This document shows, one piece after another, positions 1 through 64,000 of a stretch of DNA of 64,000 bases. The DNA comes from an uncultured Pelagibacteraceae bacterium. GTDB lineage: Bacteria > Pseudomonadota > Alphaproteobacteria > Pelagibacterales > Pelagibacteraceae. Position 1 is the first letter of the stretch, and each line of letters starts with the position of its first letter. The DNA lies in contig CACORJ010000001.1 in NCBI GenBank assembly GCA_902629575.1, positions 1-64,000 of the forward strand, given 5' to 3'. Under the pieces are notes generated by a model. That model saw only the letters and a list, made by a program, of their open reading frames with translations. It had not been told where the DNA came from and did no database searches. The position numbers and the translations under genes are program-made.

Positions 1-2
1 AT

Positions 3-281
3 CAATGTTTTTTTTATCATTCTAATATAGGCAAAGAAATTGTTGGTATTGTTGAAGTAACAAAAGAGGCTTATTTAGATAAAACGGACAAATCTAGACG
101 ATTTGTTGCTGTAACAGTCAAATTTTTAAAAAAACTGGATAAACCAGTCCCTCTTGAAAAAATTAAAAAAGACAAGCAATTAAGCCATTTATCATTAATC
201 AAACAAAGTAGATTATCAGTAATGCCTATAGATTCTAAAAGCTGGAAAATTTTAAATAAGATGGGTAAGATTTCACTTTAA
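3..281 (+). CDS. EVE domain-containing protein, C-terminal part (5' end outside window)
   Basis: Manual translation in the frame starting at nt 3: [92 protein letters not shown]. 'FYHSN..K.IVGI' and 'QSRLSVMPI' are typical of EVE/thymocyte nuclear protein 1-like proteins. Not in ORF track because the start is missing. Confidence 0.85.
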
Positions 282-291
282 ATTAAATAAT

Positions 292-2385
292 ATGCCAAAG
301 AAAAAAAAAAAATCTAGAGTTAAAAAAAAAAGTGTAAGAAAAAAAATTAGAAAAAATAAGAAAATCAATAAAAAAATCCTAAAACGAAAAAAAACAAAAA
401 AAATTTATAGAAGAAAAAATAAGAGAAAATCAGATAGAAATGAACTTCCTACTGAGCTCATCATAAAAACAAAACCAGAATGGATTAAATCAAGTTTGGC
501 AAACAAATCCCAGTATCAAAAAAATTATAATGAATCTATAAAGAATAATGAAAACTTTTGGAAAAAGGAAGGGAAAAGAATCACTTGGATAAAACCTTAT
601 AAAAAAATCAAGGATGTCAAATATAGCTCCAAGGAAGTAAAAATTAAATGGTTTCAAGACGGTACATTAAATGCATCTGCAAATTGTTTAGACAGACACT
701 TGAAAGACAAAAAAGATAAAACAGCAATTATATGGGTTGGGGACGATCCAAAAGATAATCAAAAAATTTCATATAAACAATTACATCAAAAAGTATGTAA
801 AGCTGCAAATGGCTTGAAAAAATTAGGAATACAAAAAGGTGATCGTGTAACGATCTATCTTACTATGATCCCCGAACTTGCGATATTAATGTTGGCATGT
901 GCAAGAATAGGAGCAATACATTCTATTATTTTCGGTGGATTTTCATCTGAGTCGATTTCGGGAAGAGTAAATGACTGTGAGTCAGAATATATTATTACTG
1001 CTGACGAGGGTATTAGAGGAGGAAAAACAATACCTTTAAAAACTACTACTGATGAAGCTCTACAAAATTGTCCTGATGTTAAAAAATGTATCGTAGTTAA
1101 AAGAACTGGAAATGAAATTAATTGGAATGATCAAAGAGATGTTTGGTACCATGACTTAATAAAGGATGTTCCTTCTTATTGTGAGCCAGAAGAAATGGGT
1201 GCTGAAGACCCACTTTTTATTCTTTACACATCAGGTTCAACAGGAAAACCAAAAGGTGTGCTTCATACAACAGGTGGTTATATGGTTTACGCATCAATGA
1301 CCCATCAATATATATTTAATTATAAACCAAAGGATATCTATTGGTGCACTGCTGATATTGGTTGGGTGACAGGTCATAGTTATATTATTTATGGTCCACT
1401 TGCTAACGGAGCAACTACCTTGATGTTTGAGGGAATTCCAAATTATCCAGATAGTTCTCGATGGTGGCAAATTGTAGATAAGTATAAGGTAAACACTTTT
1501 TACACTGCTCCTACAGCTATTAGAGCATTAATGAGAGAAGGAGATGGTCCTGTCATCAAAACTTCAAGAAAATCCCTTAAATTACTTGGCACAGTTGGTG
1601 AGCCAATAAATCCTGAGGCTTGGATGTGGTACTATAAAACAATTGGAAATTCAAAATGCCCGGTTGTTGATACTTGGTGGCAAACTGAAACTGGTGGAAT
1701 TATGATAGCTCCTCAAACTGGAGCTATATCTCTCAAACCTGGTTCGGCCACAAAACCATTTTATGGAATTAAGCCTGCGCTTATAGATAAAGAGGGAAAA
1801 GAGATCAAAGGGCCCGGAGAAGGGAGACTGTGTATATCTCAATCATGGCCAGGTCAAATGAGAACAGTATACGGAGATCATCAAAGGTTTATCGATACAT
1901 ATTTTTCACAATATGAGGGAAAATATTTTACAGGTGACGGGTGTAAGAGAGATAAAGATGGATATTACTGGATTACAGGAAGAGTTGATGATGTTATTAT
2001 TGTTTCTGGTCATAACCTCGGGACTGCAGAAATTGAAAGTGCGTTTGTTGCTCATCCAAAAATAGCTGAAGCAGCTGTTGTAGGATATCCTCATGACATT
2101 AAGGGTAACGGTTTGTATTGTTATGTAACTTTAAATGCTGGTGAAACTGAAACAGGTGAGCTCGAGAGGGATCTAAAGCTTTGGGTAAGAAAACAGATTG
2201 GACCATTAGCAACACCAGACTTAATTCATTTTACACCTGGATTGCCTAAAACCAGATCGGGTAAAATTATGAGAAGAATTTTAAGAAAGATTGCTGCCAA
2301 TGAACATGATCAATTAGGGGATACTACAACTCTAGCTGATCCCAGTGTTGTTGAAAGTTTAGTAGATAATAGAAAAAATACTTAA
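292..2385 (+). CDS. acs: Acetyl-CoA synthetase with Lys/Arg-rich N-terminal extension
   Basis: Full-length AMP-binding acyl-CoA synthetase: [39 protein letters not shown]; core starts near residue 50. Confidence 0.95.
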
Positions 2386-3005
2386 AATTGTATTCTATCT
2401 GAAAATTCTTTTTTTATTATATCCCATTTTAAAATCATAGAATTTAAAACTATCTTTCTATCTAAATTTTTAAGTTCATCAGCTATAGGGGCCCACTTAA
2501 ATAAAGAAAGAGCGCTAGGATTAAAAGGGAGATCATTGTAATATTTATCCCAATTTATATTTTGAAATCTATTTTCAAAATTTTTTTTAGCTTCTTCAAT
2601 TATTTCTTTTGGCATATCATTTAAAGTTTCATCATCTAAAATATTTAAAAAAATATCTTTAGCTTTATTAACCTCTTGAAAATTAGAATTTACCTTTAAA
2701 AAAGAAAAAACAAAAAAACTTAGGTCTTGAAGAGATGTTGCATATATATTCCATTTAGCCTTATTTACGGACTCCATAAATTCATCATTTTCAAAGTGAA
2801 GAACATACCTGGTTCCCATTCTGGTTTTGAGATAATTATACAATGTAACTTGTGATACCCATGCAGACTTAGTTTGTATAAATGTTTCTAAATCGTTTAA
2901 ATTTTGAATTTTTTTTTTAGGGATAAAAGCTTTGAATAATGAAAAAAAATAGACCTTAAAATCGTTCAATGATAGATCTCTCCAGGTAAATCTTTTTTTT
3001 TTCAT
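2382..3005 (-). CDS. Conserved hypothetical protein
   Basis: 207-aa ORF, no recognised motif; next to acs and the symporter genes. Confidence 0.7.
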
Positions 3006-3128
3006 AAAATTCTATTTTTAGTAGAAAATACAGCAAAAACTAACCTAAATATGCACAATTTTTACACTTTTAATCCTTCTCAGAATGGTTATGGTTTTGC
3101 CAGTTATAACTAAAAGAGAGAGGTATTA

Positions 3129-3389
3129 ATGTCAAAAAATGAACAACACTGGGAAAAAACCAGAGGTTTGCTATTTGTTACACTGGCAATTTGGTTTGTA
3201 TTCTCAATTGGCATCTTCCTTTTCGGTGCTGAAATGAACGAAGTTACTGGTCCATTTGGATATCCATTAACTTATTGGTTCACTTGTCAAGGTTCTCTTG
3301 GATTATTTGTAATCCTAATTTTCTGGTTTGCAAATAGACAGGAAAAAATTGATGAAGAATTTGGCTTCAGTGAAAAAGGAGATAAATAA
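3129..3389 (+). CDS. DUF4212 small subunit of sodium/solute symporter
   Basis: 86 aa, two TM segments, directly upstream of and overlapping the SSS permease by 1 nt; typical pairing. Confidence 0.88.
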   Translation: MSKNEQHWEKTRGLLFVTLAIWFVFSIGIFLFGAEMNEVTGPFGYPLTYWFTCQGSLGLFVILIFWFANRQEKIDEEFGFSEKGDK

Positions 3390-5203
3390 TGATTAAAGGT
3401 AATTTTGTAGATAATTTGCCTAAGATATACGGACTCTATACTGGAGGTTTTATAGGGTTTATTATCTTAATGGCAATTTGCGAACAGATGGGTATGACGG
3501 CAAAAACAATTGGAATTTGTTTTGTTGCCTTCACAGTATTCATCTACGCACTAATTGGTTATCTATCTCGTACAGCTCAAGCAAGTAATTATTACGTAGC
3601 TGGAAGACAAGTTCCGACTGTTTTCAATGGAATGGCGACAGCAGCAGACTGGATGTCTGGTGCATCTTTCGTTGCAATGGCAGGAGGTATTTACTTCAAA
3701 GGTTACGGTTATATGGCGTTACTTGTTGGTTGGACAGGTGGTTATGTGTTAGTTGCAACTTTATTAGCACCATACTTAAGAAAATTTGGATGTTACACAG
3801 TTCCAGATTTCGTAGGTACAAGATACGGTGGAAATACAGCAAGATTAATGGCAGTAATAGTTTTAACTGTTGCTTCATTTACTTATGTTACAGCACAAAT
3901 TAATGCTACAGGTACTATTGCTTCTGTTGCGCTAGATATTCCTTTTCAATATGCAGTTTACATTGGATTGATAAGTATTTTACTTTGTTCAATGTTAGGC
4001 GGTATGAGAGGAGTAACCTGGACACAAGTTGCACAATACATAGTGCTTATCATAGCTTACTTACTTCCAGTATTTTGGATCAGTAACTCTATAGGTGCGG
4101 GATTCTTCCCACACTTCATGTTGGCTGATGAAGTCGCTAGAATTGGTGAGTTAGAACAACAGTTTGGCTTTGTAAAAAATGCTGCTGCTGATTTGAAAAC
4201 AGTGCCTAAAGGGTTAGCTGGTATTACAAAAGCTCACTCTGCAGTAAATGCAACACCTTGGGCGTTTATTTCATTAGCATTAGCAATGATGATGGGAACA
4301 GCTTCTTTACCACATGTAATGATGAGGTTCTTTACAACTCCTAGCGTAAAAGCAGCTAGAAAATCAGTAGGATGGTCTTTATTCTTTATTTTCTTACTTT
4401 ATTCTTCTGCTCCAATGTTAGCAACAATGTCTAAACTTTCGTTAATTGACCCTACATTACCTACAGGTATTATAGGTAAGTCAATTGCAGAGGTTCAAGC
4501 TATTGATTGGTACCAAAACTGGAACCAAGCAAATCTGATGTATGTAAGCGACTTTAACGGAAATGGAACTCTTGAGTTAAATGAGTTTTTCATGGCAGGT
4601 AAAGCCGTTGTACTAGCAACACCAGAAATAGCTGGATTGCCTTATGTAATCTCAGGGCTAGTTGCCGCTGGAGGTATGGCTGCTGCCATGTCAACTGCAG
4701 ATGGTCTGATTCTTGCAATAGCAAATGCGATCTCTCATGACGTCTACTATAAAATGATAGATCCAAAAGCTGAGACAGCTAAAAGACTAACTGTTGCAAG
4801 GGTACTTCTTGTAGTAATTGGTTTTGCAGGAGCAACTATAGCTGCTATGGAGATTCAAGGAATCTTGGGTTCTGTAATATGGGCTTTTGACTTCGCAATG
4901 TCTGGTTTATTCTTCCCGCTTGTATTAGGTGTATGGTGGAAGAGAGCTAACAAAGAAGGTGCTATAGCTGGTATGGCCTTAGGTTTAATTTCTGGTTTTG
5001 CGTATTTAATTTGGGTACGTAATGGTGGAAGTGGATTCCTAGGAATTACTCAGTTAACATTTGGTATCTTTGGATCTGCTGTAAGTTTAGTGGCAATGGT
5101 TGTTGTAAGTTTGATGACTTCAGCTCCTAATGCTGCAACTCAGAGAATGGTTGATGATGCTAGAGTGCCTAGTGGTGCTCAAGTAATTACGCAACAAAAA
5201 TAA
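3389..5203 (+). CDS. Sodium:solute symporter (SSS family, VC_2705/ActP-like)
   Basis: 604 aa polytopic protein; YYVAGRQVPTVFNGMATAADWMSGASF, GGMRGVTWTQVAQY, GGMAAAMSTADGLILAIANAISHD. Confidence 0.92.
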   Translation: MIKGNFVDNLPKIYGLYTGGFIGFIILMAICEQMGMTAKTIGICFVAFTVFIYALIGYLSRTAQASNYYVAGRQVPTVFNGMATAADWMSGASFVAMAGGIYFKGYGYMALLVGWTGGYVLVATLLAPYLRKFGCYTVPDFVGTRYGGNTARLMAVIVLTVASFTYVTAQINATGTIASVALDIPFQYAVYIGLISILLCSMLGGMRGVTWTQVAQYIVLIIAYLLPVFWISNSIGAGFFPHFMLADEVARIGELEQQFGFVKNAAADLKTVPKGLAGITKAHSAVNATPWAFISLALAMMMGTASLPHVMMRFFTTPSVKAARKSVGWSLFFIFLLYSSAPMLATMSKLSLIDPTLPTGIIGKSIAEVQAIDWYQNWNQANLMYVSDFNGNGTLELNEFFMAGKAVVLATPEIAGLPYVISGLVAAGGMAAAMSTADGLILAIANAISHDVYYKMIDPKAETAKRLTVARVLLVVIGFAGATIAAMEIQGILGSVIWAFDFAMSGLFFPLVLGVWWKRANKEGAIAGMALGLISGFAYLIWVRNGGSGFLGITQLTFGIFGSAVSLVAMVVVSLMTSAPNAATQRMVDDARVPSGAQVITQQK

Positions 5204-5214
5204 AAAATCTTAAT

Positions 5215-5244
5215 AAGGGGCGATTAATTTCGCCCCTTTTATTT
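5215..5244 (+). terminator. Rho-independent terminator after the symporter gene
   Basis: AAGGGGCGA-TTAATT-TCGCCCCTT followed by T-rich tract; 9-bp perfect stem. Confidence 0.9.
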
Positions 5245-5272
5245 CAACGTATATTCAATTATAAACTCATCA

Positions 5273-5629
5273 ATGTCTGCTAACTTTCATCCTATTGTAT
5301 ATATTATTGATTACCTGCTAGGGATTATTATGTGGACCTTAATTGGGAGAGTTGCGATGAATATTTTTCAAAAAGAGGACTCTCAATTTTTCTTTATGAG
5401 AGTTTTTGTTAAATTTACTAATCCACTTTTAAAAATATTTAAACCAGTTACTCCTTCTTTTATAATTCAGCCTTTAGTACCTCTCTATGTAGCTTGGTTC
5501 TTTTATATGATAAGATTTTATCTTATGCCGTATGTTTTAGGGTACTCTGTCATGGGAATGCTTTCTTTTCCACTTGAAAGTGAGATATCGAGACAAATTT
5601 ATCAATTTTTTAATTCAATAAAATTTTAA
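5273..5629 (+). CDS. YggT family-like small membrane protein
   Basis: 118 aa, hydrophobic, 'FTNPLLKIFKPVTPSFI...PL' resembles the YggT 'P.L.P.R...P' region. Confidence 0.55.
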   Translation: MSANFHPIVYIIDYLLGIIMWTLIGRVAMNIFQKEDSQFFFMRVFVKFTNPLLKIFKPVTPSFIIQPLVPLYVAWFFYMIRFYLMPYVLGYSVMGMLSFPLESEISRQIYQFFNSIKF

Positions 5630-5657
5630 AAATTGATACTAATAAATCTAGTATCAA

Positions 5658-6317
5658 ATGAAAAAAATACAAATTTCACCATCAATTTTATCTGCAGATT
5701 TTAGTCAATTAGGAAATGAAATAAAAAGACTTGAACAAGCAGGTGCTGATTTAATTCATGTTGATGTTATGGATGGCCATTTTGTACCAAATTTAACAAT
5801 TGGCCCACCTGTAATAAAAGCACTTAAAAAAAATTGCTCCTTAAAATTTGATGTACATCTTATGATTTCACCTGTTCATAAATACATAGAAGCTTATGCT
5901 GACGCAGGTTCTGACATAATTACTATCCATCCAGAAGCAACGGGAGATCTAGGTGCTTCAATTTCAAAAATTAAAGAATTAAATATAATGGCTGGAGTAT
6001 CATTAAATCCAGAAACAAACGTAAGTGTAATTAAAGAATATTTGAATCAAGTTGATTTAGTTTTAATAATGAGTGTAAATCCAGGTTTTGGAGGACAAAA
6101 ATTTATGCCAGAAGTATTAAATAAAATTAAAGAGCTTAAGAATATTCAAAAAGAGCAAAATTTAAACTTTGATATTGAAATTGATGGTGGAATTAATTTT
6201 GAAAACTCAAAAATTGCAATTAAAGCAGGGGCTAATATTTTAGTTTCAGGGACCACTATATTTAAAAGCAATAATGGTGATATAAAAAAAAATATTGATT
6301 TATTAAAATCAATATAA
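5658..6317 (+). CDS. rpe: Ribulose-phosphate 3-epimerase
   Basis: ISPSILSADFSQLGNEI, HVDVMDGHFVPNLTIGP, MSVNPGFGGQKF, EIDGGIN. Confidence 0.97.
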   Translation: MKKIQISPSILSADFSQLGNEIKRLEQAGADLIHVDVMDGHFVPNLTIGPPVIKALKKNCSLKFDVHLMISPVHKYIEAYADAGSDIITIHPEATGDLGASISKIKELNIMAGVSLNPETNVSVIKEYLNQVDLVLIMSVNPGFGGQKFMPEVLNKIKELKNIQKEQNLNFDIEIDGGINFENSKIAIKAGANILVSGTTIFKSNNGDIKKNIDLLKSI

Positions 6318-6321
6318 CTAA

Positions 6322-7950
6322 ATGATTTTGAAGAATCCTTTAGTTATATTTCAAAAGTTTTTAACAAACATTTCAAACCAATTAAGAAAATTTTATCTAA
6401 ATTCAAATTATTACAATAAAAAAATATCTAAGATTCATTATAATAATTTAATATATAAACCCAGTCCACATCTCCTCTCATCGTTAATTAAATATCAAAA
6501 TAGAAAAATTGATGTTAGTGAAATAAAAACTGAAAATCTATGGAATGACCAGGACAGTGAAATCAATAGTTTCAAAAAATTAAATAATTTTTATTGGTTT
6601 TTTAGATTAGATCTTAAGTCATCTAAAAATAAAACTCAAAAAATCATATATGATTGGATAAAAAAAAATTCTAGATATAATTCAAAAAGTTGGGAATTTG
6701 ATATTACATCAAAGAGAATTATAGCTTGGTTATCTTGTCATAATTTAACAATTAACGAGAGTGATGAAAATTATCTTCAAATGTTAAATGAGATAATTCA
6801 AAAACAAACTAATCATTTAATGAATGAAATAAATCATTCAAAAATAATTTATGATAAAATGATTGGTTGTGCTGCCATAATTTTAGTTGGATTAAGTTAC
6901 AAAGATGAGAAAATTTATTTATCATATGGTTTAAATTTGCTAAAAAAGATTTCTAACTTAGCATTTGATAATAATGGATTCCCAAAATCTAGAAATATAA
7001 AGCAATTAATATTTTTTTTAAAATACTTCATTCTAATAAGAGAATGGTTTAATGAAGCTCAAATTGAAGTTCCAGAATACGTTAATGAAAACATCTTTTA
7101 TTTAGGTCAAGGGTATGCTTTTACTTGGCAAAATATAAAATCAGATATTTTGATGAATGGAAATAATATTTCAAATAATTCTGAATTCGACCAATACTTA
7201 AAAAGATTTGGTTATAACTTTAAAAGTCACAAAATTGAGACTGGTGGATACGTAATACTTTACAATAAAAAAGTTTCACTTGTTGTTGATGTTGGTTCAC
7301 CTCCAGCGACTAAATTTTCATCTAAATATCAATCTGGAGCGCTATCATTTGAGATAAATTCTAATGGAAAAAAATTAATCAGCAATTGTGGAAATTATGA
7401 TGGAAACAGGATTGAATTTGTTGAATTTTCAAAATCAACTGCAGCACATAGCACCTTAACAATTGATGACAATTCCTCATGTCATTTCAAAAGATTTAAC
7501 AAAGACTTCTTAGTAAATGATGGTTTAAAAATTTTAAAAAAAAATATTGTTTTTGAAAAAAATTATTGGAAAATTGAAGCATCTCATAATGGTTATCTAA
7601 AAAATTATAATACAACTCATGAACGAGAGATAGAATTCTATCCGGAAAAATATAAATTCATAGGCAAAGACAAAATTATAAATAAGAAATCAAATTTCAA
7701 TATCAAATTTGATATACGTTTTCATCTCGAGCCAAATGTAAAATTAATGAAGACACAAGACAATAAAGCAATTCTTATAGAGTTAGAGGATGAAGGTTGG
7801 AAATTTGTTTGTGATAATTTCGATATAAATATTGATAATGGACTATTTTTCGGTATTAAAAAATCTAGTGTTCAAAATCAAAATATTTATATTTCTGGAA
7901 TATCAAATAGCAATGACCAAGAAATTGAATGGCAATTAAGTAAGATTTAA
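6322..7950 (+). CDS. Heparinase II/III family protein
   Basis: C-terminal half with ISNCGNYDGN..., STAAHSTLTIDD; located before purH as in other alphaproteobacteria. Confidence 0.85.
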   Translation: MILKNPLVIFQKFLTNISNQLRKFYLNSNYYNKKISKIHYNNLIYKPSPHLLSSLIKYQNRKIDVSEIKTENLWNDQDSEINSFKKLNNFYWFFRLDLKSSKNKTQKIIYDWIKKNSRYNSKSWEFDITSKRIIAWLSCHNLTINESDENYLQMLNEIIQKQTNHLMNEINHSKIIYDKMIGCAAIILVGLSYKDEKIYLSYGLNLLKKISNLAFDNNGFPKSRNIKQLIFFLKYFILIREWFNEAQIEVPEYVNENIFYLGQGYAFTWQNIKSDILMNGNNISNNSEFDQYLKRFGYNFKSHKIETGGYVILYNKKVSLVVDVGSPPATKFSSKYQSGALSFEINSNGKKLISNCGNYDGNRIEFVEFSKSTAAHSTLTIDDNSSCHFKRFNKDFLVNDGLKILKKNIVFEKNYWKIEASHNGYLKNYNTTHEREIEFYPEKYKFIGKDKIINKKSNFNIKFDIRFHLEPNVKLMKTQDNKAILIELEDEGWKFVCDNFDINIDNGLFFGIKKSSVQNQNIYISGISNSNDQEIEWQLSKI

Positions 7951-9485
7951 TGAAAAAAATTCAAAGAGCTCTAATTTCTGTTTCCAATAAAGAATGCTTA
8001 TTACCACTGCTACATATTTTAAAAAAATATAAAATTGAAATTATAAGCTCTGGGGGAACATATAAGAAAATAAAAAATTTGAAATTTAAATGCACTGAAA
8101 TTTCAGACTACACAGGTACAAATGAAATTTTAGATGGAAGAGTTAAGACATTACATCCTAAAATTTATGCTGGAATCCTTTACAAAAGAGATAACAAATC
8201 TCATTATCAAGATTTAATACAAAACAAGTTTAAAAATATAGATCTTGTTGTTGTAAATTTCTATCCTTTTGAAAAAATTTTAAGAGATAAAATTAATAAC
8301 AAAGAAATAATCGAAAATATTGATGTAGGTGGGCCTGCAATGGCAAGAGCTGCAGCTAAAAATTATAATGATGTCACTGTAATAACATCGAGTTCACAAT
8401 ACGAAGAATTCATTAATGAGATTAAAAAATTTAATGGAAAAACTTCTTTAAATTTCAGAAGAAAAATGTCTCAAATAGCATTTTCAGAAACATCCCATTA
8501 TGACTCTATAATATCAAATTATTTTAATAAAATTACCTCTAATCTTTTCCCAAAAAGAAAGATCATCAGTGGCAGTTTAATAGAGAGGTTAAGATATGGT
8601 GAAAATCCCCATCAAGAGAGTGCAATATATTCAAAAGATGGAACAATCAATTTTAAACAGCTCCATGGAAAAAAACTTAGCTACAATAATTATAATGACA
8701 TATTTTCTGCAATATCTATTTCTAAATCTTTAAAGAAAAATACAGGTGTAGTGATAGTTAAACATACAAACCCTTGTGGAGTTTCAACAATAAAAGATAC
8801 AGTCGAATGTTACAAATCTGCTCTTGCTTGTGACCCAATAAGTGCTTTTGGAGGTATTGTTTCTTGTAACTTTAAAATAAATAGAAAATTAGCATTGGAA
8901 TTAAATAAATTTTTTTTTGAAGTAATAATTGGTGATAAATTTGATAACAATGCCATCAAAATTTTAAAAAAGAGAAAAAATTTAAGATTAATTGATGCAT
9001 CTGATTATACTTCCTCTGAAATTTTTAAATTTAATTCTATGAATGGAAGTTTTTTAGTACAATCAGATGATAAAAAAGTTTTCACAAAAAAAAATTTTGA
9101 GATTGTTTCTAAGAAAAAACCATCAATTTCCCAACTTAATGATTTGTTATTTGCATTTAATATTTGTAGATTTGTGAAATCAAATGCTATTGTAATAGCA
9201 TCTAATAAAACTACTTTAGGTATTGGCTCGGGACAACCTAGTAGAATAGATAGTTGTCAAATAGCTATTGATAAAATGAAAAAATTTACAAAACTTAAAA
9301 AAGAACTCGTAGCTGCTTCAGACGCATTTTTCCCTTTTGTAGACGGAATTGAAAGATTGGTTCAATCAGGTGTGAAAGCAATTATTCAACCTATGGGCTC
9401 TATAAGAGACAAAGAAATTATAAAGTTTGCAAATGATACTAATACCGTTTTATTATTTTCAAAAACGAGACACTTTAAACATTAG
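7950..9485 (+). CDS. purH: Bifunctional AICAR formyltransferase/IMP cyclohydrolase
   Basis: ALISVSNKECLLPL, LDGRVKTLHPKIYAGIL, RYGENPHQ, VKHTNPCGV, FPFVDGIERLVQSGVKAIIQPMGSIRD. Confidence 0.97.
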   Translation: MKKIQRALISVSNKECLLPLLHILKKYKIEIISSGGTYKKIKNLKFKCTEISDYTGTNEILDGRVKTLHPKIYAGILYKRDNKSHYQDLIQNKFKNIDLVVVNFYPFEKILRDKINNKEIIENIDVGGPAMARAAAKNYNDVTVITSSSQYEEFINEIKKFNGKTSLNFRRKMSQIAFSETSHYDSIISNYFNKITSNLFPKRKIISGSLIERLRYGENPHQESAIYSKDGTINFKQLHGKKLSYNNYNDIFSAISISKSLKKNTGVVIVKHTNPCGVSTIKDTVECYKSALACDPISAFGGIVSCNFKINRKLALELNKFFFEVIIGDKFDNNAIKILKKRKNLRLIDASDYTSSEIFKFNSMNGSFLVQSDDKKVFTKKNFEIVSKKKPSISQLNDLLFAFNICRFVKSNAIVIASNKTTLGIGSGQPSRIDSCQIAIDKMKKFTKLKKELVAASDAFFPFVDGIERLVQSGVKAIIQPMGSIRDKEIIKFANDTNTVLLFSKTRHFKH

Positions 9486-9819
9486 TAACTTTGTCAATTT
9501 TTGCAGCTAAAATAAAATCATTTTCAGATAAACCCTCAATTGCATGGGTTGTTATGTTAATTTTTGCATAACCCCATCCAAACATAATGTCAGGATGATG
9601 ACCCTCTTGTTCAGAAATTTCTCCTACTTTATTAACAAAATCTTGACTGGCTAAAAAGTTTTTAAATTTAAATTTTTTCTCTAAAAAATATATATTTTTA
9701 TCATTTTTTATAATTTCCCAACCATCGACTTTTTTTTGATATTTATGTATTTCAGAAATATCAAATGGGGTAGCACCCCCTTCACAGGGTACACATTTTT
9801 TATTAATTAGATCATTCAT
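9475..9819 (-). CDS. 4a-hydroxytetrahydrobiopterin dehydratase (PCD/DCoH)
   Basis: C.GG..P, 'DFVNKVGEISEQEGHHPDIMFGWGYAKINITTHAIEGLSENDFILAAKID'. Confidence 0.92.
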   Translation of the reverse strand: MNDLINKKCVPCEGGATPFDISEIHKYQKKVDGWEIIKNDKNIYFLEKKFKFKNFLASQDFVNKVGEISEQEGHHPDIMFGWGYAKINITTHAIEGLSENDFILAAKIDKVTNV

Positions 9820-10660
9820 AATATTTATATCCTAGTTCTATTAATTCTTTTTTAAATTGTAAATTTAATTTTTTAATAGTTTCTCTAGGCAATAATTTTT
9901 GCCAATCATTTTTAAAACCCTTATTGAAAAATTTTGTTTTTTTCCCACCGCTGTTGATAAAACTTTCCTCAAAACCTTCGTTATCCTCTTTATTGCTTAA
10001 ATTTACGAAATTTGTTGATTTTAATGAATTATAAAATTTATTTTCATCTAATTTAATTTTTTTAATTCCTTTCAGCTCCTCAATAAAATTTATTATTTTC
10101 ATAAAAATTAATTCTTTATTATCTTTTAAATCTTCGTATTTTATAAATAATACTTTAAACTTTTCATTATTTTTCCAAGATTTATAATGTTCAGCCCATG
10201 TTCCAATAAAGGTATAATTACTACAATCTCCGTTACTTGCTTTTTCAGATAACGATGCATTTTCGTCAATCATTCTTTTAAAAGCATAGTCTAAAGAAAA
10301 AGAATAATGATTACACATGGATGTAATTATATTTCTTGGATCTCTGACAATATAAATTGCACCGAGTGTTTCTTCAGCTGTAGTAAATTCATAATTATTG
10401 AATTCTTTAAGTGAGTTATGGGTTTTCAAAAAAAATAAATCTTTTTTTTTAAAAAAAAATCTTTGATTTGAAATCCAATTATAAGCAGCATCATCGAAAG
10501 ATAAAAAATCTTTTTGTGAAAATCTTATTGAAGGAAATTGAGGAATATTCATCAATAATTTGAAATCAAATTTTCCTTTTTTCGAAAAATAGTAAGATGA
10601 AATAAACGATCTCAAATAAGTATTCCCACTTTTGGGGTAAGATGCGATCCAAATTATCAT
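9812..10660 (-). CDS. Sulfotransferase domain protein (start corrected from 10717)
   Basis: MIIWIASYPKSGNTYLRSF (5'-PSB-like), YIVRDPRNIITSMCNHY (3'-PB-like). The ORF-track start at 10717 lies inside the tRNA gene; internal ATG at 10660 fits the family N-terminus and paralogue at 35641-36477. Confidence 0.9.
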   Translation of the reverse strand: MIIWIASYPKSGNTYLRSFISSYYFSKKGKFDFKLLMNIPQFPSIRFSQKDFLSFDDAAYNWISNQRFFFKKKDLFFLKTHNSLKEFNNYEFTTAEETLGAIYIVRDPRNIITSMCNHYSFSLDYAFKRMIDENASLSEKASNGDCSNYTFIGTWAEHYKSWKNNEKFKVLFIKYEDLKDNKELIFMKIINFIEELKGIKKIKLDENKFYNSLKSTNFVNLSNKEDNEGFEESFINSGGKKTKFFNKGFKNDWQKLLPRETIKKLNLQFKKELIELGYKYYE

Positions 10661-10672
10661 ATTAATACTTAT

Positions 10673-10747
10673 TGGAGCGGGCAAAGGGGGTCGAACCCTC
10701 GACCTTCTCGTTGGCAACGAGACGCTCTACCACTGAGCTATACCCGC
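10673..10747 (-). tRNA. tRNA-Gly (anticodon GCC)
   Basis: Reverse complement GCGGGTATAGCTCAGTGGTAGAGCGTCTCGTTGCCAACGAGAAGGTCGAGGGTTCGACCCCCTTTGCCCGCTCCA folds as a cloverleaf, GCC anticodon, encoded CCA. Confidence 0.96.
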
Positions 10748-10814
10748 AATCTGTAACAGTATAATTAGCTATCTTTTTTAATTCAAGCAATATTAAATAT
10801 GATATATTTTTAAT

Positions 10815-11462
10815 ATGAAAATAAATGAATTGCCAAAAATTATTCCCGTATTTCCTTTAAGTAATTTTATCATTTTTCCAAAAACAACTGTGCCACTAAA
10901 TATTTTCGAAACACGTTATATTCAAATGATTAATGATTGTATGAAAGCTGACAAATTTGTTGGAATGATACAGCCAATTAACTCAAAAAAAAATGAAACA
11001 ATCCCTCCTCGATTATATGATATTGGTTGTTTGGGTAAAATAACTAGTTTTAAGGAAACTGATGATGGAAGATATTTTATTGATTTAAAAGGTATTATTA
11101 GATTTAAAATTTTTAAAGAAATAAATACGGAAAAACTTTATAGAGAATGTGAAGTAAACTATCAAATATTTATGAATGATTTAGATGAAACAAAAAAAAA
11201 TTTAAAATTTACCGATTTGAAACTTATTTTTAAAGATCTTAAAGCATTATTTGAAAAAAGAGGTTTTATCATAAATTGGAAAGCACTTGAGAAACAAAGT
11301 CTTGATGAAATAATAAATGCTTTGGCAATGGCTTCTCCTTTTAGCGTTGAAGAAAAACAAGTACTATTGGAAGCAGTAAGTCTCGATTTACGAAAAAATA
11401 AAATAGCAGAAATACTTTCTACTTATACTTTTGATAATTATAATAATACAACTGTTCAGTAA
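10815..11462 (+). CDS. LON N-terminal (substrate-binding) domain protein, stand-alone
   Basis: IPVFPLSNFIIFPKTTVPLNIFETRYIQMINDCM...FVGMIQP; no ATPase/protease domain. Confidence 0.92.
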   Translation: MKINELPKIIPVFPLSNFIIFPKTTVPLNIFETRYIQMINDCMKADKFVGMIQPINSKKNETIPPRLYDIGCLGKITSFKETDDGRYFIDLKGIIRFKIFKEINTEKLYRECEVNYQIFMNDLDETKKNLKFTDLKLIFKDLKALFEKRGFIINWKALEKQSLDEIINALAMASPFSVEEKQVLLEAVSLDLRKNKIAEILSTYTFDNYNNTTVQ

Positions 11463-11465
11463 TTC

Positions 11466-12551
11466 TTACATCCTTAAGCCACGATCAGCAAATTTTCTTA
11501 ATAATGAGTTCATAATTTTATTTTTTCCAAAAATATTTATAGAGTTAGAGAGAAAATTAGACTTCATCTTACTCTCTAAATTAAATAATTCATAAATCCA
11601 ATCAATCCCAGTTGAGAAGAGATAATTTTTATCCCTAGAATTTTTTTGAAAATCTTTACACACAGAGGAATCTATCTCTAAACCCAAATTAATTCTTTTA
11701 TCGATTAAAATCGATAATAGCTTTATATCTCTTAAAGACATATTAAATCCCTGTCCTGCTAACGGATGAATCTGATGAAGCAAGTCACCAAAAGCCAAAA
11801 AATTATCTACGAAATAGTTTCTTAAATTGTAGGATTTTAGTTCAAAATAATTACATTTATTTATTTTTGTAATGACATAGGAGGGATTATATTTTTTAAT
11901 TAAATCTTTAATGAATGAGTCGTCCTTTTTATCTTTAGATTTAAAAGAATAAACAACTGAAGTTTGGGTTTTAGAGACTGGTAAAAATGCTATAGGTCCT
12001 TTATAGGTAAAATTTTGAAAAGCAGTATTATTCTTTTTTAATTCTTTATGAGTTATGAGAGTAGTGTATGCGATACTATTGTAACTTTTTTTTATTTTAT
12101 TGAAAAAAAATTTTTTTGCAATTTCGTTTTTTGCATCACAAATAAATATTAATTTATATTTTTGTTTAACAAGTTTATTGTACTTTTTCATACTTTTAAA
12201 TTTAAATAATTTATTTTTATTTAATTCATTTTTTAATAATTTTTGAAGATGATTGTTTTTAACAATTGAAAAAATTTTTTTTTCATCGTTGTTAAATCTA
12301 ATTAATTCATTTTTGGTATTTTTTTCTGTGTAAATTTTTATATTATTTATTGGCCATAAAATACTTTCTATATCTGCTATTTCTTTATTAAAATATTCGA
12401 CATTTGATCTAGATATACCAAGAGTTCTTGATTCATCATATGTACTTTTTTTTTTCTTACTAGATAAGATGTCTACAGCTAATCCTTTTCTTAGCAACAT
12501 ATTTGCTAAAGTTAAGCCAACCAAGCCATCTCCGATTATACATATTTTCAT
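11466..12551 (-). CDS. UbiH/UbiF/COQ6-like FAD-dependent monooxygenase
   Basis: N-terminal MKICIIGDGLVGLTLANML, C-terminal FLAFGDLLHQIHPLAGQGFNMSLRDIKLL. Confidence 0.88.
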   Translation of the reverse strand: MKICIIGDGLVGLTLANMLLRKGLAVDILSSKKKKSTYDESRTLGISRSNVEYFNKEIADIESILWPINNIKIYTEKNTKNELIRFNNDEKKIFSIVKNNHLQKLLKNELNKNKLFKFKSMKKYNKLVKQKYKLIFICDAKNEIAKKFFFNKIKKSYNSIAYTTLITHKELKKNNTAFQNFTYKGPIAFLPVSKTQTSVVYSFKSKDKKDDSFIKDLIKKYNPSYVITKINKCNYFELKSYNLRNYFVDNFLAFGDLLHQIHPLAGQGFNMSLRDIKLLSILIDKRINLGLEIDSSVCKDFQKNSRDKNYLFSTGIDWIYELFNLESKMKSNFLSNSINIFGKNKIMNSLLRKFADRGLRM

Positions 12552-12612
12552 AACAAATTAATTTTAACAATAAAAATTAGATGATACAAAGTGATATATT
12601 TGATTCATTAAA

Positions 12613-14700
12613 ATGAATATTAAAAAAATAGCTAATACTTCTCTAAAATTTATCTTTAATAGGATTGTTGAAATTTTAGGTACTAGCTTAACAATTGTTG
12701 GAATTTTACTTTTTATCTCGTTAATTTCTTATTCACCTGCTGATCCAAATTTCATTTTTCCAGAAAATACCGAAATTAAAAATATGCTTGGTTTTCAGGG
12801 AAGTTATATTGCTGATTTATTTCTTCAATCTATAGGAATTATATCTTATCTGTTCGCATTAACTCTTTTTGTCACTGGTATTAATATATTTAAAAGTAAA
12901 GATTTATTTTTGATAATTGAAAATAATTTTTTCGTAATCCTCTACTGTATTTTTGGAACTTTTTTTTTAGAATCTTTTTACAAAGATAATTTTGAACTTT
13001 ATATTAATGGTAATGGTGGTTTTGTAGGTTATTATATTTCCCAAGGTTTATTGGGTAATCTTTTAAAATTACAAACTTCAATTTCATATTATTTTTTATT
13101 ATTTCTAATAATAGTTTTATTTTTAATTAGTATAAATTTTAGTCCTAAAAAAAATATAATTTTTTTAAAAAATTTATTAAGAAAGTTAAAACTAAATAGT
13201 AAAGAAAATAATATAGATAAAAGTGAAGTAATTAATGAATATATTCCGCAGGAAGAAATAAAAAATTTGATACAAGAAGATCTCCCATTTATTAAAGCTG
13301 AGAAAATCAAAGATAACAAATTAAAGTTTAATCTTCCTAGTATAGAATTACTTAAAATACCCGATAAAAAAGAAAAAGGAAATTCAAATGAGGAAAAATT
13401 TAATGATCCAAATTTTTTAGAAAAAATATTATTAGATTTTGGAGTTAATGGTAATATAAAAAAAATTAGCCATGGTCCTGTTGTGACCTTAAATGAATTT
13501 GAACCCGCACCAGGAGTTAAAGTATCCAAAATTATAAATTTATCTGACGACATAGCAAGAAACACTAGCTCTGAATCTGCTCGTATAGCAACTATTCCCG
13601 GTAGCAACACAGTTGGAATTGAATTGCCAAATTTATCAAGAGAAAATGTATATTTAAGTGAAATTCTGAACAAACCAGATTTTAAAAAAAAAGAAATTAA
13701 ACTTCCAATAGCTTTAGGTAAAAATATTTCAGGTACGCCAATGATTAGTGATTTGACATCGATGCCCCATTTATTAATTGCAGGTACAACTGGATCTGGA
13801 AAATCAGTTTGTATTAATACAATAATTCTATCTCTTCTTTACAGACATACTCCTGAAAAGTGTAAATTTATTCTTATAGATCCTAAAATGTTAGAGCTCT
13901 CAACTTATGAAGGTATTCCTCACCTATTATGCCCAGTCATAACTGAAGCTAAAAAAGCCGCTTCCGTTCTGGGATGGGTAGTGAAAGAAATGGAGAGTAG
14001 ATACAGATTAATGACAAAGGAAGGTGTAAGAAACATTGATGGTTATAACTCTAAGCATAAATTACCCATGCCTTATATAGTTGTCGTAGTTGATGAAATG
14101 TCTGATTTAATGTTGGTCGCTGGTAAAGACATAGAGAATTATATTCAAAAATTATCTCAAATGGCAAGAGCTGCAGGAATACATATTATAATGGCTACCC
14201 AAAGACCAAGTGTAGATGTGATAACCGGTACTATAAAAGCTAACTTTCCAACCAGAATCTCTTTTCAAGTTACCTCTAAGATAGATAGTAGAACAATACT
14301 TGGAGAACAAGGAGCTGAACAACTTCTTGGAAAAGGGGATATGCTTTACATGTCATCAGCTAATAAGGTTTTGAGAGTACATGCTCCTTATGTATCTGAA
14401 AATGAAATAGAAAAAGTAAATAATTTTTTACGTAATCAAGCTGAACCAGATTATATAGATGAAATATTAAATTATGTTGATGAGAAAGAAATAATTGACA
14501 ATTCAAAAAATACTGAAGAAAAAGATGATCTTTATCAAACAGCTTTGGAAATCGTAAAATCTGAGAGGAAAGCCTCAACGTCTTTTTTACAAAGAAAGTT
14601 ACAAATTGGTTATAATAGAGCAGCAAGAATTATAGATATGATGGAAGACGAAGGTGTAGTTAGTAAAGCAAATCACGTTGGTAAAAGAGATGTTTTATAA
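12613..14700 (+). CDS. ftsK: DNA translocase FtsK
   Basis: PHLLIAGTTGSGKSVCINTI, YIVVVVDEMSDLM, C-terminal gamma-like winged helix STSFLQRKLQIGYNRAARIIDMMEDEGVV. Confidence 0.97.
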   Translation: MNIKKIANTSLKFIFNRIVEILGTSLTIVGILLFISLISYSPADPNFIFPENTEIKNMLGFQGSYIADLFLQSIGIISYLFALTLFVTGINIFKSKDLFLIIENNFFVILYCIFGTFFLESFYKDNFELYINGNGGFVGYYISQGLLGNLLKLQTSISYYFLLFLIIVLFLISINFSPKKNIIFLKNLLRKLKLNSKENNIDKSEVINEYIPQEEIKNLIQEDLPFIKAEKIKDNKLKFNLPSIELLKIPDKKEKGNSNEEKFNDPNFLEKILLDFGVNGNIKKISHGPVVTLNEFEPAPGVKVSKIINLSDDIARNTSSESARIATIPGSNTVGIELPNLSRENVYLSEILNKPDFKKKEIKLPIALGKNISGTPMISDLTSMPHLLIAGTTGSGKSVCINTIILSLLYRHTPEKCKFILIDPKMLELSTYEGIPHLLCPVITEAKKAASVLGWVVKEMESRYRLMTKEGVRNIDGYNSKHKLPMPYIVVVVDEMSDLMLVAGKDIENYIQKLSQMARAAGIHIIMATQRPSVDVITGTIKANFPTRISFQVTSKIDSRTILGEQGAEQLLGKGDMLYMSSANKVLRVHAPYVSENEIEKVNNFLRNQAEPDYIDEILNYVDEKEIIDNSKNTEEKDDLYQTALEIVKSERKASTSFLQRKLQIGYNRAARIIDMMEDEGVVSKANHVGKRDVL

Positions 14701-15251
14701 TGAAGAAAATTATATTAATTTTTTTTTTATTGAACTTTAACGCTGAAGCACAAAATACAATAAAAAAAAATATAATTAATAATTTAAAAAATACTAAGAA
14801 TTTATCATTTAATTTTGAGCAAAATATTAATGGAAAAATTGAAACTGGAAACTGTATCATTGAATATCCAAAAAAGATTTACTGCAAATATAATAAAAAG
14901 AATAAAAAAATTTTAGTATCGGACGGCAAATCAGTAGTCATTAAGGCTAATGATGGAACTTATTATAGATACAGAATTAACAAAACACCTCTTAACTTTA
15001 TTTTGGATAAAAATTTTATAATAAATGAGATTACCAATCTCACAAAAAGAATTATTGATAATAAATTTGTTAATTTCACAATAGAAAAAAATGACTATGA
15101 AATTAATATTTTTTTTGATATTAAAAATTTTGATATAATTGGTTGGCAAACAATAGATGTCTATCAAAATTTAAATATTACTTTTCTTTCATCGATAATG
15201 AAAAATCAAAAAATTAAAAAAAATACTTTTCAAATTCCTTTATTTAATTAA
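14700..15251 (+). CDS. lolA: Outer-membrane lipoprotein carrier LolA-like
   Basis: Signal peptide, 'LSFNFEQNINGKIETGNCIIEYPKKIYCKY'; follows ftsK as is common. Confidence 0.85.
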   Translation: MKKIILIFFLLNFNAEAQNTIKKNIINNLKNTKNLSFNFEQNINGKIETGNCIIEYPKKIYCKYNKKNKKILVSDGKSVVIKANDGTYYRYRINKTPLNFILDKNFIINEITNLTKRIIDNKFVNFTIEKNDYEINIFFDIKNFDIIGWQTIDVYQNLNITFLSSIMKNQKIKKNTFQIPLFN

Positions 15252-15754
15252 ATTTTAATAGTCTCGTTTTTAAAAATTTTCATACCCCTTGCTAAGTAAT
15301 TTTTAAGCGCATTTTCATGATCGAGTGTACAAGTGTGAACCCAGACTCTTTTTATATTTTTTTTACCAAATGATTTTTTAATTGCTGATGTTAGTAAATA
15401 TCCTCCCAATTTTTTATTACGATATTCCTCTAATAAACCAAAATATGCAATTTCAATTTCTTGAAGGTCTAAGTGTAAAATTAATTCGAAATATCCTGCA
15501 AGATCATTTTTTACTTTTAATATATATGTCTCTATATTTTGGCTAGAAGAATACTTTATCCAGTCTAAATCAGACCAAGTAAGACGATCTGTCCACTTAT
15601 GTTTTAATCCAATTTTTTTATAAAAAAATTTGTTTATCTGAAAATCATCTGATTTTATAATCTGAGTTAAGTCTTTTTCTTTAGGGTCTATACTCGCAAT
15701 TAAAGCATTTACAGATTTTATCTCTAAATAATTTCTGTTAATAATATCTCTCAT
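15248..15754 (-). CDS. GNAT family N-acetyltransferase
   Basis: IAYFGLLEEYRNKKLGGYLLTSAIKKSF...VWVHTCTLDHENALKNYLARGM. Confidence 0.88.
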   Translation of the reverse strand: MRDIINRNYLEIKSVNALIASIDPKEKDLTQIIKSDDFQINKFFYKKIGLKHKWTDRLTWSDLDWIKYSSSQNIETYILKVKNDLAGYFELILHLDLQEIEIAYFGLLEEYRNKKLGGYLLTSAIKKSFGKKNIKRVWVHTCTLDHENALKNYLARGMKIFKNETIKI

Positions 15755-16116
15755 TCGACCATTTTACCCACTTTTTCTCCACCAAATATATGAAAATGTA
15801 AATGAGGTACTTCCTGTCCACCGTGTTCACTGACATTAGCCAATGCTCGATACCCTTTGCCAGTATCAACTGATATATTTAATTTTTTTGCCACCACATT
15901 TATCCCCTTAATTAAACCTACAACTTCATCTTTACTTGCTTTATTACAGAAATCATCAAGATCAATGTATTTTCCTTTGGGTATTACTAGTGCATGAATT
16001 TTTTTCTGAGGGTTTATGTCGTGAAAAGATAAAACAAATTCATCTTCATAAATTTTTTTGCAAGGAATTTCTCCTCTTAAAATTTTTGCAAAAACATTAT
16101 CGTTATCATAATTCAT
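15751..16116 (-). CDS. Histidine triad (HIT) family protein
   Basis: VFAKILRGEIPCKKIYEDE...HVLVIPK-like, EVPHLHFHIFGG triad. Confidence 0.95.
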   Translation of the reverse strand: MNYDNDNVFAKILRGEIPCKKIYEDEFVLSFHDINPQKKIHALVIPKGKYIDLDDFCNKASKDEVVGLIKGINVVAKKLNISVDTGKGYRALANVSEHGGQEVPHLHFHIFGGEKVGKMVE

Positions 16117-17004
16117 TTAAATTTTTTCTAGAACTGATTTAACAGTATCACCCATCACAGATGGATTTTTTGAAATAGTTACACCACACTCTTTTAAAAT
16201 TTCAACTTTTTCTATTGCACTTTCTCCATAGGCTGAAACTATTGCACCTGCGTGACCCATAACTCTTCCTTTGGGTGCTGTTAATCCAGCAATGTAACCA
16301 ATTACCGGTTTTTTCATATTCTCTTTTGCAAATTCACCAGCCGCAACTTCCTGAGGGCCACCTATTTCTCCAATCATTAAAATTACATCAGTCTCATCAT
16401 CTGTTTCAAATTTTTCAATTATATCTCTAAATGAGCTTCCATTAATAGGATCTCCACCAATGCCGACACTTGTTGAAATTCCTATATTCAAATTCTTTAA
16501 TTGCTGTGCTGCCTCGTATCCCAATGTCCCTGATCGACTAATAATCCCTACTCTTCCTTCTTTATAAATATGGCCAGGCATTATTCCTAACATTGATTTT
16601 CCCGGACTAATAATACCCGCACAATTTGGTCCGACTAATGTCATTTTTTCTGTACGTGAATATCTTCTCATATATCTTTTAATTTTAATCATATCGTGAG
16701 ATGGAATACCGTCTACTATAGCTACACAAGTTTTTATTCCTGCATCAGCTGCTTCCATTGCAGAGTCTGCAGCAAAAGCTGGTGGTACAAATAATATTGA
16801 TGCTGTCGCACCAGTATTCATCACAGCATCTTTTACAGTGTCAAATACTGGTCTATCTAAATGTTTTTGGCCTCCCTTACCAGGTGTAACTCCACCAACT
16901 ACATTTGAACCATATTTTATCATTTCATCAGCATGAAATGTTCCCATTTTTCCTGTGAATCCCTGTATTAAAATTTTTGTATCTTTGTGAATGATTACTG
17001 ACAT
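16117..17004 (-). CDS. ADP-forming CoA ligase alpha subunit; succinyl-CoA synthetase family, malate-CoA ligase (MtkB)-like
   Basis: GFTGKMGTFHADEMI, GPNCAGIISPGKSMLGIMPGHIYKEGRVGIISRSGTLGYEAA, GHAGAIVSA; features closer to remembered MtkB than to SucD. Confidence 0.9.
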   Translation of the reverse strand: MSVIIHKDTKILIQGFTGKMGTFHADEMIKYGSNVVGGVTPGKGGQKHLDRPVFDTVKDAVMNTGATASILFVPPAFAADSAMEAADAGIKTCVAIVDGIPSHDMIKIKRYMRRYSRTEKMTLVGPNCAGIISPGKSMLGIMPGHIYKEGRVGIISRSGTLGYEAAQQLKNLNIGISTSVGIGGDPINGSSFRDIIEKFETDDETDVILMIGEIGGPQEVAAGEFAKENMKKPVIGYIAGLTAPKGRVMGHAGAIVSAYGESAIEKVEILKECGVTISKNPSVMGDTVKSVLEKI

Positions 17005-17005
17005 A

Positions 17006-18166
17006 TTATTTTAGTGCAGCTACAGCTTTGTTAGCAGCCTCCTCTAAAGTACTTGCCTCAATATAATTTAATTTGCTTTCTTGTAATATCTTATTACCCT
17101 TTTCTACATTTGTTCCAGCTAGTCTTATTACTAAAGGTACTTTGATTTCTATTTTTTCTAATGCTTGGACTATTCCCTCTGCTACCCAATCACATCTATT
17201 TATTCCAGCAAAAATGTTAACAAGGATTACTTTTACTTTTTTATCCATTGTAATTAGTCTAAAAGCTTTTACAATTTTTTCAGGGGTTGCTCCTCCACCA
17301 ACATCAAGGAAATTAGCTGGTTCTCCTCCTGCTAGTTTAATCATATCCATTGATGCCATTGCTAATCCAGCACCATTAATGATATTTCCAATGTTTCCAT
17401 CTAAACTTACATAATTTAAACCTCTATCAGAAGCATAGACTTCTTTTTCATCTTCTTGTGTTTTGTCTCTTAATTCAGATACTTTATCTCTTCTAAACAT
17501 AGCATTATTGTCAAAACTCATCTTACAGTCTAATGCCAATATTTGTTTTTGTTTTGAAATTACTAATGGGTTCACTTCTACCATAGTTGCATCTAATTCA
17601 CTAAAAGCTTTAGCACAACCTATTATCGTTTCTGAGGCTCTTCTTATTAATTCTGGTTCTATCCCTAATCCAAACGCTAATTCTCTAGCTTGGAAACTTT
17701 GTATGCCAACAGCTACTTCTATTTTAGATCTAATTATTGACTCTGGCTTTTCTTTAGCTATTTCCTCTACACTCATTCCACCTTCTGTTGAAGCTACAAC
17801 CATTATACTTTCTGAACTTCTATCAAAAACTAGTCCTAAATATAATTCTTTCTCAATATCTGTTGCCTCTTCAATATAGATTCTATTTACAATTTTGCCC
17901 TCTGGACCTGTTTGATTTGTAACTAATTTTTTTCCTAAAAGTTTGTCTGTTGCTTGCGCAACTTCAAGAGGAGAATTACAAACAATCACTCCGCCAGCTT
18001 TACCCCTTGCTCCAGAATGAATTTGCGCTTTTACAACCCACTTTGATCCACCAATTTCTCTTGCTTTATTTTCTGCTGTCTCTGGACTATAAACTATTCC
18101 ACCTCTTGGGATTGAAACTCCAAAACTTGCTAAAATTTCTTTTGCTTGATACTCGTGTATATCCAT
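17006..18166 (-). CDS. ADP-forming CoA ligase beta subunit; succinyl-CoA synthetase family, malate-CoA ligase (MtkA)-like
   Basis: MDIHEYQAKEILASFGVSIPRG, KAQIHSGARGKAGGV, NIFAGINRCDWVAEGI. Confidence 0.9.
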   Translation of the reverse strand: MDIHEYQAKEILASFGVSIPRGGIVYSPETAENKAREIGGSKWVVKAQIHSGARGKAGGVIVCNSPLEVAQATDKLLGKKLVTNQTGPEGKIVNRIYIEEATDIEKELYLGLVFDRSSESIMVVASTEGGMSVEEIAKEKPESIIRSKIEVAVGIQSFQARELAFGLGIEPELIRRASETIIGCAKAFSELDATMVEVNPLVISKQKQILALDCKMSFDNNAMFRRDKVSELRDKTQEDEKEVYASDRGLNYVSLDGNIGNIINGAGLAMASMDMIKLAGGEPANFLDVGGGATPEKIVKAFRLITMDKKVKVILVNIFAGINRCDWVAEGIVQALEKIEIKVPLVIRLAGTNVEKGNKILQESKLNYIEASTLEEAANKAVAALK

Positions 18167-18169
18167 TTA

Positions 18170-19108
18170 TTACTTATTATTTATTAATTTATCTATGTTT
18201 ACAACATTTTCCGCCATTCTTGCTGACGCTGCATCAATCATTCTTCCATCAAGTTGAGCTGCTCCCTTTCCCTCTTTAGCAGCCTTTTCAAGCTCCTCTA
18301 AAATTCGTTTTGCCTTATTGACCTCTGACTCTGGTGGAGAAAATACTTTGTTTGCTAATTCAATTTGTGAAGGATGAATTGCCCATTTTCCCTCTATTCC
18401 AATAGCTGCTCCTCTTTTTGCAGCCGCAACATATGCATCGGGATCATTAAAGTCCCCGAATGGCCCATCAATTGCTCTTAAGCCATATGCCCTACAGGTC
18501 ATTACTAATTCAGATAATCCATGATGCCATTGATCTCCAGGATAATCTGGATTTAATCCACCGATAACAACAGTTCTGGCTCTTAAACTTGCAGCGTAAT
18601 CTGCTACACCAAAGTGTAGAGCTTCAAGTCTCTCACTGGATTTAGCTATTTCTTTTATATTTGACATGCCTAAAGCTGTTTCAATTAAGCACTCAATTCC
18701 AATTTTGTTTTTTATTTTTTTGTGTGTCTCTATCTGGGTTAACAGACAATCAACCATATAAACATCACTATCTGTGCCTGCTTTAGGTACAAGAATTGTA
18801 TCAACATTTTCACCTGCTTGCTCCACAATTTCTACTAAATCACTATACATATAATGAGTGTCCAAACTATTTATTCGTACTGATATCGTTTTACCTTTTT
18901 CTCTCCAATTTATCTCGTTTAAAGCCTTGATTACATTTGCTCTAGCTGAAACTTTATCTTTAGGAGAAACTGCATCTTCTAAATCTAAAAAAATATAATC
19001 TGCAGCTGAATTAAGAGCTTTCTCAAACATTTTTGGTGAGGATCCTGGAACTGCCAATTCACTTCGCTGTAATCTTGATCTGGCAGGTCTGTAAAATTTA
19101 TGGCTCAT
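18170..19108 (-). CDS. L-malyl-CoA/beta-methylmalyl-CoA lyase-like (HpcH/HpaI, CitE-like)
   Basis: RSELAVPGSSPKMFEKALNSAADYIFLDLEDAVSPKDK, RINSLDTHYMYSDLVEIVE, FGVADYAASLRAR, GKWAIHPSQIELANKVFSP. Confidence 0.9.
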   Translation of the reverse strand: MSHKFYRPARSRLQRSELAVPGSSPKMFEKALNSAADYIFLDLEDAVSPKDKVSARANVIKALNEINWREKGKTISVRINSLDTHYMYSDLVEIVEQAGENVDTILVPKAGTDSDVYMVDCLLTQIETHKKIKNKIGIECLIETALGMSNIKEIAKSSERLEALHFGVADYAASLRARTVVIGGLNPDYPGDQWHHGLSELVMTCRAYGLRAIDGPFGDFNDPDAYVAAAKRGAAIGIEGKWAIHPSQIELANKVFSPPESEVNKAKRILEELEKAAKEGKGAAQLDGRMIDAASARMAENVVNIDKLINNK

Positions 19109-19193
19109 TTTTTTTAGCGGAGTATATATTCTCTATTACAATAAGATACTTATTCTTTTTATAAGTATTTTTAATGACAAATTTAGAGCATTC

Positions 19194-19409
19194 CTATTTT
19201 TTTAAAACACCATATTTACTAAATTTATACCAAGCTCTCTCATGAAAGTAATATAAGAACATTTTTGTTAAAACTTCTATACCTGCGATAGTTCCGGCCC
19301 AATCAAATTTTCCAGTTATTAACCAAGCTATTAAAAAAGTATCTAAACTAGCTATTACTCTCCAGGTTATTGTTTTTGCTAAATGTCTTTTTTTTTCAAC
19401 GTGTTTCAT
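19194..19409 (-). CDS. DUF2061 membrane protein
   Basis: 71 aa: HLAKTITWRVIASLDTFLIAWLITG...IEVLTKMFLYYFHERAWYK. Confidence 0.88.
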   Translation of the reverse strand: MKHVEKKRHLAKTITWRVIASLDTFLIAWLITGKFDWAGTIAGIEVLTKMFLYYFHERAWYKFSKYGVLKK

Positions 19410-19429
19410 AATTGCCTTTCTAAATTAAA

Positions 19430-19702
19430 TTATTTTTTTCTTTTTTTTAGTTCCGCAATTACTTCCTCTATTTTTACATTATTTGCTTCTAAAAACATAA
19501 TCAAATGATAAAAAACATCAGCTGATTCATGAATTTTATTTGAGTTTTGTTCAATAGCTTCTATTAACTCTTGAACTTCCTCCAAAACCTTGTCTTTAGC
19601 AAAATTTTTATCATTCAAAAGTTTATTTGTGTAAGATCCCTCTACTGGATTTTTCTTTCTTTCTCTAGCAAGTAAAATAAGATCTTCCAAAGTTTTAAGC
19701 AT
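19430..19702 (-). CDS. hisE: Phosphoribosyl-ATP pyrophosphatase (start corrected from 19801)
   Basis: MLKTLEDLILLARERKKNPVEGSYTNKLLNDKNFAKDKVLEEVQELIEA...ESADVFYHLIMFLE; the upstream 33 codons overlap hisF out of frame. Confidence 0.93.
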   Translation of the reverse strand: MLKTLEDLILLARERKKNPVEGSYTNKLLNDKNFAKDKVLEEVQELIEAIEQNSNKIHESADVFYHLIMFLEANNVKIEEVIAELKKRKK

Positions 19703-19703
19703 A

Positions 19704-20456
19704 TCAAATTCTAACAGGTATATCTTTTGAAGCCAAATATTCCTTAACTTCATTAATAGAATAAGTTCCATAATGAAATATTGAAGCTGCAAGGACTGCA
19801 CTAGCTCCAGAATTTATACCATCAACTAAATGATCTAATGTTCCAACACCCCCTGATGCTATCACTGGAATATTAACATTTGATGTTATTTTTTTCATTA
19901 ACTCAATATCATATCCCGATTTGGTTCCATCTTTATCCATTGATGTAACTAGCAATTCTCCTGCTCCACTGTCTTCCATTTGTTTTGCGTATTTTAGCGC
20001 ATCAATACCACTATTATTTCTGCCTCCGTGAGTAAACACTTCCCACTTTTCTCCAGTTTTTTTCGCATCGATCGCTACCACAATACATTGAGATCCAAAT
20101 TTTTTTGAACTATCAATAACAACTTTTGAATTTTCAACTGCTGCAGTATTAATTGAGACTTTGTCAGCTCCGCAATTAAGTAATCTGTTAATATCCTCAA
20201 CACTTCTGACACCGCCTCCAACAGTCAAAGGAACAAAACATTTCTTGGAAGTTTTTTTTACTACTTCATAGATAGTTTCTCTATTTTCATTAGAAGCCGT
20301 AATATCTAGAAAACAAATCTCATCTGCTCCCCCATCACTATAAATTTTTGCTTGTTCAACAGGATCACCTGCATCTTTAAGATCAACAAAGTTTATACCT
20401 TTTACAACACGACCATTCTTAACGTCTAAACAAGGAATAATTCTATTTTTGAGCAT
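19704..20456 (-). CDS. hisF: Imidazole glycerol phosphate synthase subunit HisF
   Basis: [48 protein letters not shown]. Confidence 0.97.
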
Positions 20457-20458
20457 TT

Positions 20459-20548
20459 TTAAAAAAAAATTCTATATAAAAAATTTACACTTACTAAACA
20501 TAATACAATAACTAACAAATAGAGACTAATATAATCGAAAGATTTCAT
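20459..20548 (-). CDS. Candidate 29-aa single-TM microprotein between hisA and hisF
   Basis: Manual translation: [32 protein letters not shown] immediately follows the hisA stop (TAA-ATG); fills the hisA-hisF gap; too short for ORF track. Confidence 0.45.
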
Positions 20549-21265
20549 TTAATTCATTTCCATTGCTAAATCCTCTAATTTAATGTCACCGTCATATATT
20601 GCTTTTCCAACTATGATGCCCTCAATATTTTTTAAATTTTTAGCTTTTTTAATGTCATTTATTGATGATACTCCACCAGATATTATTACTGGGCAATTTG
20701 ATATCTCGGCAACTTTCATTGTTTCATCAAAATTTGGACTTTGTTTCATACCATCTTTATTGATATCGGTGTAAATCAATCTACTTGCACCAAAATCATT
20801 CACCTCTTTTAAATAATCTAAAGTTAATTTGTTGGAATTTTCTTTCCACCCAGAGACAGATAAATAGCCTTCTTTAGCATCTAAACCTAAAGCAATCCTG
20901 TTTGGAAATTTTTCACAAGCTTCTTTTAAAAAATTTTTATCTTTTATAGCAGCACTTCCTAAAATAACTTTTTCAACGCCAGCATCAATGTATTTTTGAA
21001 TACTATAAAAATTTCTAATACCACCACCTACCTCAACCTTTAAATTAAATTTACCAACTATATCCTGAATAATATCTAAATTTACTGTTTCTCCAGTTAA
21101 AGCACCATCTAAATCAACTATGTGTAAATTTTTAAATCCATTATCTTTATATCTCCCGGCTTGCTCAACAGGAGACATTTCATACTCGGTTTTGTTGTCA
21201 AAATCTCCCTTAACTAATCTTACACATTTTTTGTCTTTTATATCTATTGCGGGAAATATTTTCAT
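20549..21265 (-). CDS. hisA: ProFAR isomerase HisA
   Basis: MKIFPAIDIKDKKCVRLVKGDF, VEVGGGIRN, VIISGGVSS. Confidence 0.97.
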   Translation of the reverse strand: MKIFPAIDIKDKKCVRLVKGDFDNKTEYEMSPVEQAGRYKDNGFKNLHIVDLDGALTGETVNLDIIQDIVGKFNLKVEVGGGIRNFYSIQKYIDAGVEKVILGSAAIKDKNFLKEACEKFPNRIALGLDAKEGYLSVSGWKENSNKLTLDYLKEVNDFGASRLIYTDINKDGMKQSPNFDETMKVAEISNCPVIISGGVSSINDIKKAKNLKNIEGIIVGKAIYDGDIKLEDLAMEMN

Positions 21266-21287
21266 TTATTCCTTTTTTTTATTTTTT

Positions 21288-21914
21288 TTATAAATTTATA
21301 AAATTATCAATTATTTTTAATCCAGTTTTATCACTCTTCTCAGGGTGAAATTGGGTTCCGAAAATATTTTCTTTTTCAACAGAGCAAACAATATTTGATG
21401 AATAATCTGTTGTTGATGAAATTACATTTCTATCTTCTGGGACAAGTTCATAGCTATGTACAAAATACATATGAGAATTATTTTCTATATCTTTAAAAAT
21501 TTTACTATCTTTAACAATATTAATTTGATTCCAACCAATGTGAGGAAGTTTATACTTTCCATTTTGATTATTAATTTTTGATACTTTACCCGAAACCCAA
21601 CCAAGGCCTTTGGTTTCTGTTTCTTCATATCCAATATCTGCAAACATTTGTAATCCAACACAAATACCAAGAATCGGTTTTTTATTAGTTATTGCAAATT
21701 CGTTAAGCATATCTGTAAGGCCATCAATATTGTTTAACGCTTCTATACAACTTTTAAATGAGCCCTGCCCTGGTAAAACTACTTTGTCAGAAGATTTAAT
21801 CTTACTTAAATCTGAAGTAACTTCAATTTTTACCTTATCTTTAGCAACCTCGTTAAAAGAGTTTACGACCGAGCTTATATTGCCCGAATTATAATCAACA
21901 ATTGTAACGTTCAT
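21288..21914 (-). CDS. hisH: Imidazole glycerol phosphate synthase subunit HisH
   Basis: VTIVDYNSGNISSV, LPGQGSF, PILGICVGLQMFA, GTQFHPEKS. Confidence 0.96.
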   Translation of the reverse strand: MNVTIVDYNSGNISSVVNSFNEVAKDKVKIEVTSDLSKIKSSDKVVLPGQGSFKSCIEALNNIDGLTDMLNEFAITNKKPILGICVGLQMFADIGYEETETKGLGWVSGKVSKINNQNGKYKLPHIGWNQINIVKDSKIFKDIENNSHMYFVHSYELVPEDRNVISSTTDYSSNIVCSVEKENIFGTQFHPEKSDKTGLKIIDNFINL

Positions 21915-21919
21915 TAAAC

Positions 21920-22510
21920 TTATAACGAGCCTTTGGTGGATGGAATACTCTTTTTGTTTCTTGGATCCATCTCTAATGCAGCTCTTAATGATCTTGCAAG
22001 GCCTTTATAACAAGACTCAATGATATGGTGACTATTATCACCATAAATATTTTCAATATGTAAAGTAATTCCAGCAGATTGTGAGAAAGCCTGAAACCAC
22101 TCTTTAAATAGTTCGGTATCCATCTCTCCAAGTTTCTCGACCTTTAATTTTACCTTCCATATAAGATATGGTCTATTAGAAACATCCACTGCTACACGTG
22201 ATAATGTTTCATCCATTGGTATCATCGCATGTGCATATCTTTTAATTCCAACAAATTTTTTAGCTGCTTTTTTTAAAGCTTCACCAATTGCAATTCCTGT
22301 ATCCTCTGTAGTGTGATGAAGGTCAATATGTGTATCTCCTTTTGCTTTAACCTTTAGATCAATAAGTGAATGCTTTGACAACTGCTCAAGCATATGATCT
22401 AAAAATCCAATACCAGTGTCAATTTGGTACTTACCTTTGCCATCAATATTTACTTCAACATTAATGCTGGTTTCTTTTGTTTTTCTAGATACTTTTCCTT
22501 TTCTAGCCAT
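21920..22510 (-). CDS. hisB: Imidazoleglycerol-phosphate dehydratase
   Basis: [58 protein letters not shown]. Confidence 0.97.
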
Positions 22511-22564
22511 ATATTTTTAATGGTATACATACATAATCCCACTATATCAATATCAGTCTAAACA

Positions 22565-22593
22565 CTTGAAGTATCAAAAATAGTTACCATTTA
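22565..22593 (+). promoter_or_regulatory. Possible sigma-32-type promoter for hslVU
   Basis: CTTGAA-N14-TACCATTTA compared with the classical CTTGAA...CCCCATTTA pattern (7/9 in the -10); 6 nt before the hslV ATG. Confidence 0.45.
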
Positions 22594-22599
22594 TTAGTT

Positions 22600-23115
22600 A
22601 TGACAACAATTGTGTTAGTTAGAAAAAATAATGAAGTAGTAGTAGCTGGAGACGGCCAAGTTAGTATGGGAAATACAGTTGTTAAAAGTACCGCTTCAAA
22701 AGTCAGAAAAATTGAAAAAAGAGATGTCGTTGCTGGTTTTGCTGGATCAACAGCAGATGCATTGACTTTATTCGAGAGACTAGAGGGAAAACTTGAAAAA
22801 CATGCAGGCAACTTGTCAAGAGCTGCAGTTGAATTAGCAAAGGATTGGAGAACGGATAAATATTTAAGAAGATTAGAAGCGTTGATGGCGGTAGGAGATA
22901 AAAATAATAGTTATATAATCTCGGGTACGGGAGACGTTTTGGAGCCAGAAGGTGATGTGATTGGTATAGGTTCTGGAGGAAATTATGCTTTAGCAGCAGG
23001 AAAAGTTTTAATGGAAGGAAATATGTCTGCTGAAGATGTGGCAAAAAAAGCAATTAAAGTTGCAGCAGATATATGTGTTTTTACAAACGATAATGTTAAA
23101 ATAGAAAAAATATAA
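22600..23115 (+). CDS. hslV: HslUV protease subunit HslV
   Basis: [38 protein letters not shown]; Thr nucleophile after Met. Confidence 0.97.
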
Positions 23116-24488
23116 TGGATAATTCAAACGTAACACCACTACATCCTAAAGAAAAAAATAAAAAAGAAAATGCATCTTTGGTAAGTTCATTGTCTCCAAG
23201 AGAAATAGTCTCTGAACTAGACCGATTTGTAGTTGGGCAAAATAAAGCAAAAAAAGCTGTTGCAGTTGCTCTTAGAAATAGGTGGAGAAGACAAGCACTA
23301 TCTGGTGAAATGAAAAATGAAATATTGCCAAAAAATATTTTGATGATTGGTCCAACTGGTGTGGGTAAGACGGAGATTTCTAGAAGGCTCTCGAAACTTG
23401 CTGAGGCTCCTTTTGTAAAAGTAGAGGCCACAAGATTTACTGAAGTTGGATATGTTGGAAGAGATGTAGAACAAATTGTAAGAGATTTAATAGAAATCGC
23501 AATTTCGATGGAAAAAGTAAAAAAAAGAAAAGAAGTTCACGCTAAAGCTCAAAAGGCAGCAGAAGAAAAAGTTTTGGATGCTTTAGTCGGAAAAAAAGCA
23601 AGCTTAGCTACGAGAGAAAGTTTTAGAAAACGTCTTAGAAACGGTGATCTTGATGATAACGAGATAGAGATTGCGGTAAGTGATACTAGCTCAGGTGGAA
23701 CTTCATTTGAAATCCCTGGCATGCCAGGAGCTAATGTTGGAATGATAAATATTGGAGAAATGATTGGGAAATCTATGGGCAGTAAAGAAAAGAAAAAGAA
23801 GATGACTGTTAAAGAGTCTCATGAAATTTTGATAAACGATGAATCTGATAAATTAATTGAACAAGATAAGATTATAAAAGCAGCAAAATTATCCACAGAA
23901 AACAATGGAATCGTTTTTCTAGACGAAATAGATAAAATCTCAGCTAGAACAGATAGGGTTGGTGGTGATGTATCGAGAGAAGGGGTACAAAGAGATTTGC
24001 TTCCACTTATTGAAGGAACTACGGTAAATACCAAACATGGTCCCATTAAAACAGATCATATCTTATTTATTGCCTCTGGAGCTTTCCAGCTGGCAAAACC
24101 GTCCGATTTACTACCAGAACTTCAAGGGAGATTGCCAATAAGAGTTGAGTTAGAAGCTTTAACAAGTGATGACTTCAAAAGAATTTTAAAAGAACCAGAT
24201 TACAGTTTAATTAAACAATATATAGCCTTATTAAAAACAGAAAATGTAGAATTAGAATTTTCTGAGGATGGAATAGATACGATAGCAAAAATAGCATCTG
24301 AAGTAAACGCAACTGTTGAAAATATTGGAGCTAGAAGACTTCATACAATTATTGAAAAAATTCTTGATGATATAAGTTTTACCGCTACAGACAAAGCTGG
24401 TGAAAAAATAGTTATCAACAAAGAATATATAAATAAGAACTTAGATAATTTAGTAAAAGATACTGATCTGTCTAAATTTATTTTATAA
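23115..24488 (+). CDS. hslU: HslUV ATPase subunit HslU
   Basis: [60 protein letters not shown]. Confidence 0.97.
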
Positions 24489-24896
24489 TTTTTTTTTTAA
24501 AAAAATATAAAAAGCTCCACTACCTCCATCTTTTATTTCAGCCTCTTTAATTTCTCTTATCTTTCCGGATAATTCATTATTTTTTTTAATAAATTCTGGA
24601 ACTGAAAACCTTAAAATACTTAAGTCTTTTGAAATATAAGGATCTCCATCTACGTTAGAATGTAAACCTTTTCCTGTTACACAAATTATTTTTGAAATAC
24701 CTTCCTCATATGAGTCATTTATTAGAGTTTCTATAATCTCATTAGCTTTATGTAATGTATAACCATGAAAATCTACACGCAGAGTTCTTAAAGGTTTTTT
24801 TTCTTTAACACCAGCATCTTTATCATGCAACTTTTCATTGCCTGAAATAAAATTTTTCCATGCTTTTTTATCTTTGTCTGAAATTTTATCTTTCAA
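24483..24896 (-). CDS. Smr/MutS2-domain protein
   Basis: [20 protein letters not shown]...[10 protein letters not shown]...[12 protein letters not shown]. Confidence 0.9.
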
Positions 24897-25493
24897 TTAG
24901 GTTAAAGTATCTACTAGTTGCCAGTTTGGATTGCTAGATCTTATATCTCTTGAAAAGACCCAAGTATCATAAATTTTTTTAATTTTTTCTGGGTGTCCAG
25001 AAATAATTTTTTTGTCTTTATCCTTTATGCAAGTTATTACCTCACTCACAAAATCGACAGTAACATTTAAAATTTTATCTATTTTTTTATGCTCTTTTAT
25101 TTTTGCTGAATTTACTCCGATAAAAGTAATTTCTGCGTAATGGCCTCTCTTGCTTCTCTCTCTTAGGGCATTTACAAATTGATCATAGATCTTTTTGCTT
25201 AATAAAGGCTTGCTTGAAGTTATTTTATTATCATTATCACTAAAGTCAGTGATAATTGTTTCATACGCAATTTTAGCGCCCTTCAAAAATTCTTTTTGGG
25301 CCTGATCGTCAAAATTTTCTTTTTCTAGAGCCTTATTTTCAACTTGAATATTATTAAGCACTTTCTCAAATTGAGATCCTGTCTTTCCATCAAATCCTGT
25401 TCTTTTTCCTAAAATTCCTCTCAACCTGATAAAAATAAAACCGGCAATCATTGCTAGCAATATAATATCTATATACTCAAAACTATAATTCAT
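24897..25493 (-). CDS. Tim44/TimA domain protein
   Basis: N-terminal TM, GAKIAYETIITDF, VTVDFVSEVITCIKD, DTWVFSRDIRSSNPNWQLVDT. Confidence 0.9.
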   Translation of the reverse strand: MNYSFEYIDIILLAMIAGFIFIRLRGILGKRTGFDGKTGSQFEKVLNNIQVENKALEKENFDDQAQKEFLKGAKIAYETIITDFSDNDNKITSSKPLLSKKIYDQFVNALRERSKRGHYAEITFIGVNSAKIKEHKKIDKILNVTVDFVSEVITCIKDKDKKIISGHPEKIKKIYDTWVFSRDIRSSNPNWQLVDTLT

Positions 25494-25550
25494 ACTATTA
25501 ATGTAATTGTTAGTTGAAATTAATCAACATAGTAATTACATTTAAGACAA

Positions 25551-25976
25551 ATGAACCCAGTTTTATTATCAATAATTCTAATTCCAATTTTAGAAATTTA
25601 TTTATTTATAAAAATTGGCGCTCAAATAGGCGCTTTTAATACAATTTTACTTATCTTTATTACAGCAATTATAGGGGTTTATTACGCAAAATACGAAGGT
25701 TTAAACACTATAAGATCTGGAATTACTCAATTAGTTAGAAATGAAATGCCTGCTTATGAAATAATATCCGGAGCAGCAATTGCGTTTGCAGCATTATTGT
25801 TGATCCTTCCAGGTTTTGCTACTGATTGTTTAGGATTTCTACTTATATTCCCTATCACGAGGAAGTTATTTTTTGGAAATCTATCAAAAAAATTTAATAA
25901 AAATAAGGATATAAAAAAAAATTTTATAGATGGAGAGTATGAAGATATAGAGGAGAACGATGACAGAAAAGTTTAA
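25551..25976 (+). CDS. fxsA: FxsA family membrane protein
   Basis: LIPILEIYLFIKIGAQIGAFNTILLIFITAIIGVYYAKYEG...LLILPGFATDCLGFLLIFP. Confidence 0.92.
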   Translation: MNPVLLSIILIPILEIYLFIKIGAQIGAFNTILLIFITAIIGVYYAKYEGLNTIRSGITQLVRNEMPAYEIISGAAIAFAALLLILPGFATDCLGFLLIFPITRKLFFGNLSKKFNKNKDIKKNFIDGEYEDIEENDDRKV

Positions 25977-26382
25977 AATTTTAGCAAAATATATAAAAGA
26001 TATGTCAAGCGAAACCCCCGATGTAGAAACTTTTCTATTTGTTAAAGAAAATATCTCAAAATATCAACTTAATATAGATATTACTTCCAAAGCTCTTAAA
26101 AATAAATTAATCGAAGTTAACACTACATTAAAATTTGAGGATAAAGAACCTAACCCAAAAAAATCTTATTACGAAATCGTTTACACATCAATTATAAAAG
26201 TTGATGATGATGTGAAAGAAAAAAGAGACCTTGAAAAGATTATTTTATGTGAAGTGCCCACAAAAATTTATCCCGATTTAGAAAATTCATTTCTGAATTT
26301 AATACATAATTCAGGACATCCATCTATTAAATTGGAAAAAAAAATCGATTTTGTAAAACTTTATAACGAAAAATTTAATTAA
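25960..26382 (+). CDS. secB: Protein-export chaperone SecB-like
   Basis: 140 aa, 'KYIKDMSSETPDVETF', position next to fxsA/tim44/dnaQ as in alphaproteobacteria. Confidence 0.8.
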   Translation: MTEKFKILAKYIKDMSSETPDVETFLFVKENISKYQLNIDITSKALKNKLIEVNTTLKFEDKEPNPKKSYYEIVYTSIIKVDDDVKEKRDLEKIILCEVPTKIYPDLENSFLNLIHNSGHPSIKLEKKIDFVKLYNEKFN

Positions 26383-27041
26383 AAAAAATTTTTTTTTAAA
26401 TCTTTTTTTAAAAATTCTCTATGATTTCTTAATTCTTCTTGGCTTGGTTCAACTATTTTTTTAAAATATGAAATATTATCATCGCCAACAACTTTTAATT
26501 TATCATCGTCTTTTTTAAAATCTAAAGTGGGTTCTTTTTGATCAGTCAGATTAATATAAACTTTTGATAATAACTCGCAATCAATTAAGGCCGTGTGTTG
26601 TACCCTTTTAGAATTGTCAATTCTGTATCTTTTACATAAAGCGTCAAGGCTAATCGACGATCCAGGAAATTTATCTCTCGCTATAGAAAGGGTATCGATA
26701 ATTTGATTTTTTATTTTATCCATTCCAAGAATTTTTAATTCGTTATTTATATGAGCTAAGTCAAATGCAGCATTATGAATTACCAATTTTTTTCCATCAA
26801 TAAACTTTAAAAAATCTTGCACAATTTCTTTAAACTTTTTCTGCTTTGATAAAAAATCATCTGAGTATCCATGCACTTCAAAGGCCTTTTCAGAAACTTT
26901 TCTTTCGGGGTTTATGTAACAATGAAATTTTTTTTTTGTGGGAATTAGATTATCCAATTCTATACACCCTATTTCAACAATTCGATGACCTTCGGCAACC
27001 GATATACCTGTAGTTTCAGTATCTAAAACTATTTCTTTCAT
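26379..27041 (-). CDS. dnaQ: DNA polymerase III epsilon subunit
   Basis: EIVLDTETTGISVAEGHRIVEIGCIEL, HNAAFDLAHIN, HTALIDCELLSKVYINL. Confidence 0.96.
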   Translation of the reverse strand: MKEIVLDTETTGISVAEGHRIVEIGCIELDNLIPTKKKFHCYINPERKVSEKAFEVHGYSDDFLSKQKKFKEIVQDFLKFIDGKKLVIHNAAFDLAHINNELKILGMDKIKNQIIDTLSIARDKFPGSSISLDALCKRYRIDNSKRVQHTALIDCELLSKVYINLTDQKEPTLDFKKDDDKLKVVGDDNISYFKKIVEPSQEELRNHREFLKKDLKKNFF

Positions 27042-27610
27042 TTCTTAATTTGTCTTAATATATCTTTAACTCTTTTTTGAGCTATAATTTTATTAAAATT
27101 ATTATAAATAATATAGTCAGATTTTTTTCTTTTATAAGCTTGTTTAAATTGGAGGCTTTGAAATTTCTTAAAAATAGACATATTAAAATTTTTTCTTTTT
27201 TTAATTTTGTTTAATGTTTTCTCTTTATTAGACTGAATAAAGATAATTATATCGTTTTTCTTATTAAGTTTATTCTCTAAAAAAAGTGGGATGTCCAAAA
27301 TAACTATTTTCTTTTTTTTGTTTATTATCAAAAATTTTCTTAATTTTTGCTTCACATGTGGATGAACGATAGAGGTAATTTTCCTAAGATTTGTTTTTTT
27401 TTTTAATATCACGTTTATGAGTTCTTTTTTTTTTATAGGGAATTTGAAAAAATATTCAGGAATTTTTTTTTTTAACTCATTGTATATTTTTTTATTTTTA
27501 GAATAAATACTTGTAACGACTTTATCGGCATTAAAAACTGGGTAACCAAATAATTTTGAGATAAAAGTTTTGCCAGATCCAATGCTTCCTATAATTGCAA
27601 TTCTAATCAT
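27038..27610 (-). CDS. coaE: Dephospho-CoA kinase
   Basis: IAIIGSIGSGKTFISKLF, FNADKVV, ILDIPLFLE. Confidence 0.93.
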   Translation of the reverse strand: MIRIAIIGSIGSGKTFISKLFGYPVFNADKVVTSIYSKNKKIYNELKKKIPEYFFKFPIKKKELINVILKKKTNLRKITSIVHPHVKQKLRKFLIINKKKKIVILDIPLFLENKLNKKNDIIIFIQSNKEKTLNKIKKRKNFNMSIFKKFQSLQFKQAYKRKKSDYIIYNNFNKIIAQKRVKDILRQIKK

Positions 27611-28400
27611 TATATATATATTTTACCAATTCATTATTTATTTTGGGCTTCAAATTATGCCACAAACTAAATGATCTTTGAGCCTGATATAAAAACATAT
27701 CTCTTCCATTAATAATTTTATGGCCAAATTTTTCTGCTTCCAATAAAAAATGTGTTTTAGAGGGATTATATATTATGTCGTAAAACGTTTTTTTCCCCGA
27801 AAGAGATTTTAAATTTAAATTAAGTTTATCACCTTTTTTCAAACCAATACTTGTGGAATTAATGAAAAAATCACAATTTTTAATTTTACCCCATTTTAAT
27901 ATTTTAATGAAATTATATTTTTTTTTTAAATTTAACGCATTTTTATAGGTCCTATTAGATAGATATATTTTTTTAACTTTTAAATTTTTTAAAGCGTGAA
28001 TTATAGATGGCACAACTCCTCCAGCTCCAAATATTAAAACAGATTTTTCTTTGATATCTAATTTATTTTTTATAATTGACTTTTGAAAACCAAATACATC
28101 TGTATTGTCGCCATGAATTTTACCTTTTTTAAAAAAAATTGTATTTACAGAATTTGTACTTTTTGCAATTCTTGACATTGTTTCAATGAAGGGTATTACT
28201 TCTTGCTTATATGGAACTGTCACGTTCATTCCATAAATTTTTTTCCCTTTGATTTTTTTTATAATTTTTTCTACTTCATTTTTTTTTGGAACAATTTTTT
28301 TGTAATTTGCTTTTATTTTATTTTCCTTAAACCAATAATTATGAATCTTTGGTGATAAAGAGTGTGAAATAGGATTACCAATTATAATGTGTCTTTTCAT
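27603..28400 (-). CDS. aroE: Shikimate dehydrogenase
   Basis: IIGNPISHSLSPKIHNYWF, GMNVTVPYKQEVI, GDNTDVFGF, LIFGAGGVVPSIIHAL. Confidence 0.95.
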   Translation of the reverse strand: MKRHIIIGNPISHSLSPKIHNYWFKENKIKANYKKIVPKKNEVEKIIKKIKGKKIYGMNVTVPYKQEVIPFIETMSRIAKSTNSVNTIFFKKGKIHGDNTDVFGFQKSIIKNKLDIKEKSVLIFGAGGVVPSIIHALKNLKVKKIYLSNRTYKNALNLKKKYNFIKILKWGKIKNCDFFINSTSIGLKKGDKLNLNLKSLSGKKTFYDIIYNPSKTHFLLEAEKFGHKIINGRDMFLYQAQRSFSLWHNLKPKINNELVKYIYND

Positions 28401-28403
28401 TTT

Positions 28404-29885
28404 TTAATCAATTAACATTTTTTTTATTGCTATATTCCAACCTTTAATTAATTTATTTCTATTGTATTTCTTAATTTTAGGCCTGAACTCTTTATCTTTT
28501 TTCCACAATTTTTTTATATCATTAAAAGATTTAAATAATCCAGATTTATAGCCAGCAAAAAAAGCAACGCCGACGGCGGTTGTTTCTACAATTTTAGGTC
28601 TAATAACTTCTAAGTCTAACAAATCTGATAAAAATTGTGAAAACCAATTGTTCACTGACATTCCCCCATCAATCTTAAGACTTTTGGGTTTTATACCGTC
28701 TTTTTTAAATAAATTTAATAAGTCAAAAGTTTGGTAAGCAACAGATTCTATTGTTGCTCTAACTAATGTTTGCCAATCACTGTCTCCTGTTAATCCTGTG
28801 ATTAAACCTCTTGCGTCTGACTTCCAATGAGGAGCTCCCATACCACTAAATGCTGGAACAATAAAAACACCTTTATTACTCAAAGTAGAATTTAAAATTT
28901 TTTCTGTTTCTTGTGCATTATTAATTACTTTAATTTTATCTCTTAACCACTGAACTCCTGCACCAGCAATAAATATTGAGCCTTCTAACGCGTAAATTGT
29001 TTTGTTACCAATCTTATAACAAATTGTTGTGATTAATTTATTTTTTGAATTAATTTTTTTTTGTCCGGTGTTGATAATTGTAAATGCTCCGGTTCCAAAA
29101 GTGCTTTTAATAGAACCCCTTTCAAAACAATTTTGACCAATAGCTGCTGCTTGTTGGTCACCGAGTACAGCTGATATGGGTATTTCGAGATTTAATATCT
29201 CTTTGCTAGTCAAACCAAAATCATCGACTGAATTCATTACTTTTGGCAATATCTTTTTTGGAATACCTAATTTTTTAATAATTTTATTATCCCACTTATT
29301 ACTATCAATATTATATAGCATTGTTCTACTTGCATTAGTTGCATCTGTTAGGTGTTTTTTACCTGAAGTAAGCTTCCATATTAAAAAAGTATCTACAGTT
29401 CCAAAAAGTAAATTATCGAATTTTAATAGTTTCTTAGAAGACTTAACATTATCTAAAATCCATTTGATCTTAGTAGCTGAAAAATAAGGATCAATGTATA
29501 AACCAGTTTTATTTTTAATAATCTTTTCAAGTCTATTTTTTTTTAGTCTATCACAATAGTTTTGGGTTCTTCTATCTTGCCAGACAATTGCTTTATATAT
29601 GGGTCTGCCTGTTCGTTTGTCCCACATAATTGTTGTTTCTCTTTGATTTGTTATTCCTATACTTATTATCTTACCCTTAAGAAGATTTACTTTTTTGATT
29701 ACATTTTTTAACCCTCTTAAAGTTGTTGACCATATCTCGTTAGGGTCATGTTCAACCCACCCACTTTTGGGGAAATATTGTTTAATTTCACTTTGATATT
29801 TTGAAATTATATTAATTTTCTCATCAAAAAGAATTACTCTTGTGGAAGATGTGCCTTGATCAATAGAAATAATAAATTTTTTCAA
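28404..29885 (-). CDS. glpK: Glycerol kinase
   Basis: FIISIDQGTSSTRVILF, GITNQRETTIMWDKRTGRPIYKAIVWQDRRT, STFGTGAF, KIDGGMSVNNWFSQFLSDLL. Confidence 0.96.
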   Translation of the reverse strand: MKKFIISIDQGTSSTRVILFDEKINIISKYQSEIKQYFPKSGWVEHDPNEIWSTTLRGLKNVIKKVNLLKGKIISIGITNQRETTIMWDKRTGRPIYKAIVWQDRRTQNYCDRLKKNRLEKIIKNKTGLYIDPYFSATKIKWILDNVKSSKKLLKFDNLLFGTVDTFLIWKLTSGKKHLTDATNASRTMLYNIDSNKWDNKIIKKLGIPKKILPKVMNSVDDFGLTSKEILNLEIPISAVLGDQQAAAIGQNCFERGSIKSTFGTGAFTIINTGQKKINSKNKLITTICYKIGNKTIYALEGSIFIAGAGVQWLRDKIKVINNAQETEKILNSTLSNKGVFIVPAFSGMGAPHWKSDARGLITGLTGDSDWQTLVRATIESVAYQTFDLLNLFKKDGIKPKSLKIDGGMSVNNWFSQFLSDLLDLEVIRPKIVETTAVGVAFFAGYKSGLFKSFNDIKKLWKKDKEFRPKIKKYNRNKLIKGWNIAIKKMLID

Positions 29886-29906
29886 AATATTTTTTTGGTT
29901 AAATTT

Positions 29907-30494
29907 TTATTCCTTTATAGTTGTCAAATATTCTTTTATTTTTTTAATGGGTAATCCCATAATTGTATCATTGTCCCCTTCAATTTTTGAAAATAACGAT
30001 CTTCCAACTCCTTCTATTTGATATACATTATAGGCGTATAAAGTCTCATCATCAATTTTCTTAAGATATTGTTTAAGGTCTTCTAAAGAAAACTCCTTCA
30101 TTACTAATTTTGCTTTATCTGTGTAGTTCCATATCATTTGTCCGTCTTTAGATATGCAAGCTGAACTTATTAAATAATGAGTTTTATTGTTCAAGGTTTT
30201 TAATATCTCTAGTGCCTCTGCCCTATTATTTGGTTTTGAAATTACAACTCCGTCCAAATCTATGACGCTATCAGCTCCCAGAACTATTTGGTTTTCATAT
30301 TTGGCGCTTATTTTGTTGGCTTTTAACTCAGCAAGATTTTTAGAAATGATTTCTGGCGAAGCATTTTCTTTATTCAAAGACTCTTTAACACTATCTTCAT
30401 CAATGTTGGATGGGACAACATCACATAAAATTCCGTAATTATTCAATATTTCTTTTCTAACTTTACTCTTAGAGGCTAAAATAATTTTTCTCAT
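29907..30494 (-). CDS. maf: Maf-like nucleotide pyrophosphatase
   Basis: ILASKSKVRKEIL, VLGADSVIDLDG, SKPNNRAEALEIL. Confidence 0.94.
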   Translation of the reverse strand: MRKIILASKSKVRKEILNNYGILCDVVPSNIDEDSVKESLNKENASPEIISKNLAELKANKISAKYENQIVLGADSVIDLDGVVISKPNNRAEALEILKTLNNKTHYLISSACISKDGQMIWNYTDKAKLVMKEFSLEDLKQYLKKIDDETLYAYNVYQIEGVGRSLFSKIEGDNDTIMGLPIKKIKEYLTTIKE

Positions 30495-31315
30495 TATTTT
30501 TGTTTGTAAATTTCATGAATTTTTATTACTGAAGCAGCAGTTTCTTCAACTGATTTTCTTGTAACATCAATTGTTGGCCAACCGTATTTTTTAAAAGTTT
30601 TTTTTGCATTATCAATTTCTTTCTGGATATTGTTAATATTAGTATATTTTGTATTTTCAGTTTCTTTTAAAGAGTTCATTCGATTTTTTCTTATATCAAC
30701 CAATCTTTCTGCTTCCGTATTTAAACCAATTATGCAACTTATTTTTGGATTTTCTCTTAAAGTTTTTGGTACAGAATTTTCATTTATTAATGGAATATTA
30801 GAAGTTTTATATCCTTTGTTAGCCAAATAAATAGATGTTGGTGTTTTGCTGGTCCTGCTTACTCCTAATAATACAATATCAGATTTGCTTACCTCATCTA
30901 ACAAATTTCCGTCATCATGATTCATGGTAAATTGAATAGCTTCAATCCTTTGATAATACTCTTCATTTAAAACATGTTGCCCGCTTGGCTCATGAGATGC
31001 TTTTTGATTTAATAATTTTGAAAAACTCAAAATTAAATTTCCTAATACACCAAAACAAGGTAGTCTTTTTTTTTCGCTTTCATTAGCTAAAAATTTTGCA
31101 AGATTGGTATCCACTATCGTATATAGAATTATAGAGTTATTAACTTTTTCAGCACTTTCTAAAATTTTAATAATTTGGTTTTCTGTTCTTGTGAAAGAAT
31201 AAGGGTGTACTTTATACTCTATATTCTTAAATTGAGCTTTTAAAGCCAAGAATATTCTGTCTAAAGTTTCTCCTGTGGAATCAGAAACAAGATAAATTTG
31301 ATAAGTATTACTCAT
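30494..31315 (-). CDS. ppsR: Pyruvate,water dikinase regulatory protein (DUF299/PpsR)
   Basis: IYLVSDSTGETLDRIFLALKAQF, VLLGVSRTSKTPTSIYLANKGYKTSNIPL, VEETAASVI. Confidence 0.96.
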   Translation of the reverse strand: MSNTYQIYLVSDSTGETLDRIFLALKAQFKNIEYKVHPYSFTRTENQIIKILESAEKVNNSIILYTIVDTNLAKFLANESEKKRLPCFGVLGNLILSFSKLLNQKASHEPSGQHVLNEEYYQRIEAIQFTMNHDDGNLLDEVSKSDIVLLGVSRTSKTPTSIYLANKGYKTSNIPLINENSVPKTLRENPKISCIIGLNTEAERLVDIRKNRMNSLKETENTKYTNINNIQKEIDNAKKTFKKYGWPTIDVTRKSVEETAASVIKIHEIYKQK

Positions 31316-31596
31316 GTATAAAATGTTAATATATTTGAATTATTTAACAAAGAATAATTTACTTTAACGTTTTTTTAAAAATTATTGAAAATTTCTAACA
31401 TTATTAACAATAATAAACATGTTTATAAAATTATACATTCTTTGAATAAAAACTAAAATACCCAAATAAGTGAGTAAAAATTATCATTTTTAGATTAAAT
31501 GTTAAGTATAAATAGTTAAAAAGATGTGTGTAAAAATTAATAATCGTAATTAACAGGATATAATACTAATACATACTTATATTATATTTATTTTAT
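31316..31596. other. Candidate chromosomal replication origin (oriC/Cori-type)
   Basis: Largest intergenic gap of the window, very AT-rich, flanked by divergent ppsR(DUF299)/hemE; DnaA-box-like TTTTACACA on minus strand (31527-31535), near-boxes TTATTAACA (31401-31409) and TTATAAACA (minus, 31420-31428), CtrA-like TTAA-N7-TTAA (31364-31378). Confidence 0.7.
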
Positions 31597-32598
31597 ATGA
31601 CACCTATTAACGAAGTAATAATTAATAAAAAAACAAATTTAAATCCTATTTGGATAATGAGACAAGCAGGTAGATATTTGCCTGAATTCAGAGAAATTAG
31701 ATCTAAAAATACAGATTTTATAAAATTATGTTTAAACCCAATTTTATCTACTGAAATTACTCTACAACCATTAAAAAGATTTGATTTTGATGCAGCAATT
31801 ATTTTTTCAGACATATTAATGCTGCCATATGGTTTAAATCAAAATGTAGAATTTAAGAAAAATTATGGTCCTATTTTAGATAAACTTGATTTAGATAAAA
31901 TATCTGAGATGAAAGAAACTGACTTTATTGAAAGAATTAAACAAGTTTATGAAGCTATAAAAAATGTAAGTGATAATAATATTTTAAAAGGTAAAAACAC
32001 TATAGGGTTCGTTGGTGCTCCTTGGACTATATTGGTTTACATGATAAATCAGCAATCTCCTAAGAATCAATTAAAAAAAAATTTTTTCGATAATAAAAAT
32101 TTAATAAATAATGTTTTAACAATCATTGAAAAATTTTTAAAAATTCACATTAAAAATCAAGTTGATAATGGTGCAAATATAATCCAAATATTTGATAGTT
32201 GGGCAGGATTATTAGAAGACAAGGACTTACCATATTTTATATACAACCCAACAATAAAATTAGTAAAATTTGTTCAATCTTTAAATGTTCCTGTTATATG
32301 TTTTCCAAGGAATATAAAAGACTATAAAAAATATTGTGATTTGATTAAACCTGATGCAATTTGTATAGATTATGAAATCGATCCAGAAAAAATAGAAAAA
32401 GAGATTAACATACCTGTTCAGGGAGGCATGGATCCCAAGATATTATTAACTGATAAAGAGACACTAAAAAAAGAGGCAAAAAGATACCTAGATATATTTA
32501 AAGATCATCCTTATATTTTTAATTTAGGACATGGAGTTTTGCCAGAAACAGATCCAAGTATGATGGATTATTTGGTAAAAACGGTAAAAGATTATTAA
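31597..32598 (+). CDS. hemE: Uroporphyrinogen decarboxylase
   Basis: PIWIMRQAGRYLPEFRE, DAAIIFSDILMLPYG, GFVGAPWTI, FNLGHGVLPETDP. Confidence 0.97.
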   Translation: MTPINEVIINKKTNLNPIWIMRQAGRYLPEFREIRSKNTDFIKLCLNPILSTEITLQPLKRFDFDAAIIFSDILMLPYGLNQNVEFKKNYGPILDKLDLDKISEMKETDFIERIKQVYEAIKNVSDNNILKGKNTIGFVGAPWTILVYMINQQSPKNQLKKNFFDNKNLINNVLTIIEKFLKIHIKNQVDNGANIIQIFDSWAGLLEDKDLPYFIYNPTIKLVKFVQSLNVPVICFPRNIKDYKKYCDLIKPDAICIDYEIDPEKIEKEINIPVQGGMDPKILLTDKETLKKEAKRYLDIFKDHPYIFNLGHGVLPETDPSMMDYLVKTVKDY

Positions 32599-32599
32599 T

Positions 32600-33712
32600 A
32601 TGGATTACACACACCCAAAAAGAAAAACAAAAGTTGTGTTTGTGCAGCTAGGTTCACCTTCAGAGCCAACCACCAAAGCATTAAGAAAATATCTTCGAAA
32701 ATTTTTGGGAGATCCTAGGGTTATCGATATAAATCCCTGGCTTTGGAAAATAATACTAAACTGTTTTGTGCTGCCTTTTAGGCCACAAAAATCAGCCAAA
32801 CTTTATGCAAGAATTTGGGATGGTAAAAGTTTTCCATTAATCACTAACACTAGAGACTTTACAAAAAATGTTAGTGAGGAATTAAAAAAAATAGATCCAG
32901 AAGGATTTGTCGAGGTTAACCATGCTTTTTTATTGTCTCCTCCGTATGTTAATGAAGTTTATGATAGCTGGGAAGAGGACTTGAAAAAAGGAGTTGGTGC
33001 AACAAAACTTCTTGTAATACCAATGTTTCCACAATACTCTGAAAGCACAATAGCCTCAGGTATAGACGCGCTAGCAAAAGAATTATCTAAAAGAGTAAAA
33101 ATACCAACTTTTGAGGTAATAACCAATTTTCACAGAACACACGCTTTTATAGATAATTCAGTCAATCAGGTTGATCTAAAATTAGACGAACTAACAAAAC
33201 AAGGAAAGAAAATTGATAGTTTAATAATAACCTTTCACGGTATGCAAAAGAGAAGAGTTGTTAACAAGGGAGATGATTATTACCGTCATTGTTATGAAAC
33301 CTTCTGCCTTATTACAAAAAATCTTAAAAATATTAAACCTGAACAATGCTTGATGAGTTTCCAAAGTCGTTTTGGATCTGAGGAATGGATAACTCCTTAT
33401 ACTGAAGACGTGGTTAAAAAATTAATATCAGAGGGAAAAAAGGAAATAGCAATATATTCACCTAGCTTTGTCGCTGATTGTTTAGAGACAACAGATGAAT
33501 TGGGGCATGAGTTGGTGAATGAGGCGAAAGAATTAGGTGGCAATATATACCCAGTAGAATGTTTAAATACTAATAAAAATTGGTGTAAAGACTTCGCAAA
33601 ATATACTTTTACTCAAGCCGAGGGTTCTGCGCAGGACAAAGAGGATATAGAATATAAACTTGATAAAAAATATTATCAGGAGATGCCAAAACAAGAAATG
33701 AACAAATCATAG
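32600..33712 (+). CDS. hemH: Ferrochelatase
   Basis: VVFVQLGSPSEPTTKALRKYLRKFLGDPRVID, FPQYSESTIASGIDAL, FHGMQKR, FQSRFGSEEWITPYTE, SPSFVADCLETTDEL. Confidence 0.97.
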   Translation: MDYTHPKRKTKVVFVQLGSPSEPTTKALRKYLRKFLGDPRVIDINPWLWKIILNCFVLPFRPQKSAKLYARIWDGKSFPLITNTRDFTKNVSEELKKIDPEGFVEVNHAFLLSPPYVNEVYDSWEEDLKKGVGATKLLVIPMFPQYSESTIASGIDALAKELSKRVKIPTFEVITNFHRTHAFIDNSVNQVDLKLDELTKQGKKIDSLIITFHGMQKRRVVNKGDDYYRHCYETFCLITKNLKNIKPEQCLMSFQSRFGSEEWITPYTEDVVKKLISEGKKEIAIYSPSFVADCLETTDELGHELVNEAKELGGNIYPVECLNTNKNWCKDFAKYTFTQAEGSAQDKEDIEYKLDKKYYQEMPKQEMNKS

Positions 33713-33720
33713 CATTTACT

Positions 33721-34239
33721 ATGCACAGTACTTTAATAATTTACTCTAGTACAGATGGTCATACAGAAACTATTTGTAAGCGAATATCAAATTATTTAAA
33801 CAACATGAATGAGATTAAAATTATATCTTTGGATGATGCATTAAAGATTAATTTGTCAACTTTCAATAAGATTATCATAGGAGCCAGTATTAGATATGGA
33901 AAACATTCTAAAAAACTTTATAAATTTATCAAATTAAACAAAAGTATATTAGATCAAAGAAATAGTATTTTTTTTTCAGTAAATGTAGTCGCTAGAAAAT
34001 TAGAAAAAAATACTCCTGAAACAAATCCTTATATTAAAAAATTTCTAAAAATTTCTAATTGGAGACCAAAAAAAATTGGAGTGTTTGCTGGCAGAGTAGA
34101 TTATCCAAGTTATAGCTTCTTTGATAAATATGTAATTAAACTAATTATGTTTTTAACAAATGGTCCAACGGACACGTCTCAATCTTATGAATTTACAGAT
34201 TGGTCAAAAGTAGACCAGTTTGCAAAAGAATTGGTTTAA
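33721..34239 (+). CDS. hemG: HemG-type (flavodoxin-like) protoporphyrinogen oxidase
   Basis: LIIYSSTDGHTETICKRI, IIIGASIRYGKHSKKLYKFI, FFSVNVVARK, FAGRVDYPSYSFFDKYVIKLIM, GPTDTSQSYEFTDW. Confidence 0.9.
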   Translation: MHSTLIIYSSTDGHTETICKRISNYLNNMNEIKIISLDDALKINLSTFNKIIIGASIRYGKHSKKLYKFIKLNKSILDQRNSIFFSVNVVARKLEKNTPETNPYIKKFLKISNWRPKKIGVFAGRVDYPSYSFFDKYVIKLIMFLTNGPTDTSQSYEFTDWSKVDQFAKELV

Positions 34240-34266
34240 AATACGCTAAAAAGCCTAAAAAGACTG

Positions 34267-34292
34267 GTGTTTTTGATATGTTTTAAAAACAC
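34267..34292 (+). promoter_or_regulatory. Hairpin candidate in the rho leader
   Basis: GTGTTTTT-N10-AAAAACAC, 8-bp perfect arms in the hemG-rho gap. Confidence 0.4.
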
Positions 34293-34336
34293 AGGAACAC
34301 TCTTGTAATAGTTGTAATTGTATATATATTAGAATT

Positions 34337-34356
34337 ATTATTAAGTCCTTAATAAT
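34337..34356 (+). promoter_or_regulatory. Palindrome/hairpin immediately upstream of rho start codon
   Basis: ATTATTAAG-TC-CTTAATAAT, 9-bp arms, ends 8 nt before the rho ATG (34365). Confidence 0.5.
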
Positions 34357-34364
34357 TAAAAATC

Positions 34365-35633
34365 ATGAACATACAAGAATTAAAACTTAAATCATCTGAA
34401 CAGCTAATTACTCAAGCAGAAGAGCTTGGAATAGAAAATGCTAGCACTTTAAGAAAGCAGGAAATTCTTTTTGCTATACTAAAAAAAGTAGCTGAAAAGG
34501 AGGAAATTACAGGCGCAGGAGTGCTGCAATTATTACAAGATGGATTTGGCTTTTTAAGAGCCATGGAGTCTAACTATTTGCCTGGACCAGATGATATTTA
34601 TGTCAGCCCAAGTCAAATAAGAAAATTTGGTTTAAGAACTGGGGACACGGTAGAAGGACCCGTTAGAGCACCCAAGGAGGGAGAGAGATATTTTGCCTTA
34701 CTTCAAGTAAGTAAAATCAATTTTGAGGAACCAGATAAATCGAGACACAAAATAGCCTTTGATAACTTAACACCCCTGTATCCAGATAAGCAGCTGGTAA
34801 TGGAAGTCGAGATTGCTAAAACTGAGAAAAAACCGGACTTAACTCCAAGATTAATAGACTTAGTAAGCCCTATCGGTAAAGGACAAAGATCAATTATTAT
34901 CTCTCCACCTAAAGCAGGAAAAACTATGATTTTACAAAGTATTGCTAATTCAATAGCTAGAAACTATCCTGAATGTTATCTGATCGTTCTATTAATAGAT
35001 GAGCGTCCTGAGGAAGTTACTGATATGCAAAGAACTGTTAAAGGTGAGGTTATAAGTTCTACATTTGATGAACCGGCACAACGTCATGTAGCTGTAGCCG
35101 AGATGGTTATAGAAAAAGCAAAAAGATTAACCGAACATAAAAAGGATGTTGTAATATTGCTGGACTCAATTACTAGACTTGGGAGAGCATATAATGCTGT
35201 GATTCCAAGTTCAGGAAAAGTTTTAACTGGGGGTGTCGACGCTAATGCACTTCAGAGACCGAAAAGATTTTTTGGAGCTGCTAGGAACATAGAAGAGGGC
35301 GGATCTTTAACCATCATATCAACAGCACTTATTGATACAGGTAGTAGAATGGATGAAGTAATTTTCGAGGAATTCAAGGGAACAGGAAATAGTGAAACTG
35401 TTCTCGACAGAAAGATTGCTGATAAAAGAATTTATCCAGCAATAGACATAACTAAATCAGGCACGAGAAGAGAAGAATTGTTATTTGATAAAAATGATTT
35501 ACAAAAAATGAATGTGCTTAGAAGAATTATAGCCCCAATGGGAACAATGGATGCCATTGAATTTATTAGCTCTAAATTGAAGGATACTAAAAATAATGCA
35601 GAGTTTTTCAATTCTATGAATAAACCTGCATAA
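34365..35633 (+). CDS. rho: Transcription termination factor Rho
   Basis: [80 protein letters not shown]. Confidence 0.98.
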
Positions 35634-35640
35634 TTTTTAA

Positions 35641-36477
35641 TTAAAGATAGCCTAACTCGATCATTTCTTTTTCAAAGTTTTCTTCAACTAGTCTTGTTGT
35701 TTTCTTATCTAAGATATTTTTCCAGTCATTTTCCGGACCAAGATTGAAAAACTTTTTAAGATTTCCTTTACTATCAGTAACTGCCTCAATGAATCCCTTC
35801 TCTTTTTCTTGTAATTTTAATTTATCAAAACTTGTATTTTCGATAGATTTAACAACTTCAGTTTCTGAATATTGATAATCATGTTTTTTTTTTAAAAAAT
35901 TACTAATTTTACTAAATTCATCAAAACTATTATCAACTAGATTTTCATATTTAATTAAAAGATAATCTTTTTTGATCTTTTTCCATGATTTGTAATGGTT
36001 AGACCATGAAGATATAATTGTAAGTAAATCAATTTCTGATTTTGATTTTTTGTTTCCAATGATTGTTTGTTCATTTTTCATAAAATTTAGTGATTTTTCA
36101 TAACTGTCAAAATCAAAGTGATTCTTAATTGAAGTTATGATATTTCTTGGATCTCTTACTATATAAATAACTGAGTCGGTGTTAACCTCATCTGTGAACA
36201 AATCATCGTTAGATTTCCAATTAGCACTATGGGTTTTAAAAAATTTAATCTTGTTATCTAAATTTATCCTAGATTGAGCGTGTAAACTATTTTGAATGAT
36301 TTGATTAATATTTTCAGAATTTTCATTAATGTTTTCATAATCTTTTTTTGTTGGGAAAGCTCTAATCTTAATGTCGTTGATATTTAAATCATTATCTTGA
36401 GAAAATATCAAACATGTTAAAAATGATCTTACCCAAGTGCTCCCACTTTTAGGATATGATGCTAGCCAGATAATCAT
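35641..36477 (-). CDS. Sulfotransferase domain protein
   Basis: MIIWLASYPKSGSTWVRSFL, VIYIVRDPRNIITSIKNHF; paralogue of 9812-10660. Confidence 0.92.
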   Translation of the reverse strand: MIIWLASYPKSGSTWVRSFLTCLIFSQDNDLNINDIKIRAFPTKKDYENINENSENINQIIQNSLHAQSRINLDNKIKFFKTHSANWKSNDDLFTDEVNTDSVIYIVRDPRNIITSIKNHFDFDSYEKSLNFMKNEQTIIGNKKSKSEIDLLTIISSWSNHYKSWKKIKKDYLLIKYENLVDNSFDEFSKISNFLKKKHDYQYSETEVVKSIENTSFDKLKLQEKEKGFIEAVTDSKGNLKKFFNLGPENDWKNILDKKTTRLVEENFEKEMIELGYL

Positions 36478-36534
36478 AAAATTATAATTAAAATTAACAA
36501 AAACTATTAAATATATGTATATTAAAAATTTGAT

Positions 36535-37866
36535 ATGACAATTTATGCACTTTCAACTGGGCCAGGAATTTCTGGAATCGCTATTATAAGAATTTCAGGA
36601 TCTGAGACTGAAAAAATTATTAAATTATTGACCGGCAAGAATATTCCTAAGGCTAGAGTGGCAACCCTTCGGAAAATAAACAATACCAACACTTCTGAGT
36701 TAATCGATGAGGGGATAATAATATGGTTTCCTGGGCCAGAGAGCTATACAGGAGAAGATATGGCTGAAATACATGTGCATGGTGGAAAAGCCGTTGTTTT
36801 GGCTATTCAAAACGAGATTTCAAAGATTAAAAATTGTAGGCTAGCTGAACCCGGAGAATTTACGAAACTAGCTTTCCAAAATGGAAAAATAAATTTACTC
36901 AAAGCTGAAAGCATAGCTGATTTGATTTCAGCAGAAACTGAAATTCAAAGATTACAAGCCGTAAAAATTATGAAAGGAAAGTCATCAGAAAAATTTAATG
37001 ATTTAAGAGAAAAATTATTAAAAATTTTATCATTTGTTGAGGCTAAAATAGATTTTCCTGAAGAGGATTTACCGGAAGATAATTTAAAAAAAATAAAAAA
37101 TGACTCATTAGACGTATTAAATGAGGTAAATAAAATTTTGAATGATCAAAAGGTTGGAGAAATAATTCGCGAGGGTTTTAAAATTGCAATTGTAGGACCA
37201 ACTAATGCAGGTAAATCAAGTTTATTAAATAATTTATCTAACAGAGAGGTTGCTATAGTTTCTGAGATAGCTGGTACAACAAGAGATGTTGTTGAAACCC
37301 ATCTAAATATAGATGGTTATCCTGTTATTATTTCTGACACAGCCGGTATACGAGAATCAAAAGATGAAATCGAAAAAAAAGGAATAAGATTATCTCTAAA
37401 AAAAGCTGAAAATGCTGACCTAAAATTAGTAGTAGTTGATGCTAAAAGTATTGATTTAAGCGGTTTTTTGAATGATTTGTTAAAAAATGATGCAATTCTT
37501 GTTGTTAATAAATCTGACCTAATAAAAGATAAGTTAGACCCAGAAATTCATAAACTTAATCACGTTTTAATTTCATTAAAAGACAACTCAAACATTGATG
37601 AGTTGATCAAAAAAATTAAAAACTATTTAAAAGATAAATTCATAACTGAGGAAGATATTTTAATAACTCGAGAAAGACATAGACAGCATTTGGCTCAGTG
37701 TGTAGATCATCTGAAAAACTTTTTGGATAAAAATAGTAAAAAAGATTTTGATAAAGCAGCTGAAGATCTAAGGTTAGCAACTAGACATTTAGGCATGATT
37801 GTCGGAAAAGTTGATGTAGAGGAGATATTAGGCAGCATTTTCAACGATTTTTGCATTGGGAAATAA
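36535..37866 (+). CDS. mnmE: tRNA modification GTPase MnmE
   Basis: MTIYALSTGPGISGIAIIRISG, GPTNAGKSSLLN, SEIAGTTRDVVE, C-terminal FCIGK. Confidence 0.98.
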   Translation: MTIYALSTGPGISGIAIIRISGSETEKIIKLLTGKNIPKARVATLRKINNTNTSELIDEGIIIWFPGPESYTGEDMAEIHVHGGKAVVLAIQNEISKIKNCRLAEPGEFTKLAFQNGKINLLKAESIADLISAETEIQRLQAVKIMKGKSSEKFNDLREKLLKILSFVEAKIDFPEEDLPEDNLKKIKNDSLDVLNEVNKILNDQKVGEIIREGFKIAIVGPTNAGKSSLLNNLSNREVAIVSEIAGTTRDVVETHLNIDGYPVIISDTAGIRESKDEIEKKGIRLSLKKAENADLKLVVVDAKSIDLSGFLNDLLKNDAILVVNKSDLIKDKLDPEIHKLNHVLISLKDNSNIDELIKKIKNYLKDKFITEEDILITRERHRQHLAQCVDHLKNFLDKNSKKDFDKAAEDLRLATRHLGMIVGKVDVEEILGSIFNDFCIGK

Positions 37867-37982
37867 AAGCAATTTTGCTGGATTTTTAGGGCTTTTTTTT
37901 CGATTTTCGTTGATAAATATAGCTTATTTAAGAAAAAAAACTGAAATCTTGTAAATATTTTAATCGAATATAAATTTAGATC

Positions 37983-39854
37983 ATGAAAAAAGATTTATCA
38001 TATGAAGTGGTAGTAATTGGTGGGGGACATGCAGGATGTGAGGCAGCAGCTGCATCAGCTCGACTTGGAATTAACACTGCCCTATTTACTCACAATAAAA
38101 ATACTATAGGAGAAATGTCATGTAATCCAGCTATTGGTGGTTTAGGTAAAGGTCATTTGGTAAGAGAAATTGATGCTTTAGATGGGGTTATGGGTGAGGT
38201 TGCCGATAAGTCTGGAATACAGTTTAGACTGTTAAATAGAAGCAGAGGTCCAGCAGTGAGAGGACCTAGAACTCAATCTGATAGATCATTATATCGTAAA
38301 TTTATGCAAGAAAAACTTGTAAACTATTGTAATTTAAGCATTTTTTCTGATCCTGTAATTAAGTTTGTTTTTAACAATAATGAAATAACTGGATTTTTAA
38401 CATTAAAAGGTAATAAAGTAAGTTGTAACAAGTTAATACTTACAACTGGGACATTTTTAAATGGCTTGATACATATTGGTGATGAAAGAACTCCCGCTGG
38501 AAGATTTAATGAAAAGCCAAGCACAGGTTTAAGTGAACAGTTAGAGAAATATAATTTTAAAATAGGTAGATTAAAAACTGGTACACCACCAAGGTTAGAT
38601 TCGAGAACTATTAATTTTGATAAATTGGAAAAACAATTTGCAGATGATGATCCTTATTTTTTTTCTTTCTTAACAAAAAAAAATCTAAACAAACAAGTAT
38701 CGTGTTCTATGACCTATACCAATGAAAAGGTTCATAAGATTATAGAAAAGAATTTATCTAAAAGTGCAATGTACTCTGGTGGCATTCAAGGTGTTGGTCC
38801 AAGATATTGTCCCTCAATAGAAGATAAGATAGTAAAATTTGCTGATAAGACGAGACATCAGATATTTTTAGAGCCAGAGGGCCTGAATGATAACACAATC
38901 TATCCAAATGGTATATCAACATCTCTACCTGAAGACGTGCAGCATGAAATACTCAACAATATCAGTGGTTTAGAAAATGTAAAAGTGATTAGGCCAGGAT
39001 ATGCTATAGAATATGATTATGTAGACCCTAGAGAACTCTTTTTAACATTGGAGACAAAGAAAATAAAGAATCTATACCTTGCAGGCCAAATTAATGGAAC
39101 CACAGGCTACGAAGAGGCTGCAGCCCAAGGTCTTATAGCTGGGATTAATGCTGCACTATCACTTAAAAAAATGGAGCCTTTTATCCTTGATAGATCAGAT
39201 GCATATATTGGAGTAATGATTGATGATTTAGTAACTAAGGGTGTTGCTGAGCCCTATAGAATGTTCACATCTAGAGCTGAATATAGATTAAGTCTTAGAT
39301 CAGATAATGCTGACTTAAGACTCACTCATAAAGGAATTAATATTGGTTTAATTTCAAATAATAGAAAAGAAATATTTGAGAATAAATTTCAAAAATTGAG
39401 CAAAATATCATTGCAGATGTCTAATTTGAATATTTCTCCCTCTAAAGCTGCGAAATTTGGTATTAGAATTGCTAAAGATGGTGTTTTTAGAACAGCTGAA
39501 GAAATATTAACTCAAAAAGACGTTAATATGAGTAAAATTAGAGATATTTGGCCTGAAATTCTTAATCATGGTGCTGAGATTGATGAACAAATAGAGATAA
39601 ACTCTCATTATAGAGGTTATTTGAAAAAGCAAAAAGCTGATATTCTTGCTTTTAAAAGAGATGAGAATTTATCTATTCCTGATAATATTGATTATGATCA
39701 ATTCTCAGGCCTTTCTAATGAAGTTAAAGCTAAATTCAAAGAAATAAGGCCCAAAACAATGGGTCAAGCCCTGAGAATCGATGGAATTACCCCTGCTGCT
39801 GTATATATTTTGTTGTCACATGTCAAAAGAAAGTCTATTAAGCATATAGCTTAA
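37983..39854 (+). CDS. mnmG: tRNA modification enzyme MnmG (GidA)
   Basis: [75 protein letters not shown]. Confidence 0.98.
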
Positions 39855-40498
39855 TGGATCAAAAAATTTTAAATTCTTACTCAAGACTCAATGATTTAAA
39901 TGTTTCACGTGAAACATTTTTAGACTTTGAAAACTACGTATCACTAATTTTGGAAAAAAATGAAAAAATAAATATAATCAGTAAAAAAACAGCCTCAAAA
40001 AAGGCAATAATTGATCGACACATTATTGATTCAGCACAAATAATTGATTTTGTTGATTTAAATAGTAATACAACCACAGATTTAGGATCAGGAGGGGGTC
40101 TACCTGGAATTATTATAGCTATTTTGCTAAAAAATATGAAAAATAATATGAATGTGCACCTTTATGAAAAAAGCTATCATAAAAGCCATTTTTTAAAAGA
40201 AGTTTCAAATAAATTGAATTTAAATACAAAAGTTTTTCAAAAAGATATTTTTAAAATTAAAAATTTAGAAACAGGAACGATAATGTCGAGAGCATTCAAA
40301 CCAATGCCAGTAATTTTAGATTTAGTATATGAAAATTTTTTAAATTTCAAAAATTTAATTTTTTTTATGGGGAAGAGTGGAAAAAAAATATTTCAAGATT
40401 CTAAAAAAAAATGGGAATTAGAATATTTTGAAAAAAAAAGTTTAACGAATGAAGATTCTTTTTTAATAAATATTAAAAAAATTAGAAAAAAAAATTAG
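39854..40498 (+). CDS. rsmG: 16S rRNA (guanine-N7) methyltransferase RsmG (GidB)
   Basis: NVSRETFLDFENYVSLILEKNEKINIISKKT, RHIIDSAQI, TTDLGSGGGLPGIIIAI. Confidence 0.95.
   Translation: MDQKILNSYSRLNDLNVSRETFLDFENYVSLILEKNEKINIISKKTASKKAIIDRHIIDSAQIIDFVDLNSNTTTDLGSGGGLPGIIIAILLKNMKNNMNVHLYEKSYHKSHFLKEVSNKLNLNTKVFQKDIFKIKNLETGTIMSRAFKPMPVILDLVYENFLNFKNLIFFMGKSGKKIFQDSKKKWELEYFEKKSLTNEDSFLINIKKIRKKN
39901..39916. promoter_or_regulatory. parS centromere-like site
   Basis: TGTTTCACGTGAAACA, perfect 16-bp parS palindrome, inside rsmG about 0.6 kb upstream of parA. Confidence 0.95.
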
Positions 40499-41293
40499 AT
40501 GCAAATAATATCAATTATTAATCAAAAGGGTGGTGTAGGAAAAACTACTACAGTAATAAATCTTGCAGCTGGATTATCGCAATTAAGTAAAAAAATTCTT
40601 GTTATAGATCTTGATCCACAGGGAAACGCAACAACTGGTCTTGGACTATCTAATATGGATAATTCTAGTAATACAATTTATGGAGTATTAAATGGAACTA
40701 AAGATGTGAATGAAGTAATTAAGAAAACGAAGTTTGAAAATTTAGATATTATAACTTCTAATGTAGATTTATCAGGATTAGAAGTTGAAACAGCAGATGA
40801 TAGTAATAGAGCCTTTATATTAAAGACTAAATTAGCCCTGTATTTGAACAATTCTGGAGGATATTACGATTATGTGCTGATTGATTGTCCACCGTCTTTG
40901 AGTTTATTAACTGTTATGGCCCTGGTATCTTCCAATTCACTTTTAGTCCCTTTACAAACAGAGTTTTTTGCTCTTGAGGGCTTAACACAACTCATGAAAA
41001 CGATTGAAAGAATAAAAGTGAGTTTAAACCGTGATCTAAAAATAAGAGGTATACTTTTAACAATGTATGACAAACGTAACAAATTATCTTCTCAAGTTGA
41101 AAAAGAAGCTAGAGATTATTTTAATGAAAAAGTTTATTCTACAGTGATACCTAGAAATGTAAGACTATCAGAAGCCCCGTCACACGGTGTGCCAGTGTTA
41201 ATTTATGATAAATCTTGCCCAGGTAGCAAATCGTACTTTAATTTTACTGATGAATTTATTAATCAAGAGTCTTCTATAGGGAGTGCTGCTTAA
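40499..41293 (+). CDS. parA: Chromosome partitioning ATPase ParA
   Basis: IISIINQKGGVGKTTTVINLAAGLS, VIDLDPQGNATTGLG, VLIDCPPSL. Confidence 0.97.
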   Translation: MQIISIINQKGGVGKTTTVINLAAGLSQLSKKILVIDLDPQGNATTGLGLSNMDNSSNTIYGVLNGTKDVNEVIKKTKFENLDIITSNVDLSGLEVETADDSNRAFILKTKLALYLNNSGGYYDYVLIDCPPSLSLLTVMALVSSNSLLVPLQTEFFALEGLTQLMKTIERIKVSLNRDLKIRGILLTMYDKRNKLSSQVEKEARDYFNEKVYSTVIPRNVRLSEAPSHGVPVLIYDKSCPGSKSYFNFTDEFINQESSIGSAA

Positions 41294-42135
41294 TGGATAA
41301 AATTAAAAAAGGTTTAGGAAGAGGTTTATCATCCTTGATAGGAGAAACAAAAGTTGAACCTCAAAAAAATTTGATATCAATTAGTGATTTAGTTCCAAAT
41401 AGATATCAACCAAGAAAGATATTTGATGAGCAAAATCTAGAGGAATTGTCTAATTCGATAAGGGAAAGAGGGATGATACAGCCAATTGTCGTTAGGAAAT
41501 CAAATAGTGATAATTCAAAATTTGAGATTATTGCAGGTGAGAGAAGATGGCTGGCTGCACAAAGAGCAGGTCTTCATAATGTACCAGTTGTTGTTACAGA
41601 AGCAGATGATTTAAAATCTTTAGAATTTGCAATAGTGGAGAATGTTCAAAGACACGATTTAAATCCTTTAGAGGAGGCACAAGGTTACAAAAAGTTAATT
41701 GATGAATTTGGATATGACCAAGAAAAAGTTTCTAAATTTATAGGAAAAAGCAGAAGTCACATTACAAACGCTCTAAGGCTTTTAACTTTACCTCAAGATG
41801 TAATAAAATTAATTGAAAATCAAAAATTAACTGCTGGTCATGCAAAAATTTTAGTAGGGCTTAATAATAGCAGTTTTGTAGCAAATAAGATAATAGAAAA
41901 AAAATTATCGGTTAGGCAAGCTGAAAATTTCGTTAAAATTTTTAAATCAAAAAAATTTAAATCAAATAATATAAAAGACGTAAATATTAGAAACCTGGAA
42001 GTTTCAATTTCTGAAAAAATTGGCCTTAATGTTTCAATAAAAAATAATAAAAAAAATCAAGGTTCGATTACTTTTTCTTATAAAGAAATTGATCAACTCA
42101 ATAAGATTATCGATATCATAAAATCAAATTATTAG
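41293..42135 (+). CDS. parB: Chromosome partitioning protein ParB
   Basis: GLGRGLSSLIGE, NRYQPRKIFDEQNLEELSNSIRERGMIQPIVVR, IAGERRWLAAQRAGL, ENVQRHDLNPLEEAQGY. Confidence 0.97.
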   Translation: MDKIKKGLGRGLSSLIGETKVEPQKNLISISDLVPNRYQPRKIFDEQNLEELSNSIRERGMIQPIVVRKSNSDNSKFEIIAGERRWLAAQRAGLHNVPVVVTEADDLKSLEFAIVENVQRHDLNPLEEAQGYKKLIDEFGYDQEKVSKFIGKSRSHITNALRLLTLPQDVIKLIENQKLTAGHAKILVGLNNSSFVANKIIEKKLSVRQAENFVKIFKSKKFKSNNIKDVNIRNLEVSISEKIGLNVSIKNNKKNQGSITFSYKEIDQLNKIIDIIKSNY

Positions 42136-42136
42136 T

Positions 42137-43114
42137 CTATCCATTTAGAATAAAATCATTCACAATGTATGTTGAAATTTGTGAATTATTTTTCACTAAT
42201 AATTCTATGCTATTTACTCTCAGAATTAATTGATTTATTTCATCTAAAGATAAGTTATTTAGTTGTTTTTTTACTATTTCTTTGTCTTTCCAGAAAATTT
42301 GAGGTCTAAAAGATGCTATAGCTTGATCCTGATTTTTTTTAATTTCTGTCTCCTTTTTAAGTTTTTTAAGTCTTTTTAATTTATATAAAAATGATTTTAA
42401 AATAACGATATTATCTTCAGTTGAGGGAATATTGTCATTTAAGATGTTTATTATTTTATTTTTATTCTTCGCCAAGCATTGATCAGTTAATTCTGAAATA
42501 CTGTGGTTTTCAGCTGAGTTTATAATTTTTAGTATTTCATTTGATCCAATTTTTAATTTTTTATGAGCATAGTTATAAATTTTTTCAAGTTCACTTTGTA
42601 AAACAATTCGATTTCCTACGCATTTTCTTACTATAAAATTGATATTTTCTTGATTAATTTGAATTTTATTTTGTCTAAAAAAATTTTGAGCAATAAGCAT
42701 AAGTGTTTGATTATCATCTTCGTAGAATGGAATTATCACAAACTCATCTTTTTTCTCAAAATAAGTTCTTAATTTTGATTTCTTTTCTAAAATTCCAGAT
42801 TTGATAATTATTTTGATTTCTTGAATTTTTTTTTCTGATAATTCCTCAATTATTTCTAATATCTTATCTGTGGCTCTATTGATTATAATTAGTTTATTAT
42901 TTTCGAATAAAGAATTATTTAATATTTGTTCTCTAAAATTGTCTAGATCAGATAAGATATCTGACTCATCATAATAATAAATATTTTTTGAAAAATTTGG
43001 CTTTAAAATATTATTTATCGTTTCTTCAATTAGGCCTATATTTTTTCCATATAATAGATAAAAGTTAATTTTTTTGTCTAAATTTTTTTTTAAATTAAAG
43101 TGTTTAATTATCAT
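42137..43114 (-). CDS. holA: DNA polymerase III delta subunit
   Basis: FYLLYGKNIGLIEETINNIL, delta-like fold; neighbours LptE-like and LeuS. Confidence 0.88.
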   Translation of the reverse strand: MIIKHFNLKKNLDKKINFYLLYGKNIGLIEETINNILKPNFSKNIYYYDESDILSDLDNFREQILNNSLFENNKLIIINRATDKILEIIEELSEKKIQEIKIIIKSGILEKKSKLRTYFEKKDEFVIIPFYEDDNQTLMLIAQNFFRQNKIQINQENINFIVRKCVGNRIVLQSELEKIYNYAHKKLKIGSNEILKIINSAENHSISELTDQCLAKNKNKIINILNDNIPSTEDNIVILKSFLYKLKRLKKLKKETEIKKNQDQAIASFRPQIFWKDKEIVKKQLNNLSLDEINQLILRVNSIELLVKNNSQISTYIVNDFILNG

Positions 43115-43563
43115 TCCATATTTAAAAACAAGATTAAATCCTCAATTATCCCATTTACCAGCTGATTTTTAATATTTGTTTGGTACTCGATTAACTCAAA
43201 TTTGTTTTCTTTTTTATTGTATGTAAAATCGTCAGAAAAAATTTTGTTTTTAATTACATTTTCATCACTAATTATTTTTAAATCTATCAGAATACTTGAT
43301 CTGTAAGTTTCAGTTTGACCCTTCGAATTTTTGGATATTTCATCAATTTTATAAAAGCTCGATAATGACAACTCCATTAATTTTGAATTAGTTTTATTTT
43401 CTTTAAGTGATAATGAATTTAAAATCAGCTTGTTAATGTCGTTTTCACCTTGAGTACTAATTTTGTAAAATTCAATATTTTTTAATTTATTGTTTACATA
43501 TATAGGCTGATATCCACAGCTAGTTATTATTAATGACAATATAATAATCAAAAATTTCTTCAT
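43111..43563 (-). CDS. lptE: LptE-like LPS-assembly lipoprotein
   Basis: Lipobox [10 protein letters not shown]; between leuS and holA. Confidence 0.82.
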
Positions 43564-46109
43564 TGTTTTACAATATAATTTATAAGTCTATTTTTTACAT
43601 AAATTGTTTTAATTAATTTTGCATTAATTAAATATTTATCAATTAATTTTTTTTCTTTAATTTGACTAATAATTTTATCCTCTTTAATTTCTTTTTTAAC
43701 TGAAATTAAACCCCTTTTTTTGCCATTAACTTGTATTACGATTTCGTTAAATTCTTCTTGTAAATAATTCTGATCTATTTTCGGCCATTCAGTTTTTTTA
43801 TCAAATTTAAACTTCTCTAAACATTCATGAGCAAAATGAGGTATAACTGGTAGCATTACAAGAATTATTTTTTCAAAATTTTTTTTTAGATTTTTAAAAT
43901 TTTTCTTACCTTCAGTTAATTTTTTATAATAAGAATAAATTTCGTGATAACTTGCAATTATTACGTTATATCTAAATTTTTCTAACGCATTATTAATCTT
44001 ATTTATGATTTGATTATTAAATATTTCTAAATTATCGTTAGTTTCATCTTCTTTATAAGAGGTAATTTTTAAAATTTCCTCACTTAAAAGCCAAAATTTT
44101 TGTATAAATTTGTAAGCAGAAATCATTCCATCATCTGACCACTGGATATCTTTTTCAGGAGGACTATCTGCTAAAATAAAAAACCTTACTGCATCTGCTC
44201 CATATTGATCAATAATATTTTGTGGATCAATTGTATTTTTTTTTGATTTTGACATTGATTCTGAAGGTCCAACTTTTACTATTTTAGTGCGATCGTTTTT
44301 TTCAAAAAATTCTTTTCCATCTTCTGAAAAAACCTCATCTGGGTTAAGCCAATTATCATTTTCATCTCTATAAGTTTCATGACAAACCATACCCTGAGTA
44401 AACAATCCTTTAAATGGCTCTTTTAGTTTAACTTCAGAGTTATTTAGACTTAATGCTCTCATAAAAAATCTTGAGTATAATAAATGTAAAATTGCATGCT
44501 CAACTCCACCTATATATTGATCAACTGGCATCCAGTAATCTAATTCTGATTTATTAAAAGGTTTCGTATCTTCTTTTGCTGAACAAAATCTTAAAAAGTA
44601 CCAAGATGAGTCAACAAAAGTATCAAGTGTATCTGTTTCTCTTGTATACATTTTTCCATTAATAGTTATTGATTTCCAATCTTTATTTGCATCAAGAGGA
44701 TTACCATTAATATTAATATCAACATTTTCCGGTAACTTTACTGGTAAATCATTTTCTGGAATTTTAATAATTTTATTATTTTGATCATATGCAATAGGTA
44801 TTGGGCAGCCCCAATATCTTTGTCTAGATATCCCCCAATCTTTTAAACGATAATTTGTTTTTCTTTTCCCAATTTTTCTTTCTTCTAAAAAATTTATAGT
44901 CTTATTTATTGACTCATCTGGAACCTTTAATCCATTTAAAAAATTTGAATTTATTAATACACCAGGACCTGTATAAGCTTCTTCTTCAACAACAAAATTA
45001 TCATTTTGATCTGAGGGTTTAACTACTGTTTTAATTTCAAGTTTATATTTTTTTGCAAAATCATAATCTCTTTGATCATGGGCCGGACAGCCAAAAACTG
45101 CTCCAAATCCATAGTCCATTAATACAAAATTTGCAAAATAAACAGGTACCTCGTTTTCTTCATTTAAAGGATTAATTGCAGTTAAATTTGTTTTGAATCC
45201 TATTTTTGATGCTTGGGCAATTGACTCTTCTGTAGTGCCTGTCTTAGCGCATTCTTTTTTAAAATCCTGAAAATTTTTGTCTTTCTCATAATATTTGGAG
45301 ATTGGATGGTCTACTGATAAAGCTAAAAACGAAAACCCAAATAAAGTATCAGGCCTAGTAGTATAACATTTTATAGTTTTAATTTTTTCTGAACCATTTA
45401 TCTTAAAGTCAATTTCACATCCAAAAGATTTTCCTATCCAATTTTTTTGCATTATCTTAACTTTCTCTGGCCATTCATTTAATGAATTTAGATCAGATAA
45501 TAATTCTTCAGAAAAATATGAAATTTTAAAAAACCATTGGTTTAATTTTTTTCTTTCAACTATTGCACCAGACCTCCATCCTTTGCCGTCAATTACTTGT
45601 TCATTCGCAAGCACTGTTTGGTCTATTGGATCCCAATTAACATAGCTTTCTTTTCTATAAACTAATCCTTTATCATAAAGATCTAAAAAAATTTTTTGTT
45701 GGTGTTTATAATAATCTGGTGAGCATGTTGAAATTTCTCTTTCCCAATCTATTGATAATCCAAATAATTTTAACTGAGATTTCATGATATCAATATTGCT
45801 TTCTGTCCAAGTTTTTGGACTCAAATTATTTTGTCTTGCAGCATTTTCTGCCGGCATTCCAAAGGAGTCCCAACCCATTGGATGTAAGACGTTAAATCCA
45901 TTTAATGATTTATAGCGGGAGAGTACATCGCCAATAGTGTAGTTTCTAACATGTCCCATATGAATTTTTCCGGAAGGATAAGGAAACATTTCTAGACAGT
46001 AAAATTTTGGTTTAGAGTTATTTACTTCAGATTTAAAAGCTTTCTTCTCTTCCCAAAATTTTTGCCATTTTTGTTCAATAATTTTAAAATTGTATCTATT
46101 TTCATTCAT
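43560..46109 (-). CDS. leuS: Leucyl-tRNA synthetase
   Basis: [54 protein letters not shown]-like [11 protein letters not shown]. Confidence 0.98.
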
Positions 46110-46186
46110 AAAGTTTTAATAAAAAAAAGTTAATTATTACTACTCTTAAGCAATTTATTTTACTTTAAATATAAAATAGTAAAACT

Positions 46187-46714
46187 TTATTCATCTTTTT
46201 TTGACTCAGCCTCTTTTTTAAGAATTGCAGCTCTTTTTAAAATAGAAGTTTTAATTTCATTATTTAAATTACTCTCAATTTTTGATGTTTGACATGAATT
46301 TATATTAATACATTTTCTTTTATAAATTGTTACATTTAGAGCATCAGATCTAATTTCATTTGTTAAAAATCTTATAGCAACTTTTAACTCCTCGTTATTT
46401 CCAGTTTCACCGTACCAATCAGTAATTATAATTCCACCAGCATAATCAACGTTTGCAAGAGGTATAAAATCTAACTTTTCAAGAGTGGCTCTCCAAAGAG
46501 GATTAGAGGAAGCAAACATAAAATTTGTGGAGCCTTTTCCACCCATTGAAGTTGAAAATTTCAAACCTCTTCCCTCACCAATATTTTTTTTAACTCTTTC
46601 ATCGGCGTTTACTGGTTGATCTTTAGCACTAGGAAAAGATTTACCACCACACGAGTTCAACAATAATGTAAAAATGGCTAAAAAGATTGCCGGGAATTTT
46701 GTTAATTTATACAT
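46187..46714 (-). CDS. DUF3576 lipoprotein
   Basis: Lipobox LLNSCGG; FASSNPLWRATLEKLDFIPLANVDYAGGIIITDWY. Confidence 0.88.
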   Translation of the reverse strand: MYKLTKFPAIFLAIFTLLLNSCGGKSFPSAKDQPVNADERVKKNIGEGRGLKFSTSMGGKGSTNFMFASSNPLWRATLEKLDFIPLANVDYAGGIIITDWYGETGNNEELKVAIRFLTNEIRSDALNVTIYKRKCININSCQTSKIESNLNNEIKTSILKRAAILKKEAESKKDE

Positions 46715-46773
46715 AAAATATTTGACATTAATACACGATAATAGGGGAATTAAGAACTTATAAGACTTTAAAG

Positions 46774-46791
46774 TGTGATATAATTATCACA
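46774..46791. promoter_or_regulatory. Inverted repeat overlapping an extended -10 element upstream of the porin gene
   Basis: TGTGATA-TAAT-TATCACA (7-bp perfect arms) containing TGATATAAT at 46776-46784. Confidence 0.55.
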
Positions 46792-46893
46792 TTATAGAGA
46801 AATAAAGTTAAATTATTTCAAAGAAATAGCTAATTTTCAGTAATTCGTTAAAAAAGCATCATTCATATATGAAAATAACAAAGGAGAAATCTT

Positions 46894-47895
46894 ATGAATA
46901 AATTTAAAAAAGTAGGGATTTCTGCATTAGCTGGTTCACTAGCGGCATTCTCAGCACACGCTGTAGAAATGACTGCATCAGGTAGTGCAAAAGTAACTTA
47001 CTTCAATAACAACTCTGACGAAGTAACTGGTAATCCGTTTGGAATGAATACTTCAATCGCTTTCAGTGGTTCAGGAGAAGTTAACGGTTACGATACTACT
47101 TTAACTATCGTAAACAATGACGCAAACAGCGGTTTATCTTCTGCTTCTTTATCAGTTGATATGGGAGATATGGGTAAAGTAACATTTGACCAAGGTGTTG
47201 GTGTAGGTGGTTTATCAACTATTGATGACAAACTTCCATCAGCTTACGAAGAGTCATGGGATAGTATGGATGCAGCTGCAACTACATCATCTAATGGTTT
47301 AGTTGGTATGGGTAACTCAGGTGTATTCGTTTACTCAAATACTTTCGGAGATTACAACTTTTCTGGTCAATTCGGTAAAGGTCAATCTGTTGCAAACTCT
47401 GATAGTGCTGTAGGTGGTGTAGGTGGACATGGTTCATCTTACGACTTTGCTATAACAACTTCTTCTTTAGCTGATGGTTTAACAGTTGGAGCAGGTTATG
47501 GTAAAATTGCTAACAATAACGGGGACAAAAAAGAGGGAAGTAAAGATACAGATGAGCATATGACTGCTTTCGCTACTTACTCAGTAGGACCAGTTACGTT
47601 AGGTTACCAACAAACACACAGAGAAGATAACACAATTGGTGGAACTCCAGAGTCAGCTACAGGTTATGGTATAGCTGTTAACTTAATGGAAGGTCTATCA
47701 GTATCTTATAACGATAGAGAGATCGAGTTCGCAAAAGCTGGATCAGCTCACGTTACTGAAGATGGTACAGGTGTTGCATTATCTTACACTATGGGATCTG
47801 CTAAAATTGCTATCCAACAAAACGAAGTGGATAACAACGACGGTGGAACTACAAGTGATGAAAGTACAGAGATTGCATTATCTCTTTCTTTCTAA
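46894..47895 (+). CDS. Gram-negative porin
   Basis: Signal peptide MNKFKKVGISALAGSLAAFSAHA, VEMTASGSAKVTYF, C-terminal IALSLSF; AGGAG ribosome-binding site. Confidence 0.9.
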   Translation: MNKFKKVGISALAGSLAAFSAHAVEMTASGSAKVTYFNNNSDEVTGNPFGMNTSIAFSGSGEVNGYDTTLTIVNNDANSGLSSASLSVDMGDMGKVTFDQGVGVGGLSTIDDKLPSAYEESWDSMDAAATTSSNGLVGMGNSGVFVYSNTFGDYNFSGQFGKGQSVANSDSAVGGVGGHGSSYDFAITTSSLADGLTVGAGYGKIANNNGDKKEGSKDTDEHMTAFATYSVGPVTLGYQQTHREDNTIGGTPESATGYGIAVNLMEGLSVSYNDREIEFAKAGSAHVTEDGTGVALSYTMGSAKIAIQQNEVDNNDGGTTSDESTEIALSLSF

Positions 47896-47917
47896 TTTGA
47901 AAGTTTAGATTTTATTA

Positions 47918-47949
47918 AAAGCCCCAGTTTCACTGGGGCTTTTTTTTTA
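47918..47949 (+). terminator. Rho-independent terminator after porin (probably bidirectional)
   Basis: AAAGCCCCAGT-TTC-ACTGGGGCTTTTTTTTT; A/T tracts on both sides. Confidence 0.95.
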
Positions 47950-49506
47950 TAACAAGCTAAAAAGTTCTTTTAAATGTTCTTTATATTTTAATGAGCTCTT
48001 AACAGACGATGAATATATTTTGTTTCGTGCTTGTCCAACGCTAGCTGTCTTAATTGGGGTTTTATTTTTTGAAAAATTAAGGCAACTTTCTTCCCACTCT
48101 AATCCACAATAATTCAACATTTTCTTAGTTTCATCTTTTGTATTTTTTATTAAATCCTCATATTTAACATCAAAAAAAGATTCAGAAGAATGATCTTTCC
48201 AGAAATTCATTAACTTTAAGTATAGATTATAATAACTTCCCAATTCTTGCTGAGAATAGCAAAAATTAAGAGTGCCATCAAAAACATTTTTATACAACGA
48301 TAAACAGTTATCTTCAGAGTTTCTTTTGCAATGAATTATTTTTGCATCAGGAAATAGAATTTTTATAAAGCCGATCCAAATAAAATTTAATGGGGCTTTA
48401 TCTGTGATGCATTTTGATGAAATTTCGTAATTATCAATAAATGTGTAATACCTTTTTGAGATTATAGACAATTTATCAGGATTATTAATAATTTCTTTAA
48501 TTTTAGTAAGTGACAAATCTTTATTATCAGTAAATTCTTCATTTATAATTTTTGATAAATAAGGAAGCTCTCCGCATCCGTTTACCTCAGAATGTGCGCT
48601 TACTATTTGTTCAATTAACGTTGTTCCAGATCTAGGCATGCCAACAATAAATATAATTTTCTTGTTTTTAAAATTGGATTTTGAATATTTATTTTTAAAT
48701 ATATCTATAAAAATCTTTTCGATATTCCTAAATTTTTTTTCTTCAAAATTTAAATCAAAATTTATAACCGTTCTTTTTAATTTATTTCCTTTTTCTAAGT
48801 ATTCAACGCTTTTATCAATTTCGCCAATATCCTCATGTGCTTTCGCTAATGCAAATGATAAGTCAATTTTTTGAGATATATCTAAATCGTTCTGAAGATC
48901 TTTTTTAATCATAGAGTTTAAATGGGAGTCATCAATCTTATATTTTTTTGAACGACTAATTAATAAATCTGCTTTTGTAGTATTTGGATTTTCTTTTATT
49001 GCTTTATTTGCATATTCCTCCGATATTTCAAATTTACCAAGTGATTGGTAAGCCATTGCAAGTGAATAATAAATTTCAGGAACTTTCTCATTAATATTTA
49101 AAGCTTTTTCATATAATTTAATAGCTTCTTCAAATTTGTTTAAATCCCTTTTTAAATTTCCATAATTCACATAAGCGTTAAAATAATTTTCTTTTTTTGA
49201 GATTGATAAATTATAAAGCCTCTCAGCTTCTTTAAAATTAAATATATTTTTGTAAACATTTGCCAGGTTGTTAATTATTGCTAAGTCATTTGGGTTAATT
49301 TCGTAACCTTTATTCAAGACTAATTTAGCATCTTCAAACTTACCTAATTGTGTTAAAGCCAGTCCTAATAAATTGTAAAAAATACTATAATTTGGATATA
49401 ATTTTATTGCTTTTTGAGTTTCAGAGATAATCAAGTTATATTTTTTTATAAAAAAAAGATTTTGTATTTCTCTTACTAATAATTTAATTTTTTCTAATTG
49501 ACTCAT
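47947..49506 (-). CDS. TPR-repeat/sulfotransferase fusion protein
   Basis: N-terminal TPRs (YNLLGLALTQLGKFEDAKLVLNKGYEINPND...), C-terminal IIFIVGMPRSGTTLIEQIVSAHSEVNGCGEL. Confidence 0.93.
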   Translation of the reverse strand: MSQLEKIKLLVREIQNLFFIKKYNLIISETQKAIKLYPNYSIFYNLLGLALTQLGKFEDAKLVLNKGYEINPNDLAIINNLANVYKNIFNFKEAERLYNLSISKKENYFNAYVNYGNLKRDLNKFEEAIKLYEKALNINEKVPEIYYSLAMAYQSLGKFEISEEYANKAIKENPNTTKADLLISRSKKYKIDDSHLNSMIKKDLQNDLDISQKIDLSFALAKAHEDIGEIDKSVEYLEKGNKLKRTVINFDLNFEEKKFRNIEKIFIDIFKNKYSKSNFKNKKIIFIVGMPRSGTTLIEQIVSAHSEVNGCGELPYLSKIINEEFTDNKDLSLTKIKEIINNPDKLSIISKRYYTFIDNYEISSKCITDKAPLNFIWIGFIKILFPDAKIIHCKRNSEDNCLSLYKNVFDGTLNFCYSQQELGSYYNLYLKLMNFWKDHSSESFFDVKYEDLIKNTKDETKKMLNYCGLEWEESCLNFSKNKTPIKTASVGQARNKIYSSSVKSSLKYKEHLKELFSLL

Positions 49507-49513
49507 TTAAATC

Positions 49514-50056
49514 CTAATTATAAATTTTATAATAAGTAATGGCTGCGTAACCATTAATATTTAAAAGTTTTAACATGGCTTTATTTTGCCTATTAATTCC
49601 TCCAAGAGCTATAAATTTATTATTAAAGTCTTTACATATTAAATTAAATTTTACTATACCAAGAGGGGTCTTTTTTTTTGCATTTTCAAATAGAGGACTT
49701 ATAAAAATCATATCAATATTTTGATTTTTTTTTATTAGCACTTCTTCTATACAATGAGCTGAACCAATAATACTAAATTTTCTTTTAATCCCTAAATCGT
49801 ATTTAATAGGTAATTTGTTAAATGATGGAATATAGACCCCATCAAAATCTAATGCTTTAGCTTTTTTTACATCATTAGCTAAGTAAATTTTTCTTCTATT
49901 TTTTTTACAGAAATTAACAAAATTTATTAACTCTTTGTTTATAAATTTTTTTTCATAGTTTCTTAATATAAAATTAACTTTTTTATTAAACTTGATGATA
50001 TTTTCTTGATTAAGATTATCAATATAAGTAAAAAAATTGTATTTATCGAAATGCAT
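49514..50056 (-). CDS. ThiE/TenI-like thiamine phosphate synthase family protein
   Basis: GSAHCIEEVLI, MIFISPLFENAKKKTPLGIVKF, FIALGGINRQN. Confidence 0.75.
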   Translation of the reverse strand: MHFDKYNFFTYIDNLNQENIIKFNKKVNFILRNYEKKFINKELINFVNFCKKNRRKIYLANDVKKAKALDFDGVYIPSFNKLPIKYDLGIKRKFSIIGSAHCIEEVLIKKNQNIDMIFISPLFENAKKKTPLGIVKFNLICKDFNNKFIALGGINRQNKAMLKLLNINGYAAITYYKIYN

Positions 50057-50695
50057 GATTCAGTAAAAAATTTAACTTATATAGAGACCAAAATCAAAGA
50101 TGTTGTTAAAGATAAACCAATAATTATCGCGGTGAGCAAAACATTTGGTCCAAAAGCCATAGAACCTCTTTTGAATTATGGTCATAAACATTTTGGTGAG
50201 AATAAAGTGCAAGAGTGTACAAATAAATGGCCAGAGCTTAAAAATAAATACAATAATATCAATCTTCATATGATAGGAAAATTACAAACAAATAAAGTAA
50301 GGGATTGTGTCAAGTATTTTGATTTCATTCACTCTGTTGATAGTAAAAAACTTGCAAAAAAAATTTGTGATGAACAAAAAAAAATCAATAAAAATTTAAA
50401 AATGTTTATTCAAATCAATATAGGTGGGGAAGAACAAAAATCAGGAGTTTCAAAAAATGAACTGGGTGAGTTAGTTGTATATTGTAAAGAATTAAATTTA
50501 AATGTTCTAGGGTTGATGTGTATTCCACCTATGGATATTAATCCATCTAAATATTTTAATGAAACAAAAGAACTAAATAAAAAATTTAATTTTAAAGAAC
50601 TAAGTATGGGCATGTCATCTGATTACTTAACAGCTTGTAACTATTCATCAACATATTTAAGGATTGGTTCAAATATTTTTGGAAAAAGAAATTAA
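50051..50695 (+). CDS. YggS-family PLP homeostasis protein (start corrected from 50006)
   Basis: PIIIAVSKTFGPKAIEPLLNYGHKHFGENKVQE, LHMIGKLQTNKV, LSMGMSSDYLTA...LRIGSNIFG. Confidence 0.95.
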   Translation: MHDSVKNLTYIETKIKDVVKDKPIIIAVSKTFGPKAIEPLLNYGHKHFGENKVQECTNKWPELKNKYNNINLHMIGKLQTNKVRDCVKYFDFIHSVDSKKLAKKICDEQKKINKNLKMFIQINIGGEEQKSGVSKNELGELVVYCKELNLNVLGLMCIPPMDINPSKYFNETKELNKKFNFKELSMGMSSDYLTACNYSSTYLRIGSNIFGKRN

Positions 50696-51183
50696 ATAAT
50701 TTTGATCTTCGTTTTTTTATTAATTAATTTTAATAAGATTAGCATATCCTCTTTTTTTATTGCTATACATCCAAGAGTTTTTTTATAATTTTTTGTTAAA
50801 TGTAAAAAAATTGCACTACCTTTGTTTTTTTTTATATTACTTGTATTATAACATATTGGAATAATAATGTCGTAATTTTCACTTTTTCGATATAATTTTT
50901 CATGACGGACATTTTTTTTTATTACAAAAAGTTTGTTATAAAAATTACTATAAATATCATTACACCATCCCATATTTTTTTTAATTTTTATTTTTTTAAG
51001 TTTTGTATTGAATTTAGGTAATCTGTCATTTCTGTAATAAACTGGCCCTAATTTATAAATTCCTCTAGGAGTTTTTTTATCACCTTCTCTTTTTTTTTTA
51101 GAAATACCCTTCTTTCCCACACAACATTTGAATTTAAATTCGTCGTAGAAAAGTGTATCTTTATTTTTAACTAAAATTTGCAT
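50692..51183 (-). CDS. L,D-transpeptidase (YkuD) family protein (start corrected from 51198)
   Basis: DKKTPRGIYKLGPVYYR, SAIFLHLTKNYKKTLGCIAIKKEDML; first in-frame ATG at 51183. Confidence 0.85.
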   Translation of the reverse strand: MQILVKNKDTLFYDEFKFKCCVGKKGISKKKREGDKKTPRGIYKLGPVYYRNDRLPKFNTKLKKIKIKKNMGWCNDIYSNFYNKLFVIKKNVRHEKLYRKSENYDIIIPICYNTSNIKKNKGSAIFLHLTKNYKKTLGCIAIKKEDMLILLKLINKKTKIKII

Positions 51184-51188
51184 ATTAC

Positions 51189-51749
51189 ATGAATTCAAAA
51201 ATTTTATTTATTTACAAGTTTAATAAATTATTCGAAATATTAAATGAAATAAGAGAAAATTTCAATTTTGAGCTTAAGTCCATAAATGAAAACGATTTTA
51301 AAAAATTAAATTTTGATGAATTACAAAATTATTTAATTGTTAGTACTGATATATGTAACGATAATAAAAATCGTCTTAAATTAGATAAAACTCCTTTGAA
51401 ATTGTCAGATTTAATAGAAAAGATAAATCTTAATTTTCTGAGGAATCATTTTAATAATCAGTCAGAATTAAAAATCGGAAAGTATATTTTAGATTTGAAT
51501 TCAAGAAAAATTTATTTTAAGAATAATAGCCTTAACTTAACAGAGAAGGAAAGTGATTTAATATTATTTATAAGCTCCAACAAAAAAGCAAGTTTAAAAG
51601 AATTACAAAGACAAGTATGGGGTTATTCAAAAAATTTAGAGACCCACACAGTAGAAACACATATTTATAGATTGAGAAAGAAAATACTTAAAAATTTTAA
51701 AGACGATAACTTCATTAGGCACAATAAACAAGGATATTTTTTAAATTGA
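51189..51749 (+). CDS. OmpR/PhoB-type winged-helix regulator with atypical N-terminal domain
   Basis: C-terminal LNSRKIYFKNNSLNLTEKESDLILFI...LKELQRQVWGYSKNLETHTVETHIYRLRKKI...GYFLN; no clear receiver phosphorylation motif. Confidence 0.88.
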   Translation: MNSKILFIYKFNKLFEILNEIRENFNFELKSINENDFKKLNFDELQNYLIVSTDICNDNKNRLKLDKTPLKLSDLIEKINLNFLRNHFNNQSELKIGKYILDLNSRKIYFKNNSLNLTEKESDLILFISSNKKASLKELQRQVWGYSKNLETHTVETHIYRLRKKILKNFKDDNFIRHNKQGYFLN

Positions 51750-51856
51750 AAAAAAACCCAATTGCAAAAAAGTTATTTAGTAAAAGATTTAAGCCACGAT
51801 TAATAAAACCTAAAAAAGGTAAGGGAAGTTTTAAAAGAAAAAAAATTAAATTCTAG
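51746..51856 (+). CDS. arfA: ArfA-like alternative ribosome-rescue factor (36 aa, TTG start)
   Basis: Manual translation: (M)KKNPIAKKLFSKRFKPRLIKPKKGKGSFKRKKIKF*; KKGKGS[FY]xRK motif as in E. coli ArfA (NKKGKGSYMRKGK). TTGA overlap with upstream stop. Confidence 0.75.
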   Translation: MKKNPIAKKLFSKRFKPRLIKPKKGKGSFKRKKIKF

Positions 51857-52772
51857 CACCTATCTTTTGAATAATTCTTGATGATAATTCTGTTCCTTTA
51901 GTCAAACTCTCTTTCATGGACAATTTATTGATGAAACCATGTAAATATCCAGCTGCAAAAAGATCACCAGCACCTGTTAAATCTTTTATTTTTAAATTTT
52001 TTTTTGCATCACATTCTATAATTTCATTTTTATGAATAGCTATAGCTCCTTTCTCGCCTCTTGTTATAACCACATTCTTTTTAATTTCTTTAGAAAATTG
52101 AATTACTTCATCAAATGTTTTCGCTTCAATAAGGGAGGTAATTTCTTGTTCATTCGCAAAAATGATGTCTAATTTATTTTTAACCAATTCTAAAAAATGT
52201 GATTTATGTCTTTCTACACAAAATAAATCTGACAATGACATTGCTGTCATTTTTGAGTTTTCTATAGCTTTGTAAAAAGCTTTCTTTGGCTCTCCTTCAT
52301 CCCACAAATAACCCTCTAGAAATATCATATCCGAATTTTTGATATTCATTTCATCAACATCATTATCACTAATTTTACCTGCGGTGCCTAAGAAAGTGCA
52401 CATCGTTCTCTCTGAATCGGGTGTTATTAATATTAGACATGATCCAGTGGGAATTTGCTCAGTCTTTTTTTTGTAGAGATATTCAACGTTTTCTTTTCTA
52501 AGTCCATCTTCATATTTTTGCCCAAGATCATCATCGCTAACTTTTCCAATAAAACCAACCTTATTTTCTAGTTGAGACAATCCAACAATAGAATTAGCAA
52601 CAGAACCGCCAGATATCGTTTCTTCAATTTTTAATGAGGAAATAAGTTTTTTAAATTCTGACTCATCTATTAATTTCATAGTGCTTTTTGTAAGACTATG
52701 ATTTTCAAGAAATTCATCTGATACTCTACAAAGTACATCTACTATAGCATTTCCGATACCTAAAATTTTCAT
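51846..52772 (-). CDS. PfkB-family sugar/adenosine kinase
   Basis: ILGIGNAIVDVLCRVSDEFL, SGGSVANSIVGLSQL, DLTGAGDLFAAGYLHGF. Confidence 0.94.
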   Translation of the reverse strand: MKILGIGNAIVDVLCRVSDEFLENHSLTKSTMKLIDESEFKKLISSLKIEETISGGSVANSIVGLSQLENKVGFIGKVSDDDLGQKYEDGLRKENVEYLYKKKTEQIPTGSCLILITPDSERTMCTFLGTAGKISDNDVDEMNIKNSDMIFLEGYLWDEGEPKKAFYKAIENSKMTAMSLSDLFCVERHKSHFLELVKNKLDIIFANEQEITSLIEAKTFDEVIQFSKEIKKNVVITRGEKGAIAIHKNEIIECDAKKNLKIKDLTGAGDLFAAGYLHGFINKLSMKESLTKGTELSSRIIQKIGARI

Positions 52773-53425
52773 TATGGTTTTTTTGTTATAAATGGTTTTT
52801 TTCTATTAGGATAACAAGTAGTACAAATTTTACAAGTTAATCCGTAACAGCTACGAGCTTTACAATACTCTCTTCCATAATAAATTATTTGAAGATGAAG
52901 TTTATTCCAATTTTTTTTTGGAAATAATCTTTTTAAATCTTTTTCTGTCTGAATAACATTTTTTCCATTTGTTAGACCCCACCTTTGTGCAAGTCTATGA
53001 ATATGAGTATCAACCGGAAATGCTGGGTTACCAAATCCTTGGGACATGACAACGCTTGCTGTTTTGTGACCAACACCTGGTAAAATTTCTAATTCTTCAT
53101 AGGTTTTTGGAACTTTGCCATTATGCTTTTCAATTAAAATTTTGGATAGGTTATAAATACTTTTCGCTTTAATTCTAAAAATACCAATTTTTTTTATTAA
53201 ACCTTCAATTTTCTTTCTACCCAATTTTTTAAAATGTTCTGGTTTATAGTATTTATTGTAAATATTTCTTGTAACATTATTTACATTTACATCGGTGCAT
53301 TGTGCAGAAAGAAGTACTGATATTAATAAAGTAAAAACATTTCTGCTCTTTAAAGGAACACGGATATTTGGATAAGTTTTATTAAGAATTTTTAATACTC
53401 TTTTTGCTCTATTAACTTCATTCAT
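52772..53425 (-). CDS. nth: Endonuclease III
   Basis: LLISVLLSAQCTDVNVNNVT, LPGVGHKTASVVMSQGFGNPAFPVDTHIHRLAQRWGL, C-terminal Cys cluster. Confidence 0.97.
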   Translation of the reverse strand: MNEVNRAKRVLKILNKTYPNIRVPLKSRNVFTLLISVLLSAQCTDVNVNNVTRNIYNKYYKPEHFKKLGRKKIEGLIKKIGIFRIKAKSIYNLSKILIEKHNGKVPKTYEELEILPGVGHKTASVVMSQGFGNPAFPVDTHIHRLAQRWGLTNGKNVIQTEKDLKRLFPKKNWNKLHLQIIYYGREYCKARSCYGLTCKICTTCYPNRKKPFITKKP

Positions 53426-54201
53426 TATTTGAAATTCATCAAATCTCTCATTGAATAAAGACCAGATTTTTTATTAATTATCCATTTTGCTGCAGAAAAT
53501 GCTCCCTCAGAATATAAAGCTCTATCAAAAGATTCGTGATTTAACTTAATTATTTCTTTTCCGTTTGAAAATCTAACTTCGTGTTCACCAATTATTTGGC
53601 CTTTTCTAATCGAGTTAAAATTTATTTTTTCCCCATATGGAAAAGATTTTTTATTGAGATACTTTTTACCAAGTAACTTATAAAAATTTTTATTTTTTCC
53701 ATTTGATATCCCTTTTCCCAACATTAAAGCGGTACCTGAAGGATAATCTTTTTTATATTTATGGTGTGTCTCAGAAATTTTACTTAAATATTTATTTCCT
53801 AAGGATCTGGAGGTAATTTCAGTCAAGTACATTAATAAATTTATACCTAAACTCATATTTCCAGCTTTTAGAATAGGTATTTTTTTTGCGAATAACTTAA
53901 TTAAATTTTCTTCTTTTTTACTGAACCCAGTAGTTCCTATAACAACTTTTTTTTTAAGTTTTGAAGCTATTTTTAATACTTCGAAAGTACATTTAGGGAC
54001 TGTAAAATCAATTATAACATCTACATTTTTAAAAGCTTTTTCAGAATTGAATTGCGGTTTAATACCATAAATTTTTTTTGAGATAGGCACACTTTCTGTA
54101 AGACTATGTAACTTAAAATTTTTGTCCTTTTTACATGATTTAATTAGTTGCTGACCCATTCTGCCCATGCAACCTGTTATACTTAGGTTAATTTTTTTCA
54201 T
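53425..54201 (-). CDS. dapB: 4-hydroxy-tetrahydrodipicolinate reductase
   Basis: LSITGCMGRMGQQLIKSC, VDVIIDFTVP, VIGTTGFSKKE, ETHHKYKKDYPSGTAL. Confidence 0.96.
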   Translation of the reverse strand: MKKINLSITGCMGRMGQQLIKSCKKDKNFKLHSLTESVPISKKIYGIKPQFNSEKAFKNVDVIIDFTVPKCTFEVLKIASKLKKKVVIGTTGFSKKEENLIKLFAKKIPILKAGNMSLGINLLMYLTEITSRSLGNKYLSKISETHHKYKKDYPSGTALMLGKGISNGKNKNFYKLLGKKYLNKKSFPYGEKINFNSIRKGQIIGEHEVRFSNGKEIIKLNHESFDRALYSEGAFSAAKWIINKKSGLYSMRDLMNFK

Positions 54202-54204
54202 TAT

Positions 54205-54990
54205 TTATAATAATCGTAAATATGTAATATAGTTGTATGATTTTAACTCTCCAAGTGGAATATTCATTTTTTTAGAGATTATCTTCCTAACTGATGGAAA
54301 TTCAAAATAAATATCTATAATATTAATTAAATTGTTACGATCATTTTTTTGGGGTTTTACATCTCTTATTCTAGATTTTAAAATATCTATTGAAAAATAA
54401 TATTGGGAAAAAAGTAATTTTTTTAAAAATTCTTTAAAAAATAAAAAAAATGTTTTAAACAAACTTAATTTCCCCAATTTGTGGTTAAATCCAGAACTTT
54501 TTAAAGCGTGATTTAATGTATAAAAATCTCCTTTATAGGACCGATAGTTGTCCTCAAGAATTATATTTTTTATATTAAAGAATTTAGCCTGTTGAATTCT
54601 CTCCATATGACTTACATGATCATCAAAAAAGACTAAACTATTAGAGGGTAGATTTGAAAAATCGTGATACTTAAAATCAAGATTAGAGTATTTTGCATTT
54701 TTGGATATATATTTTCTCTGCTTAAGATCAATATCAATCGATATTATTTTACTTTTAGGGAGAGTTTTTTCTATTAGCCAAGTTGATTGGCCTTTAAAAA
54801 CTCCACTTTCAATTACTACAGGCGGTCTAACTTTTTTAAGTATGAAATATGTAGCAAACATATGTTCAAATCTCATTCCACCTTTATTATTTTTAATTGG
54901 GCGATCTTTAAAAATTTTGGAAAATCTTTTAAGTTCAGAAACAAGTTCATTTTTTTTACATCCAGGAAAATTCGTTTTATATATTTTCAT
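54205..54990 (-). CDS. Methyltransferase-fold protein (cephalosporin hydroxylase/class I SAM-like)
   Basis: PPVVIESGVFKGQSTWLIEKTLPKSKIISIDID, SLVFFDDHVSHMERI. Confidence 0.7.
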   Translation of the reverse strand: MKIYKTNFPGCKKNELVSELKRFSKIFKDRPIKNNKGGMRFEHMFATYFILKKVRPPVVIESGVFKGQSTWLIEKTLPKSKIISIDIDLKQRKYISKNAKYSNLDFKYHDFSNLPSNSLVFFDDHVSHMERIQQAKFFNIKNIILEDNYRSYKGDFYTLNHALKSSGFNHKLGKLSLFKTFFLFFKEFLKKLLFSQYYFSIDILKSRIRDVKPQKNDRNNLINIIDIYFEFPSVRKIISKKMNIPLGELKSYNYITYLRLL

Positions 54991-55128
54991 ATTTTTGATT
55001 TTCCAATGTTCCTTGTTTTTTTTTAAAATTATTTTTCCTTAGATTGGAATTATCATCTTTTAATAAATAATTTAACGTCTATTTTATCTTAGAATTCATA
55101 ACATTTTTTCAAAAACTAGGCTAATGAT

Positions 55129-55905
55129 TTATTTTGGCGTAATCAAATAATTTGAATCATCTATTTTTAAATTAATTTTATAATTTATTTCTTCAATAAA
55201 TTTTTTAAAATCATCAAATTTATAATTAAAAGTTTTCTCAAAATCTTTTTCGTATTCAAATACTATTGGCATTTTATGTTTTTTAATTGTTTCTTTTGCT
55301 CCTTTTAATACTTCGAGATCATAACCTTGGACATCTATTTTCATCACGGAGATATTCTTACTAAATTTTAAATTATCTATCTTAATTGCTTTTACTTTTT
55401 CAATATTTTTATTTGTGTTATTAACTTTTTTTATCCAATTAGATCCGTAAGTAGTAAATTCAATTAAGCTAGATTTTTTTATTAAAAGATTTTCATTATT
55501 CTCATTTCCAACAAGATTATGAAAGGGTTTAACATTTGCTTCGTTTATATTTATATTTTTTTCTAAAATTTTAAAAATATAGTTAGAAGCTTCAAAACTA
55601 TATACTTCTACATCAGGTTTGCATTTTGACCATAAGACGCTCATTTGACCAAAATTTGCTCCTACATCAATTACTATTGAGTTAGTTTTTATAAGATTTT
55701 TTACACATTCAAAAATTTTTTCATCGAAAATTTTATTATCTATGATTGAATTTCTAATTCTATCTTTAAAAGCAAAAAAAGGTAAGAAATAAACACCAGT
55801 TGTTGTTTTATACTTTCTTAGAAATTTTAAATTAAAAATTTTAAATCTTATGTTTCTTGGTAAAAAGTACCAATACCGTTTTCCTTCTAAAAATTTTTTT
55901 AACAA
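55129..55905 (-). CDS. FkbM family methyltransferase
   Basis: SIVIDVGANFGQMSVLWSK...VYSFEA, SVMKIDVQGYDLEVLKGAKETI. Confidence 0.93.
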   Translation of the reverse strand: MLKKFLEGKRYWYFLPRNIRFKIFNLKFLRKYKTTTGVYFLPFFAFKDRIRNSIIDNKIFDEKIFECVKNLIKTNSIVIDVGANFGQMSVLWSKCKPDVEVYSFEASNYIFKILEKNININEANVKPFHNLVGNENNENLLIKKSSLIEFTTYGSNWIKKVNNTNKNIEKVKAIKIDNLKFSKNISVMKIDVQGYDLEVLKGAKETIKKHKMPIVFEYEKDFEKTFNYKFDDFKKFIEEINYKINLKIDDSNYLITPK

Positions 55906-55908
55906 ATT

Positions 55909-57045
55909 CTAGTTCTTCCAGAAACTTTTTGCTTTTTGAAAAAATTTCTTAATACTTGGGTTAGATTTTTCATTTTCTATATCACGAAACTTTTCTAAGA
56001 GTTCTTTTTGTTCTTTATTCAGATAAACTGGAACCTCAGTTTTTACTTGAACATATAAATCACCATAATCCCCTCTACGCATAAATGGCATTCCCTTACC
56101 TTTTAGTCTAAATTGTTTACCATCTTGTGTTCCATCAGGTATCTTAATTTTAGCTTTTTTACCATCAATTGTTGGTATTTCTATTGTAGTTCCTAGTGCA
56201 GCGTCAGCTATTGATATTGGAAATTCAAAGAATAGGTTCACATCTGATCTTTTAAAAAGTTCATGAGACTTTACATTTATAAACAAATATAAATCACCAG
56301 TCGCTCCTCCTCTAGTTCCAGCTTCTCCTTTTCCAGCTAGTCTTATCCTTGTTCCATCATCAACACCTTTAGGTATTGTTACAGATATTTTTTTTGATAT
56401 TTTTTTATTGCCTTGACCACTACAATCAGAGCATGGGTTCGTTATTTCCTCACCACTGCCTGCACATTGTGGACAGGTTTGTTGAACAGTAAAAAAACCT
56501 TGATTAGATCTTACTCTTCCATTTCCTCCACAATAAGTACATCTATCAGGGCTAGTTCCAGCTTTGGATCCATTACCTTTACATGTGTTACATTTCTCAG
56601 ATGTTGAAAATTGAATATTTTGTTTTTTTCCTGAATAAGCTTCCTCTAACGTAATTGTTAAATCATATCTTAGATCTGACCCTCTATTATTAGAATTTCG
56701 TCCCCTTGAGCTTCGTCTTCCGCCCCCAAAATCACCAAAAAAATCTTCGAATATATCTGAAAAATCTGATCCGCTAAAACCACCGAAGCCACCAAAACCT
56801 CCGCTTTGTCCTCCTCCATTTTCAAATGCAGCATGACCAAAGTTATCATAATTATCTTTTTTACTTTTATCTGAAAGTATCCCGTAGGCCTCACTTGCCT
56901 CCTTAAACTTATCTTCAGCAGACTTATCACCTGGGTTTTTATCTGGGTGATATTTGACAGCAAGCTTCCTGTATGCAGATTTTATTTCTTCTGGGCTTGC
57001 ACTTTTATTTAAACCGAGGACATCATAATAATCTCTTTTAGCCAT
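55909..57045 (-). CDS. dnaJ: Chaperone DnaJ
   Basis: [37 protein letters not shown], CxxCxGxG zinc repeats. Confidence 0.98.
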
Positions 57046-57073
57046 TAATTTAACCCAGACAATTAGATGTTAC

Positions 57074-58999
57074 TTAGGCGCTTTTTTCTTTATTCTCGTC
57101 TTTAACTTCTTCAAAATCCGCATCAACAACATTATCGTCTTTTTTATCTTTTTCTTCTTTTCCATCATCTTTTTCAGAAGATGGTTTTGCATTTTGTTGT
57201 GATTTATAAATTGCTTCTCCGAGTTTCATTGAAGCTTGAACTAATGTTTCAGTTTTTTTCTTAATATCTTCTGTATCTTCACCTTTTAAAGAATCTTTTA
57301 ATGCACTAGAAGCATCTTCAATAGCTTTTTTTTCATCATTTGAAATTTTTGAACCATGTTCTTTAAGATTTTTTTCAGTTGAATGAATTAAAGTATCTGC
57401 TTGATTTCTCACATCAACTGACTCTCTCTTCTTTTTATCAGATTCTTTATTAGCCTCAGCATCTTTAACCATTTTTTCAATCTCATCATCACTTAAACCA
57501 CCCGATGCTTGGATTTGAATTTTTTGTTCTTTTCCAGTCCCTTTATCTTTAGCTGAAACATTTACAATTCCATTGGCATCTATGTCAAAAGTTACTTCAA
57601 TTTGTGGCACCCCTCTTGGAGCAGGAGCAATACCAACTAACTCAAAATTACCTAAGATTTTATTATCGGAGGCCATTTCTCTTTCCCCTTGTAGAACTCT
57701 AATTGATACAGCTGGTTGATTATCTTCTGCCGTAGAAAATACCTGACTTTTTTTTGTTGGAATAGTTGTATTTTTTTCAATTAACTTAGTCGAAACACCA
57801 CCTAACGTTTCAATTCCAAGTGATAAAGGAGTTACGTCAAGTAAAAGCACATCTTTCACATCACCTTGTAAAACACCTGCTTGAATAGCTGCACCCATAG
57901 CTACCACTTCATCTGGGTTTACACTTTTATTGGGTTCTTTACCAAAGAAATTCTTAACCTCTTCTATAACTTTGGGCATTCTGGTCATACCACCTACTAA
58001 AACTATTTCATCAACTTCATTAGCTGTTATTCCAGCATCTTTTAAAGCTGTTTTACACGGAGGCATTGTCTTTGCGATTAAATCTTCAACCAAAGCTTCT
58101 AATTTTGCTCTAGTCATTTTAATATTAATATGTTTTGGGCCAGTTTTATCTGCCGTGATAAATGGTAAATTGATATCTGTTTGTTCTGCTGATGATAATT
58201 CAATTTTAGCTTTTTCAGCAGCTTCTTTAAGTCTTTGAAGTGCAAGTTTGTCAGATTTAAGATCAATACCATTATCTTTCTTAAATTCAGAAATTAAGTA
58301 TTCAACAATTGCGTTATCAAAATCTTCACCACCTAAAAAGGTATCACCATTTGTTGATTTTACCTCAAATACTCCATCACCTAACTCAAGTATCGATACA
58401 TCAAATGTACCACCACCTAAGTCGTAAACAGCAATTTTTTTATTCTGTTTTTTATCTAATCCATAAGCTAATGATGCGGCAGTGGGCTCATTTATGATTC
58501 TTAGAACTTCAAGACCAGCAATTTTCCCAGCATCTTTAGTTGCTTGTCTTTGAGCATCATTAAAATATGCTGGTACAGTAATTACTGCTTTAGAGACGGC
58601 TTGTCCTAAATATTTTTCAGCTGTTTCTTTCATTTTTTGTAAAATGAAAGCCGAAATTTGTGATGGGGAATATTTTTGATTTTTAGCCTCAATCCATGCA
58701 TCACCCTTATCTGAATTTACAATTTTAAATGGTGCTGCTTCGATATCTTTTTTTACCGTTGGATCGTCGAAATTTCTTCCAACTAACCTTTTAACTGCAA
58801 AGATCGTATTTTCTGGATTTGTCACAGCCTGTCTTTTAGCTGGCTGACCAATTAGTTTTTCATTTTCATCTGTAAAGGCTACCACCGAAGGTGTTGTTCT
58901 TGCTCCTTCAGCATTTTCTAAAACTTTAGCTTGACTACCTTCCATTATTGCGACACATGAATTAGTAGTTCCAAGATCTATCCCAATTATTTTGCTCAT
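57074..58999 (-). CDS. dnaK: Chaperone DnaK (Hsp70)
   Basis: [56 protein letters not shown]. Confidence 0.99.
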
Positions 59000-59016
59000 A
59001 AATTTATACTTTAACC

Positions 59017-59047
59017 CTCATATAGGAGTTAAATTGAATTCTACAAG
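59017..59047 (-). promoter_or_regulatory. Alphaproteobacterial sigma-32 (RpoH)-type promoter for dnaK
   Basis: Minus strand CTTG-N17-CCTATATGAG, exact match to the CTTG-N17/18-CYTATNTNNG consensus, 18 nt upstream of the dnaK ATG. Confidence 0.85.
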
Positions 59048-59059
59048 TTGATCTACGCA

Positions 59060-59710
59060 TTATTTATCAGCCTTATTTGCTTCATTTTCCTCATTTTCTT
59101 GTGATTTAGCTGGTATTTTTTTTGAGACACCTACCAGTGAAGGTCTTAATAGACGATCTTTTATTGTAAATCCCTTTTGTATCTCTTGCACAATTGTCCC
59201 TGGTTCTTTTTGATTATCTTCGATTTCCATCATTGCTTGATGAAAGTTTGGGTCTAATTTTTTATTTAAACATTCGATTGGTTGAATATCATTTTTTTTG
59301 AAAATTGATATTAGATCTTTAGTGATAATATCCAGGTGTTCTAGAGTTTTTTTTAATGCATCCGTATTTTTTAACTTTTCATCGTTTTCTAAAATTTGTT
59401 TAGACCTTTCCAAGTTATCAATAAGGTTTAGGGCCTCTTTTGCAAAAGCATAACCGCCATACTCATAAGCATCTTCTTTTTCTTTTTCAAAACGTCTTCT
59501 TTGATTTTCCATTTCAGCAAATGTTCTTGCCAATTTATCCTCTAATTCGATTATTTTCTCTTCATTTGTAATTTCTTCTTTTTTCTCATTTGTTTCAGTT
59601 TGTGGTTTTAATTCTGAGTTATTATCAGCGCTTTCCTTTTCATCGTTATTTTTGATAGAAGAGCCTTTATCATTTGAAATTTCTTGTTTTTGTTCTTGTT
59701 CTTTATCCAT
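59060..59710 (-). CDS. grpE: Nucleotide exchange factor GrpE
   Basis: FAEMENQRRRFEKEKEDAYEYGGYAFAKEALNLIDNLERS, GFTIKDRLLRPSLVGVSK. Confidence 0.96.
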   Translation of the reverse strand: MDKEQEQKQEISNDKGSSIKNNDEKESADNNSELKPQTETNEKKEEITNEEKIIELEDKLARTFAEMENQRRRFEKEKEDAYEYGGYAFAKEALNLIDNLERSKQILENDEKLKNTDALKKTLEHLDIITKDLISIFKKNDIQPIECLNKKLDPNFHQAMMEIEDNQKEPGTIVQEIQKGFTIKDRLLRPSLVGVSKKIPAKSQENEENEANKADK

Positions 59711-59752
59711 AGCACCTTATATGGTAAGAAATTTTTAAATTGCTAGATTAAA

Positions 59753-60349
59753 ATGAAAAAAATTAATCAACTTTTAATAGGCACTAATAACAAAGGAAAA
59801 TTGAGAGAAATTAGAGCATTAATTCCAAAAAATTTAAAAATTTTCTCTACTTCTAACTTTAATCTTAAAAGCCCTAAAGAAAATGGCAATAATTTTAAAT
59901 CAAATTCAATTATAAAGGCAAAATATTACTCAAAAAAAACAAAATTAGTATGTCTTGCGGATGACTCAGGATTAGAAATAGATATGTTAAATAAAGCGCC
60001 TGGTATTTTTTCTGCTAGATGGGGTGGAAAAAAAAGTGATTTTAATTTAGCTATTAAAAAAGTCTTTAGAGAATTAAAGAAGAAAGATGTTAATTGGGAA
60101 AATAAAAAAATTAAAGCAAACTTTGTTTGTGCACTATCTATTTGTTATTTAGATAAAGTAATTGCATGTGTAGAAGGTAAAATTAAAGGAATCATTTCAT
60201 CAAAGCCAAAAGGAAAAAAAGGATTTGGTTATGATCCAATTTTTATTCCTTCTGGTAGAAAATTAACTTTCGGTCAAATCTCTCCAAAATTAAAAAATAA
60301 GATTGACCATCGTTTTGAAGCTTTTAAAAAAATCAAAAAATTTCTTTAA
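59753..60349 (+). CDS. rdgB: XTP/dITP diphosphatase (RdgB/HAM1)
   Basis: IGTNNKGKLREIRALI, CLADDSGLEIDMLNKAPGIFSARW, GFGYDPIFIP. Confidence 0.96.
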   Translation: MKKINQLLIGTNNKGKLREIRALIPKNLKIFSTSNFNLKSPKENGNNFKSNSIIKAKYYSKKTKLVCLADDSGLEIDMLNKAPGIFSARWGGKKSDFNLAIKKVFRELKKKDVNWENKKIKANFVCALSICYLDKVIACVEGKIKGIISSKPKGKKGFGYDPIFIPSGRKLTFGQISPKLKNKIDHRFEAFKKIKKFL

Positions 60350-61487
60350 TTCCACCTTCTTCAATTTTATAAAAATTTAGTTGGTGATTAATTTTGTTAT
60401 CTTTAATATCAAAAACTCCAATTTTACCTTTAAAAGAGTTTTTTTTATTAAAAGCTTTATTTATTTCAACGACTTTATTTTTAATAGAAAGATAATATAT
60501 CAAACCAACTAAATCATAGCTTAGTAACGATAAATGATTTGGTTCTTCATTGAATTCTATCAAAAATTTTTCTTTGAAATCCTCAAAATTTTTTTTGTTA
60601 ATCGAAGGATAATAAATAGGTTGAGATGCTGTCTCATTTAACAAGCTTACATCAAACCATTGATTAAAAGTGATAAAAAATTTGTCTTTTGGAGAGACAT
60701 CAGTATATAGCAAAGAAGTAATCACACTTTTGAGACTTTCATCAAAATCCGCAATTATAATCGAGTCGAAATTTACATTTCCAATTGTATATTTTTTTTC
60801 AAGATTTTTAATTTTCTTTTCTTTGTTTAAGTCATCTGAATTCTCTAATCTGGTGATTTCGTCAATTAGATTTTGTTTTCTGATTGAATAGTTGGTAATT
60901 TTTTCAATTTGTTTAGTAAGTTTTGTAGGATCAATATCATAAGAATATTGTTTGAAGCTTTTAATCTTTGATTCTTTAATTCCCTGTTTTATCTCTAAGT
61001 TATAATCCAAATTAGGAATTAGAAATATTGTTTTTTTAATTTCATTTTGTTCAATAAATTTTCTTACGGTGTTCAACTGAGAAGTAGAATTTATGCCTGT
61101 GCTTATAACGTTATTTGGTAAATTTAAAGTTTTATTTGTGAATGATAAAAATGTCAGATTTTTTACTTCATTCAGATAAATTAAGTTTTCATAAAAAACA
61201 GGTCCAATAACTATATTGACTCCTAATCTATCTAATTCAATTGCCGAATCTAAAGTTTGGTTTGGATTTGATTTTGTATCTTTAGGAAAGATTTCCAATG
61301 TATCTGAATTAATATCTTTTAAAGCTAATCGAGTTGCTTTCAAAACTTGTTTTCCTATTTCACTATTCTTCCCAGTCAAAGGCACAAGTAATCCAATTTT
61401 GACTTTATTTTCTTCACTTAAACTCAAACTCCCAATAAAAAATAAATTATAGAAGACTAAAAAAAGAATTATAAAAATTTTATTCAT
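60333..61487 (-). CDS. LpoA/YraM-like periplasmic protein (penicillin-binding protein activator family)
   Basis: Signal peptide, KIGLLVPLTGKNSEIGKQVLKATRLAL, NIVIGPVF; divergent to rsmI. Confidence 0.8.
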   Translation of the reverse strand: MNKIFIILFLVFYNLFFIGSLSLSEENKVKIGLLVPLTGKNSEIGKQVLKATRLALKDINSDTLEIFPKDTKSNPNQTLDSAIELDRLGVNIVIGPVFYENLIYLNEVKNLTFLSFTNKTLNLPNNVISTGINSTSQLNTVRKFIEQNEIKKTIFLIPNLDYNLEIKQGIKESKIKSFKQYSYDIDPTKLTKQIEKITNYSIRKQNLIDEITRLENSDDLNKEKKIKNLEKKYTIGNVNFDSIIIADFDESLKSVITSLLYTDVSPKDKFFITFNQWFDVSLLNETASQPIYYPSINKKNFEDFKEKFLIEFNEEPNHLSLLSYDLVGLIYYLSIKNKVVEINKAFNKKNSFKGKIGVFDIKDNKINHQLNFYKIEEGGIKEIF

Positions 61488-61521
61488 TTAATGTTAGTAT
61501 TAATCTAATACTGTTTAAATT

Positions 61522-62379
61522 ATGGTAAACCCTATATCACAAAATAATCAGCTTAAAAAAGGGTTATATTTAGTGCCAACACCTATAGGAAATTTAAAAG
61601 ATATTTCATTAAGATCTGTCGAGATATTAAAAGACTCGGATTACATAGTCTGCGAAGATACAAGAGTCTCTAAAAAATTATTGGATAAATATGATATTAA
61701 TACAGCATTAATTTCAAATCATAAGTTTAATGAAGTAAGCAATTTATCAAAAATAATTGATCTGTTAAAAAATAATAAAATTGTATCAATTATTTCTGAT
61801 GCTGGGACTCCGTGTATTTCAGATCCAGGTGCTATTTTGGTTAATGAGTGTTGGAGACAAAACATTAATGTCATACCTGTGCCAGGTCCTTCTGCTGTTA
61901 CGGCAGCAGTTTCGGCGAGCGGTTTTAATGAAAAATATTTATTTTATGGATTTTTTTCGAAAAAAAAAAACGAACTTAAACAAGAACTAGAAAGATTATC
62001 AAATATAAATTTTAGCTTTGTTTTTTTCGTATCACCTAAAAAAATAAATAAATTAATTCCTTACCTCAAATACTATTTTTATGACCGGAAAATACTTATA
62101 TGTAGAGAAATTTCAAAATATTATGAAGAACTTATAAGAGCAGATTTAGCTAAATTAGAAGAGTTTAAATTCGAACCAAAAGGGGAGTTAACCTTAGTAA
62201 TTTCAGAAAAGAATATAAAAAAAAAATCACAAAATTTAAGTGAATCAGATAAAAGAATTATAAATATGATAATTAAAAAATTAAGTGTAAGGGAAATCAC
62301 AGATTTGATTAGTCAAATTAGTAAAACTCCAAAAAAAAAAGTTTATGATTATTGTTTGAAATTAAAAAATGAAAAATAG
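61522..62379 (+). CDS. rsmI: 16S rRNA (cytidine-2'-O) methyltransferase RsmI
   Basis: LYLVPTPIGNLKDISLRSVEILKDSDYIVCEDTRVSKKLL, ISDAGTPCISDPGAILV, PVPGPSAVTAAVSASG. Confidence 0.97.
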   Translation: MVNPISQNNQLKKGLYLVPTPIGNLKDISLRSVEILKDSDYIVCEDTRVSKKLLDKYDINTALISNHKFNEVSNLSKIIDLLKNNKIVSIISDAGTPCISDPGAILVNECWRQNINVIPVPGPSAVTAAVSASGFNEKYLFYGFFSKKKNELKQELERLSNINFSFVFFVSPKKINKLIPYLKYYFYDRKILICREISKYYEELIRADLAKLEEFKFEPKGELTLVISEKNIKKKSQNLSESDKRIINMIIKKLSVREITDLISQISKTPKKKVYDYCLKLKNEK

Positions 62380-62962
62380 ATTTATAATAATTTTTTTAAT
62401 GGGAGTAATTCTTACTGGTTGCGCTGGAGTAGCTTCTAAGGGTATTTTTGGAACTGGAGTAAGTATAGCATTTGATCCAAGGTCAGTCGGCACACAAGTT
62501 GACGACTCAATAATGCAAAAAAATTTATTAGCAAGAATTGTTTTGATGGATAAAAAATATTTATTGTCAGTAAAATCAAAAGTACTAGATGGTAGAATTT
62601 TCCTTACAGGTAAAGTAGATAATCCCGAAGAAAAACTAAAACTTACAAAACTTGCATGGGAAACTGATGGGGTCAGATCAGTAAGAAATGATATAAAAAT
62701 TAAAGAGGAATTTAATTTTCAAAAGTCTGCAAAAGACATTCTTATGACTTCTCAACTCAAATCCTTATTGATCTTTAATAAGAATATAAAAGCTACAAAT
62801 TATCAAATTGATACTTATAAAAAGAAAATTTATATCTATGGTATTTCCTTAACTAGTGATGAAAAAAATTTAGTTATTAATAAAGCTAAAGAAATTAAAG
62901 ACGTTGAGGATGTCATTGCTAGTATTATTCTTGTTGATGATTTAAGAATTCAAAAAGATTAA
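62369..62962 (+). CDS. BON-domain lipoprotein (YraP/DolP-like)
   Basis: Lipobox LTGCAG; VKSKVLDGRIFLTGKVDNPEEKLKLTKLAWETDGVRSVRNDI. Confidence 0.88.
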   Translation: MKNRFIIIFLMGVILTGCAGVASKGIFGTGVSIAFDPRSVGTQVDDSIMQKNLLARIVLMDKKYLLSVKSKVLDGRIFLTGKVDNPEEKLKLTKLAWETDGVRSVRNDIKIKEEFNFQKSAKDILMTSQLKSLLIFNKNIKATNYQIDTYKKKIYIYGISLTSDEKNLVINKAKEIKDVEDVIASIILVDDLRIQKD

Positions 62963-64000
62963 TATTTTTTATATTCTATTACATCTGCAGAATAGGCTGC
63001 TATCGATGCTAAATTAATTATTTCTGATGTTGAGCTTCTAAGGGGGGCAATTTCAATAGGCAAACCTAAACCAATCAAAAGTGGGCCAATCACTTTTGTA
63101 TCTCCTAAAGTTTTCATCATTTTATAAGATATTGCAGCGCTGTGTTGGCCTGGCATTATAAGAATATTCGCATTTCCAACTATTTCTGAAAAAGGATATA
63201 GACTTTTATATTCCTTGCTTAAAGCCACATCTGGTTGCATATCACCATCAAATTCAAAGTCTACTTTTTTAGCTTTTAAAATATCAACTGCTTCTCTGAT
63301 ATGTTTAGTTCTACTAGTAAGGGGCTGACCGAAAGTTGAATGTGAAACAAAAGCAATTTTTGGATCAAAACCAAACAATCTTACAACACGTGCACTAGAT
63401 ATTGCTATTTCTGATAATTGTTCTGAAGTCGGATATTCATGAACACTTGTATCCCCAACAAATATAGTTCTGCCTTTATGGACAACCATATTTAAACCAA
63501 ACATTATCTCTCCTGGTCTTGAATTTACTACTTGCATGATTTTTTTTAGTGATGCACCAAATCTTCTAGTGTTACCTGTCACGGCACCATCCGCATCCTC
63601 ACATGCCACCATACATGAAGCCCAAATAACTCTGTCATTTCTAACTAGACGGTCACAATCCCATTCTAACAACCCTTGTTCTCTTTGAAGTTTTCGGAAT
63701 AAGTACTTAACATATTTTTGTCGTTTAGACTTATCTTTAGAGTTGGTAATCTCTATATCAAAATTTTCGTTATAACCAATTTTTTTAATTTGCTCTTTAA
63801 TTTTTTCCTCTTTACCTACTAAGATTGGAGTTCCTAATTTTGAATTTTTAAATGCTATAGCTGCCTTTAGAGTATTTTCATCTTCACCATCAGCAAAAAC
63901 AATTTTTTTTGGATTCTTTTTTATATAATTATTTATACCTTGCATAATGGTTACCGTTGGATCTAATCTTTGTTTTAATTGTTCTTGATATACATCAAAG
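62959..64000 (-). CDS. Malic enzyme (MaeB-type), C-terminal phosphotransacetylase-like domain; 5' end outside window
   Basis: PKKIVFADGEDENTLKAAIAF, GNANILIMPGQHSAAISYKMMKTLGDTKVIGPLLIGL; frame stays open upstream of 63945 to the window edge (..FDVYQEQLKQRLDPTVTI-MQG). Confidence 0.88.
   Translation of the reverse strand, partial: FDVYQEQLKQRLDPTVTIMQGINNYIKKNPKKIVFADGEDENTLKAAIAFKNSKLGTPILVGKEEKIKEQIKKIGYNENFDIEITNSKDKSKRQKYVKYLFRKLQREQGLLEWDCDRLVRNDRVIWASCMVACEDADGAVTGNTRRFGASLKKIMQVVNSRPGEIMFGLNMVVHKGRTIFVGDTSVHEYPTSEQLSEIAISSARVVRLFGFDPKIAFVSHSTFGQPLTSRTKHIREAVDILKAKKVDFEFDGDMQPDVALSKEYKSLYPFSEIVGNANILIMPGQHSAAISYKMMKTLGDTKVIGPLLIGLGLPIEIAPLRSSTSEIINLASIAAYSADVIEYKKY

Follow-up and report, generated by a model that had tools for sequence, protein, structure and literature searches.

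Structure of the ppsR-hemE Locus

The window, that is, the whole 64-kb stretch of DNA analyzed here, is the initial part of a 208-kb contig from a genome of 1.06 Mb in 27 contigs. Among named organisms, its closest relatives belong to the Pelagibacteraceae (SAR11). The sequence and the list of open reading frames place a spacer of 281 bp (85% AT) at 31316–31596, between the divergent genes ppsR, whose frame starts at 31315 and runs leftward, and hemE, which starts at 31597 and runs rightward. This is the largest intergenic gap of the window if the opening 291 bases of the window are set aside; the second largest, at 46715–46893, measures about 179 bp. The region 19109–19703 was rejected as a rival large gap, as it contains a 71-aa ORF and part of another. 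The dnaA gene is located about 65 kb rightward of the spacer, at about 96.5–97.5 kb of the genome's own contig C1. The original prediction of a replication origin at this site had described the largest, AT-rich gap between divergent ppsR and hemE genes, and this description holds. The names it gave to ppsR, hemE, hemH, hemG, rho, and mnmE were confirmed, maf, parA, and parB fit their families, and all of the motifs it listed are present at the coordinates given. The features of the locus are as follows.

30494–31315, minus strand: ppsR (DUF299, COG1806), left boundary gene (NF003742, E 3.5e-90)
31316–31596, no strand: putative oriC spacer (261–284 bp at 108 SAR11 loci; the window's largest gap)
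31324–31332, minus strand: DnaA-box-like site A, TGTTAATAT here, TGTTAATAA commonest in relatives (conserved alignment block)
31401–31409, plus strand: putative DnaA box B, TTATTAACA (in this block of alignment columns, 64 of 102 spacers have the identical 9-mer and 6 others have TTATTCACA)
31420–31428, minus strand: putative DnaA box C, TTATAAACA, inverted to B (block conserved, sequence variable)
31503–31533, minus strand: array D1–D3, three DnaA-box-like sites that relatives space by about 11 bp (TGTTAATAA, TGTTTATAA, and TGTTNATAA-like; from the alignment)
31537–31545, plus strand: box E, degenerate, TTAATAATC in the window, with TTAATCACC frequent among relatives (from the alignment; TTAATCACC in 30 spacers, 0.3 expected)
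31547–31555, plus strand: box F, TAATTAACA in the window (58 of 102 spacers have an exact TTATNCACA, mostly TTATTCACA)
31560–31571, minus strand: DnaA-trio-like repeat, top strand ATA-ATA-CTA-ATA, bottom strand 3'-TAT TAT GAT TAT-5' (period-3 conservation)
31572–31596, no strand: AT-only or nearly AT-only stretch adjoining the hemE start, presumed to be part of the unwinding element (from the sequence; TATATATA in the sister family)
31597–32598, plus strand: hemE, right boundary gene (TIGR01464, above cut-off)

Constant length of the spacer across the 108 SAR11 loci was rejected as sole proof of an origin because the hemG-rho spacer (34240–34364 in the window), possibly a rho leader, is about equally constant (116–130 bp, n = 11 loci). 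A contig titled as a Flavobacteriaceae MAG (L091) carries a SAR11 ppsR-hemE locus, and the mismatch in the title is likely a binning error. The glpK gene, found between aroE and maf in the window (28404–29885), lies some 400 kb off in the relative G012 (857 kb compared with 1.263 Mb) and is a gene gained by, or moved to, the origin neighborhood.

DnaA Boxes in the Window and Its Relatives

The window's spacer contains TTATTAACA at 31401–31409 on the plus strand, TGTTTATAA at 31420–31428 (TTATAAACA on the minus strand), TGAGTAAAA at 31471–31479, and TGTGTAAAA at 31527–31535 (TTTTACACA on the minus strand). Comparison with dinucleotide shuffles indicates that the cluster is above chance, as expected of an alphaproteobacterial origin of the hemE/COG1806 type. 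Five sites are within one mismatch of TTATNCACA compared with 0.72 in shuffles, and none of 300 shuffles reaches five. Exact matches to TTATN[A/C]ACA number two compared with 0.19 (P 0.013), while TTWTNCACA is matched exactly once compared with 0.03 (P 0.03). Furthermore, boxes B and C are the sole pair of TTATN[A/C]ACA sites less than 300 bp apart in 124 kb of the genome's own contig.

Conservation of the boxes was probed using an aligned comparison set of 102 distinct spacers from the window and its relatives. A count of all 9-mers in this set, made without any preset motif, is topped by TTATTAACA, which is seen 166 times (7.4 expected) and is present in 95 of the 102 spacers; TTATTCACA ranks high as well (66 seen compared with 1.0 expected). 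Over-representation is 23-fold for exact TTATNCACA and 16-fold for TTATN[A/C]ACA, although these ratios overstate the evidence because the relatives are mutually non-independent. A genome-wide pair test in the complete 1.34-Mb genome of a congeneric relative (G012) is free of this flaw: this genome contains 54 exact TTATNCACA sites, and the only pair less than 300 bp apart (1,261,990 and 1,262,117) is inside the spacer. At box position 6, enrichment is seen for A and C but for neither G nor T. The original description of the boxes as degenerate or sparse is accurate for the classical TTATNCACA in the window's species, but it fails when the count is extended to related genomes and to the SAR11 variant TTATN[A/C]ACA.

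Read from ppsR to hemE, the alignment consists of box A, the inverted pair B and C, a poorly conserved middle, the minus-strand array D1–D3, boxes E and F, four bases, and four NTA triplets. Conservation of the box-like motifs in sister genomes had been proposed as a check, and this check comes out in favor of the origin, with the boxes at 31401 and 31420 falling in conserved blocks. The box at 31471 is unconserved in the alignment and was rejected as a conserved element, and the exact box at 31527–31535 is restricted to near relatives, such as L003 and L033. The array D1–D3 is decayed in the window, yet the exact TTTTACACA occupies the D3 position. Boxes E and F are also degenerate in the window's own spacer, with box F having two mismatches to TTATNCACA and three to TTATCCACA, and this counts against reading the spacer as an origin. 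The decay of the window's box F, while an exact TTTTACACA at D3 is common to L003 and L033, indicates that the boxes turn over.

A second strongly conserved word, AATAAGCTTCAATTT, occurs between boxes C and D, and its form AGCTTCAAT is found in 53 of the 102 spacers (0.1 expected). About half of the relatives carry this word, and it is absent from the window's spacer (equivalent position near 31459–31472). Its conservation may partly reflect close kinship of the carrier genomes.

A Tandem-Box and Triplet Module Next to hemE

The strongest conserved module of the spacer, which had not been listed in the original prediction, is located at 31537–31571 and is made up of the tandem boxes (31537–31555) followed by the triplets. 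In the 102-spacer alignment, the A of the four triplets is conserved at 0.98, 1.00, 0.99, and 0.99, and the T at 0.95, 0.92, 0.41, and 0.96. At least three of the four NTA triplets are present in 92 of the 102 spacers, although a score this high is also reached at about 5% of the remaining positions in the AT-rich spacers.

The basal unwinding system (BUS) of B. subtilis and others is composed of DnaA-boxes and DnaA-trios (PMC8287927). A BUS was defined here by a DnaA box (at most two mismatches) within 16 bp of the trios, and by an uninterrupted run of three or more NAN triplets on the strand that is read 3'-5' going away from the box. Exact TTATNCACA is found 4 bp from the trios in 58 of the 102 relatives, and four consecutive triplets are found at 31560–31571 in the window. 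Judged by sequence, the module probably matches the anatomy of a BUS, with 3'-NAT-5' on the bottom strand at the prescribed place. SAR11 shares with the BUS the tandem boxes, the gap (four bases), at least three trinucleotides with a middle adenine on the bottom strand, and the adjoining AT-rich DNA, while the order's sister family also has perfect GAT trios in some members. In contrast to the 3'-GAT-5' trio of the BUS, the main SAR11 genus has mostly 3'-NAT-5', and only about 41% of sequences have a middle adenine in the third triplet. Moreover, of the two boxes, the one closer to the trio is better conserved in SAR11, and the gap between box and trio is not GC-rich.

Persistence of the Spacer When Neighboring Genes Change

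A search for PF03618 (ppsR) gave no match in any of the eight genomes searched of the order's second (sister) family. In this family, maf abuts a spacer of about 270 bp that ends in tandem boxes, trio-like triplets, and TATATATA, followed by hemE. Some of these genomes have four trios (CTA on the top strand) at the same place as the window's triplets; CTACTACTACTA, which comprises four perfect 3'-GAT-5' trios, was found in L216, with a shorter form in L223 and L228, these three genomes representing the two other genera sampled. The converse situation is found in G156, which belongs to the window's family and to another genus. Here, hemE is at 718 kb and, judged by the translated flank, adjoins what reads as hemB. 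The ppsR gene is at 140.5 kb, and a 353-bp spacer separates it from rho. This ppsR-rho spacer contains three TTATAAACA boxes, and the module of E, F, and triplets can be recognized in its sequence AACCCCATTATAAACATGACCTAATAACA. In this genome hemH, like hemE, is far from the origin locus.

Since boxes and triplets persist without ppsR in the sister family and without hemE in G156, it is the spacer DNA itself that is conserved. The original prediction held that synteny carries most of the weight. Synteny is no longer the main support, because boxes, spacer, and trio-like triplets outlast the loss of either flanking gene.

Replication Geometry and the Spacer as the Probable oriC

The local cumulative GC skew of the genome's own contig does not mark the spacer, with a minimum at 66.6 kb. 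Because skew in the window and contig is dominated by operon orientation and has its minimum elsewhere, a complete relative was used. The cumulative GC skew of G012 has a floor at about 1.22–1.30 Mb (minimum 1.291 Mb, maximum 0.616 Mb), which includes the spacer at 1.262 Mb, 29 kb from the raw minimum; the skew check that had been proposed thus comes out in favor of the spacer at a resolution of tens of kb. The best switch in strand-corrected third-position GC skew is at 1.270 Mb, with 1.260–1.265 Mb a close second, and gene orientation has two equally good optima, at 1.2325 and 1.2625 Mb. The skew valley of G037 spans 340–460 kb, and the orientation optimum by gene count is tied at 385 and 424 kb, with the hemE start at about 423.7 kb; the switch in strand-corrected third-position GC skew is not significant in this genome. 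AT skew was uninformative. Skew and orientation estimates resolve only tens of kb, and they agree with the spacer to about ±40 kb in G012 and G037. The partial skew of G156, from the fetched part only, peaks near 780 kb, which places the origin near 174 kb if symmetry of the 1.211-Mb circle is assumed. The ppsR-rho spacer (141 kb) lies near this position, and hemE is distant from it.

Position, synteny, box enrichment, in-register conservation, the period-3 repeat, agreement with the G012 skew floor, and persistence without either neighbor all support the original interpretation, and the ppsR-hemE spacer is very probably the chromosomal origin, oriC (probability roughly 0.93). By analogy with known systems, DnaA would bind the variant boxes TTAT[T/A][A/C]ACA (A–D) and the tandem pair E and F at the hemE end. 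A DnaA filament would then extend from F onto the bottom strand through the triplets at 31560–31571 and open the AT-rich DNA adjoining the hemE start, after which helicases would be loaded and the origin would fire bidirectionally.

A very unlikely alternative is that the spacer is only the divergent promoter region of ppsR and hemE, with the conserved words functioning as promoter or regulator sites, such as TATAAT at 31559–31564 as the –10 element of hemE. Both genes diverge from the spacer, which contains 11 promoter-like sites compared with 4.9 in shuffles; one of the 11 is TTAATA-16-TATAAT, which ends at 31564. However, the conservation of the triplets extends past this hexamer (31568, 31571), 46% of relatives have C as the first base of the hexamer, and the clustered words are DnaA boxes that, with the triplets, persist where ppsR is lacking or rho stands in the place of hemE. 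The spacer may well contain a promoter in addition to the origin.

It is also highly improbable that the true origin lies some tens of kb away, for example near dnaA or at the raw GC-skew minimum, and that the spacer is a DnaA-titrating or regulatory cluster. The broad or tied optima in G012 and G037 would allow such a displacement, but the G012 genome has no close pair of exact TTATNCACA sites outside the spacer, its dnaA (1.199 Mb) is outside the skew floor, and the hemE/ppsR location is that of the origin class-wide.

CtrA Sites and the DnaA Protein

CtrA-binding sites are present in the Caulobacter origin and few or absent in Rickettsiales. The original prediction had also pointed to a CtrA-like full site, TTAACGTTTTTTTAA (TTAA-N7-TTAA type), at 31364–31378. 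This site was rejected, as the motif is not above chance in the window (19 found, 20.5 expected), the site is unconserved in the SAR11 alignment, and a CtrA orthologue was not found in the 41 genomes of the order searched, where the best matches have about 34% identity. The query, the Caulobacter CtrA sequence, found a 52–82% identical match in 39 of 58 genomes sampled across the class (the 58 include the window's own, which has no match). A Caulobacter-like origin at which CtrA represses initiation through 31364–31378 has a single sequence match in its favor and, given the chance count, the lack of conservation, and the low identities, can be dismissed almost completely. Consequently, the Caulobacter-style, CtrA-controlled subtype of the hemE/COG1806 origin is not claimed for this spacer. 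A passage of a survey of the CcrM methyltransferase distribution names SAR11 as an exception, in ambiguous wording (PMC3973325).

Domain IV of DnaA keeps RDHTT. The two residues before this motif are GG in the sister family, E. coli, and B. subtilis but SN or AN in the main SAR11 genus (F[SA]NRDHTT compared with FGGRDHTT in the sister family). The presence of SN or AN correlates with A at box position 6, but the DnaA of G156 has TG and this genome also uses TTATAAACA, and for this reason a link between the helix change and the box variant is only hypothetical. It is tentatively suggested, with the balance of probability against it, that the DnaA code of the main SAR11 genus has shifted to TTAT[T/A][A/C]ACA (A more than the classical C at position 6) alongside the replacement of GG by SN or AN before RDHT in the DNA-binding helix, giving a minimal origin without CtrA control.

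Relation to Known Origins and Significance

The hemE/DUF299 kind of origin is already known: origins between hemE and the COG1806 gene are known in Caulobacter (Cori) and predicted in Rickettsia (PMC1914354). Of 30 other alphaproteobacteria checked, 27 have the hemE/ppsR neighborhood, and the spacer lies between hemE and the COG1806 gene in the window and at the 108 SAR11 loci. The SAR11 spacer shares with the Caulobacter and Rickettsia origins the boundary genes, the divergent layout, an AT-rich spacer, and several DnaA boxes. In contrast, it is shorter (261–284 bp compared with 367–899 bp in the 27 other alphaproteobacteria), its boxes are mostly TTATTAACA rather than TTATNCACA, and it has neither conserved nor above-chance CtrA sites, with no CtrA orthologue found. 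The same 9-mer, TTATTAACA, is a putative DnaA box in Mycoplasma hominis, M. mobile, and M. arthritidis (PMC2751442), which also have AT-rich, reduced genomes, although the Mycoplasma origins belong to an unrelated lineage, are dnaA-linked, and have only one or two boxes.

The literature searched contained no description of a SAR11 origin sequence. What is new, as far as this literature shows, is the base-level anatomy of a SAR11 origin, together with the predominance of the variant box, the trio module, and the retention of the spacer where neighboring genes have changed. SAR11 is among the most abundant bacterial groups of the ocean. Estimates of in situ replication in SAR11 use origin-to-terminus read ratios, for which the position of the terminus is fitted from coverage (PMC9589681), and an origin recognizable at the base level across the order could serve as an anchor for such estimates. 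The SAR11 spacer is also a candidate part for replicating plasmids in a group that is hard to manipulate, and it is a naturally occurring case of an alphaproteobacterial origin that is very compact and lacks CtrA.
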